Shown: positions 1 to 46,123 of the stretch, one piece after another | How positions within the stretch are numbered: position 1 is the first letter of the stretch | Layout: each line of letters starts with the position of its first letter | Assembly: GCA_028275705.1 (NCBI GenBank) | Contig: JAPWUD010000012.1 | Location: 1-46,123 of the forward strand | Reading direction: 5' to 3' | Length of the DNA stretch: 46,123 nucleotides | Source: Desulfurococcaceae archaeon | GTDB taxonomy: Archaea > Thermoproteota > Thermoprotei_A > Sulfolobales > Desulfurococcaceae | Program-made: the position numbers and the translations under genes | The notes under the pieces: generated by a model | Database searches by the model: none | What the model saw: the letters and a program-made list of their open reading frames with translations, nothing else | What the model was told of the DNA's origin: nothing

Positions 1-20
1 AGATTAAGTGCTAAATCCAT
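1..20 (-). CDS. Start of next Mrp/hydrogenase operon gene (partial)
   Basis: Only the first six codons are inside the window. On the minus strand an ATG at 20-18 follows a GGTGGG ribosome site at about 25-30, and the frame reads M-D-L-A-L-N to the window edge. It lies 10 bases past the stop of the MrpE-like gene, so it is probably the next operon member. The antiporter-like subunit (MrpD/MbhH) and the NuoH-like subunit (MbhM) are absent from the visible part of the operon and are the obvious candidates. The identity cannot be read from six codons. Confidence 0.4.
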
Positions 21-29
21 AAATCCCAC

Positions 30-545
30 CTAGTCGAATATCTTCTTAGAGTACTTCTCGAAAATAAGTGAGATCTCCTCTCTAGCCTTCACGGGGTCAA
101 GGGTTTTAGCATCTATCCAGTGTATGTAGAATACTTTCTTCTCCTCATCTATCTCAACAACAACAGTACCAGGAGTATTCGTAATACTACACGCTATAGC
201 AGTCTTAGCGTAGTCACTCTCAACATCGAATGGTACTTTGACGATCGCTGGGTTTACAGGGGCTTTGGGGTGTAGTATGCGCTTAATTACATCTAAGTGT
301 GCTTTTGTCTCATCTATTGTAAAGTATCTTGCAGCATATCTCAGCGCATAATACCACCTCCTAGGACTAAGCGTTTTCCATGGATTCTGGAGAGTAATAC
401 TTGAAAATAAAACACCTGTTGCAGTAGCTACTATAACCCCCGTCAATAAGTCATATGTGCTTACACTACCGGAGAAAACTATGTATGCAAAGAACGCCAA
501 TACAGCGACAACCACCGAGTTCAAAGGCTTAGCCACCACACTCAC
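30..545 (-). CDS. mbhA: Mrp/Mnh-type antiporter subunit E (MbhA-like)
   Basis: 171-residue small membrane subunit of the Na+/H+ antiporter module of a membrane-bound hydrogenase. Two hydrophobic N-terminal segments (about residues 8-27 and 32-50) are followed by a cytoplasmic domain typical of MrpE. That domain has the family's conserved stretch ending near residues 118-130 (SITNTPGTVVVEI) and an HWID motif near 141. The GTG start at 545 overlaps the TGA stop of the preceding mrpC-like gene (GTGA), indicating translational coupling. In Pyrococcus MBH the equivalent subunit (MbhA) is encoded first; here it comes after the catalytic genes. The family call is firm. Membership in a hydrogenase rather than a stand-alone antiporter follows from the operon. 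Confidence 0.85.
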   Translation of the reverse strand: MSVVAKPLNSVVVAVLAFFAYIVFSGSVSTYDLLTGVIVATATGVLFSSITLQNPWKTLSPRRWYYALRYAARYFTIDETKAHLDVIKRILHPKAPVNPAIVKVPFDVESDYAKTAIACSITNTPGTVVVEIDEEKKVFYIHWIDAKTLDPVKAREEISLIFEKYSKKIFD

Positions 546-970
546 CCCTTAAGCTTCTTAATCTCCCTCATATCAAGCGTCTTGTAGTGTGTATATAGAA
601 TATACCCCAGGAACACGAGGAACAGTGTAACTGCAAGCCCTATGACTACAGCTGTCAAGACTAGTGCTTGGGGCAGTGGATCAACTGCTCTAGCAGTAAA
701 CTCACTTATGGATTTCTCCGTGGGAGTCGATGTTAGCACGGGGGGTCTTGGGTTTACTCCATTAACCCATGTTCTATAGCCAAGGTATATTGCGAAAGTA
801 TTCATAGTGTCTGATAAAATAGTCAAGGCAATTACCTTCTTGGTGTAGTGTGGTTTAAAGAATAAGCCATATATCGATATGATTGCATTAGCCAGGAGCG
901 ATGTTAAAGTAACGAGTAATAGATAAGTATTTATAAACTCAGCGTCCACCACTACCACCTCTACCAGCAA
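542..970 (-). CDS. mbhG: MrpC/NuoK-like membrane subunit (MbhG-like)
   Basis: 142-residue subunit with three predicted membrane segments (about residues 15-33, 45-65 and 103-126). It contains the MrpC/NuoK hallmark DPLPQALVLTAVVIG near residues 97-111, which in these families precedes the last helix. MrpC/MbhG helps form the ion-translocating antiporter module. The frame opens at a TTG (970), but GTG codons at 958, 952 and 949 lie just behind a GGTGG site and closer to the end of the previous gene (939), so the true start may be 12-21 bases later. It overlaps both neighbours, as in a tightly coupled operon. Confidence 0.82.
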   Translation of the reverse strand: MLVEVVVVDAEFINTYLLLVTLTSLLANAIISIYGLFFKPHYTKKVIALTILSDTMNTFAIYLGYRTWVNGVNPRPPVLTSTPTEKSISEFTARAVDPLPQALVLTAVVIGLAVTLFLVFLGYILYTHYKTLDMREIKKLKG

Positions 971-1739
971 GTAGTAGGATAATAAATGCGATAGTGAAGC
1001 CGGCCGCCACGGCGATCATTTCAAATAAATTAAAGAACCAAAGAGTACCACTAATTAAAGCCCCGTTTATATCTGCGGGTAATCCAACTACAGCGCCAGG
1101 CTTAGGCATGTTTTGAAATACATAGGCAAATCTACCAATAGCTAGGCCTATTAAAAACGCGGCGATAGATGTAAAGCCTATTCCAAGTAGTCCAATACTC
1201 CTTAAAACAAGCATTTTATTAGATGTCACACCACGAGCTATGAGGAACAATGTTGAGTATACGACAATGAATACTAGTGGTATTACAGCTATTGTTGCAC
1301 CACCCTGGAAGCCTCCACCCGGTGTTAAATGACCATGTAGGCCTATTGATGCGCCAACAGCGATGATCATTGGAGCCGTTACTCTCGTGACGGTCTTAAC
1401 TATGGTTGTTAAACCGTGTGTCTTCTCGTTGAAAGACCCCTGTGGAGTCTCACTAAATAAGCCACGTGCGAGTGCTAATCCAGCGATTAATGCGAGGTAG
1501 AATACACTTGTCTCGAACAATGTATCTAGACCTCTATAATCCCAGACTATAGCTGTAACAGCCTCCGGTGAGTTAACAGTATAGTTCTGAAACCATGGAT
1601 TAATTGTCGTGTAGAGGTAGAAAAATGCTAGTTGCCTCACCTCAATGCCTGGTAATAGTATGGATGCTGCTAAGACTAAAAGCACTGATACACCTAGAAC
1701 AAGGGATAATATAACAGCCAACTCGGTGATCCTCCTCAT
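939..1739 (-). CDS. Fused MbhE-MbhF (MrpA C-terminal plus MrpB) membrane subunit
   Basis: About 266-residue membrane protein joining two modules that are separate in Pyrococcus MBH. The first ~95 residues resemble MbhE (MrpA C-terminal part), with the AIVWDYRGLDTLFETSVFY signature. The rest is an MrpB domain with TRVTAPMIIAVGASIGLHGH and the invariant LTPGGGFQGG loop (about residues 125-152). Several further membrane helices follow and the C-terminus is glycine-rich. I chose the ATG at 1739 because it overlaps the upstream stop as ATGA and has a GGAG site five bases before it; a GTG at 1751 is also in frame. MrpB is part of the ion-translocating antiporter module. Confidence 0.82.
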   Translation of the reverse strand: MRRITELAVILSLVLGVSVLLVLAASILLPGIEVRQLAFFYLYTTINPWFQNYTVNSPEAVTAIVWDYRGLDTLFETSVFYLALIAGLALARGLFSETPQGSFNEKTHGLTTIVKTVTRVTAPMIIAVGASIGLHGHLTPGGGFQGGATIAVIPLVFIVVYSTLFLIARGVTSNKMLVLRSIGLLGIGFTSIAAFLIGLAIGRFAYVFQNMPKPGAVVGLPADINGALISGTLWFFNLFEMIAVAAGFTIAFIILLLAGRGGSGGR

Positions 1740-2011
1740 TCCTTCTCCCACCTCTCAGTTTTACTAATCAATACGATCAATACTCCGGGTATGAGCCCGA
1801 CAGCTACTGGTAGATACACTAGTACTATATCAGGTGCCATTAGTAAGTAGTATAGAACAGCGTAGAAACCACTCTGTAGAGCACTATAAATAACTGCTTT
1901 AATCAAATCCCTCTCTACTATAGCTAAATATACAGCTACAACTGATAACAAACTAACAACAGCCATAATTAAGTATACTATGGTCTCTGCATACACGTTC
2001 ATCACCCGCAT
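1736..2011 (-). CDS. mbhD: MbhD-like DUF4040 membrane subunit
   Basis: 91-residue hydrophobic protein with three predicted helices. It carries the DUF4040/MbhD signature: a conserved Lys in a membrane context (DLIKAVIYSALQSGFYAV, about residues 35-52) and the following APDIVLVYLPVAVGLIPGVL segment. DUF4040 corresponds to the C-terminal part of the large MrpA subunit and forms part of the proton/sodium path. Two in-frame ATGs (2011 and 2002) both overlap the end of the mrpG-like gene; the second has the tighter overlap. It is one of a row of small Mrp-type subunits in canonical relative order (F, G, D, E/F). Confidence 0.83.
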   Translation of the reverse strand: MRVMNVYAETIVYLIMAVVSLLSVVAVYLAIVERDLIKAVIYSALQSGFYAVLYYLLMAPDIVLVYLPVAVGLIPGVLIVLISKTERWEKE

Positions 2012-2376
2012 AGATCCTTATCTAGTAGATCAGCTATGCAAGGCTTTACACGTGCAGTTCTAGACTTGTGAACACCCCTTGCAATCGCGTGAGAGCCCGC
2101 GGGGGCAAGCATTAAAACTATCAATGCTGTTATAAAACTAGCACCAGCCATAAACCACTTGTAAGCACCCAGCTCCTCTAGGGTTATAGTTAGTAGAGAA
2201 ATACCTGTGAGTGGGAATACACAACCCCATATAGTATTTATTGTTAGTGGGTGGAGTCTCAGGTAGAAGTTCTTAAACCTATAGAAGCCAATAGCTGCTA
2301 TAACGCTCGCGAATCCACCAAGCGTTATGAGGGCTAGGCCTATGTATCTAATAATGAGTATGAATAAGTCAAGCAC
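2002..2376 (-). CDS. mbhC: MrpG-type antiporter subunit (MbhC-like)
   Basis: 124-residue protein with three predicted helices and the PhaG/MnhG pattern. The N-terminal helix is followed by GFYRFKNFYLRLHPLTINTIWG (about residues 30-51), where the family usually has a D-x-Y-x-R-hH-A type motif before the second helix, then a third helix ending in APAGSHAIARG. The first codon is GTG (2376), six bases into the end of the mrpF-like gene and preceded by GGTGATC, a good match to the archaeal ribosome site. It should act with MrpF and MrpE in the antiporter module. Confidence 0.82.
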   Translation of the reverse strand: MLDLFILIIRYIGLALITLGGFASVIAAIGFYRFKNFYLRLHPLTINTIWGCVFPLTGISLLTITLEELGAYKWFMAGASFITALIVLMLAPAGSHAIARGVHKSRTARVKPCIADLLDKDLCG

Positions 2377-2638
2377 CTAGATCACCCCTCTCAAGGTACT
2401 TAGATACGTAGATGTCGAGTGCGTAAACCCAGAGGGCGAGGGGGATCGCCACAACTGTTAAAATAGGCTCTTTGAAGTATATTGAGAACAGTATTAGTAA
2501 GACTATTGATCCATATGTAATACCATCTATTGCCAAAACCTGGTCTCCTATCGTTGGGCCCTTGAAAACTATTATTGTAAGCAACACTATGTTTAATAGG
2601 TATAAGATCGACACGAAGAGCACTATCTCCCAGATCAA
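2369..2638 (-). CDS. mbhB: MrpF-type antiporter subunit (MbhB-like)
   Basis: 89-residue protein with three predicted membrane helices. It has the MrpF core FKGPTIGDQVLAIDGITYGSI (about residues 24-44), matching the family's G-P-t-x-x-D-R-v-x-a-x-D pattern with Gln in place of the usual Arg. The start is a TTG at 2638 overlapping the upstream ferredoxin-like gene's stop as TTGA. In the Mrp and MBH complexes this subunit contributes to the sodium/proton pathway. Its position directly after the iron-sulfur subunit gene links the electron-transfer and ion-translocation modules. Confidence 0.83.
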   Translation of the reverse strand: MIWEIVLFVSILYLLNIVLLTIIVFKGPTIGDQVLAIDGITYGSIVLLILFSIYFKEPILTVVAIPLALWVYALDIYVSKYLERGDLGA

Positions 2639-3033
2639 GATCCCACCCTTCTCAGTGTTGTGAGGGAAAACGCCTCAGATGTAAGCCTGGAAACACCTGC
2701 AATATCATACTTATTTGTAGCTATGTAGGCGTTTGTTGGACACACTTTAACACATCTATAGCAAAATACGCACTTCCCATAATTTATGAGAGGGTAGATT
2801 CTACGTGGATTAGTCTTCGGGACTTCATACTCAGGTGGTATAGGGGTCATTTTAATAGCGTCTGCAGGGCATTCAATAGCACATAGAGAGCAACCAGTGC
2901 ACTTACCTAGATCAGCGTACTGAACACCCCTGAAATCAGGCTCTACAGGAGTTTTAACCCTTGGATACTGTATAGTGGCTGGTTTAGAAACAAGGTTTTT
3001 CAAGACAAGCCCGAGAAGCCTCGGCCTCTTCAC
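2635..3033 (-). CDS. mbhN: Polyferredoxin-type hydrogenase subunit (MbhN/NuoI-like)
   Basis: 132-residue soluble subunit with two [4Fe-4S] binding motifs. Cysteines 45, 48, 51 and 55 form the first C-x2-C-x2-C-x3-C-P set, and 88, 91, 94 and 98 the second. NuoI/MbhN subunits carry electrons from ferredoxin to the NuoB-like subunit. The GTG start at 3033 overlaps the stop of the large-subunit gene (GTGA). Its length and the spacing between the two motifs fit MbhN/EchF-type subunits. Confidence 0.88.
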   Translation of the reverse strand: MKRPRLLGLVLKNLVSKPATIQYPRVKTPVEPDFRGVQYADLGKCTGCSLCAIECPADAIKMTPIPPEYEVPKTNPRRIYPLINYGKCVFCYRCVKVCPTNAYIATNKYDIAGVSRLTSEAFSLTTLRRVGS

Positions 3034-4229
3034 AGCTTCCCACCCGCTAGTTGCTTTAAATCTAGCCTATAGCGAGTGTTCTTTTCGAGATCAATCACAG
3101 TCACTCTCTCCATGCACGAGATACAGGGGTCGAGCGATGTCAACATAACTGGTACGTCTGCTAGGGAGTAGCCAATGTACATGAAGGCGCTGTTAATTAT
3201 GTTGTTAAAGCTGGGAGTGCGGATTTTTACTCTATAGGGGTTCTGCCCCTTTCCATCACTCATGACATAGTATGTTAATTCACCACGCTGCGCTTCAACC
3301 CTCGTGTAGGCCTCACCAGGTGGGAATCTCCGTGGAAGCCTCCTCTCATCTGGAACGGGGTTTCCATCTGAGGGTAGGTGTTCTAGGATGTAGATGTTCA
3401 TCTCAATTGATTCAAGTGCTTCATCCCACCTAACCATCATTCTAGCCCATGAATCACCCTCGCTCCGTGTTACGAGGTTGAATGGTATTTCCCCATATGC
3501 ATCATATTTATCGCTAACTCTACTATCTATTTTAACCCCACTCCCTCTAGCCGTGGGCCCTACAAGGCTATGACTTGTTGCCTCACTATAGCTTATCCTC
3601 CCAACACCCACTAGTCTCTTAACTATTGTCTCGTCTTCCTCGAAGACCTTCCTATAGTACTCAACACGAGGCTTTAATTTAAGTAAGAGCTCCCGTATCC
3701 TCTGCCTCTTCTCCTCATCAATATCTCTCCTAACACCACCAACCATCATGTAGTCTGCTAAAACTCTACCACCAGTTAGTATTTCCTTCGCCTTCATCAC
3801 TCTCTCTCTATCAAGCATTATCTGCATGAATAGCGTCTCAAAACCAACGATCTCCGCCATAACAGCGTTTATCAACATGTGGCTGTGCACTCTCTCCAAC
3901 TCCATGGCTAGTACTCGTAGATACTGCGCTCTCTTATTTGGGTGTAAGTCAAGTAGTTGCTCGAGAGCTCTAACATAGCAATTCGCATGTACGGCATTAC
4001 AAATTCCACACACTCTGCCGACAACAAATATATCTCTATAGAATGTATTTCTCTCACAGAGCTTCTCAACGCCTCTATGGTTATAACCAGTATTAACCTC
4101 TACTTTAACAACCTCCTCTCCCTCAGCGTAGACTTTTAGTAAGAGGGGCTCGTGGAGAGCTGGGTGCTGGGGTCCAACAGGGACCTCTGTGGTGACAACC
4201 GGTATTTCAACTATCTTTGTAACCCCCAA
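3030..4229 (-). CDS. mbhL: [NiFe] hydrogenase large subunit, group 4 MBH type
   Basis: 399-residue NuoD/hydrogenase large subunit. Both nickel-binding motifs are visible: RVCGICNAVH (Cys74, Cys77) near the N-terminus and DPCISCMER (Cys369, Cys372) near the C-terminus. All four nickel-ligand cysteines are therefore present, as expected for a real [NiFe] site and unlike NuoD. About 24 residues follow the last motif, which could be a maturation-cleaved tail or be retained; the sequence does not decide. It starts with a TTG at 4229, just after the mbhK-like gene. With HypF encoded 2 kb away, a functional H2-evolving enzyme is likely. A related sulfane reductase (MBS) is the main alternative, made less likely by the intact Cys4 set. 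Confidence 0.88.
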   Translation of the reverse strand: MGVTKIVEIPVVTTEVPVGPQHPALHEPLLLKVYAEGEEVVKVEVNTGYNHRGVEKLCERNTFYRDIFVVGRVCGICNAVHANCYVRALEQLLDLHPNKRAQYLRVLAMELERVHSHMLINAVMAEIVGFETLFMQIMLDRERVMKAKEILTGGRVLADYMMVGGVRRDIDEEKRQRIRELLLKLKPRVEYYRKVFEEDETIVKRLVGVGRISYSEATSHSLVGPTARGSGVKIDSRVSDKYDAYGEIPFNLVTRSEGDSWARMMVRWDEALESIEMNIYILEHLPSDGNPVPDERRLPRRFPPGEAYTRVEAQRGELTYYVMSDGKGQNPYRVKIRTPSFNNIINSAFMYIGYSLADVPVMLTSLDPCISCMERVTVIDLEKNTRYRLDLKQLAGGKL

Positions 4230-4231
4230 GT

Positions 4232-4681
4232 CTACACACCACTATCCTTCCTCAATGGATACTCTCCCTTCTCAACTACATCGCGTGGTGCGAAGAAACC
4301 CCTCTTTAAGAATGGGTTTCCACGGAATACTACACCGAGTAAATCATGAGTTTCACACTCTCCGGAGAGCGCACCAGGCAGTATATCGACTAAGCTATCT
4401 ATTACAGGGTTCTCCCTCGGTATAAAAGTCCTTAAGACAACTGTCTCCTCCTCTGGGAGTAGAACAATGTAGTAGTCTAAGCGTATTCTACCCTCATCCC
4501 TTAGATCAGTCCCCACGATTGTTGATAAATAGAAGCCCCCATAGCCAAACTTCTCTATAAGTGCTTCAAAAACTCTTCTCACGTTTCCAGGCTCAATTAT
4601 ATACAGCTTCCTACTAGGCTTAACTACACCCCTACCCACGGAGAAGCTCTCCAGTAAGCTATGTTTGTCCACTACACCCAT
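4232..4681 (-). CDS. mbhK: NuoC-like hydrogenase subunit (MbhK-like)
   Basis: About 149-residue soluble subunit of the 30-kDa NADH dehydrogenase/MbhK family. Visible family features are the mixed alpha/beta N-terminus (IIEPGNVRRVFEALIEKFGYGGFYLSTIVGTD, roughly residues 28-59), the central LPEEETVVLRTFIPRENPVI stretch, and the C-terminal signature with GECETHDLLGVVFRGNP, equivalent to the E-R-E-x-x-D-l-f-G-i motif of NuoC. I prefer the ATG at 4681 because GGTGG precedes it; an in-frame GTG lies at 4696. It bridges the large and NuoB-like subunits in the peripheral arm. Confidence 0.83.
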   Translation of the reverse strand: MGVVDKHSLLESFSVGRGVVKPSRKLYIIEPGNVRRVFEALIEKFGYGGFYLSTIVGTDLRDEGRIRLDYYIVLLPEEETVVLRTFIPRENPVIDSLVDILPGALSGECETHDLLGVVFRGNPFLKRGFFAPRDVVEKGEYPLRKDSGV

Positions 4682-5135
4682 TATTAACCACCCCACCCTT
4701 CTTAATTAAATCAAGTAGTTTTACAATACCATCAAGTATAGCCTCCGGTCTCGGAGGGCATCCGGGGACGTATGCAGCTACAGGTACAACTCTATCTACA
4801 CCACCAACCACGCTATAGGATTTCGAGAATACACCACCATCAATAGCACATGCACCGACAGCAATTACGAATTTTGGACAGGGCATTTGATCATATAGGA
4901 TCTTAAGCCTCTCAGCAGCCTTCTTAGTTACAGCCCCCGTTACAACTAGTATATCCCCATGCCTAATACTAGGAGCTAGCTTAACGCCAAAGCGCTCTGG
5001 GTCGTAGACAGGTGTTATAGCAGCTAACACCTCTATATCGCATCCATTACAAGCCCCTGTGTTAAAGTGCACTAGCCATGGACTATACCTAATAATCCTA
5101 TACTCTGCTCTACCACTCTGCTTAACTTGATTCAT
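4659..5135 (-). CDS. mbhJ: NuoB-like hydrogenase small subunit (MbhJ-like)
   Basis: 158-residue small subunit carrying the proximal [4Fe-4S] cluster. Ligand cysteines are visible at 29 and 32 (GACNGCDIE), 96 (VGACAID) and 126 (VPGCPPRPE), the standard NuoB/[NiFe] small-subunit set. It is the first gene of the operon. I chose the ATG at 5135; a GTG twelve bases upstream would give MCLC at the N-terminus. A TATA-like element at 5172-5180 would place the transcript start close to the coding start. Only four of its neighbours are soluble hydrogenase subunits, so this gene anchors the catalytic arm. Confidence 0.88.
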   Translation of the reverse strand: MNQVKQSGRAEYRIIRYSPWLVHFNTGACNGCDIEVLAAITPVYDPERFGVKLAPSIRHGDILVVTGAVTKKAAERLKILYDQMPCPKFVIAVGACAIDGGVFSKSYSVVGGVDRVVPVAAYVPGCPPRPEAILDGIVKLLDLIKKGGVVNNGCSGQT

Positions 5136-5147
5136 ACATAAGCACAC

Positions 5148-5558
5148 TCATGAAGAACTATAAGGGGTGAGTTTAAAAATAATTCGTGGTTTTAAAGTCC
5201 CACGATAAACTATACAAATACATCAATATGTAGATTTCAATCAATCGTTAAACCTTCAACCCCCTGAACAATCCACAGACTACTTCAAAACATACTTAAA
5301 TGAATACAACGCTTATTCAGCATTTACACCGGTATACAACTTCCCTGTTAGAACACCAGCCCTTATCATCGTAAGAATTCAATCTCTCTAATCTTAGCCT
5401 CCTCAAATCCTCTATAACTCAGGAATTACTCCTCGTATACAAATCCAGAAATCTCTCAACCCCATCCTTAACACATGACTTTCGTCGTGTAGCTTAAGAG
5501 GTCGGAGCAAAGTTTAAAAATGCGGCAAACTATTTTGCCTTCTATATGGTGATTATAC
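5148..5558. other. 411-base spacer with a start-less open frame (gene relic?)
   Basis: The spacer between the hydrogenase operon (minus) and the DGC gene (plus) holds a plus-strand frame open for 60 codons (5209-5388, TAA at 5389-5391) with no ATG, GTG or TTG start at its head. The translation has a protein-like aromatic-rich patch (TDYFKTYLNEYNAYSAFTP). I do not recognise a family. It may be the tail of a decayed gene or chance. The rest (5392-5510) shows no clear gene. A TATA-like TTTAAAAA at 5513-5520 and a GGTGAT ribosome site at 5548-5553 serve the gene at 5559. Confidence 0.35.
5172..5204 (-). promoter_or_regulatory. Promoter and inverted repeat upstream of hydrogenase operon
   Basis: On the minus strand a TATA-like TTTTTAAAC (5172-5180) sits about 37-45 bases before the ATG of the first hydrogenase gene. 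Immediately upstream is a perfect inverted repeat, CGTGG-N10-CCACG (5185-5204), whose AT-rich centre contains a second TTTAAAG. Its position next to the TATA/BRE region is where archaeal activators and repressors usually bind. The repeat is seen; the regulatory role is inference. Confidence 0.4.
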
Positions 5559-6002
5559 ATGAGTGCGTCTAGTAGGTATCAACTATTACCCCATTGTGCT
5601 ACCCACGCTAAAGACTTAATTATTGTGGCAACGTGTGATGGTGCATCCACAGTTGGGCAAATTGGTAATGAAGTTGCGAGGAGATTGACTAAGAAGTATC
5701 CAAATAATGTTAGAATGTGTTGTTTATCAGCTGTTGGCGCTGGAAGCAAAACACACATAAAGATCTTCCAAGAAGCTAGAGCAGTCATTGCAATTAATGG
5801 CTGCCAATTGATGTGTGCTTCTAATATACTGAGGGAGAGGGGGTTAAAGATCACTTATGAAGTAGTAGTGGCGAAAGAAGGAGTCAATAAACTACCATCA
5901 CTAGACTACACGGACGAGGAAGTAGAGAAAATAGCGGAGAAAATAGTTAGTGAATTCCTCCAAAAGAACATTAATAGTCAATGCAGTAAAGTTAATACTT
6001 AA
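5559..6002 (+). CDS. DGC-domain Cys-rich (putative metal-binding) protein
   Basis: 147-residue protein that I place in the DGC family of putative zinc-binding proteins. The evidence is a CDGAS-x3-GQ-x-GNEVA motif (Cys26), an RMCCLSAVGAG segment (Cys54, Cys55) and INGCQLMCAS (Cys82, Cys86), with a further Cys13. The alternating beta/Cys/Gly pattern fits a small Rossmann-like fold with clustered thiols. The biochemical role of DGC proteins is not established. It stands alone on the plus strand, between the divergent hydrogenase operon and the convergent hypF. The ATG has a GGTGAT site five bases upstream. A role in metal handling for the neighbouring hydrogenase is only a guess from position. 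Confidence 0.75.
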   Translation: MSASSRYQLLPHCATHAKDLIIVATCDGASTVGQIGNEVARRLTKKYPNNVRMCCLSAVGAGSKTHIKIFQEARAVIAINGCQLMCASNILRERGLKITYEVVVAKEGVNKLPSLDYTDEEVEKIAEKIVSEFLQKNINSQCSKVNT

Positions 6003-6024
6003 ATCTCTCCGTGGAGATTAATTT

Positions 6025-8340
6025 TTAACTACTATTTTTCGCAAAGTAGAGAGAAGCTGCAGCGATCTGTCCAAAAGCTAATCCTCCATCGCCTGGTGGT
6101 ATTCGCCTCGGTAGGTATATCTTTACATCTTCTTGTATTAGTCTATCTCGTAATCCACGGTAGATATACTCATTAACTACTGCCCCGCCAGAGGCTACTA
6201 CATAGTCTACTCTAAACCCCTTCACCCCCCTCAATACTAGCTCCCCGAGGAAGTATCCATAGTTGTAGAGAATGCTCCTCGCAATAGTCTCGCATCCAAG
6301 CCTAAACTTATTCTCCACAACCCAGTCTACTACTCCATCATAGTCTAGCCTCATAACTCCACCCTCCTCTCTAATATTAAAGTCGTCTATTTCCCTAAGA
6401 TCCCCACGCCACGCCTGAGCCTCCAGCCATATTGCTGGTTCACCCTCATAACTCCTCTCCACCCGGGGGTTTAGTAGTGCAGCAATCATATCTAGAAATC
6501 TACCAGTACTAGATGCAGGTGTATACTTCCCTCTCTCCACTAGTTTATAGACAGCTTCTAGTTCAAAATCCAATCGCCTATCTGGGTTTAAACCAATATA
6601 CTTGTAGACCTCCTCTAGGCTGAATCCACGCTGAGCATAGTAGCCAACTACTAGTCTCAGTGGAATTAATGCATCTCTATCGCTTGTTAGTGGAATGGGC
6701 TCAATTGATCCAATCCTCCTAAATCCATAGCTATGCGTATTGAAGTACAGTACCTCAGCTCCCCATATGGTGTTATCAAGCCCCCATCCAACCCCGTCTA
6801 AAGCAACCCCCACTACTGGGCCATCCAAGTTATTATCTATAGCTGCGCCAACCACGTGTGCGTAGTGGTGTTGAATCTCAAATACATCAAGTCCTTTTTC
6901 ACGAGCATACCTTAAACCCAACTGCCTAGAGTATAGTCTCGGGTGGATGTCAACAACCACTATTGGTTTAACTAATTCCCCAACATGGTAGTTTCTAACG
7001 AGGAACTCTATGAAGTCTACTAAGTCTCCTTGAGCACTTAGAGAGTCGAGGTCGCCTACATACTGAGTGAGTACTATCTTGTCCTCGAAGCCAACTGCAC
7101 CGGTAGATGATAAATCCCCGCCGAAAGCTATGAATTCCCCGCTAAGGTCTCTGTTAATAGTTATCCATGATGGTGCATAACCCCTACTCCTCCTTAAGAA
7201 TACGTATTCTCCGCTAGTTTTCCTCACCACGCTATCATCTACGCGGTTAACTATCTCTCTATCATGTACTAGGAAGTAGTCTACAATACCGCTAAGCTTT
7301 GATTTAGCGCATTCTTCATCTCTACACATTGGCTCTCCATGGACATTCCCACTAGTCATGATTAAGAACTTATCCCTAGTATTCATTAAGAGCAAGTAGT
7401 GTAGCGCTGTGTATGCAACGAACACGCCTTCATGAGACAACTCTGGTGACACGTACTTTGAGACGGGAGAGTCTGGTTTCTTGGGCAATAGGAGTATTGG
7501 AGCCTGAGGAGACTTCAACAACTCCTCATCACTAGGCTCCATGTAGACTAGTCTCTTAAGGACCCCTGTATCAAGCCCCATTATCGCAAATGGCTTTCTA
7601 GGCCTATTCTTCCTCCTCCTCAACTCCAATACAACATCGTCACTAGTGGCTAGTGAAGCTATGTGGTAGCCTCCAATACCCTTAACCCCAACAATATACC
7701 CCTCATCAATTAACCTCGCAGCCTCTACGATAGGATCTCTAGTTTCAACTACTCGAAAGCCTCGATCTAGTAGTTTAAGCCTCGGGCCGTCAACAGGGCA
7801 GCTAATACCCTGGGCGTGGTACCTCCTCAGATCACCGGGGTCTCTGTACTCTCTTTGGCAATTGTGGCAGAGAATATACTTCCTCATTGCAGTGTTCTCT
7901 CTATCATACGGTGTACTATACATCATTGAAAACCTTGGACCACACCAAGCACAAGAGTTAAATGGATAGAGGTACCTCCTATCACCTGGATCCAAGACCT
8001 CTCTAAGGCAATCACGGCATATCGCGAAGTCTGGGGGTATATTAGACCTTGTGTAAACCCCGCTACTACTTTTCTCAATCGAGAATGAAGAGTATCCTCT
8101 TGGCTCCTCTTCAAGTGCAAACACGTAGTCTATTAATGCAACAAGTGGTTTTTCATAGAACAGTGAAGCAATAAAATCCTCTAAATCACGCTCACACCCC
8201 TCAACCCAAACCTCTACTTCACTACCACCAATATTCCTAACAAACCCCCTGAGGCCATGCCTCGATGCAAGTCTCGCAATAAAAGGCCTAAATCCAACAC
8301 CCTGAACGAGGCCTATTATCAATAAATGTAGCGCCTTCAT
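6025..8340 (-). CDS. hypF: Carbamoyltransferase HypF ([NiFe] hydrogenase maturation)
   Basis: 771-residue HypF, full length for the family. It makes the carbamoyl group that becomes the CN ligands of [NiFe] sites and passes it to HypE. Visible domains, in order: an acylphosphatase domain (residues about 1-85, with GLVQGVGFRPF); a double zinc finger (CRDC...CAWC...CHNC...C); a YrdC-like domain (about 190-370, with KGIGGYH); and a Kae1-like domain (about 385-765) with the metal-binding HHYAH motif and VALDGVGWG. ATG 8340 is preferred, after GAGTGGGG; a GTG at 8355 is in frame. It lies downstream of the moa genes and supports a mature hydrogenase. Confidence 0.95.
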   Translation of the reverse strand: MKALHLLIIGLVQGVGFRPFIARLASRHGLRGFVRNIGGSEVEVWVEGCERDLEDFIASLFYEKPLVALIDYVFALEEEPRGYSSFSIEKSSSGVYTRSNIPPDFAICRDCLREVLDPGDRRYLYPFNSCAWCGPRFSMMYSTPYDRENTAMRKYILCHNCQREYRDPGDLRRYHAQGISCPVDGPRLKLLDRGFRVVETRDPIVEAARLIDEGYIVGVKGIGGYHIASLATSDDVVLELRRRKNRPRKPFAIMGLDTGVLKRLVYMEPSDEELLKSPQAPILLLPKKPDSPVSKYVSPELSHEGVFVAYTALHYLLLMNTRDKFLIMTSGNVHGEPMCRDEECAKSKLSGIVDYFLVHDREIVNRVDDSVVRKTSGEYVFLRRSRGYAPSWITINRDLSGEFIAFGGDLSSTGAVGFEDKIVLTQYVGDLDSLSAQGDLVDFIEFLVRNYHVGELVKPIVVVDIHPRLYSRQLGLRYAREKGLDVFEIQHHYAHVVGAAIDNNLDGPVVGVALDGVGWGLDNTIWGAEVLYFNTHSYGFRRIGSIEPIPLTSDRDALIPLRLVVGYYAQRGFSLEEVYKYIGLNPDRRLDFELEAVYKLVERGKYTPASSTGRFLDMIAALLNPRVERSYEGEPAIWLEAQAWRGDLREIDDFNIREEGGVMRLDYDGVVDWVVENKFRLGCETIARSILYNYGYFLGELVLRGVKGFRVDYVVASGGAVVNEYIYRGLRDRLIQEDVKIYLPRRIPPGDGGLAFGQIAAASLYFAKNSS

Positions 8341-8382
8341 TCCCCACTCTACCACATCGAGAGGAGATCAATAGTAGTGTTG

Positions 8383-9072
8383 CTAGTGCTTACGTCTAGG
8401 TTGTCGAGTCCCCTCCCCTATAACCCAGTATTCTCCATTACTCCTCCTCTCTAGTTTAAACACTGGTACCTCCTTCTTAACCCTCTCTAGTATAGTTCTT
8501 GATGCTTCAAAAGCCTCACTCCTAGATCTCGCTAGAGTGGCTATAACTACCGTGGGCTCGCTCGGCCTCCTAACCCCGATCCAGTGCCATAGTACAACAC
8601 CAATCAATCCATGCTTCTCCGCCTCTTCAAGGGCAATCCTTCGCAGCCGGGATAAGGCAGCCTCTTCAACAGCTTCATAAACCAACTCCTCAACATCTAC
8701 ACCCTCAACTCTCCCCTTAACTAACCCAATAAACAATACCAATGCCCCCACTTCTCGATCAAGCCTTGATAACTCATCTAGGAGTTTATTCAAGTCCACT
8801 CTCTCCTCTCTTACGAGTCTTACATCAATGTATGGAGATCCCCCAGCAAACGGCGGCGTCAGGTAAATTACCTCATCATGGTTAATAATGTATTCTCCAC
8901 TAACAACTCTATCGCCAACAATAGCTATAATCTCCAATTGATCAGGTACGCCATACTCCTCACGTAGAATCCTCACTAGTTCACTAATACTCACCGGCCT
9001 CTCGAATTCCAACTCTACTGTTTCACCTAGATAATCCCTTAGAGCTGAAATTGGTTTAATCCTGATCCTCAC
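8383..9072 (-). CDS. Fused MoaD-MoaE molybdopterin synthase
   Basis: 229 residues combining both subunits of molybdopterin synthase, which adds two sulfurs to cyclic pyranopterin. Residues 1-78 are a MoaD/ubiquitin-like domain ending in PPFAGG, the motif whose terminal glycine is normally thiocarboxylated. Residues 79-229 are MoaE, with the LFIGLVKGRVEG start and the conserved catalytic region PVFKLERRSNGEYWV. Here Gly77-Gly78 is followed directly by Ser79. Free MoaD needs its C-terminus exposed, so cleavage after Gly78 is expected; this has been described for the mycobacterial fusion MoaX. The GTG start overlaps the moaC stop by one base. The pathway product serves the tungsten enzyme at 38137. 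Confidence 0.9.
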   Translation of the reverse strand: MRIRIKPISALRDYLGETVELEFERPVSISELVRILREEYGVPDQLEIIAIVGDRVVSGEYIINHDEVIYLTPPFAGGSPYIDVRLVREERVDLNKLLDELSRLDREVGALVLFIGLVKGRVEGVDVEELVYEAVEEAALSRLRRIALEEAEKHGLIGVVLWHWIGVRRPSEPTVVIATLARSRSEAFEASRTILERVKKEVPVFKLERRSNGEYWVIGEGTRQPRRKH

Positions 9073-9515
9073 TATGAAACCCTCTTAACCTTCTCAACTA
9101 CTCTAATATCATTGATTACTGTGTATGGGTATTGACCCGCCTCATTTTTCTCATACTTCTTCACCATATCCCAAATATTTAGTAAAGCCATTGCAGCACC
9201 TACAAGAGCCTCCATCTCAACACCTGTTTGAGCAGTTGTCTTCACGTTGACATATACTCTTACACCATCATCTAGGAACTCGTAGTCCACCTTGACATTA
9301 GTAATTGGAATATTATGCGTTAGTGGTAGTAGGAAAGGTGAGTTTTTAACTCCATTTATAGCCGCCACAGTTGATACTGCGAGAACATCCCCTTTCTCGA
9401 CAAGCTTACTTTTAATTAACTCAATTGTTTCGCGTCTAAGCCTAATAAACCCAGTAGCAGTAGCCTCTCTATATGAGTAGGGCTTCTCAGTTACATCAAT
9501 CATTCTAACAGACAT
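9072..9515 (-). CDS. moaC: Cyclic pyranopterin monophosphate synthase MoaC
   Basis: 147-residue MoaC, which together with MoaA converts GTP to cyclic pyranopterin monophosphate. Family signatures are MIDVTEKP at the N-terminus, the KGDVLAVSTVAAINGVKN segment, the LPLTHNIPIT metal/active-site motif (about residues 71-80) and TAQTGVEMEALVGA. ATG 9515 has GGTGAT a few bases before it; ATG 9521 and GTG 9524 are alternatives. It overlaps the end of moaA and abuts the moaD/E fusion, forming a compact three-gene pterin operon. Confidence 0.92.
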   Translation of the reverse strand: MSVRMIDVTEKPYSYREATATGFIRLRRETIELIKSKLVEKGDVLAVSTVAAINGVKNSPFLLPLTHNIPITNVKVDYEFLDDGVRVYVNVKTTAQTGVEMEALVGAAMALLNIWDMVKKYEKNEAGQYPYTVINDIRVVEKVKRVS

Positions 9516-9520
9516 AGGCA

Positions 9521-10453
9521 TCACCGTCCCTGTGGTTGGAAATATGGTTTTCTAAGCATTGTTACCTCTCTAAAGGCCTTTATGAGCCCACCCTCATCCC
9601 TCGATTTAACCACATCCACGATCCCCACCTTTGGGTTTTCAACGTATAGACAGGGTTTTAAGTATCCATCAGGTGTAAGCCTAATCCTAGTGCACTTAGC
9701 ACAGAAAAAGTAGTTTCCATAACCAACCACCACCTCCACTCTAATCCCAGAATCCAAGACGTAGACAGGTCTATTCTGAAGCTCCCTATAGTACTTCCCC
9801 ACAGCCCTCTTCTCCAAGTAGTTAATAATTTGATTTATAGACGCATGCTCTTTTCTATAGACCTCCACGGGTACCCCTAGAGGAATTAACTCAATTACAT
9901 TCAAATTCAATCCCTTAGTCTCAGCGAACTCGAGGATTTTTTGGAACTCATCTATATTAGACCTTAAAGCAAGGTAGTTTAATTTAACTCTAATTCCATA
10001 CTCAAGGGCTTTATCAATACCCTCAATAACTCTCTCCAATAGTATTGCTCCACCTGTTATGTATCTATAAACCTCGGGGTTTACTGAGTGGAGGCTAACA
10101 TTGACTCTATCTAATCCCGCATCAGCTAACTCTCTAGCTTTATAAAGTAGTAGAGAGCCGTTTGTAACAAGTGAGACCTCCTCAGCGTATTGCTTAATAC
10201 TGTGTACAATGCTGCCAATATCCCTCCTAACTAGTGGCTCTCCACCGGTTAATTTATAATACTTGATCCCCAGGCCTCTTGCAACACGTGAGATAAAACC
10301 ATAGTCCTCGGGGGTAAATGCGTCTCGTGTAGATGTAAAAACACCCTCTCTATGGCAGAAAATACACTTATAGTTGCAACTAGATGTAACCAGTATCCTT
10401 AAACTATCAATTCTCCTCCCGTACGGATCTATTAGTTGTACTCCACCATCTAT
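9521..10453 (-). CDS. moaA: GTP 3',8-cyclase MoaA, non-canonical start
   Basis: Radical SAM enzyme for the first step of Mo/W cofactor synthesis. The full domain is encoded in one open frame: radical SAM cysteines C26-x3-C30-x2-C33 (SSCNYKCIFCHREG), LTGGEPLVR, and the C-terminal [4Fe-4S] set C-x2-C-x13-C (CAKCTRIRLTPDGYLKPC). No ATG, GTG or TTG occurs in frame before a TTG at 10039, far inside the protein. I propose an ATA at 10453-10451, six bases after a strong GGTGGAGGAGG site, giving about 310 residues. Alternatively an ATG at 10449 in the +1 frame would serve if one base were missing near 10434. The C-terminus lacks the usual Gly-Gly. Function is firm, start uncertain. Confidence 0.8.
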   Translation of the reverse strand: MDGGVQLIDPYGRRIDSLRILVTSSCNYKCIFCHREGVFTSTRDAFTPEDYGFISRVARGLGIKYYKLTGGEPLVRRDIGSIVHSIKQYAEEVSLVTNGSLLLYKARELADAGLDRVNVSLHSVNPEVYRYITGGAILLERVIEGIDKALEYGIRVKLNYLALRSNIDEFQKILEFAETKGLNLNVIELIPLGVPVEVYRKEHASINQIINYLEKRAVGKYYRELQNRPVYVLDSGIRVEVVVGYGNYFFCAKCTRIRLTPDGYLKPCLYVENPKVGIVDVVKSRDEGGLIKAFREVTMLRKPYFQPQGR

Positions 10454-10524
10454 TTTAATCCTCCTCCACCTAGTATCTATAACAAGGTTATTTTTAACTA
10501 TTACCAGTATGCGTGACTCTACCC

Positions 10525-11412
10525 ATGAAGCCCAGCATTGAGTGCTTGAGGTGTTTAATAACTACGAGGTTGAGGGAAGTAGAGAGATCTAGATTGGTAG
10601 ACAGCGAAAAACTATTCATCGCGAGGAGAGTAGTAGAAGAGATAATTAACAACTTCAACTTTGAAATAGAGCTGACGAAGTTCGCTACGTGGATTTACAA
10701 GTACCTAGTATCCATGGCGCCTGATGTAGTCGAGTACTATAGGCAATTAAAATCCGCATCTAATAGAATAGCGTTAAAAGCAATCAAGGAACACGAGGAG
10801 CATGCAGAGGCTTTAAAAGACTTCGAGAAGTTTAAATACCTAGTCAAATTATCCGCAACCGCTAATTTACTAGACTATGGAGTGGCAGAACACTCCCCCA
10901 TAGAAAACCCACTATCCCCAGACATTGTAGATAAATGCAGTGTTGCAGTTGACCACGTTGATAAATTATATAGTAAAGTATCTCGAGGAGGACTTAAAAT
11001 AGCGTGGTTATTCGACAATGCAGGTGAGGCGATATACGACTCACCACTACTAGCTGAATTAAGGAAGCATGGTAATTACATAATTGGATTCCTCAAAGAC
11101 GAACCAGGCTTCCAGAACGATGTAACAATAGACGATGCCCTCTCGATCGGGCTGGATAGATTGCTAGATGAAATGGTAGTTTATGGTTCTTCGTCAACAA
11201 TACATCTCGATAGTATTAGTGAGGAAGCACGTAGAGCAATAGAGAAAGTGGATTTATTGATCGCTAAGGGTATGAGTAATTATGAGTATTTAAGCGAGGT
11301 AGAAATAGGTAAACCAATATGCTTTATACTCATACCAAAGTGCGATGTAGTCGCGAGATCCATTGGTGGAGACTCCAAGGGGAAAATAGTGGTGTTGTGC
11401 CGGGGTTTGTAG
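10525..11412 (+). CDS. DUF89 family protein (ARMT1-like damage-control phosphatase)
   Basis: 295-residue DUF89 protein. The signature parts are IECLRCLITTRLREVE at the N-terminus, the central metal-site region WLFDNAGEAIYDSPLL (about residues 170-185), and the C-terminal DLLIAKGMSNYEYLSE stretch (about 250-265), in which Asp and Asn residues would coordinate the metal. Characterised DUF89 proteins are metal-dependent phosphatases acting on sugar phosphates or damaged phosphometabolites; the archaeal substrate is unknown. ATG 10525 is preferred over GTG 10513. A TATA-like element near 10488-10497 would give an essentially leaderless transcript. The alkyltransferase gene begins at the next base after its stop. 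Confidence 0.8.
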   Translation: MKPSIECLRCLITTRLREVERSRLVDSEKLFIARRVVEEIINNFNFEIELTKFATWIYKYLVSMAPDVVEYYRQLKSASNRIALKAIKEHEEHAEALKDFEKFKYLVKLSATANLLDYGVAEHSPIENPLSPDIVDKCSVAVDHVDKLYSKVSRGGLKIAWLFDNAGEAIYDSPLLAELRKHGNYIIGFLKDEPGFQNDVTIDDALSIGLDRLLDEMVVYGSSSTIHLDSISEEARRAIEKVDLLIAKGMSNYEYLSEVEIGKPICFILIPKCDVVARSIGGDSKGKIVVLCRGL

Positions 11413-11793
11413 TTGCGGGGTTTAATAGTGTTCTCTGTGAAGAACAACAAGTTGGTTGTTGAGAAAGCTTCAATGAGGGATATCTGTGAAGTTGTTTATG
11501 CACTAGTGAGTCTTATCCCACAGGGTTGCGTAGTGAGTTATAGTTGTATAGCTAGGATTCTAGGCACTACTCCAAGACTTGTAGCGTGGTGTCTTAGGAG
11601 GAATAAATTATTGATTGCTATACCATGTCATAGAGTAGTATATAGTGATGGTAGAGTGGGAGGATACACGGGGGCTTCTGCTTTATTTAAGAGGCAGTTA
11701 CTCGAATACGAGGGTGTATTGTTTGAACCTAGTGGTAGAGTATCTAGGGGTTGCTTCCTAGACCTCGAGAAATATCTTGGTTTAAAACACTAG
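11413..11793 (+). CDS. ogt: O6-alkylguanine-DNA alkyltransferase, C-terminal domain only
   Basis: 126 residues, consisting almost only of the DNA-binding/active-site domain. The acceptor motif IPCHRVV is intact (Cys about residue 75), preceded by the IPQGCVVSYSCIARILGTTPR helix-turn-helix and followed by GGYTGASALFKRQLLEYEGV. This enzyme removes alkyl groups from O6 of guanine by stoichiometric transfer to its cysteine. The N-terminal ribonuclease-H-like domain of 150-175-residue homologues is reduced to about 25 residues. The TTG start directly follows the TAG of the DUF89 gene. Its own stop shares a CTAG with the stop of the convergent HTH gene. Confidence 0.88.
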   Translation: MRGLIVFSVKNNKLVVEKASMRDICEVVYALVSLIPQGCVVSYSCIARILGTTPRLVAWCLRRNKLLIAIPCHRVVYSDGRVGGYTGASALFKRQLLEYEGVLFEPSGRVSRGCFLDLEKYLGLKH

Positions 11794-12134
11794 ATTTCAC
11801 TCACGACTTGCAGAACCGTTTTATATACTGTTTCATTACTTGTTATTCTCCTACATATTACACATGGATCGAATGGAAACCCCTTCTTCAAGTCCTCAAT
11901 GTAGTCATCCAGTATCTTCTTCAACCCGGGGTTTCTCTCTAATACTACAATGCAGTGTATAGGCCTCCTACCTGTAACTATGTAGTTTACTGCAGGTTGC
12001 TTCATTCCAAGTATTTTCGCAACTTTTAGCTGCGAGTATCCATGTTTTCTAACTAGTGTGCAAGCTATGTAGGCCTTGATCGCCGGCAGTATTTTCCTAA
12101 CGTATGTTTCGCAGTATGCTTTAACCGTGGACAT
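11790..12134 (-). CDS. COG2522-like helix-turn-helix regulator
   Basis: 114-residue DNA-binding protein. A helix-turn-helix is clear at about residues 38-60 (YSQLKVAKILGMKQPAVNYIVTGRR). The C-terminal part has a DPCVICRRI Cys-x2-Cys motif and a long helix, the pattern of a small archaeal regulator family that I match to COG2522. The frame stays open upstream to 12497, but only as antisense of moaB. The ATG at 12134 has GGTG directly before it and fits the family length. Divergent from moaB with an 82-base gap, it could control moaB or itself. The target is unknown. Confidence 0.75.
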   Translation of the reverse strand: MSTVKAYCETYVRKILPAIKAYIACTLVRKHGYSQLKVAKILGMKQPAVNYIVTGRRPIHCIVVLERNPGLKKILDDYIEDLKKGFPFDPCVICRRITSNETVYKTVLQVVSEI

Positions 12135-12180
12135 CACCAATAACAAAGTTATTACAGGGGAATTAATATTAAAAAGAGAC

Positions 12181-12210
12181 TTATATATCAATAAACGAGT
12201 TATAGGAGTG
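12181..12210 (+). promoter_or_regulatory. TATA box and ribosome site deciding the moaB start
   Basis: TTATATATC (12181-12189) lies about 28-36 bases before a TTG codon. GGAGTG (12205-12210) sits six bases before that TTG (12217). Together they argue that moaB begins at 12217 and not at an upstream ATG in the same frame. Confidence 0.5.
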
Positions 12211-12216
12211 TCTGCA

Positions 12217-12726
12217 TTGAGCAGTAGTAATGGTAATTGTATTAAAGTAGTGGTTGTAAGTGATACATTAATAGCTGGTAGGGGAGTTGATGTTAGTGGA
12301 GAAGTTGCATTAAGTACCCTTAGTAATAAGGGGTACTGTGTAACCGGTAAGGAAGTAGTGGGGAATTCATATAGAGATATATTGAGAGCTCTAAGAAACT
12401 CAAAGGAGAGAGTAGTAGTATTTCTAGGTGGAACAGGGCCAAGCCCAAGAGACATAACAGTAGATGTAGTGGAGTCAACTGCGTGGAGGTGCCTCACGGG
12501 GTTTGGTGAGTTATTTAGGCAACTCTCATATCAAAAAATAGGGGCAAGAGCTATATTATCAAGAGCAACACTATGCATAATGCACGATGGAAAAACAGTT
12601 GCAGTGCTTCCAGGCTCGCCTGATGCGACAAAACTAGGAGTAGAGATCCTAGCGGAGATCCTAAACCACCTACTGGAAGAGGTAGATAGATTTGAAGGCC
12701 CCCATAAAACACCATCAACTAAATAG
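12217..12726 (+). CDS. moaB: MoaB/MogA-like molybdopterin-binding protein
   Basis: 169 residues with the MoCF-biosynthesis fold. Family landmarks are VVVVSDTLIAGRGVDVSG at the N-terminus (the usual S-D-x-x-x-x-G start), VVFLGGTGPSPRDITVDVV in the middle (the GGTG-x-x-x-x-D-x-t motif) and VAVLPGSPDATKLGVEIL near the end. Archaeal MoaB adenylates molybdopterin before metal insertion by MoeA. The TTG start is supported by a TATA box and GGAGTG site. The 3' end overlaps the HAD gene by 35 bases. It belongs to the pterin pathway encoded elsewhere in the window. Confidence 0.88.
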   Translation: MSSSNGNCIKVVVVSDTLIAGRGVDVSGEVALSTLSNKGYCVTGKEVVGNSYRDILRALRNSKERVVVFLGGTGPSPRDITVDVVESTAWRCLTGFGELFRQLSYQKIGARAILSRATLCIMHDGKTVAVLPGSPDATKLGVEILAEILNHLLEEVDRFEGPHKTPSTK

Positions 12727-13444
12727 CCGGTTCACTATAGGGTTCGACGTCTGGGGCACGATACTCGACCTCGATAGAGTCCTTGATTTAATAGCTCTAG
12801 AGGCAGCTGAGTATATTGGAGGAGTATTACCGGAGATCAGGGAGAAAGTAATTAGAGTTCATGGAGAAGCCAGGAAGCTTAGGAGAAGAAACCCCAATCT
12901 CTCCCCACAGGCTCTACTTGAAGCTTCGAAGAAGATTATGGCTGAGGCATTCAACACCTCGCCTAGCAGGATTGACGAGATTATTAGGAATGCTTTTGAG
13001 AGAGCTGGCGAGAGCTTATTGTTCCCCGATGTGCCCCCCACTCTAAGTAAGCTATCTGAGATGGGGCTCCCCATGGGTATAATTGGGAACGTTTTATTCT
13101 GGCCAAGTACTTATACGAGGATCCTCTTAGAGAGAACTGGTGTTATCAGCTTCTTCGGTGAAATCGTTTTTTCAGATGAAGCCGGCTTCTCAAAGCCTGA
13201 TCGCCAGATATTCCTCTACTTCGCGGAGAAGACTAATACCGACCCCTCCAACTTAGTTTATGTTGGAGACAACGTTGTGGAGGACATTGGAGGTGTTTTA
13301 TCAGCAGGCGGCTTCGGGGTATTAATATCTAGGAGAGCCTCATCGAGTAGACTGATTATTCCTGATTTAAGAGTCGCACTAGTACGTGACCTACGCGAGT
13401 TAATAGAAGTAGTTGGAGTCTTAGACAGATATAGGGGAGAGTAG
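12692..13444 (+). CDS. HAD superfamily hydrolase
   Basis: 250-residue phosphatase-like protein. Motif I is FDVWGTILD (catalytic Asp about residue 19; the usual second Asp is replaced by the D-x-W-G-T form). Motif II is probably GIIGNVLFW, with Asn where Ser/Thr is common. Motif III is FSKPDRQIF, with the Lys, and motif IV is YVGDNVVEDIGG. A helical cap lies at about residues 25-120. The N-terminal start is a TTG inside moaB. Substrate cannot be told from sequence. The gene runs directly into the DUF447 and beta-RFAP synthase genes, so a role in cofactor precursor dephosphorylation is possible but unproven. Confidence 0.82.
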   Translation: MKAPIKHHQLNSRFTIGFDVWGTILDLDRVLDLIALEAAEYIGGVLPEIREKVIRVHGEARKLRRRNPNLSPQALLEASKKIMAEAFNTSPSRIDEIIRNAFERAGESLLFPDVPPTLSKLSEMGLPMGIIGNVLFWPSTYTRILLERTGVISFFGEIVFSDEAGFSKPDRQIFLYFAEKTNTDPSNLVYVGDNVVEDIGGVLSAGGFGVLISRRASSSRLIIPDLRVALVRDLRELIEVVGVLDRYRGE

Positions 13445-14067
13445 TGGAGCTTTACATAAGGGATGGGGTTTTATACGAGGGGTTAATTAGTACTACTTAC
13501 CGTGGAGAACAATACTTTGCACCCATTGGATTTATAAAAAACAATAATAGAGTTTTCATTAAGGTCTATAAGGGGGGTTTACTGGAGGAAGTTGTTTTGA
13601 ATACTTCATTATTTGCTTTAAACATAGTCTTCAAACCCGATTACTACGCAGCTTTTTCCCTCAAAAAAGAACTTGGAGGTGAGATTGTTTCTTCAAAGAC
13701 ATGGATTAGGGAGCACCAACCCTTGCCCATATTAACCGATAGCCTCGGATACCTTATATTAGTAAAGGAAAATATTGTTGACAATGGTGAATACTACGAT
13801 GTTGAATTTAGAATAATTGATCAAGGGGTAAATAGCGAAGCATACATAGAGCCCTACTCAAGGTGCTACGGATCCATCATTGAGATCCTAGTATATGCAA
13901 CCAAGATAAAAGCACTGAGAAGTAGAGCACAACGCGAAGTACTCTCCAAGTTCATCGAATACATTGATTTTAATAAGAATACTGCCTATAAGACGTGTAG
14001 TCAGGAGTATAAATCCCTCGTGGATAAGATACTTCGGTGGATCCGTGAATGGCTGGGAGAAGAATAG
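13444..14067 (+). CDS. DUF447/COG2457 family protein (flavin-reductase-like fold)
   Basis: 207 residues, matching the DUF447 family: an N-terminal YEGLISTTYRGEQYFAPIGF motif (about residues 10-30), a conserved GGLLEEVV and NIVFKPDYYAAF region, then a helical C-terminal third. Members have a split-barrel fold related to FMN-binding flavoproteins, and their function is not settled. The GTG start shares one base with the HAD stop, and the end overlaps the beta-RFAP synthase gene by 19 bases. Association with methanopterin-type genes is known for related COGs in methylotrophs and archaea, which fits this pairing. The specific role here is inference. Confidence 0.72.
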   Translation: MELYIRDGVLYEGLISTTYRGEQYFAPIGFIKNNNRVFIKVYKGGLLEEVVLNTSLFALNIVFKPDYYAAFSLKKELGGEIVSSKTWIREHQPLPILTDSLGYLILVKENIVDNGEYYDVEFRIIDQGVNSEAYIEPYSRCYGSIIEILVYATKIKALRSRAQREVLSKFIEYIDFNKNTAYKTCSQEYKSLVDKILRWIREWLGEE

Positions 14068-14996
14068 TGGTTGAAGCCCCCTCTAGACTACACTTTGGGA
14101 TTGTAGATCCATTTAAGAAACAAGGCAGGAGATTCATCTCCGCAGGTGTAGCTATAGATTATCCTCGTACAAGAGTCGTGGTTGAGCCTTGTAGAGACCT
14201 AGAAGTAGTTGGCTGCAGAGCGAGTGAGGTATATGAGAAAATCAACGTGCTTAGAACAATATATGGGGATTTAAGAGGACGAGTCATAATAGAGGCGTGC
14301 ACTCCGAGACACGTTGGACTAGGCTCTACAACACAGTTGCTACTGGCAGCTTCAACGGGGTTACTCTATGCAAACAACATCCACGTAGACATAGTCGAGG
14401 TCGCTAGGAGTCTTGGTCTTGGGAAGATATCTGGTGTTGGAACATATGTATTCATACATGGGGGATTTATAGTCGATACAGGGGTTTACGGGGAAAACTA
14501 CTTTCCAAAGCTCATGACGCGCCTTGAAATACCTAGAGAATGGGCCTTCATCATAATAACACCTAGAGGGGAGGGACTAGATGAAAAAAGAGAGAGTGAG
14601 ATTTTTTCAAGTGAATTTGAAACACCTCGGGATTTACCGTGGAGGGCTTCATACACATTACTCACTAGACTAATCCCCGCGATCATAGATAGAGACTTCC
14701 AAGAGTTTTCACATGCACTACGTGAACTACAAGAAATAGTCGGAGAAATGTTTAGTGTGTTCCAGGGTGGAGTATTCAATGTGAAATCCGCGAAGTACAT
14801 TGATTTACTAACTAAAATGGGTATCATAGGGGTTGGGCAGAGTTCTTGGGGTCCGACAGTGTATGGAATAGTAGAGTCCATGGAGAAAGCACTTGTCTTA
14901 GAGGCTAAGCTTAGAGAGCTCGTTGATCAAGACGCCTTGATCCTCACTACAAGCCCGAGGAATAAGGGTGCAGAAGTAACTATCGATTCACCTTAA
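14049..14996 (+). CDS. Beta-ribofuranosylaminobenzene 5'-phosphate synthase
   Basis: 315-residue GHMP-kinase-fold protein of the beta-RFAP synthase family. The N-terminal VEAPSRLHFGIVDP motif is characteristic. The glycine-rich loop RHVGLGSTTQLLLAAS (about residues 92-107) matches the GHMP P-x-x-x-G-L-G-S-s motif, and a C-terminal GIIGVGQSSWGPTVYG segment is the family's third motif. The enzyme condenses p-hydroxybenzoate or p-aminobenzoate with PRPP at the start of methanopterin-type pterin synthesis. In non-methanogenic crenarchaea the product is a modified folate such as sulfopterin. It closes a plus-strand run moaB-HAD-DUF447-RFAPS. Confidence 0.85.
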   Translation: MAGRRIVVEAPSRLHFGIVDPFKKQGRRFISAGVAIDYPRTRVVVEPCRDLEVVGCRASEVYEKINVLRTIYGDLRGRVIIEACTPRHVGLGSTTQLLLAASTGLLYANNIHVDIVEVARSLGLGKISGVGTYVFIHGGFIVDTGVYGENYFPKLMTRLEIPREWAFIIITPRGEGLDEKRESEIFSSEFETPRDLPWRASYTLLTRLIPAIIDRDFQEFSHALRELQEIVGEMFSVFQGGVFNVKSAKYIDLLTKMGIIGVGQSSWGPTVYGIVESMEKALVLEAKLRELVDQDALILTTSPRNKGAEVTIDSP

Positions 14997-14999
14997 TCA

Positions 15000-15085
15000 T
15001 TGAGGAGCTAGGATGTGATCAGTTAGGCCCGTCAATTCATCCCTCCTCATGGTCATCCCTTCCAAGCTTCATCCTCAATAATAAT
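15000..15085 (-). ncRNA. Possible C/D box-like small RNA or bidirectional terminator
   Basis: This short spacer between two convergent genes contains a perfect 8-base inverted repeat, ATTGAGGA and TCCTCAAT, about 60 bases apart. On the minus strand the enclosed sequence has two GGATGA boxes, an ATGA and a terminal CTGA with 12-14 base gaps, which is the layout of a C/D box guide RNA (C, D', C', D). The boxes deviate from RUGAUGA, so this is tentative. A simple bidirectional terminator stem is the alternative. Confidence 0.22.
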
Positions 15086-16753
15086 TCACTTTAAACAAAG
15101 CTTTATAATTTTACTTAGCGTTATCTCCGAGATCACTAGCGGGTTCTTTAATCCCTGACTATAGAGTATCCTTGGATCAACCTCTCCAACAAAGCCTAGT
15201 TCCTCGCCGCATGCTTTAATACCCGCAGTTCTCTCCTCTAGGAACCCCCGCATAGCCTTCTTCTCGAATACAGGGTTTAAACCAAGCTCTCTTAGTAGTG
15301 CTTTTACATAGGCTACTCCATCTGTTAGTGTTGCCTTCTCGTGAGTTATAGCTAAGCCTACACGCCTCTCAATTCTTGCACGCGTCTCACTCAATGAGTC
15401 TGGGATAACCACGTCCCCTATTTCAAACAATAGTAGTTTAGAGTACTTCTCCGCGTTTTCCCTAACTACTTCAATGAGCTGTGGTGTAAGCCAAATTCTT
15501 AAGGCTTCAAATCTATCGGATTTTGGGTTTCCAACCACGAATAAATCACCCTCAACACCCATTAAACCCAGTTGAATATCTCTACTAGACATCATGTAGT
15601 TGGCTACCTCTTGAAAACCCATACCCACAAGTACATCCCTGATCCTTGACGAGAAGTACTCCAGTGGGTGCTTCTTACCAGGTGTTGTAGAGGGGGGTAG
15701 TGATTGAGCCGTTGAGCCCAGTGTTTCATAGCCATATGCTACTGCAACGTCTTCAGCTACATCAACCCAGGTCTTTACATCAATCCTATAGATCGGGGGC
15801 TTAACAATCAACTTTGTCTCCATAACCGAGTCTACTTCGTACTGGGAGTATTTTAGTAGATTAACTATATCTTGACTAGAGAGAGCTGTACCAAGTAATT
15901 TATTAATGTCTTCCACTGATACCTCTATACTTATCGTCCTCCTGGGTGCTTCAACAACAAAGCCGTTTTCATACTCTACTCTCACAGCTTCTATGAATCC
16001 ACTAGTAGACCTCTCCACGATACTAGTAGCCATTAATGTAACTGCGTTAACTACATCCTCCAAGCTCGTCCCAGTTGCATCAATTAAGACGCTTCTAGTT
16101 TCTTGCCTCACTCTACAGTCTTCACTATTAATAATGGGTACAAGGCTGAGAATTCTGCCTTCGGAGTCCCTTAGAACAGGGTATTTATCCATGTGTTGTA
16201 TTATGTATCCATAGAGAATACCCTTCTCAGTCCTAGACAGTACATCCCTTAGCTTCATCCTCACTGTTTCATTCAATGGCGTCATCTCCACCTCATCTGG
16301 GTTAACTGCGTCGTAGTATATTGGGGGCTTAACTTTGTCTAGGTCGTATACGCCAATACTAATCTTCCTCCTTGCTCTCCCATAAGTTTGAGCTATTTTC
16401 TCCTGTAACTGCATGATCTGCGATAAAGCTTCATCACTCAACTCAAGGTCTCTAACTACAGCGAGTGCTACATAGGGTCTCTCGGGTATACTCCCCGCAT
16501 ATCCCCTTACATCTGAGTCTACAATGGAAAAACCTCTCCAGGGGATTCCAAGCCATGGTTTTAAAGCACGTGATAAACCCTCAACACTAAATAAATCCGG
16601 CCTATCACTATTGGCTTCATAAGACAATAAATCCTCCCTAATTTCCTCAACCTCACACTTCAACTTCGCCAAGTAGTAGTATAATTCATCCTCTCCAAGA
16701 CTCCTACCGAGTAGTGCGTAGAGATCACTCCGTTTAACCGTTACAACCGGCAT
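15086..16753 (-). CDS. pheT: Phenylalanine--tRNA ligase beta subunit
   Basis: 555-residue archaeal/eukaryotic-type PheRS beta chain, short because it lacks the bacterial OB-fold and anticodon-binding extensions. Visible parts are an N-terminal MPVVTVKRSDLYALLGR start, the SNRPDLFSVEGL-like motif (here ANSDRPDLFSVEGLSRAL, about residues 46-63), the B3/4 editing region with the YGRARRKISIGVYDLDKVKPPI stretch, a B5 region near 280-360 (KPPIYRIDV), and a C-terminal catalytic-like fold. It forms an (alpha-beta)2 tetramer with PheS, which is encoded 14 kb away at 31022. Two bases separate it from the DUF4910 gene. Confidence 0.95.
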   Translation of the reverse strand: MPVVTVKRSDLYALLGRSLGEDELYYYLAKLKCEVEEIREDLLSYEANSDRPDLFSVEGLSRALKPWLGIPWRGFSIVDSDVRGYAGSIPERPYVALAVVRDLELSDEALSQIMQLQEKIAQTYGRARRKISIGVYDLDKVKPPIYYDAVNPDEVEMTPLNETVRMKLRDVLSRTEKGILYGYIIQHMDKYPVLRDSEGRILSLVPIINSEDCRVRQETRSVLIDATGTSLEDVVNAVTLMATSIVERSTSGFIEAVRVEYENGFVVEAPRRTISIEVSVEDINKLLGTALSSQDIVNLLKYSQYEVDSVMETKLIVKPPIYRIDVKTWVDVAEDVAVAYGYETLGSTAQSLPPSTTPGKKHPLEYFSSRIRDVLVGMGFQEVANYMMSSRDIQLGLMGVEGDLFVVGNPKSDRFEALRIWLTPQLIEVVRENAEKYSKLLLFEIGDVVIPDSLSETRARIERRVGLAITHEKATLTDGVAYVKALLRELGLNPVFEKKAMRGFLEERTAGIKACGEELGFVGEVDPRILYSQGLKNPLVISEITLSKIIKLCLK

Positions 16754-16755
16754 AA

Positions 16756-18390
16756 CTACAACCCCATGGTTTTCAATAAATCATCTTCAATCATACTCCA
16801 AGTCTTCAAAACCACTTCTCTATCCTCTGCACTCCAAGATAATAAATTCTCTAGTTGGAAGACTTCAATAGGGTCTTTAATACCTAGCATCCTAGCTAGT
16901 GGTGCATATACTGAGAGATAGGAATGCGCTCCCTTAATGTTCCTTAATTTATTATATGTTTCTAAGCCCATTTTCCTATAGAATACTCTAGATGATATAG
17001 GAGTTATTCTAGGATTATACTCTAGGCGCCGCTGGCTATTAATTACTCCTCCAAGTGGCGATACATCAATACCTTGCTTTAATGCCTCAACCCCATACCA
17101 TGATTTTAAGTAATCTCTATAGGTTGATGAAATCTCCTCCCTCCTATACCTACTGGACAACAACATGCCTGCAATTGTGGATATCAACGCTGTATCCACA
17201 AGTCGACTTGGGGAGATTGAATCAACATCGTCCATGTCTGTATGGTAGTATTTACTAGGCCACTCATTCAACATAGAGCTATCTAAACCCCAGACTAGTG
17301 TAACATCGTGGTCGCTCCCCGAGGTGTAAGGCGAGATGGAATACCTCGATGCAGGTAGTTTGAAGCCTCCGAATGATGCTGCCTCGTCAAGAACAAGCTT
17401 CGTCGCTAAGTATAGATATGGAGCTGTCATGGACTCTATGAATAGTGGTGGGTTCACAAGGTTTAATGTCGAGTTTGTTACCCACTGCTTTGAGCCAACC
17501 ATGTCTAAATTATAGACCCCTATGGGTATCCATGGTAGGTTTTTATCAGCGTATATTGTGCCTGAGTACTCTGGTATGAATAAGTGAGCGTGTGGAAAAC
17601 CTAGTTTAGCCTTTTCAATCAACACTGCAGTCAAGATATTTGAGACCACTCCACTCGCGTTGTCATGTGCACCGGGCTTCGGGTGGCAAATATGACTCAT
17701 GTATAGTACTCCGGGATCCCCACCTCTATAAGCAATTAAGCCATGCTGGGGTCTACTACTATACATTGCTTTAATACTCCAGCACGCCTCTACTCTATCC
17801 CCTCTTGAAGCCCTAGTTATAGTCTTTAGTGCGGTTGCATAGGGGATTCCAACAACACTCGTATCTTTTACCTCACCCTCTTCAAGGAATAGTCCAGTAT
17901 ATGGAACTGCCTCGGGGTGTCTCTTACTATCATAGAGTATCACTAGGCGAGCACTAGTTTCTCTATATGCAACATAACCAGGTGCCTCTACGAGTACTAC
18001 CTCCCCCTCACACTTGGATACGTCTTTACAAACAACTACCTCACCGCAACCCTCCCCAGGCGGTGAGTGAGCTGAGACTAGTGTGGGGTGATCTGAGAGA
18101 TCATACGTGATAGATTCCTCCCCCACTTTAACCTCTAGAGTCCCCTCATATACATCCCAGGAGATAGGTGTCTCCATAAATCCCCGTCTACCACTAGGTA
18201 TATCAAAAAGCTTTACTTCAAAACCAATTGATGATAGAAAACCCGATGTCTCCCTAATAGCCTCCTCTAAGCCTCTACTCCCCTGTATGCGGTGGTGCAT
18301 AGTCACTCTACGAATAAAGTCTCTGGCTAAGCCAACTAAGCGTATTTTCCTGAGTTCCCCGAGTATTGTGTGGGGTTTATACAATTGCAT
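16756..18390 (-). CDS. DUF4910 aminopeptidase-like zinc peptidase
   Basis: 544-residue protein of the DUF4910/M28-like aminopeptidase group. Metal-site segments are visible in order: HICHPKPGAHDNASG (His and Asp, about residues 232-246), FIPEYSGTIYADK (Glu, about 268-280), YNLDMVGSKQ (Asp), SGSDHDVTLVWG, and YYHTDMDDVDSISP near 380, which supplies the last His. An N-terminal part and a C-terminal winged-helix-like tail flank the peptidase core. No signal peptide is evident, so it probably acts in the cytoplasm on peptides, consistent with the peptide importer at 32594-37948. Substrate is not known. Confidence 0.82.
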   Translation of the reverse strand: MQLYKPHTILGELRKIRLVGLARDFIRRVTMHHRIQGSRGLEEAIRETSGFLSSIGFEVKLFDIPSGRRGFMETPISWDVYEGTLEVKVGEESITYDLSDHPTLVSAHSPPGEGCGEVVVCKDVSKCEGEVVLVEAPGYVAYRETSARLVILYDSKRHPEAVPYTGLFLEEGEVKDTSVVGIPYATALKTITRASRGDRVEACWSIKAMYSSRPQHGLIAYRGGDPGVLYMSHICHPKPGAHDNASGVVSNILTAVLIEKAKLGFPHAHLFIPEYSGTIYADKNLPWIPIGVYNLDMVGSKQWVTNSTLNLVNPPLFIESMTAPYLYLATKLVLDEAASFGGFKLPASRYSISPYTSGSDHDVTLVWGLDSSMLNEWPSKYYHTDMDDVDSISPSRLVDTALISTIAGMLLSSRYRREEISSTYRDYLKSWYGVEALKQGIDVSPLGGVINSQRRLEYNPRITPISSRVFYRKMGLETYNKLRNIKGAHSYLSVYAPLARMLGIKDPIEVFQLENLLSWSAEDREVVLKTWSMIEDDLLKTMGL

Positions 18391-18450
18391 TCACCAATTC
18401 ATTAAACTATAATTGAAGGAGATAATAATTAGCTCATTAATGATTAGTCT

Positions 18451-18486
18451 TTTATAAATACAATGGCTAATACCAAGCTAACGGTG
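18451..18486 (+). promoter_or_regulatory. Promoter of the glucan phosphorylase-like gene
   Basis: A TATA-like TTTATAAAT (18451-18459) lies 34 bases before the ATG at 18493, with a GGTG ribosome site at 18483-18486. The DUF4910 gene is divergent, so the 102-base gap holds both promoters. Confidence 0.5.
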
Positions 18487-18492
18487 TAATCA

Positions 18493-20022
18493 ATGGTAAT
18501 CGTCAGTATAACACCCGAGATAGCTCTTGATAAGTCTATAAACTACGCTGGAGGACTTGGAGTCCTTGAGGGAGACAAGTTCTATGCCGCTGGCGACATG
18601 GGTCTTGACTATGTTGTTTTAACTTTGTATTATAGGAGGGGTTATACAAGAATATCATTCCGTGGAGACTCACTAGTCTTAGAGCCCGAGGAGCAAAATC
18701 CCGAGTTTATTAAGTCATTGAAACCCGGTAGAGAGATCACTATTTACTTAAACAACAACCAGGTGTATATTAGACCGTGGATCTACGAGTACAAAACAGC
18801 GAGAGCGGTTTTATTTGAAGCAGTGTGCCCAGAACAAGCCCGTAAATTAACAGATAGAGTGTACATAGAGGATAGTGAATACGAGAAAAACCTAAAGTAC
18901 GTGTTATTAGCGAAGGCTAGTGTAGAGTATATTAAGAGCGAGATAGGATTGGAGAATATTTCTTTAATAGATCTTGAGGAGTCTTATACAAGCTTAATAC
19001 TATACCTACTCAACATATCCAATAAGGCAAGAATAATAATACACACTCCTGGTCCGTGGGGTCATCCATTTTTCCCAAGTGACTTAATCGAGAGAGAGTT
19101 CGGCGTAAAGACTCAAAACCCTGTTAACATGACTTTAGAATCTATTAGGAGGCTAAAGGAAGTCATAGTTGTCTCCCAGAAGCAGAGAGAAATTATACCC
19201 ATTATATTCCCCGAGGCTACTGGGAAGATCAAGGCTATTACAAACGGCATTTACCTAGAGAGGTGGATGGATCCCAGGCTATACTCTGCATGGAGAAACA
19301 ATGAATTAAGCCTTGAATTACTGAAAAACACCCGCAGAGTCTCCAGGAGGGAGCTTGAATCCTACTTGAAGTCTGTAAAAAAGGATCTAGTGCTAGGGGA
19401 AAAAATCGTGGTTGCGTGGGCAAGAAGGCTCTCTAGGTATAAAAGACCATACTTCATAGCGAGGTTTATACAGGAAAACCCTGATGTAGATGCAGTATTT
19501 GTTATTGCTGGAAAACCCCACCCTAAAGACCCAGATGGATATAAATACCTAGAATGGATCAGAGATCTAAGCCTAAAACTTAGAAATGTAGTGTACATAC
19601 CGAGCTATGATCTAGAAACTGCGAGGTTACTGGTGAAATCTACAGACCTTTGGCTCTTCACACCGTTCAGCGGCTGGGAGGCTTGTGGAACGAGCTATAT
19701 GAAGGCCATGGTTAATGGAGTCCCCGTTCTCTCAAGCCGTGATGGAGGAGTATTAGAGATTATAAATCATGGTGTTAATGGATGGTTGTTTGGAGAGAAT
19801 CTAAGGGATTTTATAAATATATATGAAGACCCTAGAGCAAGTGCAATAGATGAGAGAGAGTATAGAGAGTTTAGTAGCTTACTAAAACACGTCATTGAAA
19901 CCTACTATCATGACCCAGACAAGTACTGGGAGATTGCATTTAACGCTTGTAAAGCGACTCCCGGAGTAGTCGATATTAAAAAAGTACTAAAGGAGTATTA
20001 TTTCCCAGCGCACCCTACCTAA
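18493..20022 (+). CDS. Alpha-glucan phosphorylase-like glycosyltransferase (GT35 type)
   Basis: 509 residues with a GT-B fold. The N-terminal ITPEIALDKSINYAGGLGVLEGDK motif is typical of archaeal glucan phosphorylases, as is the C-terminal EACGTSYMKAMVNGVPVLSSRDGGVLEI (about residues 395-422). In GT35 enzymes the Lys of this GTSxMK motif binds pyridoxal phosphate. RRLSRYKRPYFIARF (about 310-325) is the phosphate/donor-binding loop. The protein is shorter than the roughly 720-850 residues of many phosphorylases but comparable to compact archaeal ones. It would release glucose-1-phosphate from alpha-glucan, feeding the glycolytic enzymes next door. Glycogen synthase (GT5) is the less likely alternative. 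Confidence 0.72.
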   Translation: MVIVSITPEIALDKSINYAGGLGVLEGDKFYAAGDMGLDYVVLTLYYRRGYTRISFRGDSLVLEPEEQNPEFIKSLKPGREITIYLNNNQVYIRPWIYEYKTARAVLFEAVCPEQARKLTDRVYIEDSEYEKNLKYVLLAKASVEYIKSEIGLENISLIDLEESYTSLILYLLNISNKARIIIHTPGPWGHPFFPSDLIEREFGVKTQNPVNMTLESIRRLKEVIVVSQKQREIIPIIFPEATGKIKAITNGIYLERWMDPRLYSAWRNNELSLELLKNTRRVSRRELESYLKSVKKDLVLGEKIVVAWARRLSRYKRPYFIARFIQENPDVDAVFVIAGKPHPKDPDGYKYLEWIRDLSLKLRNVVYIPSYDLETARLLVKSTDLWLFTPFSGWEACGTSYMKAMVNGVPVLSSRDGGVLEIINHGVNGWLFGENLRDFINIYEDPRASAIDEREYREFSSLLKHVIETYYHDPDKYWEIAFNACKATPGVVDIKKVLKEYYFPAHPT

Positions 20023-20434
20023 TTATAAAAACTGATATAGGTGCATTCACTACGAGTGATAGAGCTACACTCCCAATACCTATTTCCCCAAACAATGTCC
20101 TACCACGTGCTCCAACAACTACTAGGTCGTAGCCTTCCTCTATTACCTCACGTAGTAGAGCTGAGTGTGGGCTACTGCTTGCAGGGTCATATTCGATATA
20201 CTTGTAGAATACATTAATACGTGTATCTTTTAATCTCTCCTTTGCCCTTATAATTGGGTCTTCCCTTTCAATACTACCCTTAGGTTTAGCATACGCTACA
20301 ACCACGCGTGAACCATACCTCCGCGCTAAGTCCACTGCGAACTCTAGTGCTTTAAGACTAGTCTCACTACCATCCACGGGGACAAGTATTTTCCTATAGT
20401 AGAAACTGATAACATATGAAGGCGCCTCAGTCAA
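20015..20434 (-). CDS. Universal stress protein (UspA family)
   Basis: 139-residue Usp domain. KILVPVDGSETSLKALEFAVDLAR opens the first strand and helix. The C-terminal nucleotide-binding pattern is LVVVGARGRTLFGEIGIGSVALSLVVNAPISV, which matches the ATP-binding type (G-x2-G-x9-G-S). It starts with TTG after a GGTGAG site, 20 bases behind gap, so it probably shares the pgk-gap transcript. Its tail overlaps the convergent phosphorylase gene by eight bases. Function is generic stress or ATP sensing. Confidence 0.85.
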   Translation of the reverse strand: MTEAPSYVISFYYRKILVPVDGSETSLKALEFAVDLARRYGSRVVVAYAKPKGSIEREDPIIRAKERLKDTRINVFYKYIEYDPASSSPHSALLREVIEEGYDLVVVGARGRTLFGEIGIGSVALSLVVNAPISVFIIR

Positions 20435-20454
20435 TTAGCTCACCTAGATCTCTC

Positions 20455-21504
20455 CTATTTCACTCCAGTTATTAAATCTTTAACTAAACCAATGCCAAGG
20501 GCTTTATTCGTCTTCTCAACTACTCTAAACGGATCTGTCTCTAGGTTTAAGACAGCGTATGCTACGTCAATATTTTCAGGTATAACAATGGATTCCTGGT
20601 GTATTGCCTGAATAAGCATTAGTACGTCTCGATCTAGTTTCAGAGTACTTGAGAACACTATGTTCTCGTATAGATCATAGCGATGCCTCCCAGCGTCTCG
20701 AGCTAGCTCAACTAATTTTCCAGTTGTATCAAGCCCCATAGACTCGGGGTTAAGGAACAGTATTCTCCCACTCTTCTCCATTGAAGACAGTAGATCATCC
20801 ATAGACTTCTCCCCTGAGAGCTCAATACGAAGTACTTGAACATGCATTAGTGTTGTTGGCACTACAACGGAGGCTGTGGTTATGGGTATATCGCCTATAA
20901 CTGTTTTCACGTCGCTTGCGTGGTGGCTTGGAATCCTATGGGAATCTAGGAGTATGGATGCTACGGGGCCTCGGGTGTCTTCTCTTGGATCACTAGCTCT
21001 TCTCACAATAGTAACGAAAACAGATCTAGGCTTAACCCCCAGAGAACACAGTATCCTCAAAATTCCTGTTGTATTGCAACTAACTACCCTTACATATTTT
21101 TTCCCAAGAGCTGCACTATAATTACATAGTGTGCTGTAGCTGACCTCTCCGACTTCCGGTGGCTCGCCACCCTGGAATATAGCTGGTTTACCATGCTTTA
21201 CATAAAACTCCTTGTTCTTAACCCCTTGCTTTCCAGGTGATGCATCATATATGAGCTCTGCTTCATCAATCATATCCTCAATAGTCCCCTCGGGTTCAAA
21301 GCCATGTTTTCTAAACTCATCGATTCTGTCTCTGGGGACAAATACCCTAAAGCCCTTCTTCCGCGCTATTAAGGCAGAGTAGTCGAAGCTATACTTTGAT
21401 ACACCAACTACCTTGAAGTCTCCTGTTTTCACAAGTGCGTCAGCAATCCTCTTACCGATTGTTCCATATCCATTAATACATACCCTAATTGGTATACCTA
21501 CCAC
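20455..21504 (-). CDS. gap: Type II glyceraldehyde-3-phosphate dehydrogenase
   Basis: 349-residue archaeal-type GAPDH. The N-terminal Rossmann motif VCINGYGTIGKRIADAL is followed by the active-site cysteine in VVSCNTTGILR (about residue 140) and the conserved ILLDSHRIPSHHASDV region that provides substrate-binding His/Arg. It interconverts glyceraldehyde-3-phosphate and 1,3-bisphosphoglycerate with NAD(P). In hyperthermophiles with GAPOR, this enzyme and PGK mainly work in gluconeogenesis. The GTG start overlaps the pgk stop by seven bases, a fixed pgk-gap pair. Confidence 0.95.
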   Translation of the reverse strand: MVGIPIRVCINGYGTIGKRIADALVKTGDFKVVGVSKYSFDYSALIARKKGFRVFVPRDRIDEFRKHGFEPEGTIEDMIDEAELIYDASPGKQGVKNKEFYVKHGKPAIFQGGEPPEVGEVSYSTLCNYSAALGKKYVRVVSCNTTGILRILCSLGVKPRSVFVTIVRRASDPREDTRGPVASILLDSHRIPSHHASDVKTVIGDIPITTASVVVPTTLMHVQVLRIELSGEKSMDDLLSSMEKSGRILFLNPESMGLDTTGKLVELARDAGRHRYDLYENIVFSSTLKLDRDVLMLIQAIHQESIVIPENIDVAYAVLNLETDPFRVVEKTNKALGIGLVKDLITGVK

Positions 21505-22733
21505 CCAAGAAACATCTTAGCCGAGAGCTCGAGGGCTTTAAACGCTGGGAGTTCTTCACCGCTAAGGAATAATAAAACCGAGTTCCCCCCTGTAGACACG
21601 TGAACTCTTTCGCCAACCTCGCTTGGAATCATTGCCCCTAGGTGACCACCCGCTATCAACACGAATGCTTTAGATTGGAATGCTGCTTCAAGCAGCTTCT
21701 TGGTCCCCGATCTAAACTCCTCAACTTCTATGACTCCCGCCGGCCCTCTCATCACTATTGTCTTGGCTTCCTTTATTAGCTCACTATATATTTCTCCCGT
21801 GCTCTCACCTATATCCATGATCTTCCCCCTTAGTTGACCAACATAAACATTCTCAACTCCCCCTTCATGTTGTACTTTAAAGTCTACAGGTGTCTCTACC
21901 GGTGCACCACGTAGAAGTAAGTATCTTGCTCTTGGAATTAATGGAGTTAAGCCATTTTCCTCCAGTACCTTGTAGTTATCGATCCCTATATTAACCCCCT
22001 TAGCAGCTAAGAATAGTATACCGAGTAATCCACATGTGAGTATTCTGTCAGCCACTCTATTCTTAACCAAGTTCTCGATTACTCTCATGTGCTCAGCAAC
22101 TTTTCTACCTCCAAGAACATATACCCTTGGAGACTCTGAATCTGATATTATCCTCTGGAGTGCATAAACTTCTTTCTCGAATAATGGACCTATAGCACTT
22201 GGTAATAGAAGTGGAAATCCAACAATACTCGGCTGGCTTCTATGCGAAGTAGCGAAAGCGTCGTTAACGTACACATCTACACTTGAAGCAATTCTCTTAG
22301 CAAATATAGTGTTAGCTTGCACCTCCGGAGGCGCCTCTAAAACCTCCTCAGCTACAAGTCTTAGGTTATCGAGTAGTAATACTTCTCCAGGCTTCAACTC
22401 CTTAATAGCTCTTAGAGCCGCTGGCCCCATAACATCCTCTACGTACTTTATATCTAGTCCACTATACTTCCTTAACAACTCGTAGTGCTTCTCCATTGTG
22501 GTGAAGTCTGGGGAACCAGGCCTCCCCTGATGCGACCCAATCACTAGGGCTGGTTTATACTTCTCAGCAAACTCTTTAATGTACTTAGCGTGTACTCTAA
22601 TGCGGTGGTCATCAAGGATCTCACCAGTATCTGGATCTATTGGTACATTGATATCTATTCTCATAAATACTTTTTTCTCCTCTACACTAATGTCTCTCAC
22701 GGATGGAAGCTTTGGAATAACTAATCCACTCAT
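21498..22733 (-). CDS. pgk: Phosphoglycerate kinase
   Basis: 411-residue archaeal PGK. Clear landmarks are MRIDINVPID (substrate Asp/Asn), GSHQGRPG, VNDAFATSHRSQPSIVGFP, VYVLGGRKVAEH, and near the C-terminus FVLIAGGHLGAMI and STGGNSVLLFLSGEELPA. It transfers phosphate between 1,3-bisphosphoglycerate and ADP. I chose the ATG at 22733; a TTG at 22745 lies too close to the GGAGG site. That GGAGG is the 3' arm of a small hairpin (22746-22760), so initiation may be structure-sensitive. Confidence 0.95.
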   Translation of the reverse strand: MSGLVIPKLPSVRDISVEEKKVFMRIDINVPIDPDTGEILDDHRIRVHAKYIKEFAEKYKPALVIGSHQGRPGSPDFTTMEKHYELLRKYSGLDIKYVEDVMGPAALRAIKELKPGEVLLLDNLRLVAEEVLEAPPEVQANTIFAKRIASSVDVYVNDAFATSHRSQPSIVGFPLLLPSAIGPLFEKEVYALQRIISDSESPRVYVLGGRKVAEHMRVIENLVKNRVADRILTCGLLGILFLAAKGVNIGIDNYKVLEENGLTPLIPRARYLLLRGAPVETPVDFKVQHEGGVENVYVGQLRGKIMDIGESTGEIYSELIKEAKTIVMRGPAGVIEVEEFRSGTKKLLEAAFQSKAFVLIAGGHLGAMIPSEVGERVHVSTGGNSVLLFLSGEELPAFKALELSAKMFLGW

Positions 22734-22745
22734 TGATATCCCCAA

Positions 22746-22794
22746 CCTCCTCTATGGAGGATTAACTTATAACTCTTCATGGATTCTTTTAAAT
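22746..22794 (-). promoter_or_regulatory. pgk promoter and leader hairpin covering the ribosome site
   Basis: On the minus strand TTTAAAAG (22786-22794) is a TATA candidate, placing the transcript start near 22765. The leader then reads CCTCC-ATAGA-GGAGG (22746-22760), a perfect five-pair hairpin whose 3' arm is the Shine-Dalgarno sequence of pgk. The pairing is seen; an effect on translation is inference. Confidence 0.4.
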
Positions 22795-22952
22795 CACTAC
22801 TTAAATTATTTCCGCAGAAGCATCTCAATGGTTAGTTTATTTAGATATTTAAAAGACAGCCAAGGCTATAATAAAGAAATGCACTCTCTGTAACTAGGTT
22901 TTAGCATGGAGAGGAAGGTGAAATAGAGGAAAAAACAAGTAATTCTACGGGT

Positions 22953-23138
22953 TTATCCGCATATTGGGTATTCATCTGGAACTTTTACTCTAAAGTACCT
23001 TCCAGACTCTGGGTCTTGGAAAAGACCTATTTTAACACCTTTCCTTCCAGCTGGAGCTAGTTGCCAAACCTTAATGGGAATTAACTCTAGTTCCTTACCA
23101 CTAGGTGTTTTAACTTTAACTTTATCGGTACATGGCAT
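22953..23138 (-). CDS. creN7: Cren7 chromatin protein
   Basis: 61-residue crenarchaeal chromatin protein. It matches Cren7 nearly end to end: [19 protein letters not shown], the central [17 protein letters not shown] loop and [12 protein letters not shown]. Cren7 is an SH3-like DNA-bending protein found across Crenarchaeota. The ATG at 23138 follows a GGTGGTG site, and ATTTAAG at 23175-23182 is a TATA candidate. A Cys at position 3 and one at 60 are unusual compared with the Sulfolobus protein and might form a disulfide. Confidence 0.95.
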
Positions 23139-23577
23139 GCCACACCACCAAATACTAATAATAGTGTAATTGACTTAAATATCTTTTTCCGAGATATATG
23201 GAGGATTAAGAATCTCTATAAAAATGAAAATTCACTTTAGAGAAGCTCTTTGAGGCAAAAAACAATTTAACATAGTAAAAAGAATTCAATCAGCACTCGA
23301 CTTGCCGTAAAACCCTTTAAAGGCGAGAATTTCACTCGTAAATTCTACTTCTATGCATTGATTCCCAGAGAAATCATAAGCGCGCATGACCCACAAAGAT
23401 CAGCTACCCCAGGGTTTGCACTCATCTAGTATCAACCGGCAAGACTCTCATCATCTAATTTAATTAAAACGTTTATTGCTTAAAAAACACTAGAGGAGGG
23501 AATTTATGTGGAGTGAGCTCCACCCCGCCTTAAAGAGCGGGGCTTTCAGTTGTAAAAACTGTAGTTGATGAGCGTTT
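23139..23577. other. 439-base spacer: cren7 promoter, relic-like frame, IS-end motif
   Basis: Beyond the cren7 promoter (23175-23182), a plus-strand frame is open for 52 codons (23271-23426, TAG at 23427-23429) without any start codon at its head; its middle reads GENFTRKFYFYALIPRE. I do not recognise a family. Downstream, 23508-23554 carries the hairpin-hairpin-tail motif described separately. The remainder is AT-rich with no support for a gene. Confidence 0.35.
23508..23554 (+). repeat. IS200/IS605 (TnpB) right-end-like motif, copy A
   Basis: Two consecutive hairpins are followed by a fixed tail. GTGGAG-tgag-CTCCAC (23508-23523) leads into CCCCGC-N8-GCGGGG (23523-23542), then CTTTCAGTTGTA (23543-23554). 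A related copy in the same orientation is at 25817-25863. GC-rich hairpin plus GCTTTCAGTTGT tails are typical of the right ends of archaeal TnpB-encoding elements, where the guide (omega/reRNA) scaffold ends. No tnpB gene is present here, so this is a solo end or a relic. It ends 24 bases before the stop of cdvC. The transposon origin is inference from motif memory. Confidence 0.55.
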
Positions 23578-24753
23578 TTACTCCTCACTATATGTACCGT
23601 ACTGTTTATTCCACTCCTTATATACCTCTAGTAGCCTTGCGTCTATACTGGGTTTATGCTTTGAAATTACTTCTATGAAGTCCTCTGTCTTGATCTTCCT
23701 GTTCCCAGGTGAGATACCCTTCTCATTTATTTCCTCAACGATGTTGTTTTGCACTTCTTTAACTATTGATACTATATCTGATGAGCTATAGCCCTCCGTT
23801 AAATCTGCTAGTTTATCGTAGTCTATTTGCTCCAATACAAATTTCTCAGCTAGTTTCTTCGTGTAGTGTTCAAATAACTGTTTACGCACCTCCTTATTTG
23901 GCGGTGGTACATAGATTCTCCTCTCAAATCTCCTTATGAAGCCAATGTCGAGGTTCCATGGTTTATTTGTTGCGCCAATAACGAATAATGGTATGTTAGC
24001 ATGTTCTTTACTCGTTAATCCATCCATTTCGATTAAAAACTGGTTTCTACCCCTCTTCTCACCGCCAACTTCAACGCTATATTGCTGGAATAGTGCATCA
24101 ACTTCATCAATGAAGATTATGACGGGTAAGCCTTTGAAAGCGTACTCCCTCCCAATAGTGAACAGTGCTTTAACATTTTTCTCAGTGTCGCCAAGCCACT
24201 TACTCACAACTGTCGCTGGACTAACATTTATTAAAACAGCCTTGACTTCATTTGCTAATGCAATGGTAATCTCTGTTTTACCACACCCTGGAGGACCAAA
24301 TAAAAGTATCCCCTTAGGCCAGCCCAGGGGATATAGAGATGGATCCTTCACAGGATATATAACAGTTCGTTTCAAAGCCCGCTTAACACTCTCTAAGTCA
24401 ACTAGGTCTTCAAACGTCTTTTTAGACCTCTGCTCCGGGGTTAGTACTTCGAATGCACTCGGATCCACGTGTCCCCCCGGGCTTACAGGGCTATTACTAC
24501 CCGTGGATAAGTCTTCTCTAGGCTTCTCCGCCATGATCTTTTCTAAATACGTTATTCTCTGCTTATACTTACCTATTAACTCCTTGTAGAAGTCTGCTAG
24601 TGGTGCATCTGGATATAGCATGAGGTATTTAGTAAGAAAATCAACAGCGATTTTATAATATTTAACTGCAGTCTCGTAGTCTCCTGCTTTATCAGCGGAT
24701 ATAGCTTTCTGCGCATACTCAACTGCTCTGTCAGCTAGTTGATACATGCTCAC
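23578..24753 (-). CDS. cdvC: CdvC: Vps4-like AAA ATPase of the ESCRT division system
   Basis: 391-residue Vps4 homologue that remodels ESCRT-III polymers in archaeal cell division. Residues 1-75 form a helical MIT domain (ADRAVEYAQKAISADKAGDYETAV). A linker follows, then the AAA core: Walker A GPPGCGKT (153-160), Walker B IIFIDEVDAL (212-221), the second region of homology GATNKPWNLDIGFIRRFERRI with its arginine fingers, and a C-terminal helical domain. The GTG start at 24753 follows GGGGTG; an ATG lies two codons later. It is 35 bases downstream of cdvB, forming a two-gene operon. Confidence 0.95.
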   Translation of the reverse strand: MSMYQLADRAVEYAQKAISADKAGDYETAVKYYKIAVDFLTKYLMLYPDAPLADFYKELIGKYKQRITYLEKIMAEKPREDLSTGSNSPVSPGGHVDPSAFEVLTPEQRSKKTFEDLVDLESVKRALKRTVIYPVKDPSLYPLGWPKGILLFGPPGCGKTEITIALANEVKAVLINVSPATVVSKWLGDTEKNVKALFTIGREYAFKGLPVIIFIDEVDALFQQYSVEVGGEKRGRNQFLIEMDGLTSKEHANIPLFVIGATNKPWNLDIGFIRRFERRIYVPPPNKEVRKQLFEHYTKKLAEKFVLEQIDYDKLADLTEGYSSSDIVSIVKEVQNNIVEEINEKGISPGNRKIKTEDFIEVISKHKPSIDARLLEVYKEWNKQYGTYSEE

Positions 24754-24788
24754 ATCAACACCCCGGCTTTGACGCTATTGTTTATTTC

Positions 24789-25736
24789 TTACTGCTTCCT
24801 CCTAATCTTGATCAAATTCTTCGACTCCAGCGAGTTGAGGGCTTCGAGTATAAGCTTCTTTGAAACACCATACTTTGCTTCAAACACCCTTAGATCTAGT
24901 ACACCACTATTTATCTTCAACTCCTGGAGAACCCAGTCCTCGACAATGTGTAATGGTATATTAGCGTAAACAACCGCTTGAGAATCCCTCCCTGCCCCTT
25001 CAGTAGTGGATGTCGTAGTTGCTATGGCAGGGGCTTTTATAGAGTCCTCCCTTCTCGACTCTCCACTCGTTGATGCCTGCCTAGATTTGTTAATTACTTC
25101 ACTCTCCTCACGCGAGGATGGAGCAGTGCTCTCCTCTTTCTGCATTGTCCGTTGGGGTTTCTTAGATCTCAGCTGCTCCAATGTGTTTTCAGCAGAGCTA
25201 CTAGTTTTGTACTCAATGGACTGGCCTACGCGCTGCTCCTCCACGGTTTTAGGAGTTAAACCAGGTATGTAAGGCGATGACATTGTTAGAATACTTGTAA
25301 CTTTCTGCTCTAATACCTTGATGTTGTTTAGTAATTGTGGGTTAATCTGCTCTATTACTGGTTCAACCGCTTTTAACTCCTCCACTATTGCTGGAAGCTC
25401 CTTGAGTGGCTCTTCAACGTAGAAGAGCGTCTCCAACCTATACTTTACCCTTGCTAGGTCATATAGTGCCTTATTAATTACGGACATGTAGCCATGAATA
25501 TTCTTAATCTCCTCTTCTAGGATTCTCCGCATCTCCTGGTCATCACTATACATATTTGCTCTTCTCTTATGCTCATCAATAGCTACTTCGAGGCTCTTCT
25601 TAGAAGATTCAAGAGCTCTCATCATTCTATCCAGTATGCCGAGAGACTGCGTAATCTCACGCTTCATTGGATCCTTAGGTTTAAATATTGATGAAAACCA
25701 CCCAGTCAACCCCGTGCTACTAGTTGTAACGGGCAT
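24789..25736 (-). CDS. cdvB: CdvB: ESCRT-III division protein with winged-helix tail
   Basis: 315-residue ESCRT-III protein. Residues 20-165 form the Snf7-like helical core (basic helix 1 with LGILDRMMRALESSKKSLE, then long helices). Residues 165-250 are a low-complexity Ser/Thr/Glu-rich linker. The last 60 residues are a winged helix (IPLHIVEDWVLQELKINSGVLDL...), which in Sulfolobus CdvB contacts CdvA. A clear proline-rich MIM2 motif for binding CdvC is not obvious in the linker. cdvA is not adjacent: upstream lie a repeat and an unrelated CoA-transferase gene. The ATG at 25736 follows a possible TATA (CTTAAAAGC, about 25783-25791). Confidence 0.9.
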   Translation of the reverse strand: MPVTTSSTGLTGWFSSIFKPKDPMKREITQSLGILDRMMRALESSKKSLEVAIDEHKRRANMYSDDQEMRRILEEEIKNIHGYMSVINKALYDLARVKYRLETLFYVEEPLKELPAIVEELKAVEPVIEQINPQLLNNIKVLEQKVTSILTMSSPYIPGLTPKTVEEQRVGQSIEYKTSSSAENTLEQLRSKKPQRTMQKEESTAPSSREESEVINKSRQASTSGESRREDSIKAPAIATTTSTTEGAGRDSQAVVYANIPLHIVEDWVLQELKINSGVLDLRVFEAKYGVSKKLILEALNSLESKNLIKIRRKQ

Positions 25737-25816
25737 AGTGTCCCCTTTACCATTAATCCGAGTAGTTTATCGGCTGATAAGAGCTTTTAAGGAGGGGTTT
25801 CAGTATTACCGCTGAA

Positions 25817-25863
25817 AGGAGCCGGCCTCCTCCCCGCCTTGAAAAGCGAAGCTTTCAGTTGTA
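25817..25863 (+). repeat. IS200/IS605 (TnpB) right-end-like motif, copy B (degraded)
   Basis: This copy has the same layout as the one at 23508-23554: a first hairpin AGGAG-ccggc-CTCCT (25817-25831), then CCCCGCCTTGAAAAGCGAA, where three changes break the second stem, then GCTTTCAGTTGTA (25851-25863). From CCCCGCC to the tail only three or four bases differ from copy A. The orientation is the same. It lies between the cdvB promoter region and the TATA box of the CoA-transferase gene. Confidence 0.5.
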
Positions 25864-25927
25864 TGTAATTGTCTTGATTAGAATTATATAGAGGCTTCTT
25901 TCTGAATATAATGTATTGGTGTAGTAT

Positions 25928-27106
25928 TTGCTACTACGTGGCTTGAAAATACTTGACCTCAGCCACACTCTTGCGGGGCCAATAGCGACAATGATAATGG
26001 CAGACCTAGGAGCAGATGTAGTTAAAGTCGAGTCGCCTAGTGGTGATGAGACGAGGTCTTGGGCTCCATTCGTAAATGGGGAGAGTGCATACTATATGTC
26101 GATCAACCGCGGTAAGAGAAGCATAGTTGTAAACTTGAAAAACGAAAAGGGCAGGGAGATAGTGTATAAATTGGCTGGTAGAAGCCACGTTGTAATCGAG
26201 AACTTTAAGCCTGGTACTGCTGAGAAGCTTGGAGTAGACTACAATAGTCTCTTGAAGGTGAACCCAGAGATCATATATGTGAGCATAAAGGGGTTTAGAC
26301 AGGGCAGTATATATGAGGAGAAAACAGCATATGACATCATAATCCAGGCAATGTCGGGTTTAATGCTTACAACGGGGGAGGAGGGTGGTCCACCGGTAAG
26401 AGTTAGCTTTGCACTCTTCGATGTCTTTACAGGCATGCTTGCAGTGATCTATACACTCTCAGCACTATACTCGGGGGTTAAACCAGTTAAAATAGATGTT
26501 CCAATGTATGATGTTGCTTTATTCTCAATGTGCTATGTTCCAATAATGTACTTAGCTACAGGGAGGAAGCCGAGGAGAATGGGCCATGCACACCCATCTA
26601 TGGCACCCTACCAAGCCTTCAAAGACTCTGAGGGAAAGTGGTTTATTGTGGCAGCAGCTAATGACAGGCTTTGGCGCTCCCTCTGCGAGGCCATTGGGAG
26701 AATGGATCTCGCTGATAATCCATTGTTTAAAACAAACGCTGATCGAGTTGCAAATAGAGAATTACTTGTCAAAACACTACAAGATATATTCTCCAAGAGT
26801 AGGAGAGAGTACTGGGTAAAACTACTTGAGGAGCGTGGAGTCCCTGCTTCACCAGTCTACGAAATAGATGAGGTTTTTAGAGACCCATACGTACAGACGA
26901 GTAATATAGTAATAGAGCTACCCCACCCCAAGCTGGGGAAGATACTGCAGTTAAATCAACCAGGAGTTATAAATAACAACAGATACTACAGTATGAGACA
27001 CCCACCTCTACTTGGAGAGCACACGGTTGAAGTCCTCAGAGAACTAGGCTATAGCGATGCAGAAATAAATAAACTTAAAGAAGAGGGGGTTGTATACTAT
27101 CCATGA
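25928..27106 (+). CDS. CaiB/BaiF family (type III) CoA-transferase
   Basis: 392-residue class III CoA-transferase. The N-terminal LKILDLSHTLAGPIATMIMADLGADVVKVE is the family signature. RGKRSIVVNLKNEKGREI follows, and the catalytic Asp is expected in ALFDVFTGMLAV (about residue 163). It moves CoA between carboxylic acids or racemises branched acyl-CoA; the substrate is not readable. It starts with TTG at 25928, with TTATATA at 25884-25890 as TATA candidate. Eleven bases separate it from a gamma-glutamyltransferase gene, suggesting a joint role in organic-acid or peptide catabolism. Confidence 0.88.
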   Translation: MLLRGLKILDLSHTLAGPIATMIMADLGADVVKVESPSGDETRSWAPFVNGESAYYMSINRGKRSIVVNLKNEKGREIVYKLAGRSHVVIENFKPGTAEKLGVDYNSLLKVNPEIIYVSIKGFRQGSIYEEKTAYDIIIQAMSGLMLTTGEEGGPPVRVSFALFDVFTGMLAVIYTLSALYSGVKPVKIDVPMYDVALFSMCYVPIMYLATGRKPRRMGHAHPSMAPYQAFKDSEGKWFIVAAANDRLWRSLCEAIGRMDLADNPLFKTNADRVANRELLVKTLQDIFSKSRREYWVKLLEERGVPASPVYEIDEVFRDPYVQTSNIVIELPHPKLGKILQLNQPGVINNNRYYSMRHPPLLGEHTVEVLRELGYSDAEINKLKEEGVVYYP

Positions 27107-27116
27107 GTGGTGAAAC

Positions 27117-28616
27117 ATGATTGGTAAACTAGCAGCGGGATCCAAGGGGGTAGTGTCGGATCATCAATTAGCAACACAAATAGGTCTCGAAGTATTGAGG
27201 AAAGGAGGGAATGCTTTTGACGCCGCAATAGCTATTAGTGCCGCGCTATCTGTAGTGCAACCCCACATGGGTGGACCCGGTGGAGACGGGTTTCTACTAG
27301 GCTTCATAGGAGACAGTGTAGTAGCCTACATGTCTCCAGGTAAATCCCCAAGTGGATTCAACCCCGAGGAATTCCTTGAGAAACAACCACTGAGAGGACC
27401 CCTCACCGTAACCATACCAGGATTAGTTGCCCTCTGGGGAGCTATCTACGATGAATATGGATCAATGCCTCTCGAGGAGTTACTAAGTCCAGCCATTAAA
27501 CTCGCCTACTATGGGTTTCCAGTGGGATCATCACTCGAAGAAGCAAGTATGGCTTACGAGAGCGAGCTATCAGGGTACAAGTGGTCTAAGTACTTTAAGG
27601 GACTGAAGCTTGGTGGTGTTTTCAAAAACCTAGATATGGCTAGAACACTTCGGCTTATTGCTTCGAGGGGTTTTGAGGAATTCTACTATGGTGAATTAGC
27701 AGAGACTATTGTGAGGGAGCTCCAGGATCAAGGCGTAGGCGTTGGATTAGATGATTTAATGGAACACGATGTTGTAAAGGCAGAGCCATTAAAACTCCAA
27801 ATTGGTGAGAAAACACTGTACGAGCTCCCACCAAATACACAGGGGGTTTCAACTCTACAGTTGATTAGTGCACTCTACGAGTTAGAACTAGAGAAGTTTG
27901 ATTTTAAGTCTACTCAGAGAATTAAAGAGTGGAGTAGGCCAATCCGAGATGTATACTTATTTAGAGACCTATACCTAGGAGACCCAGACTACATGGAGAT
28001 CAACGCACAGAACTACGTAAAGTACAGTGACGTGGTTAAAATAACCCAGCACGGAGAAGTATTAAAATCTAGGCTATCACAAGGCGACACAACCTTCTTC
28101 ATAGTCTCAGATGGCGAGTCATTGATTGGATTTATACAGAGCCTATTCTATGGATTCGGCTCTGGACTAGTAGCATGCGGATTCCCCATTCAAAATAGAG
28201 CAATTGGATTTGCGAAAAGAAAAGGGCTACCGAATAGCCCTGCACCGAGGAAACTACCACTAAATACTCTCTCAATACTAGGCGTGGATACTGGGGGAGA
28301 GAGATATATTATTGGGTGCGTAGGCGGGGATATGAGGCCGCAACTACACCTTAGAGTCTTCGAGAATATATTCATATATAACATGAGGATAGATAAAGCT
28401 GTTGGGGCCCCAAGATTCATCTACACTACTACCTATGATGGCCAAGAAGTACTCGTTGAAGAGCCCCTCTCAATTGGAGAGAACGCATCTATTGTAAAAG
28501 CAAACAGGGTTGAATATGGTGGTTTAAGAGGACATGTGCACGTCGCCGTGAAGAATAGGGATATAGTACTACTAGCATGCGATCCAAGGAGTGAGGGGAC
28601 TCCGCTAGCTATTTAA
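27117..28616 (+). CDS. Gamma-glutamyltransferase-like Ntn hydrolase
   Basis: 499-residue gamma-glutamyltranspeptidase homologue. The N-terminal GVVSDHQLATQIGLEVLRKGGNAFDAAIA and VVQPHMGGPGGDGFLLG motifs are typical. The autoprocessing and catalytic Thr is in GDTTFFIVSDGES (about residue 322). The small-subunit motif with paired residues YGFGSGLVACGF follows. Most bacterial forms carry a signal peptide and a longer large chain. Here none is seen and the protein starts at the conserved core, so it is probably cytoplasmic. Natural substrates in archaea, which mostly lack glutathione, are unclear. Confidence 0.87.
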   Translation: MIGKLAAGSKGVVSDHQLATQIGLEVLRKGGNAFDAAIAISAALSVVQPHMGGPGGDGFLLGFIGDSVVAYMSPGKSPSGFNPEEFLEKQPLRGPLTVTIPGLVALWGAIYDEYGSMPLEELLSPAIKLAYYGFPVGSSLEEASMAYESELSGYKWSKYFKGLKLGGVFKNLDMARTLRLIASRGFEEFYYGELAETIVRELQDQGVGVGLDDLMEHDVVKAEPLKLQIGEKTLYELPPNTQGVSTLQLISALYELELEKFDFKSTQRIKEWSRPIRDVYLFRDLYLGDPDYMEINAQNYVKYSDVVKITQHGEVLKSRLSQGDTTFFIVSDGESLIGFIQSLFYGFGSGLVACGFPIQNRAIGFAKRKGLPNSPAPRKLPLNTLSILGVDTGGERYIIGCVGGDMRPQLHLRVFENIFIYNMRIDKAVGAPRFIYTTTYDGQEVLVEEPLSIGENASIVKANRVEYGGLRGHVHVAVKNRDIVLLACDPRSEGTPLAI

Positions 28617-28631
28617 AAGAGTGTATTAATA

Positions 28632-28760
28632 ATGCTTAATCCACCGCTTTTACTACTCTTCCTCTACCCCTTCATAATATCCACAATAGCTTTAATCATA
28701 CTATTTTATAATAGAAAAACCCGCTCACAGAGGGGGAAAGAGCTCTCTAAACCTCTTTAA
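28632..28760 (+). CDS. Possible 42-residue single-pass membrane protein
   Basis: A short frame begins with ATG 15 bases after the gamma-glutamyltransferase stop and ends at TAA 28758-28760. Residues 3-25 are strongly hydrophobic (PPLLLLFLYPFIISTIALII), followed by a basic tail with Asn-Arg-Lys-Thr-Arg, the positive-inside pattern of a small membrane protein. No clear ribosome site precedes the ATG. It could be translated from the upstream message or be chance. Confidence 0.3.
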   Translation: MLNPPLLLLFLYPFIISTIALIILFYNRKTRSQRGKELSKPL

Positions 28761-28782
28761 GCTGGTTATCCTCTATGAAAAG

Positions 28783-29781
28783 CTATATCTTTGGGACTCC
28801 AGCATAAAATACTTCGCCACTCCACGTTACTTTAACTGCGAGGTTTCGTGAGACTAGATTGTCTAGTGCTATAACTCCTAGGTCGCCGTAGAGGAGTTTT
28901 ACTTCACTATATCTCAATGGGAATCTAATGAGTTGGTTATAGAGAACTCTTGCAGTATTTCTCCACGTGGCTACTGGGGGTTTAGAAAAGTACTCTACTA
29001 GGACTCTAAACCCTTCATTACTTAAATACTCTGAAATCCTCTCAACTTGGCTTCTAGACGGTTGTTTAACCCTAGATCCCCTGGTCGGTCTATCAATGGG
29101 TTTTAAAATAATCTCCTTTAACTCTAAGTGCTTCAAATGAACGAATAGTTCATCTAAGTATGCTGGACTTGGAAACAACTCATCGTGTAGTCTAAATACG
29201 TGTATTTCAAGCACTATTTTACCCTGTTTCTCGGCTTGAATAGACTTAATAGTCTCCAAGTAGCTTGATAAATTGAGTTCTTTTGGCCATCCAAATGCTT
29301 GCTTATCAACGACATACCATAGGAATGGGGTAATTACCACGTCTACGTAGTCGATTAACTGCTTGTAGGCGCTGCAAATAGGGTTATTTAAACCAATAGT
29401 GCACTCTCTATGAAGACTAACTAAACTAGTATGAATAAGTATTCTCCTCCCCACACCCAACTTAGCTAGTAGGGTTTTCAAAGCCAATATGAAGTCTCCG
29501 AGATTACCCAGCAACATGGGGTCTCCAAATCCCCATAACAGAAGTCCTTCAATTTCAATAGTCTCTGGAATAAGGGACTCGATATTGTCCAATACTTCGT
29601 TGATCGATACCAATAACCCCTCTTTAGGCAGGTATTTATCTTCATCAAGTACACCTGGCAGTGGACAAGTAATGCATTTTAATGGGCATTTCCTAGGTGG
29701 TAGAAGGGGGTCTACTAGTATTAAATTCCCATACACTGAACTAGGGTATAGACCATAAAAGTAGTCTATTTTAAAGTCCAA
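28783..29781 (-). CDS. Radical SAM family protein, function unknown
   Basis: 332 residues. The N-terminal PPRKCPLKCITCPLPG contains the C-x3-C-x2-C motif that binds the SAM [4Fe-4S] cluster (about Cys32, 36, 39). LLLWGFGDPMLLGNL (about 82-96) takes the place of the usual GGEP loop. The TIM-barrel part runs to about residue 260. The last ~65 residues look like a winged helix (YSEVKLLYGDLGVIALDNL). No auxiliary cluster motif is seen. It starts with TTG one base after the stop of the methyltransferase gene, behind GAGGTGGG. An RNA- or cofactor-modifying role would suit its neighbours, but the substrate is unknown. Confidence 0.78.
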   Translation of the reverse strand: MDFKIDYFYGLYPSSVYGNLILVDPLLPPRKCPLKCITCPLPGVLDEDKYLPKEGLLVSINEVLDNIESLIPETIEIEGLLLWGFGDPMLLGNLGDFILALKTLLAKLGVGRRILIHTSLVSLHRECTIGLNNPICSAYKQLIDYVDVVITPFLWYVVDKQAFGWPKELNLSSYLETIKSIQAEKQGKIVLEIHVFRLHDELFPSPAYLDELFVHLKHLELKEIILKPIDRPTRGSRVKQPSRSQVERISEYLSNEGFRVLVEYFSKPPVATWRNTARVLYNQLIRFPLRYSEVKLLYGDLGVIALDNLVSRNLAVKVTWSGEVFYAGVPKI

Positions 29782-29782
29782 G

Positions 29783-31009
29783 CTAGCCCACCTCTAAAAT
29801 AGCGAGAAAGAAGCCCTGCCCATTGACAACCTGTGGATGTATTCTATGTGCAATACTGGAGAATTTATATTTAGAATAGGCTCTACCAACATAGTGTGAC
29901 TCAAATACAAACCTAGCTTCTACTCTATCTTTATACTTCTCCATGATATAATCCAATACCTCTTCTCCCTCAGCTGGGTGTATACTGCAAGTCATGTAGT
30001 ATAGTAGACCACTATATCTAATAGTGTTTTCAAGTATCCTCTTTTGCACAATACTTAGCCTCCTCAGCGTTTTCTTTGACAGGTGGATCTTCACGGCTGG
30101 ATCGCTGTAGATTGCGCCACTATTACTACACGGTGCATCAATTAGAACAATTGGTTTAGTGAGATTGGGCTGTATTATTGATGCATCTGCATTTACTAAC
30201 AACACTCTCGGTGTTCTCCCAATATAGGTCTCTAGTAGCCTTCTCATAGTATATAAGCGATCTAAGCTTATATCAATCGCTAATACCCTACTAGGGGCAC
30301 TTTGAGAAACCACCTGTATTGTCTTAACCCCCGGTGCACTACACGCATCCACGAAGTCTCCTTGACTAAAAATCAACAGTCTCGTTGCTATATAGGAACT
30401 AATGTCCTGAGGTATAACCAAGCCCTTCTTAATACATGGATTTCCTCCTATTTTGTGAAATGGATCCTCCACGTAGACCATGTCTTTGAATTCACTGTGC
30501 ACACGTATCCTAACCCCTGATTTCTCCAAGCACTCTAATGCCTCTTCAATTGCTGCTTTCCAAGTATTTACCCTCAACCACCTCTTCCTCTCATTAAGAG
30601 ACCTCAGCATTTCCTCCAGTTCCACAGGCGGGATCAATCCATATAGGTCTCTTATAAACCATGAGGGGTACCCATACATAATTGATAGTTTCAATATAGG
30701 TGAGAGTGAAGAAGATAAATCCCTTGCCTCTCCAAGTACAGTGTCGATACTAAATCCCCTGGAGTAAAGGTAGTCTACAAACCCCGAGACCCTCCTAGTA
30801 AACCCATGATAACTTGCTAGAAACCTAATAGTATGGTAATAGATGAGTATCTTGTAGAGTAGTTTGTATAATTGCCTCGCTTCACGGGGGTTTACCCCAT
30901 ACTTTCTAACAATTAAACTAAACAATCTATCAAAGCTCATTTTCTTCTCTAAGAGACTATTTAGTAGGATGTTAGTATAGAATTTAGCCTTCTCGGGGTT
31001 AATACTCAA
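29783..31009 (-). CDS. NOL1/NOP2/Sun family RNA m5C methyltransferase
   Basis: 408-residue RNA cytosine-5 methyltransferase. The SAM-binding motif DACSAPGVKTIQ (about residues 190-201) and VLAIDISLDRLYTMRRLLE follow an N-terminal helical RNA-binding part. The two catalytic cysteines are in DAPCSNSGAIYSDP (motif IV) and YYMTCSIHPAEGEEV (motif VI). It methylates rRNA or tRNA. The N-terminal 120 residues resemble the NusB-like region of RsmB-type enzymes. It starts with TTG 12 bases after pheS and is probably on the same message. Confidence 0.92.
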   Translation of the reverse strand: MSINPEKAKFYTNILLNSLLEKKMSFDRLFSLIVRKYGVNPREARQLYKLLYKILIYYHTIRFLASYHGFTRRVSGFVDYLYSRGFSIDTVLGEARDLSSSLSPILKLSIMYGYPSWFIRDLYGLIPPVELEEMLRSLNERKRWLRVNTWKAAIEEALECLEKSGVRIRVHSEFKDMVYVEDPFHKIGGNPCIKKGLVIPQDISSYIATRLLIFSQGDFVDACSAPGVKTIQVVSQSAPSRVLAIDISLDRLYTMRRLLETYIGRTPRVLLVNADASIIQPNLTKPIVLIDAPCSNSGAIYSDPAVKIHLSKKTLRRLSIVQKRILENTIRYSGLLYYMTCSIHPAEGEEVLDYIMEKYKDRVEARFVFESHYVGRAYSKYKFSSIAHRIHPQVVNGQGFFLAILEVG

Positions 31010-31021
31010 ATCAAAAATACC

Positions 31022-32566
31022 TTAACGAGGTGTTGGGACAACTACGACTTCGCGTCCACTAGTTCTATGTGTAAAGTATGGTAGACCAAGGTAACGAGTG
31101 CTCTTCAATATGTCAATATCCCTTGCGAATAGCAACCTTATATCATCCAGTCCAAGTACAACCATTGCAAGCCTATCTACTCCAATACCCCAAGCAGCAG
31201 CATTGTATCCGGCTGCGCCAAGAATCTCCATGACCTCCGGCCTAAACATACCACCTGGAAACACCTCAATCCACCCCAGCTTAGGGTGCTTTACATAGCC
31301 CTCTACACTGGGCTCTGTGAATGGGAAGTATCCCGGCTTAAACCACACCTCTCTTATTCCAAGCGCTGCTGCAAGCTCTTTGAAGAAGTAGAGTAGGTGC
31401 TTGAAGTTCACGTCTTTACCAACTATTATGCCATCTAACTGGTAGAACTCCATACTGTGTTTTGCATCTAGATTTTCAGGCCTGAAGTTCCTATCTATTG
31501 TGAACACTCTGTACTCTCCAGGGCCTCTTTCATATATTGACCTAGCAGACACCGCGGTTGTCTGACTCCTGAGTACGAGCCTCATAGCCCTCTCAGGGCT
31601 CCACTTATACCCCCAACCTGCTTCATGTACACGTCTAGCTCTCTCCATTATATCTTGTGGTGGCGTCGCCTTTAGATCAGTCTTCACGAAGAAAGTGTCG
31701 TGTATTTCCCTAGCTGGATGGTCTTGAGCTTGGAATAGTGCGTCAAAATTCCATAATTCAGCCTCAACATGTGGACCCTTAACTTCCTCGAAACCCATAC
31801 TAACCATTACTTCTCTAAGTTCATCAATAAACTGCATAAATGGATGCTTCTTTGATAAAGGTGGTGATGGAGGCTCAATAGTTAAATCAAACTCCTTCAC
31901 AACGTACTTATCTAGATCAAGAGCATATTCTGGTTTAACAACAGTAATCACTACCTTCTCTTTTACAAGCCCTCTACTCCATAAATCAATCAATAATCTA
32001 GAAGGAGTAATCGTAATAAGCGCCTTCTCTCGTTGTTCGATTAACCTGCGCTTCTTGAGCACTGCTAAAACGCCTTCATCAACCTCACCCCTCTCCGCGA
32101 GGTTACTCAACGCCTTCTTAATTACCGATGCCTCAGCAAGAACCTCACTACACTTATCCTCATTCACAGCCTTCACAACTTTCTTCTCGATAAGTATGCA
32201 TCTACCCCTCACAAGGTACTGTAATCCAACCAGGACTTCATCTCTAGGAATCCCTCTTGTAGACGCAATGTAATTGGTTAATTCATCAATACTTCTACCA
32301 GTAAAATTCAATAGGTGCGAGTAAACTATCTCCTCCGGTAAACCCATTTGTAGATACTGCTTCCCAGTCTCCGATAATACATAGTATTTGACCAGGGACT
32401 TCGAGGTTGTTATCAAACCCCTAGCTTCGAGCTCTATGAGGTCTCTCATTAAGTCTTCCTGCCTAACACCAAGTCTACTGGCTAATTCACCTGCGTTAAC
32501 TCCCCCAGTCTCTACAACTACCTCTAAGATCCTGTATTGGCGTGGAGCAACGAGTATTGGCTGCAA
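31022..32566 (-). CDS. pheS: Phenylalanine--tRNA ligase alpha subunit
   Basis: 514-residue archaeal PheS. Residues 1-80 contain winged-helix DNA/RNA-binding modules (AGELASRLGVRQEDLMRDLIELEARG). The class II catalytic core begins near residue 230 (KKHPFMQFIDELREVMVSMGFEE, motif 1), followed by QAQDHPAREIHDTFF, the motif 2 region with RTTAVSAR-like SQTTAVSAR, and motif 3 in GAAGYNAAAWGIGVDRLAMV. It works with PheT (15086-16753). It leads the minus-strand set pheS-NSUN-radical SAM. The TTG start at 32566 follows GGTGTC. Confidence 0.95.
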   Translation of the reverse strand: MQPILVAPRQYRILEVVVETGGVNAGELASRLGVRQEDLMRDLIELEARGLITTSKSLVKYYVLSETGKQYLQMGLPEEIVYSHLLNFTGRSIDELTNYIASTRGIPRDEVLVGLQYLVRGRCILIEKKVVKAVNEDKCSEVLAEASVIKKALSNLAERGEVDEGVLAVLKKRRLIEQREKALITITPSRLLIDLWSRGLVKEKVVITVVKPEYALDLDKYVVKEFDLTIEPPSPPLSKKHPFMQFIDELREVMVSMGFEEVKGPHVEAELWNFDALFQAQDHPAREIHDTFFVKTDLKATPPQDIMERARRVHEAGWGYKWSPERAMRLVLRSQTTAVSARSIYERGPGEYRVFTIDRNFRPENLDAKHSMEFYQLDGIIVGKDVNFKHLLYFFKELAAALGIREVWFKPGYFPFTEPSVEGYVKHPKLGWIEVFPGGMFRPEVMEILGAAGYNAAAWGIGVDRLAMVVLGLDDIRLLFARDIDILKSTRYLGLPYFTHRTSGREVVVVPTPR

Positions 32567-32593
32567 ATAGACACCTCTGTGGATACACCAGCA

Positions 32594-33433
32594 TTATACA
32601 TATTGTCCACGTATTTTAATATTATTTAGGGAGTTAATTCCAGTTATTCGGAGATAGCTTGTTATTAGGCTCTTTGTATACTCAGACTTGGGATCTCTCA
32701 ATACTTCATCCACACTACCTTCTTCTACAATCTTTCCACTCTTCAGGATTATTAACCTATCTGCTAGATACTGTGCAACCCCGAGATCGTGCGTAACAGT
32801 GATCATCGTTACTTTGAACGTGTTATATATAGAGTTAAGTAGGTTAATTATTTGTGCCTGTATAGAGACGTCGAGTGCGGAGGTAGGCTCATCCAATACC
32901 AAGATCTCTGGTTCGGCTATTATTGCTCTCGCAATTAACACTCTCTGCCTCATCCCCCCACTAAGCTCCTCAGCAGTGTCGTTGAGAATACTTTGCGGTA
33001 ACCCCACGATCTTTAATACCTCCCTAATCCTCTCCCCAATGTATCTCCATTCAACTCCAGCAGCTTCTAGGGGTTCCCCCACAATATACTTGATCTTTAG
33101 AACAGGGTTTAGGGACTTGTATGGATCTTGAGGTACATACCCTATTCTCCTGAGAATCTGCAACCTCTGATCGCTGGGTAGACTGTAGAGGTCTTTACCA
33201 TATATTAAGACTTTTCCACTTATTGGCTTAAGTAACCCGAGTATAACTCTCAAAATAGTTGTTTTACCAGAGCCACTCTCACCAATAATCGCTACCCTCT
33301 CCCCCTTCTCCACGGTGAAGCTAATTTCCCTGAGGACTATTTCTACTCGTTTAATTAGTGATTTAAACCCCTTGACACTCTTATAGCCAGCTGTCACCTT
33401 CTGTAATTCCAGTATGCTACTCACTCTCACCAC
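32594..33433 (-). CDS. Opp/Dpp-type ABC importer ATPase (F subunit)
   Basis: 279-residue ABC ATPase. Walker A GESGSGKTT (about residues 53-61), Q-loop YVPQDPYKSLNP, signature LSGGMRQR (about 152-159), Walker B ILVLDEPTSALD and the H-loop VTHDLG are all intact. It pairs with the preceding D-type ATPase as a heterodimer, the rule for peptide/nickel-type importers. It is the last gene of the five-gene operon and overlaps the D gene by 17 bases. The C-terminal Cys cluster usually found in OppF is absent; the D subunit has it. Confidence 0.9.
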   Translation of the reverse strand: MVRVSSILELQKVTAGYKSVKGFKSLIKRVEIVLREISFTVEKGERVAIIGESGSGKTTILRVILGLLKPISGKVLIYGKDLYSLPSDQRLQILRRIGYVPQDPYKSLNPVLKIKYIVGEPLEAAGVEWRYIGERIREVLKIVGLPQSILNDTAEELSGGMRQRVLIARAIIAEPEILVLDEPTSALDVSIQAQIINLLNSIYNTFKVTMITVTHDLGVAQYLADRLIILKSGKIVEEGSVDEVLRDPKSEYTKSLITSYLRITGINSLNNIKIRGQYV

Positions 33434-34400
33434 CAGTAAGTCTCCAGCACTTTACATAGTGGCTTTCTTCGTCACCAACGGGCTTTAATGGAGGCTCCTC
33501 TACGCATTTATCAATTGCACGTGGACACCTCTCACGGAATGGACATATTGCCTTGTCTTCAACAACCTGAATAGGCTCTCCAGGTAGTGGTTTTAGTGGC
33601 TTCTTGACTCCTAGCAATGGAACGCAATCTAGGAGCATTTTTGTATATGGGTGTTGAGGGTTCCTAAGTACACTAATAGTTCTCCCAGTCTCAACTATTT
33701 TCCCCGCTAACATAACGGCAAGTCTATTACACACTATGCTCGTAGATGCTAAGTCGTGGGTTACAATGAGTAATGTAACTCTATATTCTCTATTAAGCTT
33801 GCCAAGCAACTGTAAAACACTTGCTCTTAGGTTTGCATCTATAGCTGATGTCGGCTCATCAGCCACTATAATCTTTGCATTTGAAGCAAGCGCTATCGCT
33901 ATTAAAACTCTTTGTTGCATTCCTCCACTAAGCTCGTGGGGGTAGTCTTCGAGCACTCCCCGGTCTAATCCAACTTTTAAAAGAGCCTCTATAGCTGCCT
34001 TCCTTGATTTCTCCCTGTCATATCTAAGGGTATCTCTTAGCACATGGTAAAAGTGCTCCTCAATTGTTAGAAAAGGACTTAGGCTAGTGCCTGGGTTTTG
34101 CGGGATGTAGCTTACTACTCTACCCCGCAGTCCATTAAAATTCCATGTAGACTCGTCTATAGCCAATCGATCAAATATATAGAGTTTACCCCGCGTTACC
34201 ACGTGTGGTGGGAGAATACCCGCGATTGCATTGGCGAATGTTGTTTTACCAGAGCCGCTCTCACCCACTAGGCAGAATGCATCTCCCTCTTCAATAGCTA
34301 AGTCTACTCTCCTAACAGCCCACACTATGTACTCCTCTTCCTCGTCTATATACCCTATACTGATCCCACTCGCTCTCACAGCTAAAACCACAGCTTCCAC
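33417..34400 (-). CDS. Opp/Dpp-type ABC importer ATPase (D subunit)
   Basis: 327-residue ABC ATPase with Walker A GESGSGKTTFAN, Q-loop YIPQNPGTSLSP, signature LSGGMQQR, Walker B IIVADEPTSAID and H-loop VTHDLA. The C-terminal oligopeptide-transporter extension is present, with the cysteine motif CPFRERCPRAIDKC (about residues 285-298), which binds a metal or cluster in family members. It overlaps the permease gene upstream by 19 bases. It would energise uptake of peptides or, in some archaea, oligosaccharides. Confidence 0.92.
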   Translation of the reverse strand: MEAVVLAVRASGISIGYIDEEEEYIVWAVRRVDLAIEEGDAFCLVGESGSGKTTFANAIAGILPPHVVTRGKLYIFDRLAIDESTWNFNGLRGRVVSYIPQNPGTSLSPFLTIEEHFYHVLRDTLRYDREKSRKAAIEALLKVGLDRGVLEDYPHELSGGMQQRVLIAIALASNAKIIVADEPTSAIDANLRASVLQLLGKLNREYRVTLLIVTHDLASTSIVCNRLAVMLAGKIVETGRTISVLRNPQHPYTKMLLDCVPLLGVKKPLKPLPGEPIQVVEDKAICPFRERCPRAIDKCVEEPPLKPVGDEESHYVKCWRLTGGESE

Positions 34401-35281
34401 CTCCTCCTAAGCCTTGGATCTAGATCCTCTCTCAAAGGATCTGCTAAAAGAGTGAATCCTAGAGTAGTGAGTAGTATGAATAGACCCGGGTAGAATACGA
34501 GCCAGGGTGCTCGTGTAAATGCTATAATTCCCATTTCACTAATCCCTTCGTACAGTATAACCCCCCAATCCGGGTATCCAGGTGGTAGACCGAGACCCAT
34601 GAAGTTTATACCTGACGCCTCGAGTAATGCACTGCCTAGATCAGAGATTGCTTGAACCAGTATTGGTTGAATAATAACCCCCACTACATGCCTCATAATG
34701 ATCTTAGCTGGGCTCAAACCAGACAACTTCGCTAAAACCACATAGTCTAGTTCTACAACCCCCTTAGCATATACATACGTTATTCTAGCATACCAAGCCC
34801 ACCAAGTTGTTACAAGAGATATTATCACCACGTGGAAGCCCGCTTCTAGAGTTAGCCTAAAGAAGAGTGCAATTACAATTGAGGGTATAGCCATGAAGAG
34901 CTCCGTTAAGTAGTTTAAAACCAACTCTACTAGGCCTTTAAAATAAGCAGCTAATACACCCACTATTAAACCAATAATTAAACTAAGGAAAACCACGCTG
35001 AAGGCTTGTATAATTGCAGACCTAGAAGCCATTATAACCCTGGAGAATAAATCCCTCCCCAGAGTATCTGTACCAAATAAGTATTGGGGGGACGGTGGCA
35101 GTAATCTCCTACTCTCCTCACCTACCGGTACGTAACCAAGCCCCTCACGGGGGTATGGTGCTATATATTGGGATACCAATGAGAGGACAAGAATCGCTAT
35201 TGTTATTGAAAGCCCGATCTTGAATCTGTATTTTCTAAGGTTTCTATGTACTAAGCGTATGAATGGTAGGCTCGGCGGCAA
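34382..35281 (-). CDS. Opp/Dpp-type ABC importer permease (C subunit)
   Basis: 299-residue inner-membrane permease. After a first helix (about residues 18-40) come the family marker FGTDTLGRDLFSRVI (about 70-84), which is typical of DppC/OppC, and then five further helices. The EAA-like coupling loop is in LAKLSGLSPAKIIMRHVVGVIIQP (about 183-206). It heterodimerises with the B permease encoded upstream (one-base gap). Confidence 0.92.
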   Translation of the reverse strand: MPPSLPFIRLVHRNLRKYRFKIGLSITIAILVLSLVSQYIAPYPREGLGYVPVGEESRRLLPPSPQYLFGTDTLGRDLFSRVIMASRSAIIQAFSVVFLSLIIGLIVGVLAAYFKGLVELVLNYLTELFMAIPSIVIALFFRLTLEAGFHVVIISLVTTWWAWYARITYVYAKGVVELDYVVLAKLSGLSPAKIIMRHVVGVIIQPILVQAISDLGSALLEASGINFMGLGLPPGYPDWGVILYEGISEMGIIAFTRAPWLVFYPGLFILLTTLGFTLLADPLREDLDPRLRRRWKLWF

Positions 35282-35282
35282 T

Positions 35283-36314
35283 TTATATCTTCACCCTTGG
35301 ATCAATAGATGCCTGTATAATATCGACAATAGTGTTAACTGAGATGTAGAATATTGTTAAGTATATTGCTAGAGCAATAGTTACGCGGAAATCTGCTTTG
35401 TGAAGGGAATCTAGTAGAATGCTCCCCAACCCCTCTCTACCAAATACAAGGCTCTCCACAACCATTGCATCTACTATACTGTAAACAAAGGCTAATCCAG
35501 AGATCTGGATGACGGGTGGTATAATGCTCTTGAGAACAAAGTGCTTAATTATAGTATTTCTCCTAACACCCCAGGCAACAGCTGAGCGAACATAGTCTTC
35601 GAGCAATGCCTCAGCGACGAGTGTACGGGAAACCCTCGCTACAACTCCAATTGGATACACAGATATCGCTAGTGCTGGTGGAATAATCCTCAATAAAGCA
35701 TCGAGGAAAACCGCGTAGTTGCCTTGAATAAGCGCGTCCAATAGGTAGAACCCGGTTATCGGATTAAACCCGGTTGATGTGGCTAATTTATATGAGACAC
35801 GTCCATATGGGAGAAAACCTGTTGTAGAGTATGATATAAGCGCTATTATGGCTCCAAGCCAGAATGTAGGTGTACTAGCTAAAACTACACTGAGGGATTG
35901 AATAAAGCTATCAAACCTACTCCCCCTCCTCAGAGCGGAGTAAATGCCAAGCCATAGGCCTAAGGGTACTGCGAGTAAATACGTAAATATTAGAAGTTCG
36001 AGTGTAGCTGTAAAACCGCTAGTTATGACTTGGGAGACAGGTACTTTATATGCAATACTTAAACCTAGATTGCCGGTGAACACGTGGTATATGAATTGAG
36101 CTATTTGCACGTGTATGGGTTGATCCAATCCTAGCTCCCGCCTAGCTATCTCAATAGCTTTCCTCGCCTCAGGTCCACGAGGGTTTCCAGCCCACTTTAC
36201 AGCTGGATCTCCTGGTGTGTATAGGAGGAGGATGTATGAAAAAACAATTACTCCAATCACCACTAGGATTGACAGCAATATTCTCTTAAAAATATAGTTG
36301 AGGCTCACAGGCAC
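35283..36314 (-). CDS. Opp/Dpp-type ABC importer permease (B subunit)
   Basis: 343-residue permease with six predicted helices. DppB features visible are the N-terminal PGDPAVKWAG loop, the LDQPIHVQIAQFIYHVFTGNLGLS stretch before helix 2, the EAA-type loop VSRTLVAEALLEDYVRSAVAWGVRRNTII (about residues 225-255), and ESLVFGREGLGSILLDSLHKAD near the end. It follows the binding-protein gene by two bases in the standard A-B-C-D-F order. Confidence 0.93.
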   Translation of the reverse strand: MPVSLNYIFKRILLSILVVIGVIVFSYILLLYTPGDPAVKWAGNPRGPEARKAIEIARRELGLDQPIHVQIAQFIYHVFTGNLGLSIAYKVPVSQVITSGFTATLELLIFTYLLAVPLGLWLGIYSALRRGSRFDSFIQSLSVVLASTPTFWLGAIIALISYSTTGFLPYGRVSYKLATSTGFNPITGFYLLDALIQGNYAVFLDALLRIIPPALAISVYPIGVVARVSRTLVAEALLEDYVRSAVAWGVRRNTIIKHFVLKSIIPPVIQISGLAFVYSIVDAMVVESLVFGREGLGSILLDSLHKADFRVTIALAIYLTIFYISVNTIVDIIQASIDPRVKI

Positions 36315-36316
36315 TT

Positions 36317-37948
36317 CTACGACCTTACCTCAACTAGTTCAAACCTTATGACAAACGTATACATGGGGTTTAATGCTTCTTCTGGAACGTATACTCTCTG
36401 TGAGTAAACAAAAGGCCTTATTTCATCCCATAGCCCTAGAGCAACTGCGTTTTGATATAGTGTTAGTTGAGCCTCCTTATATAGCTCTAATGCACCAGTA
36501 TAGTTTACTCCCTCCATTTCCCACGCTTTAGTAATTAACTCGTCGAACACGGGGTTTTCATAGCCAGCGTAGTTCCACTCTTTAGACTCGCTATGGAACA
36601 TTGCATATAAGTAGTCGTATGGAGATGGAATTGTAGGCCACCAATCAGCCACGATCAAGTGTGGTGTCTCCTCGGGGTTCTCCCAAACACCCCTAGCAAT
36701 ATCCTTCAACCTAGCCCAGTCCTGTCCATTTAGCTCTACGTCTACCCCCAGTTCACTCATGAGAGTTTTAAATATCGCGGCGAATTTCTTCGTCTCCTCG
36801 TAGTCTATTTGGTATAATAGCTCTATTTTAATGGGTGTTGAAACCCCAGATCTCTTCAAGTACTCCCTTGCCTTGTCGAGATTGAATTCGTATGTTAACC
36901 CCTCAATGTGTCCTGGAAATCCATGTGGGAGTACTCCACTAGCTACACTACCCATCCCGAGGACTGCCTCAGATACAACTCTATTTAGGTCAACCGCGTG
37001 GGCAATTGCAAGCCTGAAATCGGTGATATTAGTTGGGTATCTTTTAGTATTGTAAAACAATACGAAATTGTGGTATGTTGGTAGAGGTATAATACCAAAA
37101 CCCTGCTTCTTCAAATTACTAATTGTTTCCCTCGGCACACTTGACGCTATGTCTAGCTCTCCACTCAGTAATCCACTATACTGCGCTGAAGGGTCAGTCT
37201 CGATCTTGATTACAACAATGTCTGGTGCTTTTTCGCTATTGATGTATCTCCAACCCCACCAGTCATTAAATTTCTCGAGTTTGATCTCCCTCATTGGATC
37301 ATATGAAACCAGCCTGTATGGCCCAGTTCCAACAGCGTTACCACTATTAAACCAATCTTCGAGTTTTCTATCAGTGTAGTTGGCGGCATTACTCTTTACA
37401 ATTGCACTTGGTGAGAAGATATACGATGCGTATGCAGCGCTAGCTAGGATATCTACTCTCTGTGGGTATGATAGCTTAAACTTTACGGTGTATGGATCGA
37501 CGATCTCCACTTCCTCTAGTGCATCCCAAATATATCCAGCCCCGCGACCACTATTCCTATAAATATCTCTTGCCCTCTCAATGCTTAGTTTAACAGCTGT
37601 TGCATTGAATAATGATCCATCGTGGAATACAACGTCGTTTCTTAGCCGAAATATCCACTCTCTACCATCCTCACTAGAAGTCCAGTTAGTTGCTAAACGG
37701 GGTTTTACCTCGCCTGTTTTGTAGTCGTAGTATGTGAGGGTTTCATATATACTTCCAAGAACTACGAGCCCTGTATCGTCCTCTATACTTGGGTCTATTC
37801 CAGTAATTCTATCGTTATATGCATATACAACGATTTTACTGGGTGGAGTAGTTGATGGTGTTACTAGAGATGGTTTATTGATTAAAACAACTACAAGTAC
37901 TGCTACTAGGATAATCAATGCAATTAAAACCAGTATAATTCTCTTCAC
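36317..37948 (-). CDS. Family 5 extracellular solute-binding protein (peptide type)
   Basis: 543-residue substrate-binding lipoprotein-like or membrane-anchored protein. A hydrophobic N-terminal helix (residues 4-26) and a Thr/Ser/Pro linker (VTPSTTPPS) suit surface anchoring. The SBP_bac_5 core shows YNDRITGIDPSIEDDTG, PRLATNWTSSEDGREWIFRLRNDVVFHDG and GTGPYRLVSYDP. No lipobox cysteine is seen. It starts with GTG behind GGAGGG, with TTTTAAAAG near 37993-38002 as TATA box. The substrate is likely oligopeptides. Related archaeal systems also import oligosaccharides, so this stays open. Confidence 0.9.
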   Translation of the reverse strand: MKRIILVLIALIILVAVLVVVLINKPSLVTPSTTPPSKIVVYAYNDRITGIDPSIEDDTGLVVLGSIYETLTYYDYKTGEVKPRLATNWTSSEDGREWIFRLRNDVVFHDGSLFNATAVKLSIERARDIYRNSGRGAGYIWDALEEVEIVDPYTVKFKLSYPQRVDILASAAYASYIFSPSAIVKSNAANYTDRKLEDWFNSGNAVGTGPYRLVSYDPMREIKLEKFNDWWGWRYINSEKAPDIVVIKIETDPSAQYSGLLSGELDIASSVPRETISNLKKQGFGIIPLPTYHNFVLFYNTKRYPTNITDFRLAIAHAVDLNRVVSEAVLGMGSVASGVLPHGFPGHIEGLTYEFNLDKAREYLKRSGVSTPIKIELLYQIDYEETKKFAAIFKTLMSELGVDVELNGQDWARLKDIARGVWENPEETPHLIVADWWPTIPSPYDYLYAMFHSESKEWNYAGYENPVFDELITKAWEMEGVNYTGALELYKEAQLTLYQNAVALGLWDEIRPFVYSQRVYVPEEALNPMYTFVIRFELVEVRS

Positions 37949-38136
37949 TATTCTTCAACCCTCCGCTTTCTATTAGCTATATCGGATAAGTGCTTTTAAA
38001 ACTAAGATGCCGTGTGATCAAATGAGTGTTTTTATTTTAAACAATTATTTAAAACATTATTTTTTAGGTCCAGGTGAAAAATTATAGAATATTTAAAAGC
38101 TTTATTTCAAGATTATATGAAGGTGGAGTGATTATC
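37949..38136. promoter_or_regulatory. Divergent promoter region: ABC importer and GAPOR
   Basis: An AT-rich gap separates the importer operon (minus) from GAPOR (plus). On the minus strand TTTTAAAAG (about 37993-38002) and a GGAGGG site near 37957-37962 serve the binding-protein gene. On the plus strand ATATTTAAAAG (38089-38099) is a TATA box, and GGTGG (38122-38126) sits ten bases before a TTG at 38137. The plus frame is open from a GTG at 38074, but that start would lie upstream of the TATA box. Confidence 0.5.
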
Positions 38137-40092
38137 TTGAAGAACACTTATAGAGTAGTATTTATAGATACGGGTCGCAGGACAAAGTGGCTTGAAGAAT
38201 ACAAATTAGATGAAGTACTTGGACCAGTAGAGCTTGGTGTAAAACTACACTTAGAGAAGCTAGAGTCTTGGAGGAAACCAGTCTATCACTCTGACAATGC
38301 TCTAGTGCTAGGTACAGGTATACTGGCTGGTACTAAGCTCTATGGTGTTCATAGATTCATAGCTGTATTTAGAAGTCCACTAACCCAGGGGCTACATGTA
38401 TCAGCCATGGGTGGTGCGGGGTTTCAATTCAATGTTAATGCTGATGCATTGGTTTTCATCGGGTATAGTAATGAGCCATTATTCATTAAAGTCTACGATG
38501 AGGGGGGTGGAGAGCCCATTGTTGAGTTTTACGAAGTTAAACTTGATAAACTCATAGGTATTTGGAGAGAGTATAGGGGTCATAGGGGAATATATGCACT
38601 CCAAGAATACCTCCTCGACGAGTTCAGAGACTTCTACATGAAGTATCCTAGTAGGAGTATATTGACTGGCCCTGGATCACTCTATACAAACACAGGCGCT
38701 CTAGCCTCACTAACAATATTGAAGGGCATGGTTGACTATGGGAGTGAAGACTATGCCGCTAGAGCTGGCGGTGGAAGTGTACTTTTGAGAGCTCATGGAG
38801 TGGCAGCTGTGATCTATGGAGGCTTATATGATAGATCTAAGAACCAGCCGAGAGACCTAACTGATATTTCACTACTCAACAAGCTATACTTAGAGCTCAT
38901 GGGTAAGCCATACGTTCAGTTAGTCATAGAAACTGGTTCAAAGTATAGATATGACCCCAAGTTAAGCACGGGGGGAACTCTTGGAGGAAACTACCCGCAT
39001 CTAGGTGTAACTACACCTATGCTTCACTGGAACATGATTTACCTCGAGAAGGATGCGAGGCGGAGACTACATGATTTAATAATGAAGCATATGTGGGAGA
39101 AATTCAATGTAGAAGCCATAGCCACGAAAACCTGGAAGACTTGTGGAGAGCCATGTCCACTAGCCTGTAAGAAGATTCGTAAAGAGAAGTACAAGAGCGA
39201 CTACGAGCCATACAATGGACTCGGCCCATTCATCGGGATTTTTGATATACATGATGCAGAGCGAGTTGTTGAACTAGCGGATGCTTATGGATTAGACGCT
39301 ATAGAGTTAGGACACATTATTGGCTTCTTGTTTGAAGCAGTGTATAGAGGTTTATTGAGGCCTGAGGAGGTAGGTATTAGTGGAGTACCGCAACTTGACC
39401 ATGGGAAAATAAACTTGGAGTCCTCTGCGTGGAATTCCAAGCTAGCAGTAGAACTCGTTGAGAAACTCGCTTTCCCCGTAAACCCGCTACTTAGACTAGT
39501 CGCTGAGAGAGGAGTGAGAGATGCTGCCAAAATCCTGGATGTTTTATACAGTGATAGAGTTGCGAGTAGAGGAGTGAAGTTTAGTGATTTACCAATCTAT
39601 GCTGTATACGGCGACCGTGGACACATATCACCAAACTACTACTGGACTCCTGGGTTAATTGCCCCTCTATACATACTGGGCAAGTACTGGACTCTATACA
39701 GTGGGGTCTTTATGGAGCCCGAAGACTACGCTGTGAAGTCCCTTGAGAGGGCATTCTATGAATTGATGATTGAAAACATGGCTATGTGTAGATTCCATAG
39801 GGGCTGGGCTGAGAAAACTATTCCTTTAATTCTGGAGAGATATTATGGGGTGAGGAATATGCTTGAGAGAGCAAAGAAGACGTATAAGCTTATTGCAAAA
39901 TACCAGGAACTAGCTGGGGCATCCCCGAAAATCTGGGATTCGAAGAGAATAGTAGAGTTCATGGCTAAGGCTGCAGAGGAATACGGGGACAACAAGTGGA
40001 GTGAGTTATTTAAAAAAGACATGTACACGGCAGCAGAAGAGTGGTGGACGAGGTTTTATAGAAAGATACAGGAGATTCTTGGAGCCGAGTAG
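38137..40092 (+). CDS. gor: Glyceraldehyde-3-phosphate:ferredoxin oxidoreductase (tungsten)
   Basis: 651-residue member of the aldehyde:ferredoxin oxidoreductase family, closest in look to GAPOR. The N-terminal pterin-binding region has LGTGILAGTKLYGVHRFIAVFRSPL and VSAMGGAGFQF. The [4Fe-4S] cysteines are in TCGEPCPLACKKIR (C-x3-C-x3-C), with the last in MAMCRFHRGWAEK near residue 555. It oxidises glyceraldehyde-3-phosphate directly to 3-phosphoglycerate with reduction of ferredoxin, bypassing GAPDH and PGK. I prefer the TTG start at 38137; the open frame reaches back to 38074. The moa/moe genes in this window supply its tungstopterin, and the hydrogenase can reoxidise its ferredoxin. Confidence 0.82.
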   Translation: MKNTYRVVFIDTGRRTKWLEEYKLDEVLGPVELGVKLHLEKLESWRKPVYHSDNALVLGTGILAGTKLYGVHRFIAVFRSPLTQGLHVSAMGGAGFQFNVNADALVFIGYSNEPLFIKVYDEGGGEPIVEFYEVKLDKLIGIWREYRGHRGIYALQEYLLDEFRDFYMKYPSRSILTGPGSLYTNTGALASLTILKGMVDYGSEDYAARAGGGSVLLRAHGVAAVIYGGLYDRSKNQPRDLTDISLLNKLYLELMGKPYVQLVIETGSKYRYDPKLSTGGTLGGNYPHLGVTTPMLHWNMIYLEKDARRRLHDLIMKHMWEKFNVEAIATKTWKTCGEPCPLACKKIRKEKYKSDYEPYNGLGPFIGIFDIHDAERVVELADAYGLDAIELGHIIGFLFEAVYRGLLRPEEVGISGVPQLDHGKINLESSAWNSKLAVELVEKLAFPVNPLLRLVAERGVRDAAKILDVLYSDRVASRGVKFSDLPIYAVYGDRGHISPNYYWTPGLIAPLYILGKYWTLYSGVFMEPEDYAVKSLERAFYELMIENMAMCRFHRGWAEKTIPLILERYYGVRNMLERAKKTYKLIAKYQELAGASPKIWDSKRIVEFMAKAAEEYGDNKWSELFKKDMYTAAEEWWTRFYRKIQEILGAE

Positions 40093-40124
40093 TTTTGACT
40101 TAACTTATTTTCCTCTCTATAAAT

Positions 40125-40133
40125 AATTTAAAT
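40125..40133 (+). promoter_or_regulatory. TATA-like element upstream of argS
   Basis: AATTTAAAT lies 51-59 bases before the ATG of argS, within a 91-base gap after GAPOR. A second AT-rich element lies just upstream (CTATAAATA, 40117-40125). Either could direct transcription of argS and the following genes. Confidence 0.35.
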
Positions 40134-40183
40134 CCCTGAATAGCCTTAACATAGAAATCAATGAGCTGGGTTGGAAAATATCC

Positions 40184-42397
40184 ATGTATGAGACCTGGAA
40201 GTGTGTACTAGGTAAATTACCAGAAGCAGTCTACAGAGTGCTGGGTATTGAGAGAGCGGTTACGCAAGAACTACTAGCATCTGGTAAACTCAAAGCCGCT
40301 CCAACGCCTGATCCACGTCTCGGTGATTTTGGAGTAGCTCTTCAACCAGTTCTTAAGGGCATTAACTATGCAAAGTGGAGCATAGTTGGTGCGGACTTAG
40401 CTAGAGAGCTATATGCATTAACACATGATGAGTGCTGGGTTGAAAAAGTAGATTTTGTCAATGGATACTTAAATATAGCTATAAACTACAACCAGATCCT
40501 TAAGTCTATTTCAGAAGAATTCCTCTCAGGTAGGGTTTTCAAAGAACTAAGGAGTATTGGGGGTGGAGAGAAGGCAATCGTGGAGCATACTAGTGCAAAC
40601 CCCGTTCACCCACTACACGTAGGGAGTGGTAGGAATAGTGTAATAGGGGATACATTTGCAAGACTACTAGAGAAACTTGGATTTAATGTTGAAACAAGGT
40701 TTTACGTAAATGATATTGGTAGGCAGGTAGCTACACTAATCTATGGAGTAAGAATAGTAGAGTCTAGCGGTGTAGAGAAACCACGAGATTTAAAAATCGA
40801 CCACTGGTATGGAGTAATCTATGCTTTAACAAATATAATTATAGAGCAAGGTAAACTAAGAGAGGCTATAAATGGAAAAATCCGAGACTTCATCGAGAGA
40901 GCAAGCGAGATCTGCGATGTATGCTCGAGTAGAGGAAGTGAACTTACTCGAGAAACATGCCTCGAGATATGTGAAGTCTCTTGGAAGAGAAATTACAAAG
41001 TAGAACTATTGAAGTACGCTGGGAGAATATACAAGTTATTAAAGAGCACAGTGAAACCCGGCGAAAACCCAGCTATTGAGAACTTAACGAGGATCCTCAA
41101 GGAGTTGAGAGACTTACTGAGAGAGTACCGTAGCTTCACCAGAGCTGGTTGGAAACTAGCGCTATATTACCCAGAAGTATACAGTGCATTAAAATCCAGC
41201 ATTAAGAGCTATAGAGAAGCAGAAGAGGAAATAACGAGGCTCATGCTTGGAGCTGAAAGAGAGGAGCCAGGTACACTCCAATTATTTAGTAAAACAGTAA
41301 ATGAAGTCTTAAATGGATTTAGAGAAACTCTAAATAAGCTAGGAGTATACTTCAATGGATTCGACTACGAGTCTAGCCCCGAGGTATTGAAAACGGCGCA
41401 CCAAGTAGTTGATGATCTACTTAGAGGAGGATATGCAAGGATTATTGAGGGTGGAGCCGTCGAGGTAAACTTAGATGAATTAGCAGAGAGATATGATTAC
41501 ATTAAGAGGCTATTTCACCCAGACAGAGCTGGGAGGTTTGTAATTAGGAGGAGTGATGGTACAACCCTATATGTAACGAGAGACATAGCCTACTCTATTT
41601 ACAAGTTCAAGGTGCTAGGAGCCAGTAGAGTCTATAACGTCATAGCTATTGAGCAAACTCGTGAGCAGAAGCAGTTAAAGGCTGTGCTCTACCTCCTCGG
41701 CTATAGACGTGAAGCTGAAAACCTAGACCACTTCGCCTATGAAATGGTTCACTTAAAGGGGTTGAGGATGAGTGGTAGAAGGGGATTATACTACACTATA
41801 GATGAAATGCTAGTTGATGCAGAATTAAGTATCCTCAAGAAGTTAATTGAGAAGGAGGAAAAGCGTGAACTACGCGACTTACTAGAGATCGCTGAAAAAC
41901 TAGCAGTTGCAAATACTAGAGCTATACTAGTCTCCGTAGATCCGGGTAAGGTACTAGTATTCGACCCTGGCAAAATAAGTGAAGTTGAATATGGTGTGAT
42001 GATACAGTATGCTTTCGTCCGTGCTCAAGGGGTTGTTAGAAACCTGTGGGGGTTGGAGTTCCTTGACTCTAGGGAGGAGGTTGTTGGAAAAACTATTGAG
42101 TACACGAGAGGCTTTGAGGGAGTTGATTTTACGAGTGAGGAGAAGAAGCTTGTTGACGATATATTAAAATACCCCCTAGTCTTAAAGACTGCTTATATAG
42201 AAAAGTCACCCAGTAAGATCTTAGAGTATGCTTTAAACCTAGCAATAGACTTCAATAAGTTCTACGAGAAGTACCCTGTGATCAGCGAGAAAAATGAAAA
42301 TGCGAGAAAAGCCAGGGTTTTAATCACGGTGTTAACACTGCTCATACTCTCGGAATTGATAGATATACTTGGATTTCCAAAATTGAGGAGGATGTAG
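40184..42397 (+). CDS. argS: Arginine--tRNA ligase with a Cys4 insertion
   Basis: 737-residue class I ArgRS. The HIGH-type motif is NPVHPLHVGSGRNSV (about residues 139-153), followed by VNDIGRQ. The KMSKS-equivalent is LRMSGRRGLYYTID (about 520-533), and the C-terminal DALR anticodon-binding domain ends near the stop. The protein is about 100 residues longer than common ArgRS (550-640). The extra length lies between about 200 and 385 and contains C244-x2-C247-x11-C259-x3-C263, a possible zinc site, then helical repeats. The N-terminal Arg-N domain has the AAPTPDPRLGDFG motif. The gap after GAPOR carries its promoter. Confidence 0.93.
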   Translation: MYETWKCVLGKLPEAVYRVLGIERAVTQELLASGKLKAAPTPDPRLGDFGVALQPVLKGINYAKWSIVGADLARELYALTHDECWVEKVDFVNGYLNIAINYNQILKSISEEFLSGRVFKELRSIGGGEKAIVEHTSANPVHPLHVGSGRNSVIGDTFARLLEKLGFNVETRFYVNDIGRQVATLIYGVRIVESSGVEKPRDLKIDHWYGVIYALTNIIIEQGKLREAINGKIRDFIERASEICDVCSSRGSELTRETCLEICEVSWKRNYKVELLKYAGRIYKLLKSTVKPGENPAIENLTRILKELRDLLREYRSFTRAGWKLALYYPEVYSALKSSIKSYREAEEEITRLMLGAEREEPGTLQLFSKTVNEVLNGFRETLNKLGVYFNGFDYESSPEVLKTAHQVVDDLLRGGYARIIEGGAVEVNLDELAERYDYIKRLFHPDRAGRFVIRRSDGTTLYVTRDIAYSIYKFKVLGASRVYNVIAIEQTREQKQLKAVLYLLGYRREAENLDHFAYEMVHLKGLRMSGRRGLYYTIDEMLVDAELSILKKLIEKEEKRELRDLLEIAEKLAVANTRAILVSVDPGKVLVFDPGKISEVEYGVMIQYAFVRAQGVVRNLWGLEFLDSREEVVGKTIEYTRGFEGVDFTSEEKKLVDDILKYPLVLKTAYIEKSPSKILEYALNLAIDFNKFYEKYPVISEKNENARKARVLITVLTLLILSELIDILGFPKLRRM

Positions 42398-42413
42398 AGG
42401 TTATAGTGCTGTC

Positions 42414-43331
42414 ATGGTTAACCTTTCCATTAAAGCAAAAACAATAGTTATTTTATTAGTCATTTGGGTTTCAATAAGCTCTGCGAGTATACTAGTCCGT
42501 TTATCGGGTGCTGTAGCTGAAGCGTGTGCTTTCTGGAGGCTTGTTTTCTCACTTCCAATACTATATGTGCTGGGCCGGATCAATGGGTTGAGTAGTGGCT
42601 ACTTTGATTTTTCAATATACCACTTCATCTCGGGTTTTGCTCTAGCGATGCACTTTGTACTCTGGATGAATAGTTTATTCTTGATACCCGTCTACACTAG
42701 TACACTACTTGTAACTCTATATCCACTCTTCTCATTACCTATCGAGGTACTACTCTTCTCGATGAAACCGCGTGGTATACAAGTAGCTGGGTTAACTCTA
42801 TGTATACTATTATTAACTCTATACCTTGGTATTGAAGGTCTTAGTTTAAACCTAGGTGTATTGGAGGCTTTACTCGGGGGGTTATTTGCTTCATTATACT
42901 TCACTACAGGATATTATGCTAGAACATGTATGCGTGAGTCGACAACTACATATGCCTTTAAGTCATACCTATTGGCAGCTGTATCTACAGGCGTTACGGG
43001 TTTCTTAAGGGGCTCTAACCTATTACACTACTCACTCGTGACATATGTGTTCTTTATTCTCCTCGCAGTAGTACCTATGATGCTTGGCCATACCCTAATG
43101 AACTACCTACTACGCATCTATACTGCTTCACTAGTCACAGCAATTAGTTTTGGAGAACCATATGGTGCAGGATTACTTGCATATGTACTACTGGGGGAGT
43201 CCCTCAGTATTCGGCAATTAATACTGGGTACAATCATAGTAATTACCGTGTTTACAACGATAATAAAAACCAAAGAACCCAGGTATCCGGGGGATGTTGA
43301 AACACCTTGTAAGTGCATCGGAGGCTATTGA
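42414..43331 (+). CDS. EamA/DMT superfamily transporter
   Basis: 305-residue membrane protein with about ten predicted helices in two repeated halves, as in EamA-type drug/metabolite transporters. The N-terminal helix is followed by SSASILVRLSGAVAEACAFWRLVFSLPIL, the usual conserved start. The second half includes MLGHTLMNYLLRIYTASLVTAISFGEPYGAGLLAYVLLGE (about residues 222-261), the typical EamA end motif. The substrate is unknown. It starts with ATG 17 bases after argS, and its end overlaps moeA by 38 bases. Confidence 0.85.
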   Translation: MVNLSIKAKTIVILLVIWVSISSASILVRLSGAVAEACAFWRLVFSLPILYVLGRINGLSSGYFDFSIYHFISGFALAMHFVLWMNSLFLIPVYTSTLLVTLYPLFSLPIEVLLFSMKPRGIQVAGLTLCILLLTLYLGIEGLSLNLGVLEALLGGLFASLYFTTGYYARTCMRESTTTYAFKSYLLAAVSTGVTGFLRGSNLLHYSLVTYVFFILLAVVPMMLGHTLMNYLLRIYTASLVTAISFGEPYGAGLLAYVLLGESLSIRQLILGTIIVITVFTTIIKTKEPRYPGDVETPCKCIGGY

Positions 43332-44529
43332 TCTACTTGCGAAAGCTCTTAGTGAAACCATAGCACTAGATACAGAGGAGGTGGGGCTTCTCGAGGCTAC
43401 AGGTAGAATTATTGCCCATAATATCGTGGCATCGGAGGATAGACCCCTTGAAGACTCCTCCGCTGTCGATGGCTACGCTGTTAGGAGTATTGATACTACA
43501 GGGGCTTCTCACTACAACCCAGTGATGCTTAGAAATCTAGGTGTTCTTAGGCCGGGCGGTAGCTCAAGAGAATTCTGCGTAGAGCCTGGCACAACCGTGA
43601 GAGTGCATACTGGTGCACCAATACCCTGCGGATCCGACGCTGTATTAATGGACGAAGACGTGGGGATTGAAGGTGGTATTATCTATGTTTATAGAGCAGC
43701 CGCAAAGGGCTTAAATGTCATTTATAGAGGGGAGGACTTTAGAGCGGGTGAAGTACTCGGGGAGAGGGGGTTTATTGCTAATCCACCACTACTCGCTGCG
43801 CTAGCTAGTGTTGGATTAAGTAGAGTAAGGGTTTACAGGAGGATTAAGGTATCTTTACTATCTATTGGAGATGAACTAGTAGAGCCAGGCGCTGTTAGAG
43901 CTAGGGGTAAATCCTATAATTCAACAACATACATACTGTACTCACTACTAGAAAGAGACTCTATTTTTAGTATACGCTATGCTGGGATTCTGCCTGATAA
44001 CCCCGCGGTCGTCCGGGATGCTATATTGAGGGAGGTTAGTGGAGGAGCCGACATAGTGATCACTACTGGTGGAACAGGAGTTAGCGAAGCAGATGTAGTG
44101 GGGGATGTAGCGGATCGATCTGAGAAGATTGTTTTTAGAGGGGTGAAGTTGAGGCCGGGCAGACCCACCAGTTGCTTCATACTTGGTGGTAGAGTGGTAT
44201 TGAGTTTATCTGGTTTTCCAGTAGCTGCCTGGACTGGCTATGAAGTGATCTTTAGGAGGAGCATTACTAAGTGGCTTGGATTAAAGGGGTTTGATAGGAG
44301 GTATATTTACGCAGTACTAGCTAGGAGAGTGCCCAATACCGTGGGGTATACCTCGGTGATTAGGGTTTCAATACGTGACGTAAATGGAGAAGTCTATGCA
44401 GAGCCATATATGTTGAGGGGTAGTGGGGTAATTAGTAGCTTGTTGAAGACAAATGGATACATATTGATCCCCGAGGAACTCGAGGGATTTGAGAAAAACA
44501 GTGTTGTGAGGGTTTATCTATATGAGTAG
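43294..44529 (+). CDS. moeA: Molybdopterin molybdotransferase MoeA
   Basis: 411-residue MoeA, inserting Mo or W into adenylated molybdopterin made by MoaB. Landmarks are VASEDRPLEDSSAVDGYAV (about residues 47-65, the D-x-S-A-x-D-G-Y motif), VRVHTGAPIPCGSDAVLMDED, LLSIGDELVEPGAVRARGKSYNSTTY, ITTGGTGVSEADVV, and near the C-terminus LRPGRPTSCFILGGRVVLSLSGFPVAAWTGYE. Domain IV follows. It overlaps the transporter upstream and thiL downstream by eight bases. In an organism with GAPOR the metal is likely tungsten. Confidence 0.93.
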   Translation: MLKHLVSASEAIDLLAKALSETIALDTEEVGLLEATGRIIAHNIVASEDRPLEDSSAVDGYAVRSIDTTGASHYNPVMLRNLGVLRPGGSSREFCVEPGTTVRVHTGAPIPCGSDAVLMDEDVGIEGGIIYVYRAAAKGLNVIYRGEDFRAGEVLGERGFIANPPLLAALASVGLSRVRVYRRIKVSLLSIGDELVEPGAVRARGKSYNSTTYILYSLLERDSIFSIRYAGILPDNPAVVRDAILREVSGGADIVITTGGTGVSEADVVGDVADRSEKIVFRGVKLRPGRPTSCFILGGRVVLSLSGFPVAAWTGYEVIFRRSITKWLGLKGFDRRYIYAVLARRVPNTVGYTSVIRVSIRDVNGEVYAEPYMLRGSGVISSLLKTNGYILIPEELEGFEKNSVVRVYLYE

Positions 44530-45529
44530 TGGAAATAGTGTAGTTAAGTCACTAACGGAAGGGGAAGTTGTAGACGCTATAGCGAGGAGACTAGTATCTC
44601 ACCCAAGCTTTGGTGAATACCTAGACTACCCAGATGATGCAAGAGACATTATTCCGCGTGGGCCGAGGATCTTGTTTTCCATGGATGCATATACGATTTC
44701 TTCTCTTAGACTACCATGGAGGAGTTTAAGAGACGTTGGGTGGGCTGCCTTCACGGGTCCAATTAGCGATGTAGTGTCGAAGGGAGGTGTTCCACTAGTA
44801 TCCATGCTAGCTCTTGGAATCCCCGGGGAGTGGAGAATCACGGATTTACTAGAGTTAGTTGAAGGTTTCAGAGAGGCAAGTAGCCACTACGGGGTAAGAA
44901 TCCTTGGGGGAGATACAAATAATAGTAGTGAAGCATGGATAGCGATATCAGTAATAGGGTTTACAAGTGCTAAAATCCCACCGAGGAGAATGGGTTTAAA
45001 GCCAGGGGATGTAGTCATCGCGACGGGTGTTTATGGGGCAATGGGTTTTATTTCAAAGCATGGTATCAATGAGGCGATTAGACATCAATGGATTATAGAG
45101 GCAACTAAAAAGCCTACGGCTCGAGTTGAAGTAGCCTATGTTATAGCTAGTCAATATAGAGCTATAACTGCGAGTATGGATGTAAGCGATGGTTTAGGAT
45201 ATACACTAAGCGAAATAAGTAAACTAAGCAAATGCGGGGTTTTAATTAAGCAACCACCACGCGTACACCGGGAAATAGTGGAGCTCTGTAGAGATAACAT
45301 GGATTGCATTCTAGACTATAGCTTAAATGGCGGGGAAGAATATGGCGTTGTACTTGGTGTTAAACAAGACCTCCTAAACCATGTTGTAAGAGAACTCGAA
45401 TACTACGAAGTAGACTACTCCATTATAGGCAATGCCGTAGAGGCAGAGCCTGGAGTGTACTTCAATGGAAAGAAACTCAACATAGGAAGATATGATCAAT
45501 TCAAAGGATGGATCACTAAAATGCAGTAA
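44522..45529 (+). CDS. thiL: Thiamine-monophosphate kinase
   Basis: 335-residue ThiL-like member of the AIR-synthase/ThiL superfamily. Landmarks are YPDDARDI and FSMDAYTIS (metal-binding Asp), WAAFTGPISDVVSKGGVPL, ILGGDTNNSSEAWI (about residues 125-138), GLKPGDVVIATG, ITASMDVSDGL and NGGEEYGVVLG. These match the ThiL order of ATP- and thiamine-phosphate-binding motifs. It phosphorylates thiamine phosphate to the diphosphate cofactor. The usual GDD loop near the start is reduced to PDDA, so selectivity could differ from textbook ThiL. No TPP riboswitch precedes it. Confidence 0.82.
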   Translation: MSSGNSVVKSLTEGEVVDAIARRLVSHPSFGEYLDYPDDARDIIPRGPRILFSMDAYTISSLRLPWRSLRDVGWAAFTGPISDVVSKGGVPLVSMLALGIPGEWRITDLLELVEGFREASSHYGVRILGGDTNNSSEAWIAISVIGFTSAKIPPRRMGLKPGDVVIATGVYGAMGFISKHGINEAIRHQWIIEATKKPTARVEVAYVIASQYRAITASMDVSDGLGYTLSEISKLSKCGVLIKQPPRVHREIVELCRDNMDCILDYSLNGGEEYGVVLGVKQDLLNHVVRELEYYEVDYSIIGNAVEAEPGVYFNGKKLNIGRYDQFKGWITKMQ

Positions 45530-45532
45530 CCA

Positions 45533-45558
45533 CCACTCTAAAAACTTACTTTGAGTGG
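45533..45558 (+). terminator. Hairpin after thiL
   Basis: A perfect six-base inverted repeat, CCACTC (45533-45538) and GAGTGG (45553-45558) with a 14-base A/T-rich loop, starts four bases after the thiL stop. It could act as a 3'-end structure. No T-run follows, so factor-independent termination is not clear. Confidence 0.3.
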
Positions 45559-45702
45559 AGAGGATCCTGGACTTGCTTGGAGTAATTCATGCACAAATAG
45601 CCCCGCGGTTTAAGATCACTTATCAAACTCCGGCATTAGCTTCAAAAGTAATGCTCGCTACCTGTCAAATTTGCCCTTAGCACCTGTTTAAGCTTCATAT
45701 AG

Positions 45703-45867
45703 GTTTATAAGGCTTGGCGTTACCACATATTTTTGATGGGGTTTCCTGTGAGGGGTGAAGAGCTCATAGGGGCTCTCCCCGAGGGCAGCTCAAGATGTGG
45801 GGTCTCTGGGGTGGCCCTGAACGCCCCTAAGGCATATGCAGACCCAAGGAGCGATGCAGGGGAATAG
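45703..45867 (+). ncRNA. GC-rich pairable block: structured RNA or tnpB 3'-end relic
   Basis: This stretch is visibly richer in G+C than its surroundings and folds well. GGGG (45752-45755) plus AGAGC (45759-45763) pair with GCTCT plus CCCC (45772-45780). GGGTCT (45800-45805) pairs with AGACCC (45840-45845) and encloses GGGGTG (45808-45813) with CGCCCC (45822-45827). CCTG (45745-45748) can close the whole with CAGG (45857-45860). A TATA-like TTTATAA lies about 25-30 bases before 45735. The same bases are also open as a frame of 54 codons ending at TAG 45865-45867, from an ATG at 45736 for the last 43 (…GSSRCGVSGVALNAPKAYAD…), which recalls the C-terminal tails of archaeal TnpB proteins. The two readings cannot be separated by eye. 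Confidence 0.35.
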
Positions 45868-46016
45868 AGATGATGCGATGACCATAAAACAATATAAACT
45901 CATATAAGAGCTGAACCCCTGCACTAACACCACGAGGTATTTAAGCAGATAAGTATTTATTAATATAAAGGCTTCTTTGTCTGATGTAATGCCTCAATGA
46001 TTAAGGTGATCTAGTA

Positions 46017-46123
46017 GTGTCGAAGAACCAGGAAGTGTGGAGGAAAATGCCTCTACATAGAGCGGTACTTGAGATTGTGTTGTCTAAACCAGAGGGTATA
46101 ACAGAGTCTAAACTAATTGAAAC
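46017..46123 (+). CDS. N-terminal part of a winged-helix-like protein (partial)
   Basis: The window ends 35 codons into this gene. It starts with GTG at 46017, five bases after AGGTGATC (46004-46011), a near-perfect archaeal ribosome site. The visible residues (VWRKMPLHRAVLEIVLSKPEGITESKLIE) look like the first helix and turn of a winged-helix DNA-binding domain. The family cannot be named from this much. Confidence 0.6.
   Translation, partial: MSKNQEVWRKMPLHRAVLEIVLSKPEGITESKLIE

Follow-up and report, generated by a model that had tools for sequence, protein, structure and literature searches.

TnpB is thought to guard its own transposon against loss, and if small elements devoid of tnpB keep a working guide RNA, then this protection could be exploited in trans. 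The guide RNA of the TnpB of ISDra2 comprises the tnpB 3' end, the right end (RE) of the element and approximately 16 nt of flanking DNA, with the TAM lying at the left junction (PMC8612924). Elements of the IS607 family insert at GG, bear GG at their ends and generate no duplication of the target (PMC6188088, PMC10711439). In the archaeon Staphylothermus marinus, 14 MITEs of ~260 nt have been traced to IS607 elements (PMC2678158), and PATEs of IS200/IS605 elements have been described in Haloquadratum (PMC3119063) and Halanaerobium (PMC7290912). Finally, the RNA-257 paralogues of Sulfolobus solfataricus are transcribed intergenic RNAs, reported as antisense RNAs, whose source is the distal part of the second ORF (a putative transposase in the orfB position) of ISC1904, an IS607-type element that also carries a resolvase gene (PMC3674436).

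The locus considered here lies near the right edge of the window, by which we mean the whole stretch of 46,123 bases of Desulfurococcaceae DNA that was analyzed. An earlier note had singled out a GC-rich block in this region as either a structured RNA or a relic of an insertion sequence. As judged from its sequence, the block is a 244-base miniature transposon reduced from a larger TnpB-encoding element; the protein is gone, but the two ends and the guide-RNA segment are retained, and neither the idea of an orphan structured RNA nor that of a single decayed relic describes it. We give a probability of about 0.8 to the reading that it is a non-autonomous, MITE/PATE-like element derived from an IS607-type TnpB element via two internal deletions. 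Its parts are as follows:

45673..45675, + strand: left flank GCC, the TAM, holding the CC (=GG) exchange dinucleotide, as read from the empty site in G033
45676..45919, + strand: the whole miniature element, 244 bp
45676..45735, + strand: left end (LE), with the near-palindrome CATATA-GGTT-TATAAG (45696-45711) and the TATA-like TTTATAAGG at 45704-45712
45733..45867, + strand: open frame of 44 codons spanning the deletion joint, unlikely to be a gene
45746..45788, + strand: tnpB 5'-end remnant (VRGEE..ALPEG) with a ~24-nt internal deletion, matching the tnpB start in L005, L004, L082, L083 and L085
45783..45792, + strand: scar of the ~1.05-kb internal deletion, from tnpB codon ~25 to ~376, the joint being seen in other copies
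45789..45919, + strand: omega-RNA (reRNA) scaffold, that is, the tnpB 3' end plus RE, from sequence homology, the R1 covariance model and covariation
45807..45819, + strand: omega-RNA hairpin A, pairing 45807-45811 to 45815-45819; 3 of its 5 pairs vary on both sides
45859..45919, + strand: 3' helices, GGGG 45859-45862 with CCCC 45916-45919 and GC 45875-45876 with GC 45910-45911
45890..45919, + strand: RE tip, a near-palindrome that is an inverted copy of the one in LE, ending in GAACCCC
45920..45939, + strand: predicted omega-RNA guide TGCACTAACACCACGAGGTA, the 20 bases of host flank after the element

The composition that had drawn attention to the block is real: it reaches 61.5% GC at 45738-45867 as against 42.8% across the whole window, a value attained by no other 130-base stretch in the 46 kb, though the unit to which it belongs is larger than had been supposed and spans 45676-45919. 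The TATA-like element, the open frame (here counted from a TTG) and its TnpB-like tail (SRCGVSGVALNAPK, as compared to SRCGAPGVAPNTPK in the TnpB of L004) were likewise recovered. The argument from exceptional pairing, however, fails: the MFE is -51.4 as against -52.7 +/- 4.1 in dinucleotide shuffles (z = +0.3 and -0.6 for the + and - strands, respectively), by which an extra-stable fold is rejected. The earlier note could not match the block to SRP RNA or RNase P RNA, and we too found no match to these or to any other Rfam family; no Rfam covariance model scored above the gathering threshold in the window, with a single chance-level match around the block, and no tRNA was found either. As the fold is no better than shuffles on either strand, and Rfam and tRNA matches are absent, pairing alone carries no evidential weight.

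The boundaries of the element emerge from the orthologous spacer of a genome of the same genus (G033), which has an exact empty site, AAATTTGCC^TGCACTAA. Aligning AAATTTGCC^TGCACTAAAACC of G033 with AAATTTGCC[CTTAGC...GAACCCC]TGCACTAACACC of the window delimits the element as 45676-45919 with no target-site duplication, the exact joint being shiftable by up to two bases because CC is found at both junctions. GCC, or CC in a register shifted by one base, is also present at the left junction of most related left ends. A copy with 89% identity is found in the same genome (G000:C5:115647-115874), and it is likewise absent from its locus in G030 and G035; the search of this genome also showed that larger elements on contigs C22, C13 and C23 match the block in part at their ends. 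Another genus (G024) has an end-to-end copy with 80% identity. The same deletion scar is shared by four copies at unrelated loci in three genomes and two genera (window, G000:C5, G024 and G031), with small extra differences at the joint in the latter three. The classification as a MITE or PATE draws on the length of 244 bp, the absence of a transposase gene, and an LE and RE common to the full tnpB elements of C13, C22 and L082-L085. Thus, the idea of an insertion-sequence relic was right as to the origin from TnpB, but "relic" is too weak a term: the two ends, the empty site, the second copy sharing the scar and the copies in another genus together indicate that the element was mobile in the past, after the deletion that cost it its genes. 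Searches of plasmid and phage collections recovered no DNA similar to the element. In the same spacer, G033 has an extra ~110 bp (G033:C103:8630-8740) that is missing in the window at 45549/45550. Further to the right, window positions 45997-46123 are identical (100%) to the first 127 bases of contig C42, which is therefore probably the next contig, the cut being an assembly break inside a gene.

The derivation from tnpB can be followed in detail. C22 and C13 each have an intact TnpB gene, 402 codons long in the former and 417 in the latter, and both are above the NCBIfam guided_TnpB cut-off. Against full-length tnpB, the block comprises the first ~25 codons (with ~24 nt missing) fused in frame to the last ~27 codons, with the right end after them; some 1.05 kb of the gene is missing. 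An LE HMM built from 12 left ends also matches upstream of full-length tnpB in L005, L004, L082 and L083. The left ends of all related elements display the near-palindrome CATATA GGTT TATATG, and the right end the inverted form, CATATA AACC TATATG; in the window these give the inverted pair I2, 45697-45709 with 45893-45905. Nearly every related locus has CC as the last bases of its right end, and the left flanks are mostly GCC. The hairpin at 45752-45780 proposed in the earlier note falls within the tnpB 5'-end remnant. This hairpin, GGGGTGAAGAGC..GCTCTCCCC, also occurs with a longer loop at the start of full-length tnpB, and other mini-elements have a different hairpin at its position; hence, these elements may commonly bear a 5' hairpin before the omega-RNA. 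In the C5 copy, the LE (L053:1699-1741) is closer to the GTCGTGAAACTGCTTT type of a second mini-family (see below) than to that of the window copy, which suggests that left ends have been exchanged between families. In the full-length elements, the stretch from the left end to tnpB also includes a conserved ORF of ~85 aa on the opposite strand (L005:2771-3028, +), with similar sequence in L004, L082, L083 and L085 and no match in Pfam or NCBIfam.

The segment 45789-45919 is 74-88% identical to the RE of tnpB-bearing elements and matches the R1 covariance model with 132.9 bits over 129 of 129 positions, the window being among the sequences used to build R1. As RNAalifold on a first alignment had yielded an implausible outer stem, a larger alignment of 29 omega-RNA segments was used instead, and named helices were scored on it. 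In these helices 90% of the cells are paired, there are 18 double changes where shuffles give 4.5, and sliding the helix partners weakens the signal. The GGGG/CCCC and GC/GC helices are paired in 97% and 93% of cells, respectively, pair 45876/45910 switches from C-G to G-C in seven sequences, and a further short helix is seen near 45832-45833/45850-45852. Covariation thus gives a conserved omega-RNA structure moderate support, and only moderate because the events are partly common by descent and the helices were picked on the same alignment. The stems drawn previously can be placed on the sequence, but the one joining 45800-45805 with 45840-45845 is not conserved among the aligned relatives, and the GGGG at 45808-45811 fits better in a short hairpin with 45815-45818, within the covarying hairpin A, than in a stem with 45822-45827. 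The two ideas of a structured RNA and of a TnpB relic each hold in part: what derives from TnpB here is the omega-RNA region, and in full-length elements this region both codes for protein and forms part of the RNA. The particular stems and the folding argument are left unsupported. Between the window and C5 copies, only 2 of 78 positions differ in the omega-RNA core as against 30 of 158 elsewhere (p = 0.0002; a modest, non-independent test, whose contrast is weaker or absent in other pairs and not significant for G024-G031). This core conservation and the paired changes suggest constraint on the RNA, at least in the parents. The TAM plus seed of the predicted guide, GCCTGCACTAANACC, occurs once in eight genomes of the genus, namely at the empty site of G033.

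A serine recombinase of IS607 type is the most likely mobilizing enzyme. In L137 (G033:C37), the same LE (E = 9e-9) directly precedes a complete serine recombinase, which is followed by tnpB, and this recombinase is an IS607 transposase (NF033518, 8.9e-70); the LE model also matches upstream of a truncated IS607 tnpA in G034 (a fragment, L132). As L137 shares its left end with the mini-element and its right end lies off the contig, the case for IS607 is built on the left end, on the dinucleotide and on a survey of transposases. In that survey, Y1 tnpA is absent from 37 of the 40 genomes of the family, including those richest in these elements, and serine recombinases are present in 26 of the 40. 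The junctions read GCC at the left and CCCC at the right, with CC at both in most relatives, barring a few exceptions, and CC/GG at both junctions fits the GG rule of IS607 (PMC6188088). The IS607 TnpBs that have been tested have G-rich TAMs (PMC11061315, PMC10711439), unlike the GCC seen here, and in the window's own genome the three IS607-like recombinases all lack this left end. The hairpins had suggested an IS200/IS605 origin, with the same element moved by a Y1 transposase as a classical PATE with subterminal hairpins. Such an enzyme could be suited by the subterminal palindromes, and it would sit well with the lack of target duplication, the TnpB parent, the one intact Y1 tnpA in the genome and the PATEs of exactly such make-up (LE, last tnpB bases and RE) on record (PMC7290912, PMC3119063). 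We consider it improbable and dropped it on account of the Y1 and serine recombinase surveys and the occurrence of this LE upstream of IS607 tnpA genes. Moreover, RE mirrors LE in inverted form and each junction carries CC, no Y1 TnpA with these ends was found, and the sole intact Y1 tnpA in the genome, on C13, belongs to an element with unlike ends. In L137:2800-3075, the tnpB of the IS607 element is apparently interrupted by a short element with ends of the CCCCGCCC..GGGCGAGG type, like those of the resident Y1 element.

Solo omega-RNA elements extend beyond this family of copies. The window's genome has a second mini-family of eight copies of ~316 bp (L013-L020: two on G000:C25 and one each on C18, C24, C7, C40, C30 and C5:16967) with the same left end and a right-end CCCC; it has its own omega-RNA and is derived from a tnpB element on C26 (L032). 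The omega-RNA model of the first family recovers all eight of these along with their tnpB parent, and has matches in 19 of the 40 family genomes. In G001, a single contig of 1.3 Mb, there are 32 omega-RNA loci (G001:C1, L205-L236) in several subfamilies with 85-98% identity, and none of the ten TnpB domain matches in this genome adjoins any of them. Among the copies with aligned neighborhoods, the repeats are mostly ~200-360 bp and each has a different flank.

With its protein lost but both ends and the whole guide-RNA segment kept, the mini-element may be a small parasite that borrows the proteins of other elements. Under this proposal, an IS607-type serine transposase from another element would recognize both ends in trans and move it by exchange at the CC/GG dinucleotide. 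The TATA-like box in the left end would drive transcription of the solo omega-RNA, whose last ~20 nt would be host DNA to the right, giving a predicted processed RNA of ~150 nt ending in TGCACTAACACCACGAGG. More speculatively, it is possible that a resident TnpB, such as the intact copies of C22 and C13, loads this RNA and cuts the empty allele (GCC plus the guide sequence), which would favor the mini-element being recopied via homologous repair. That such solo elements are widespread RNA-guided parasites in the family, using the IS607 transposase for movement and the resident TnpB for homing, is a tentative idea that we consider rather unlikely as it stands. If true, each copy would carry its own guide to its own empty site, and a genome with dozens of them, such as the 32 loci of G001, would possess a dispersed guide set served in trans by TnpB, partly that of another element.

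An alternative that shares with the miniature-transposon reading the identity and past mobility of the element, and is thus not exclusive of it, holds that the RNA part does nothing: the omega-RNA region would have been kept only for its overlap with RE, and no functional guide RNA would arise from it. We give this somewhat less than even odds. The terminal palindromes of the window copy have undergone partial decay, the G001 mini-elements vary in the 5' part of the omega-RNA and many lack a segment, and the RNA may serve no purpose in that genome, whose 32 loci have no TnpB beside them. Yet the retained ~130 nt go far beyond the ~40-nt end palindrome, the core is conserved between the two copies in the window's genome alongside the paired changes, and a comparable set of IS607-derived RNAs is transcribed in Sulfolobus (PMC3674436). 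A small protein gene of 44 codons, to which the open frame with its TnpB-like tail might point, is very improbable and was rejected: the frame is an in-frame fusion of two tnpB stubs with no match to a Pfam domain, and indels break it in the C5 copy, where the omega-RNA core is nonetheless 97% identical. The GC island and the TATA-like element could also have spoken for an unrelated structured non-coding RNA gene in the spacer, a reading with a next to negligible chance in the face of the insertion polymorphism, the homology to tnpB elements and the unexceptional fold, and one which we regard as refuted by the empty site of G033 and the lack of an Rfam match.

The miniature-transposon reading can now be set against the known systems. 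The predicted RNA has the make-up of that of ISDra2 TnpB, with the TAM likewise at the left junction; however, in ISDra2 the RNA lies in cis with tnpB and a Y1 tnpA, whereas the present element has no protein gene. With the IS607 family it shares GG/CC at the target and terminus, inverted end motifs and the absence of target duplication (PMC6188088, PMC10711439), but IS607 elements encode a TnpA with HTH and serine recombinase domains, whereas this one is non-autonomous and has CC rather than GG on the guide strand, for which reason its TAM is GCC and not G-rich. The MITEs of S. marinus are comparable as miniature IS607-derived repeats in a related crenarchaeon (PMC2678158); they were described by their similarity to DNA upstream of transposase ORFs with no omega-RNA being recognized, as opposed to the present element, for which both ends, TAM, guide and parent are mapped. 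The IS200/IS605 PATEs are similarly core-deleted TnpB elements with near-terminal palindromes, moved in trans with no target duplication, and one of them retains 58 nt of the tnpB end along with RE; the present element differs in its most likely IS607-type serine recombinase and its insertion after GCC. RNA-257 parallels the predicted RNA of the present element as a transcribed RNA derived from an IS607-type element. Its paralogues, which are described neither as omega-RNAs nor as mobile (PMC3674436), are in our inference omega-RNAs, opening the way to a possible re-reading of transposon-derived archaeal RNAs of this kind. With IS607 MITEs, IS605 PATEs and transcribed IS607-derived RNAs already known, the present element is a further, well-mapped case of a known type, and its interest lies in making the use of solo omega-RNAs in trans testable.
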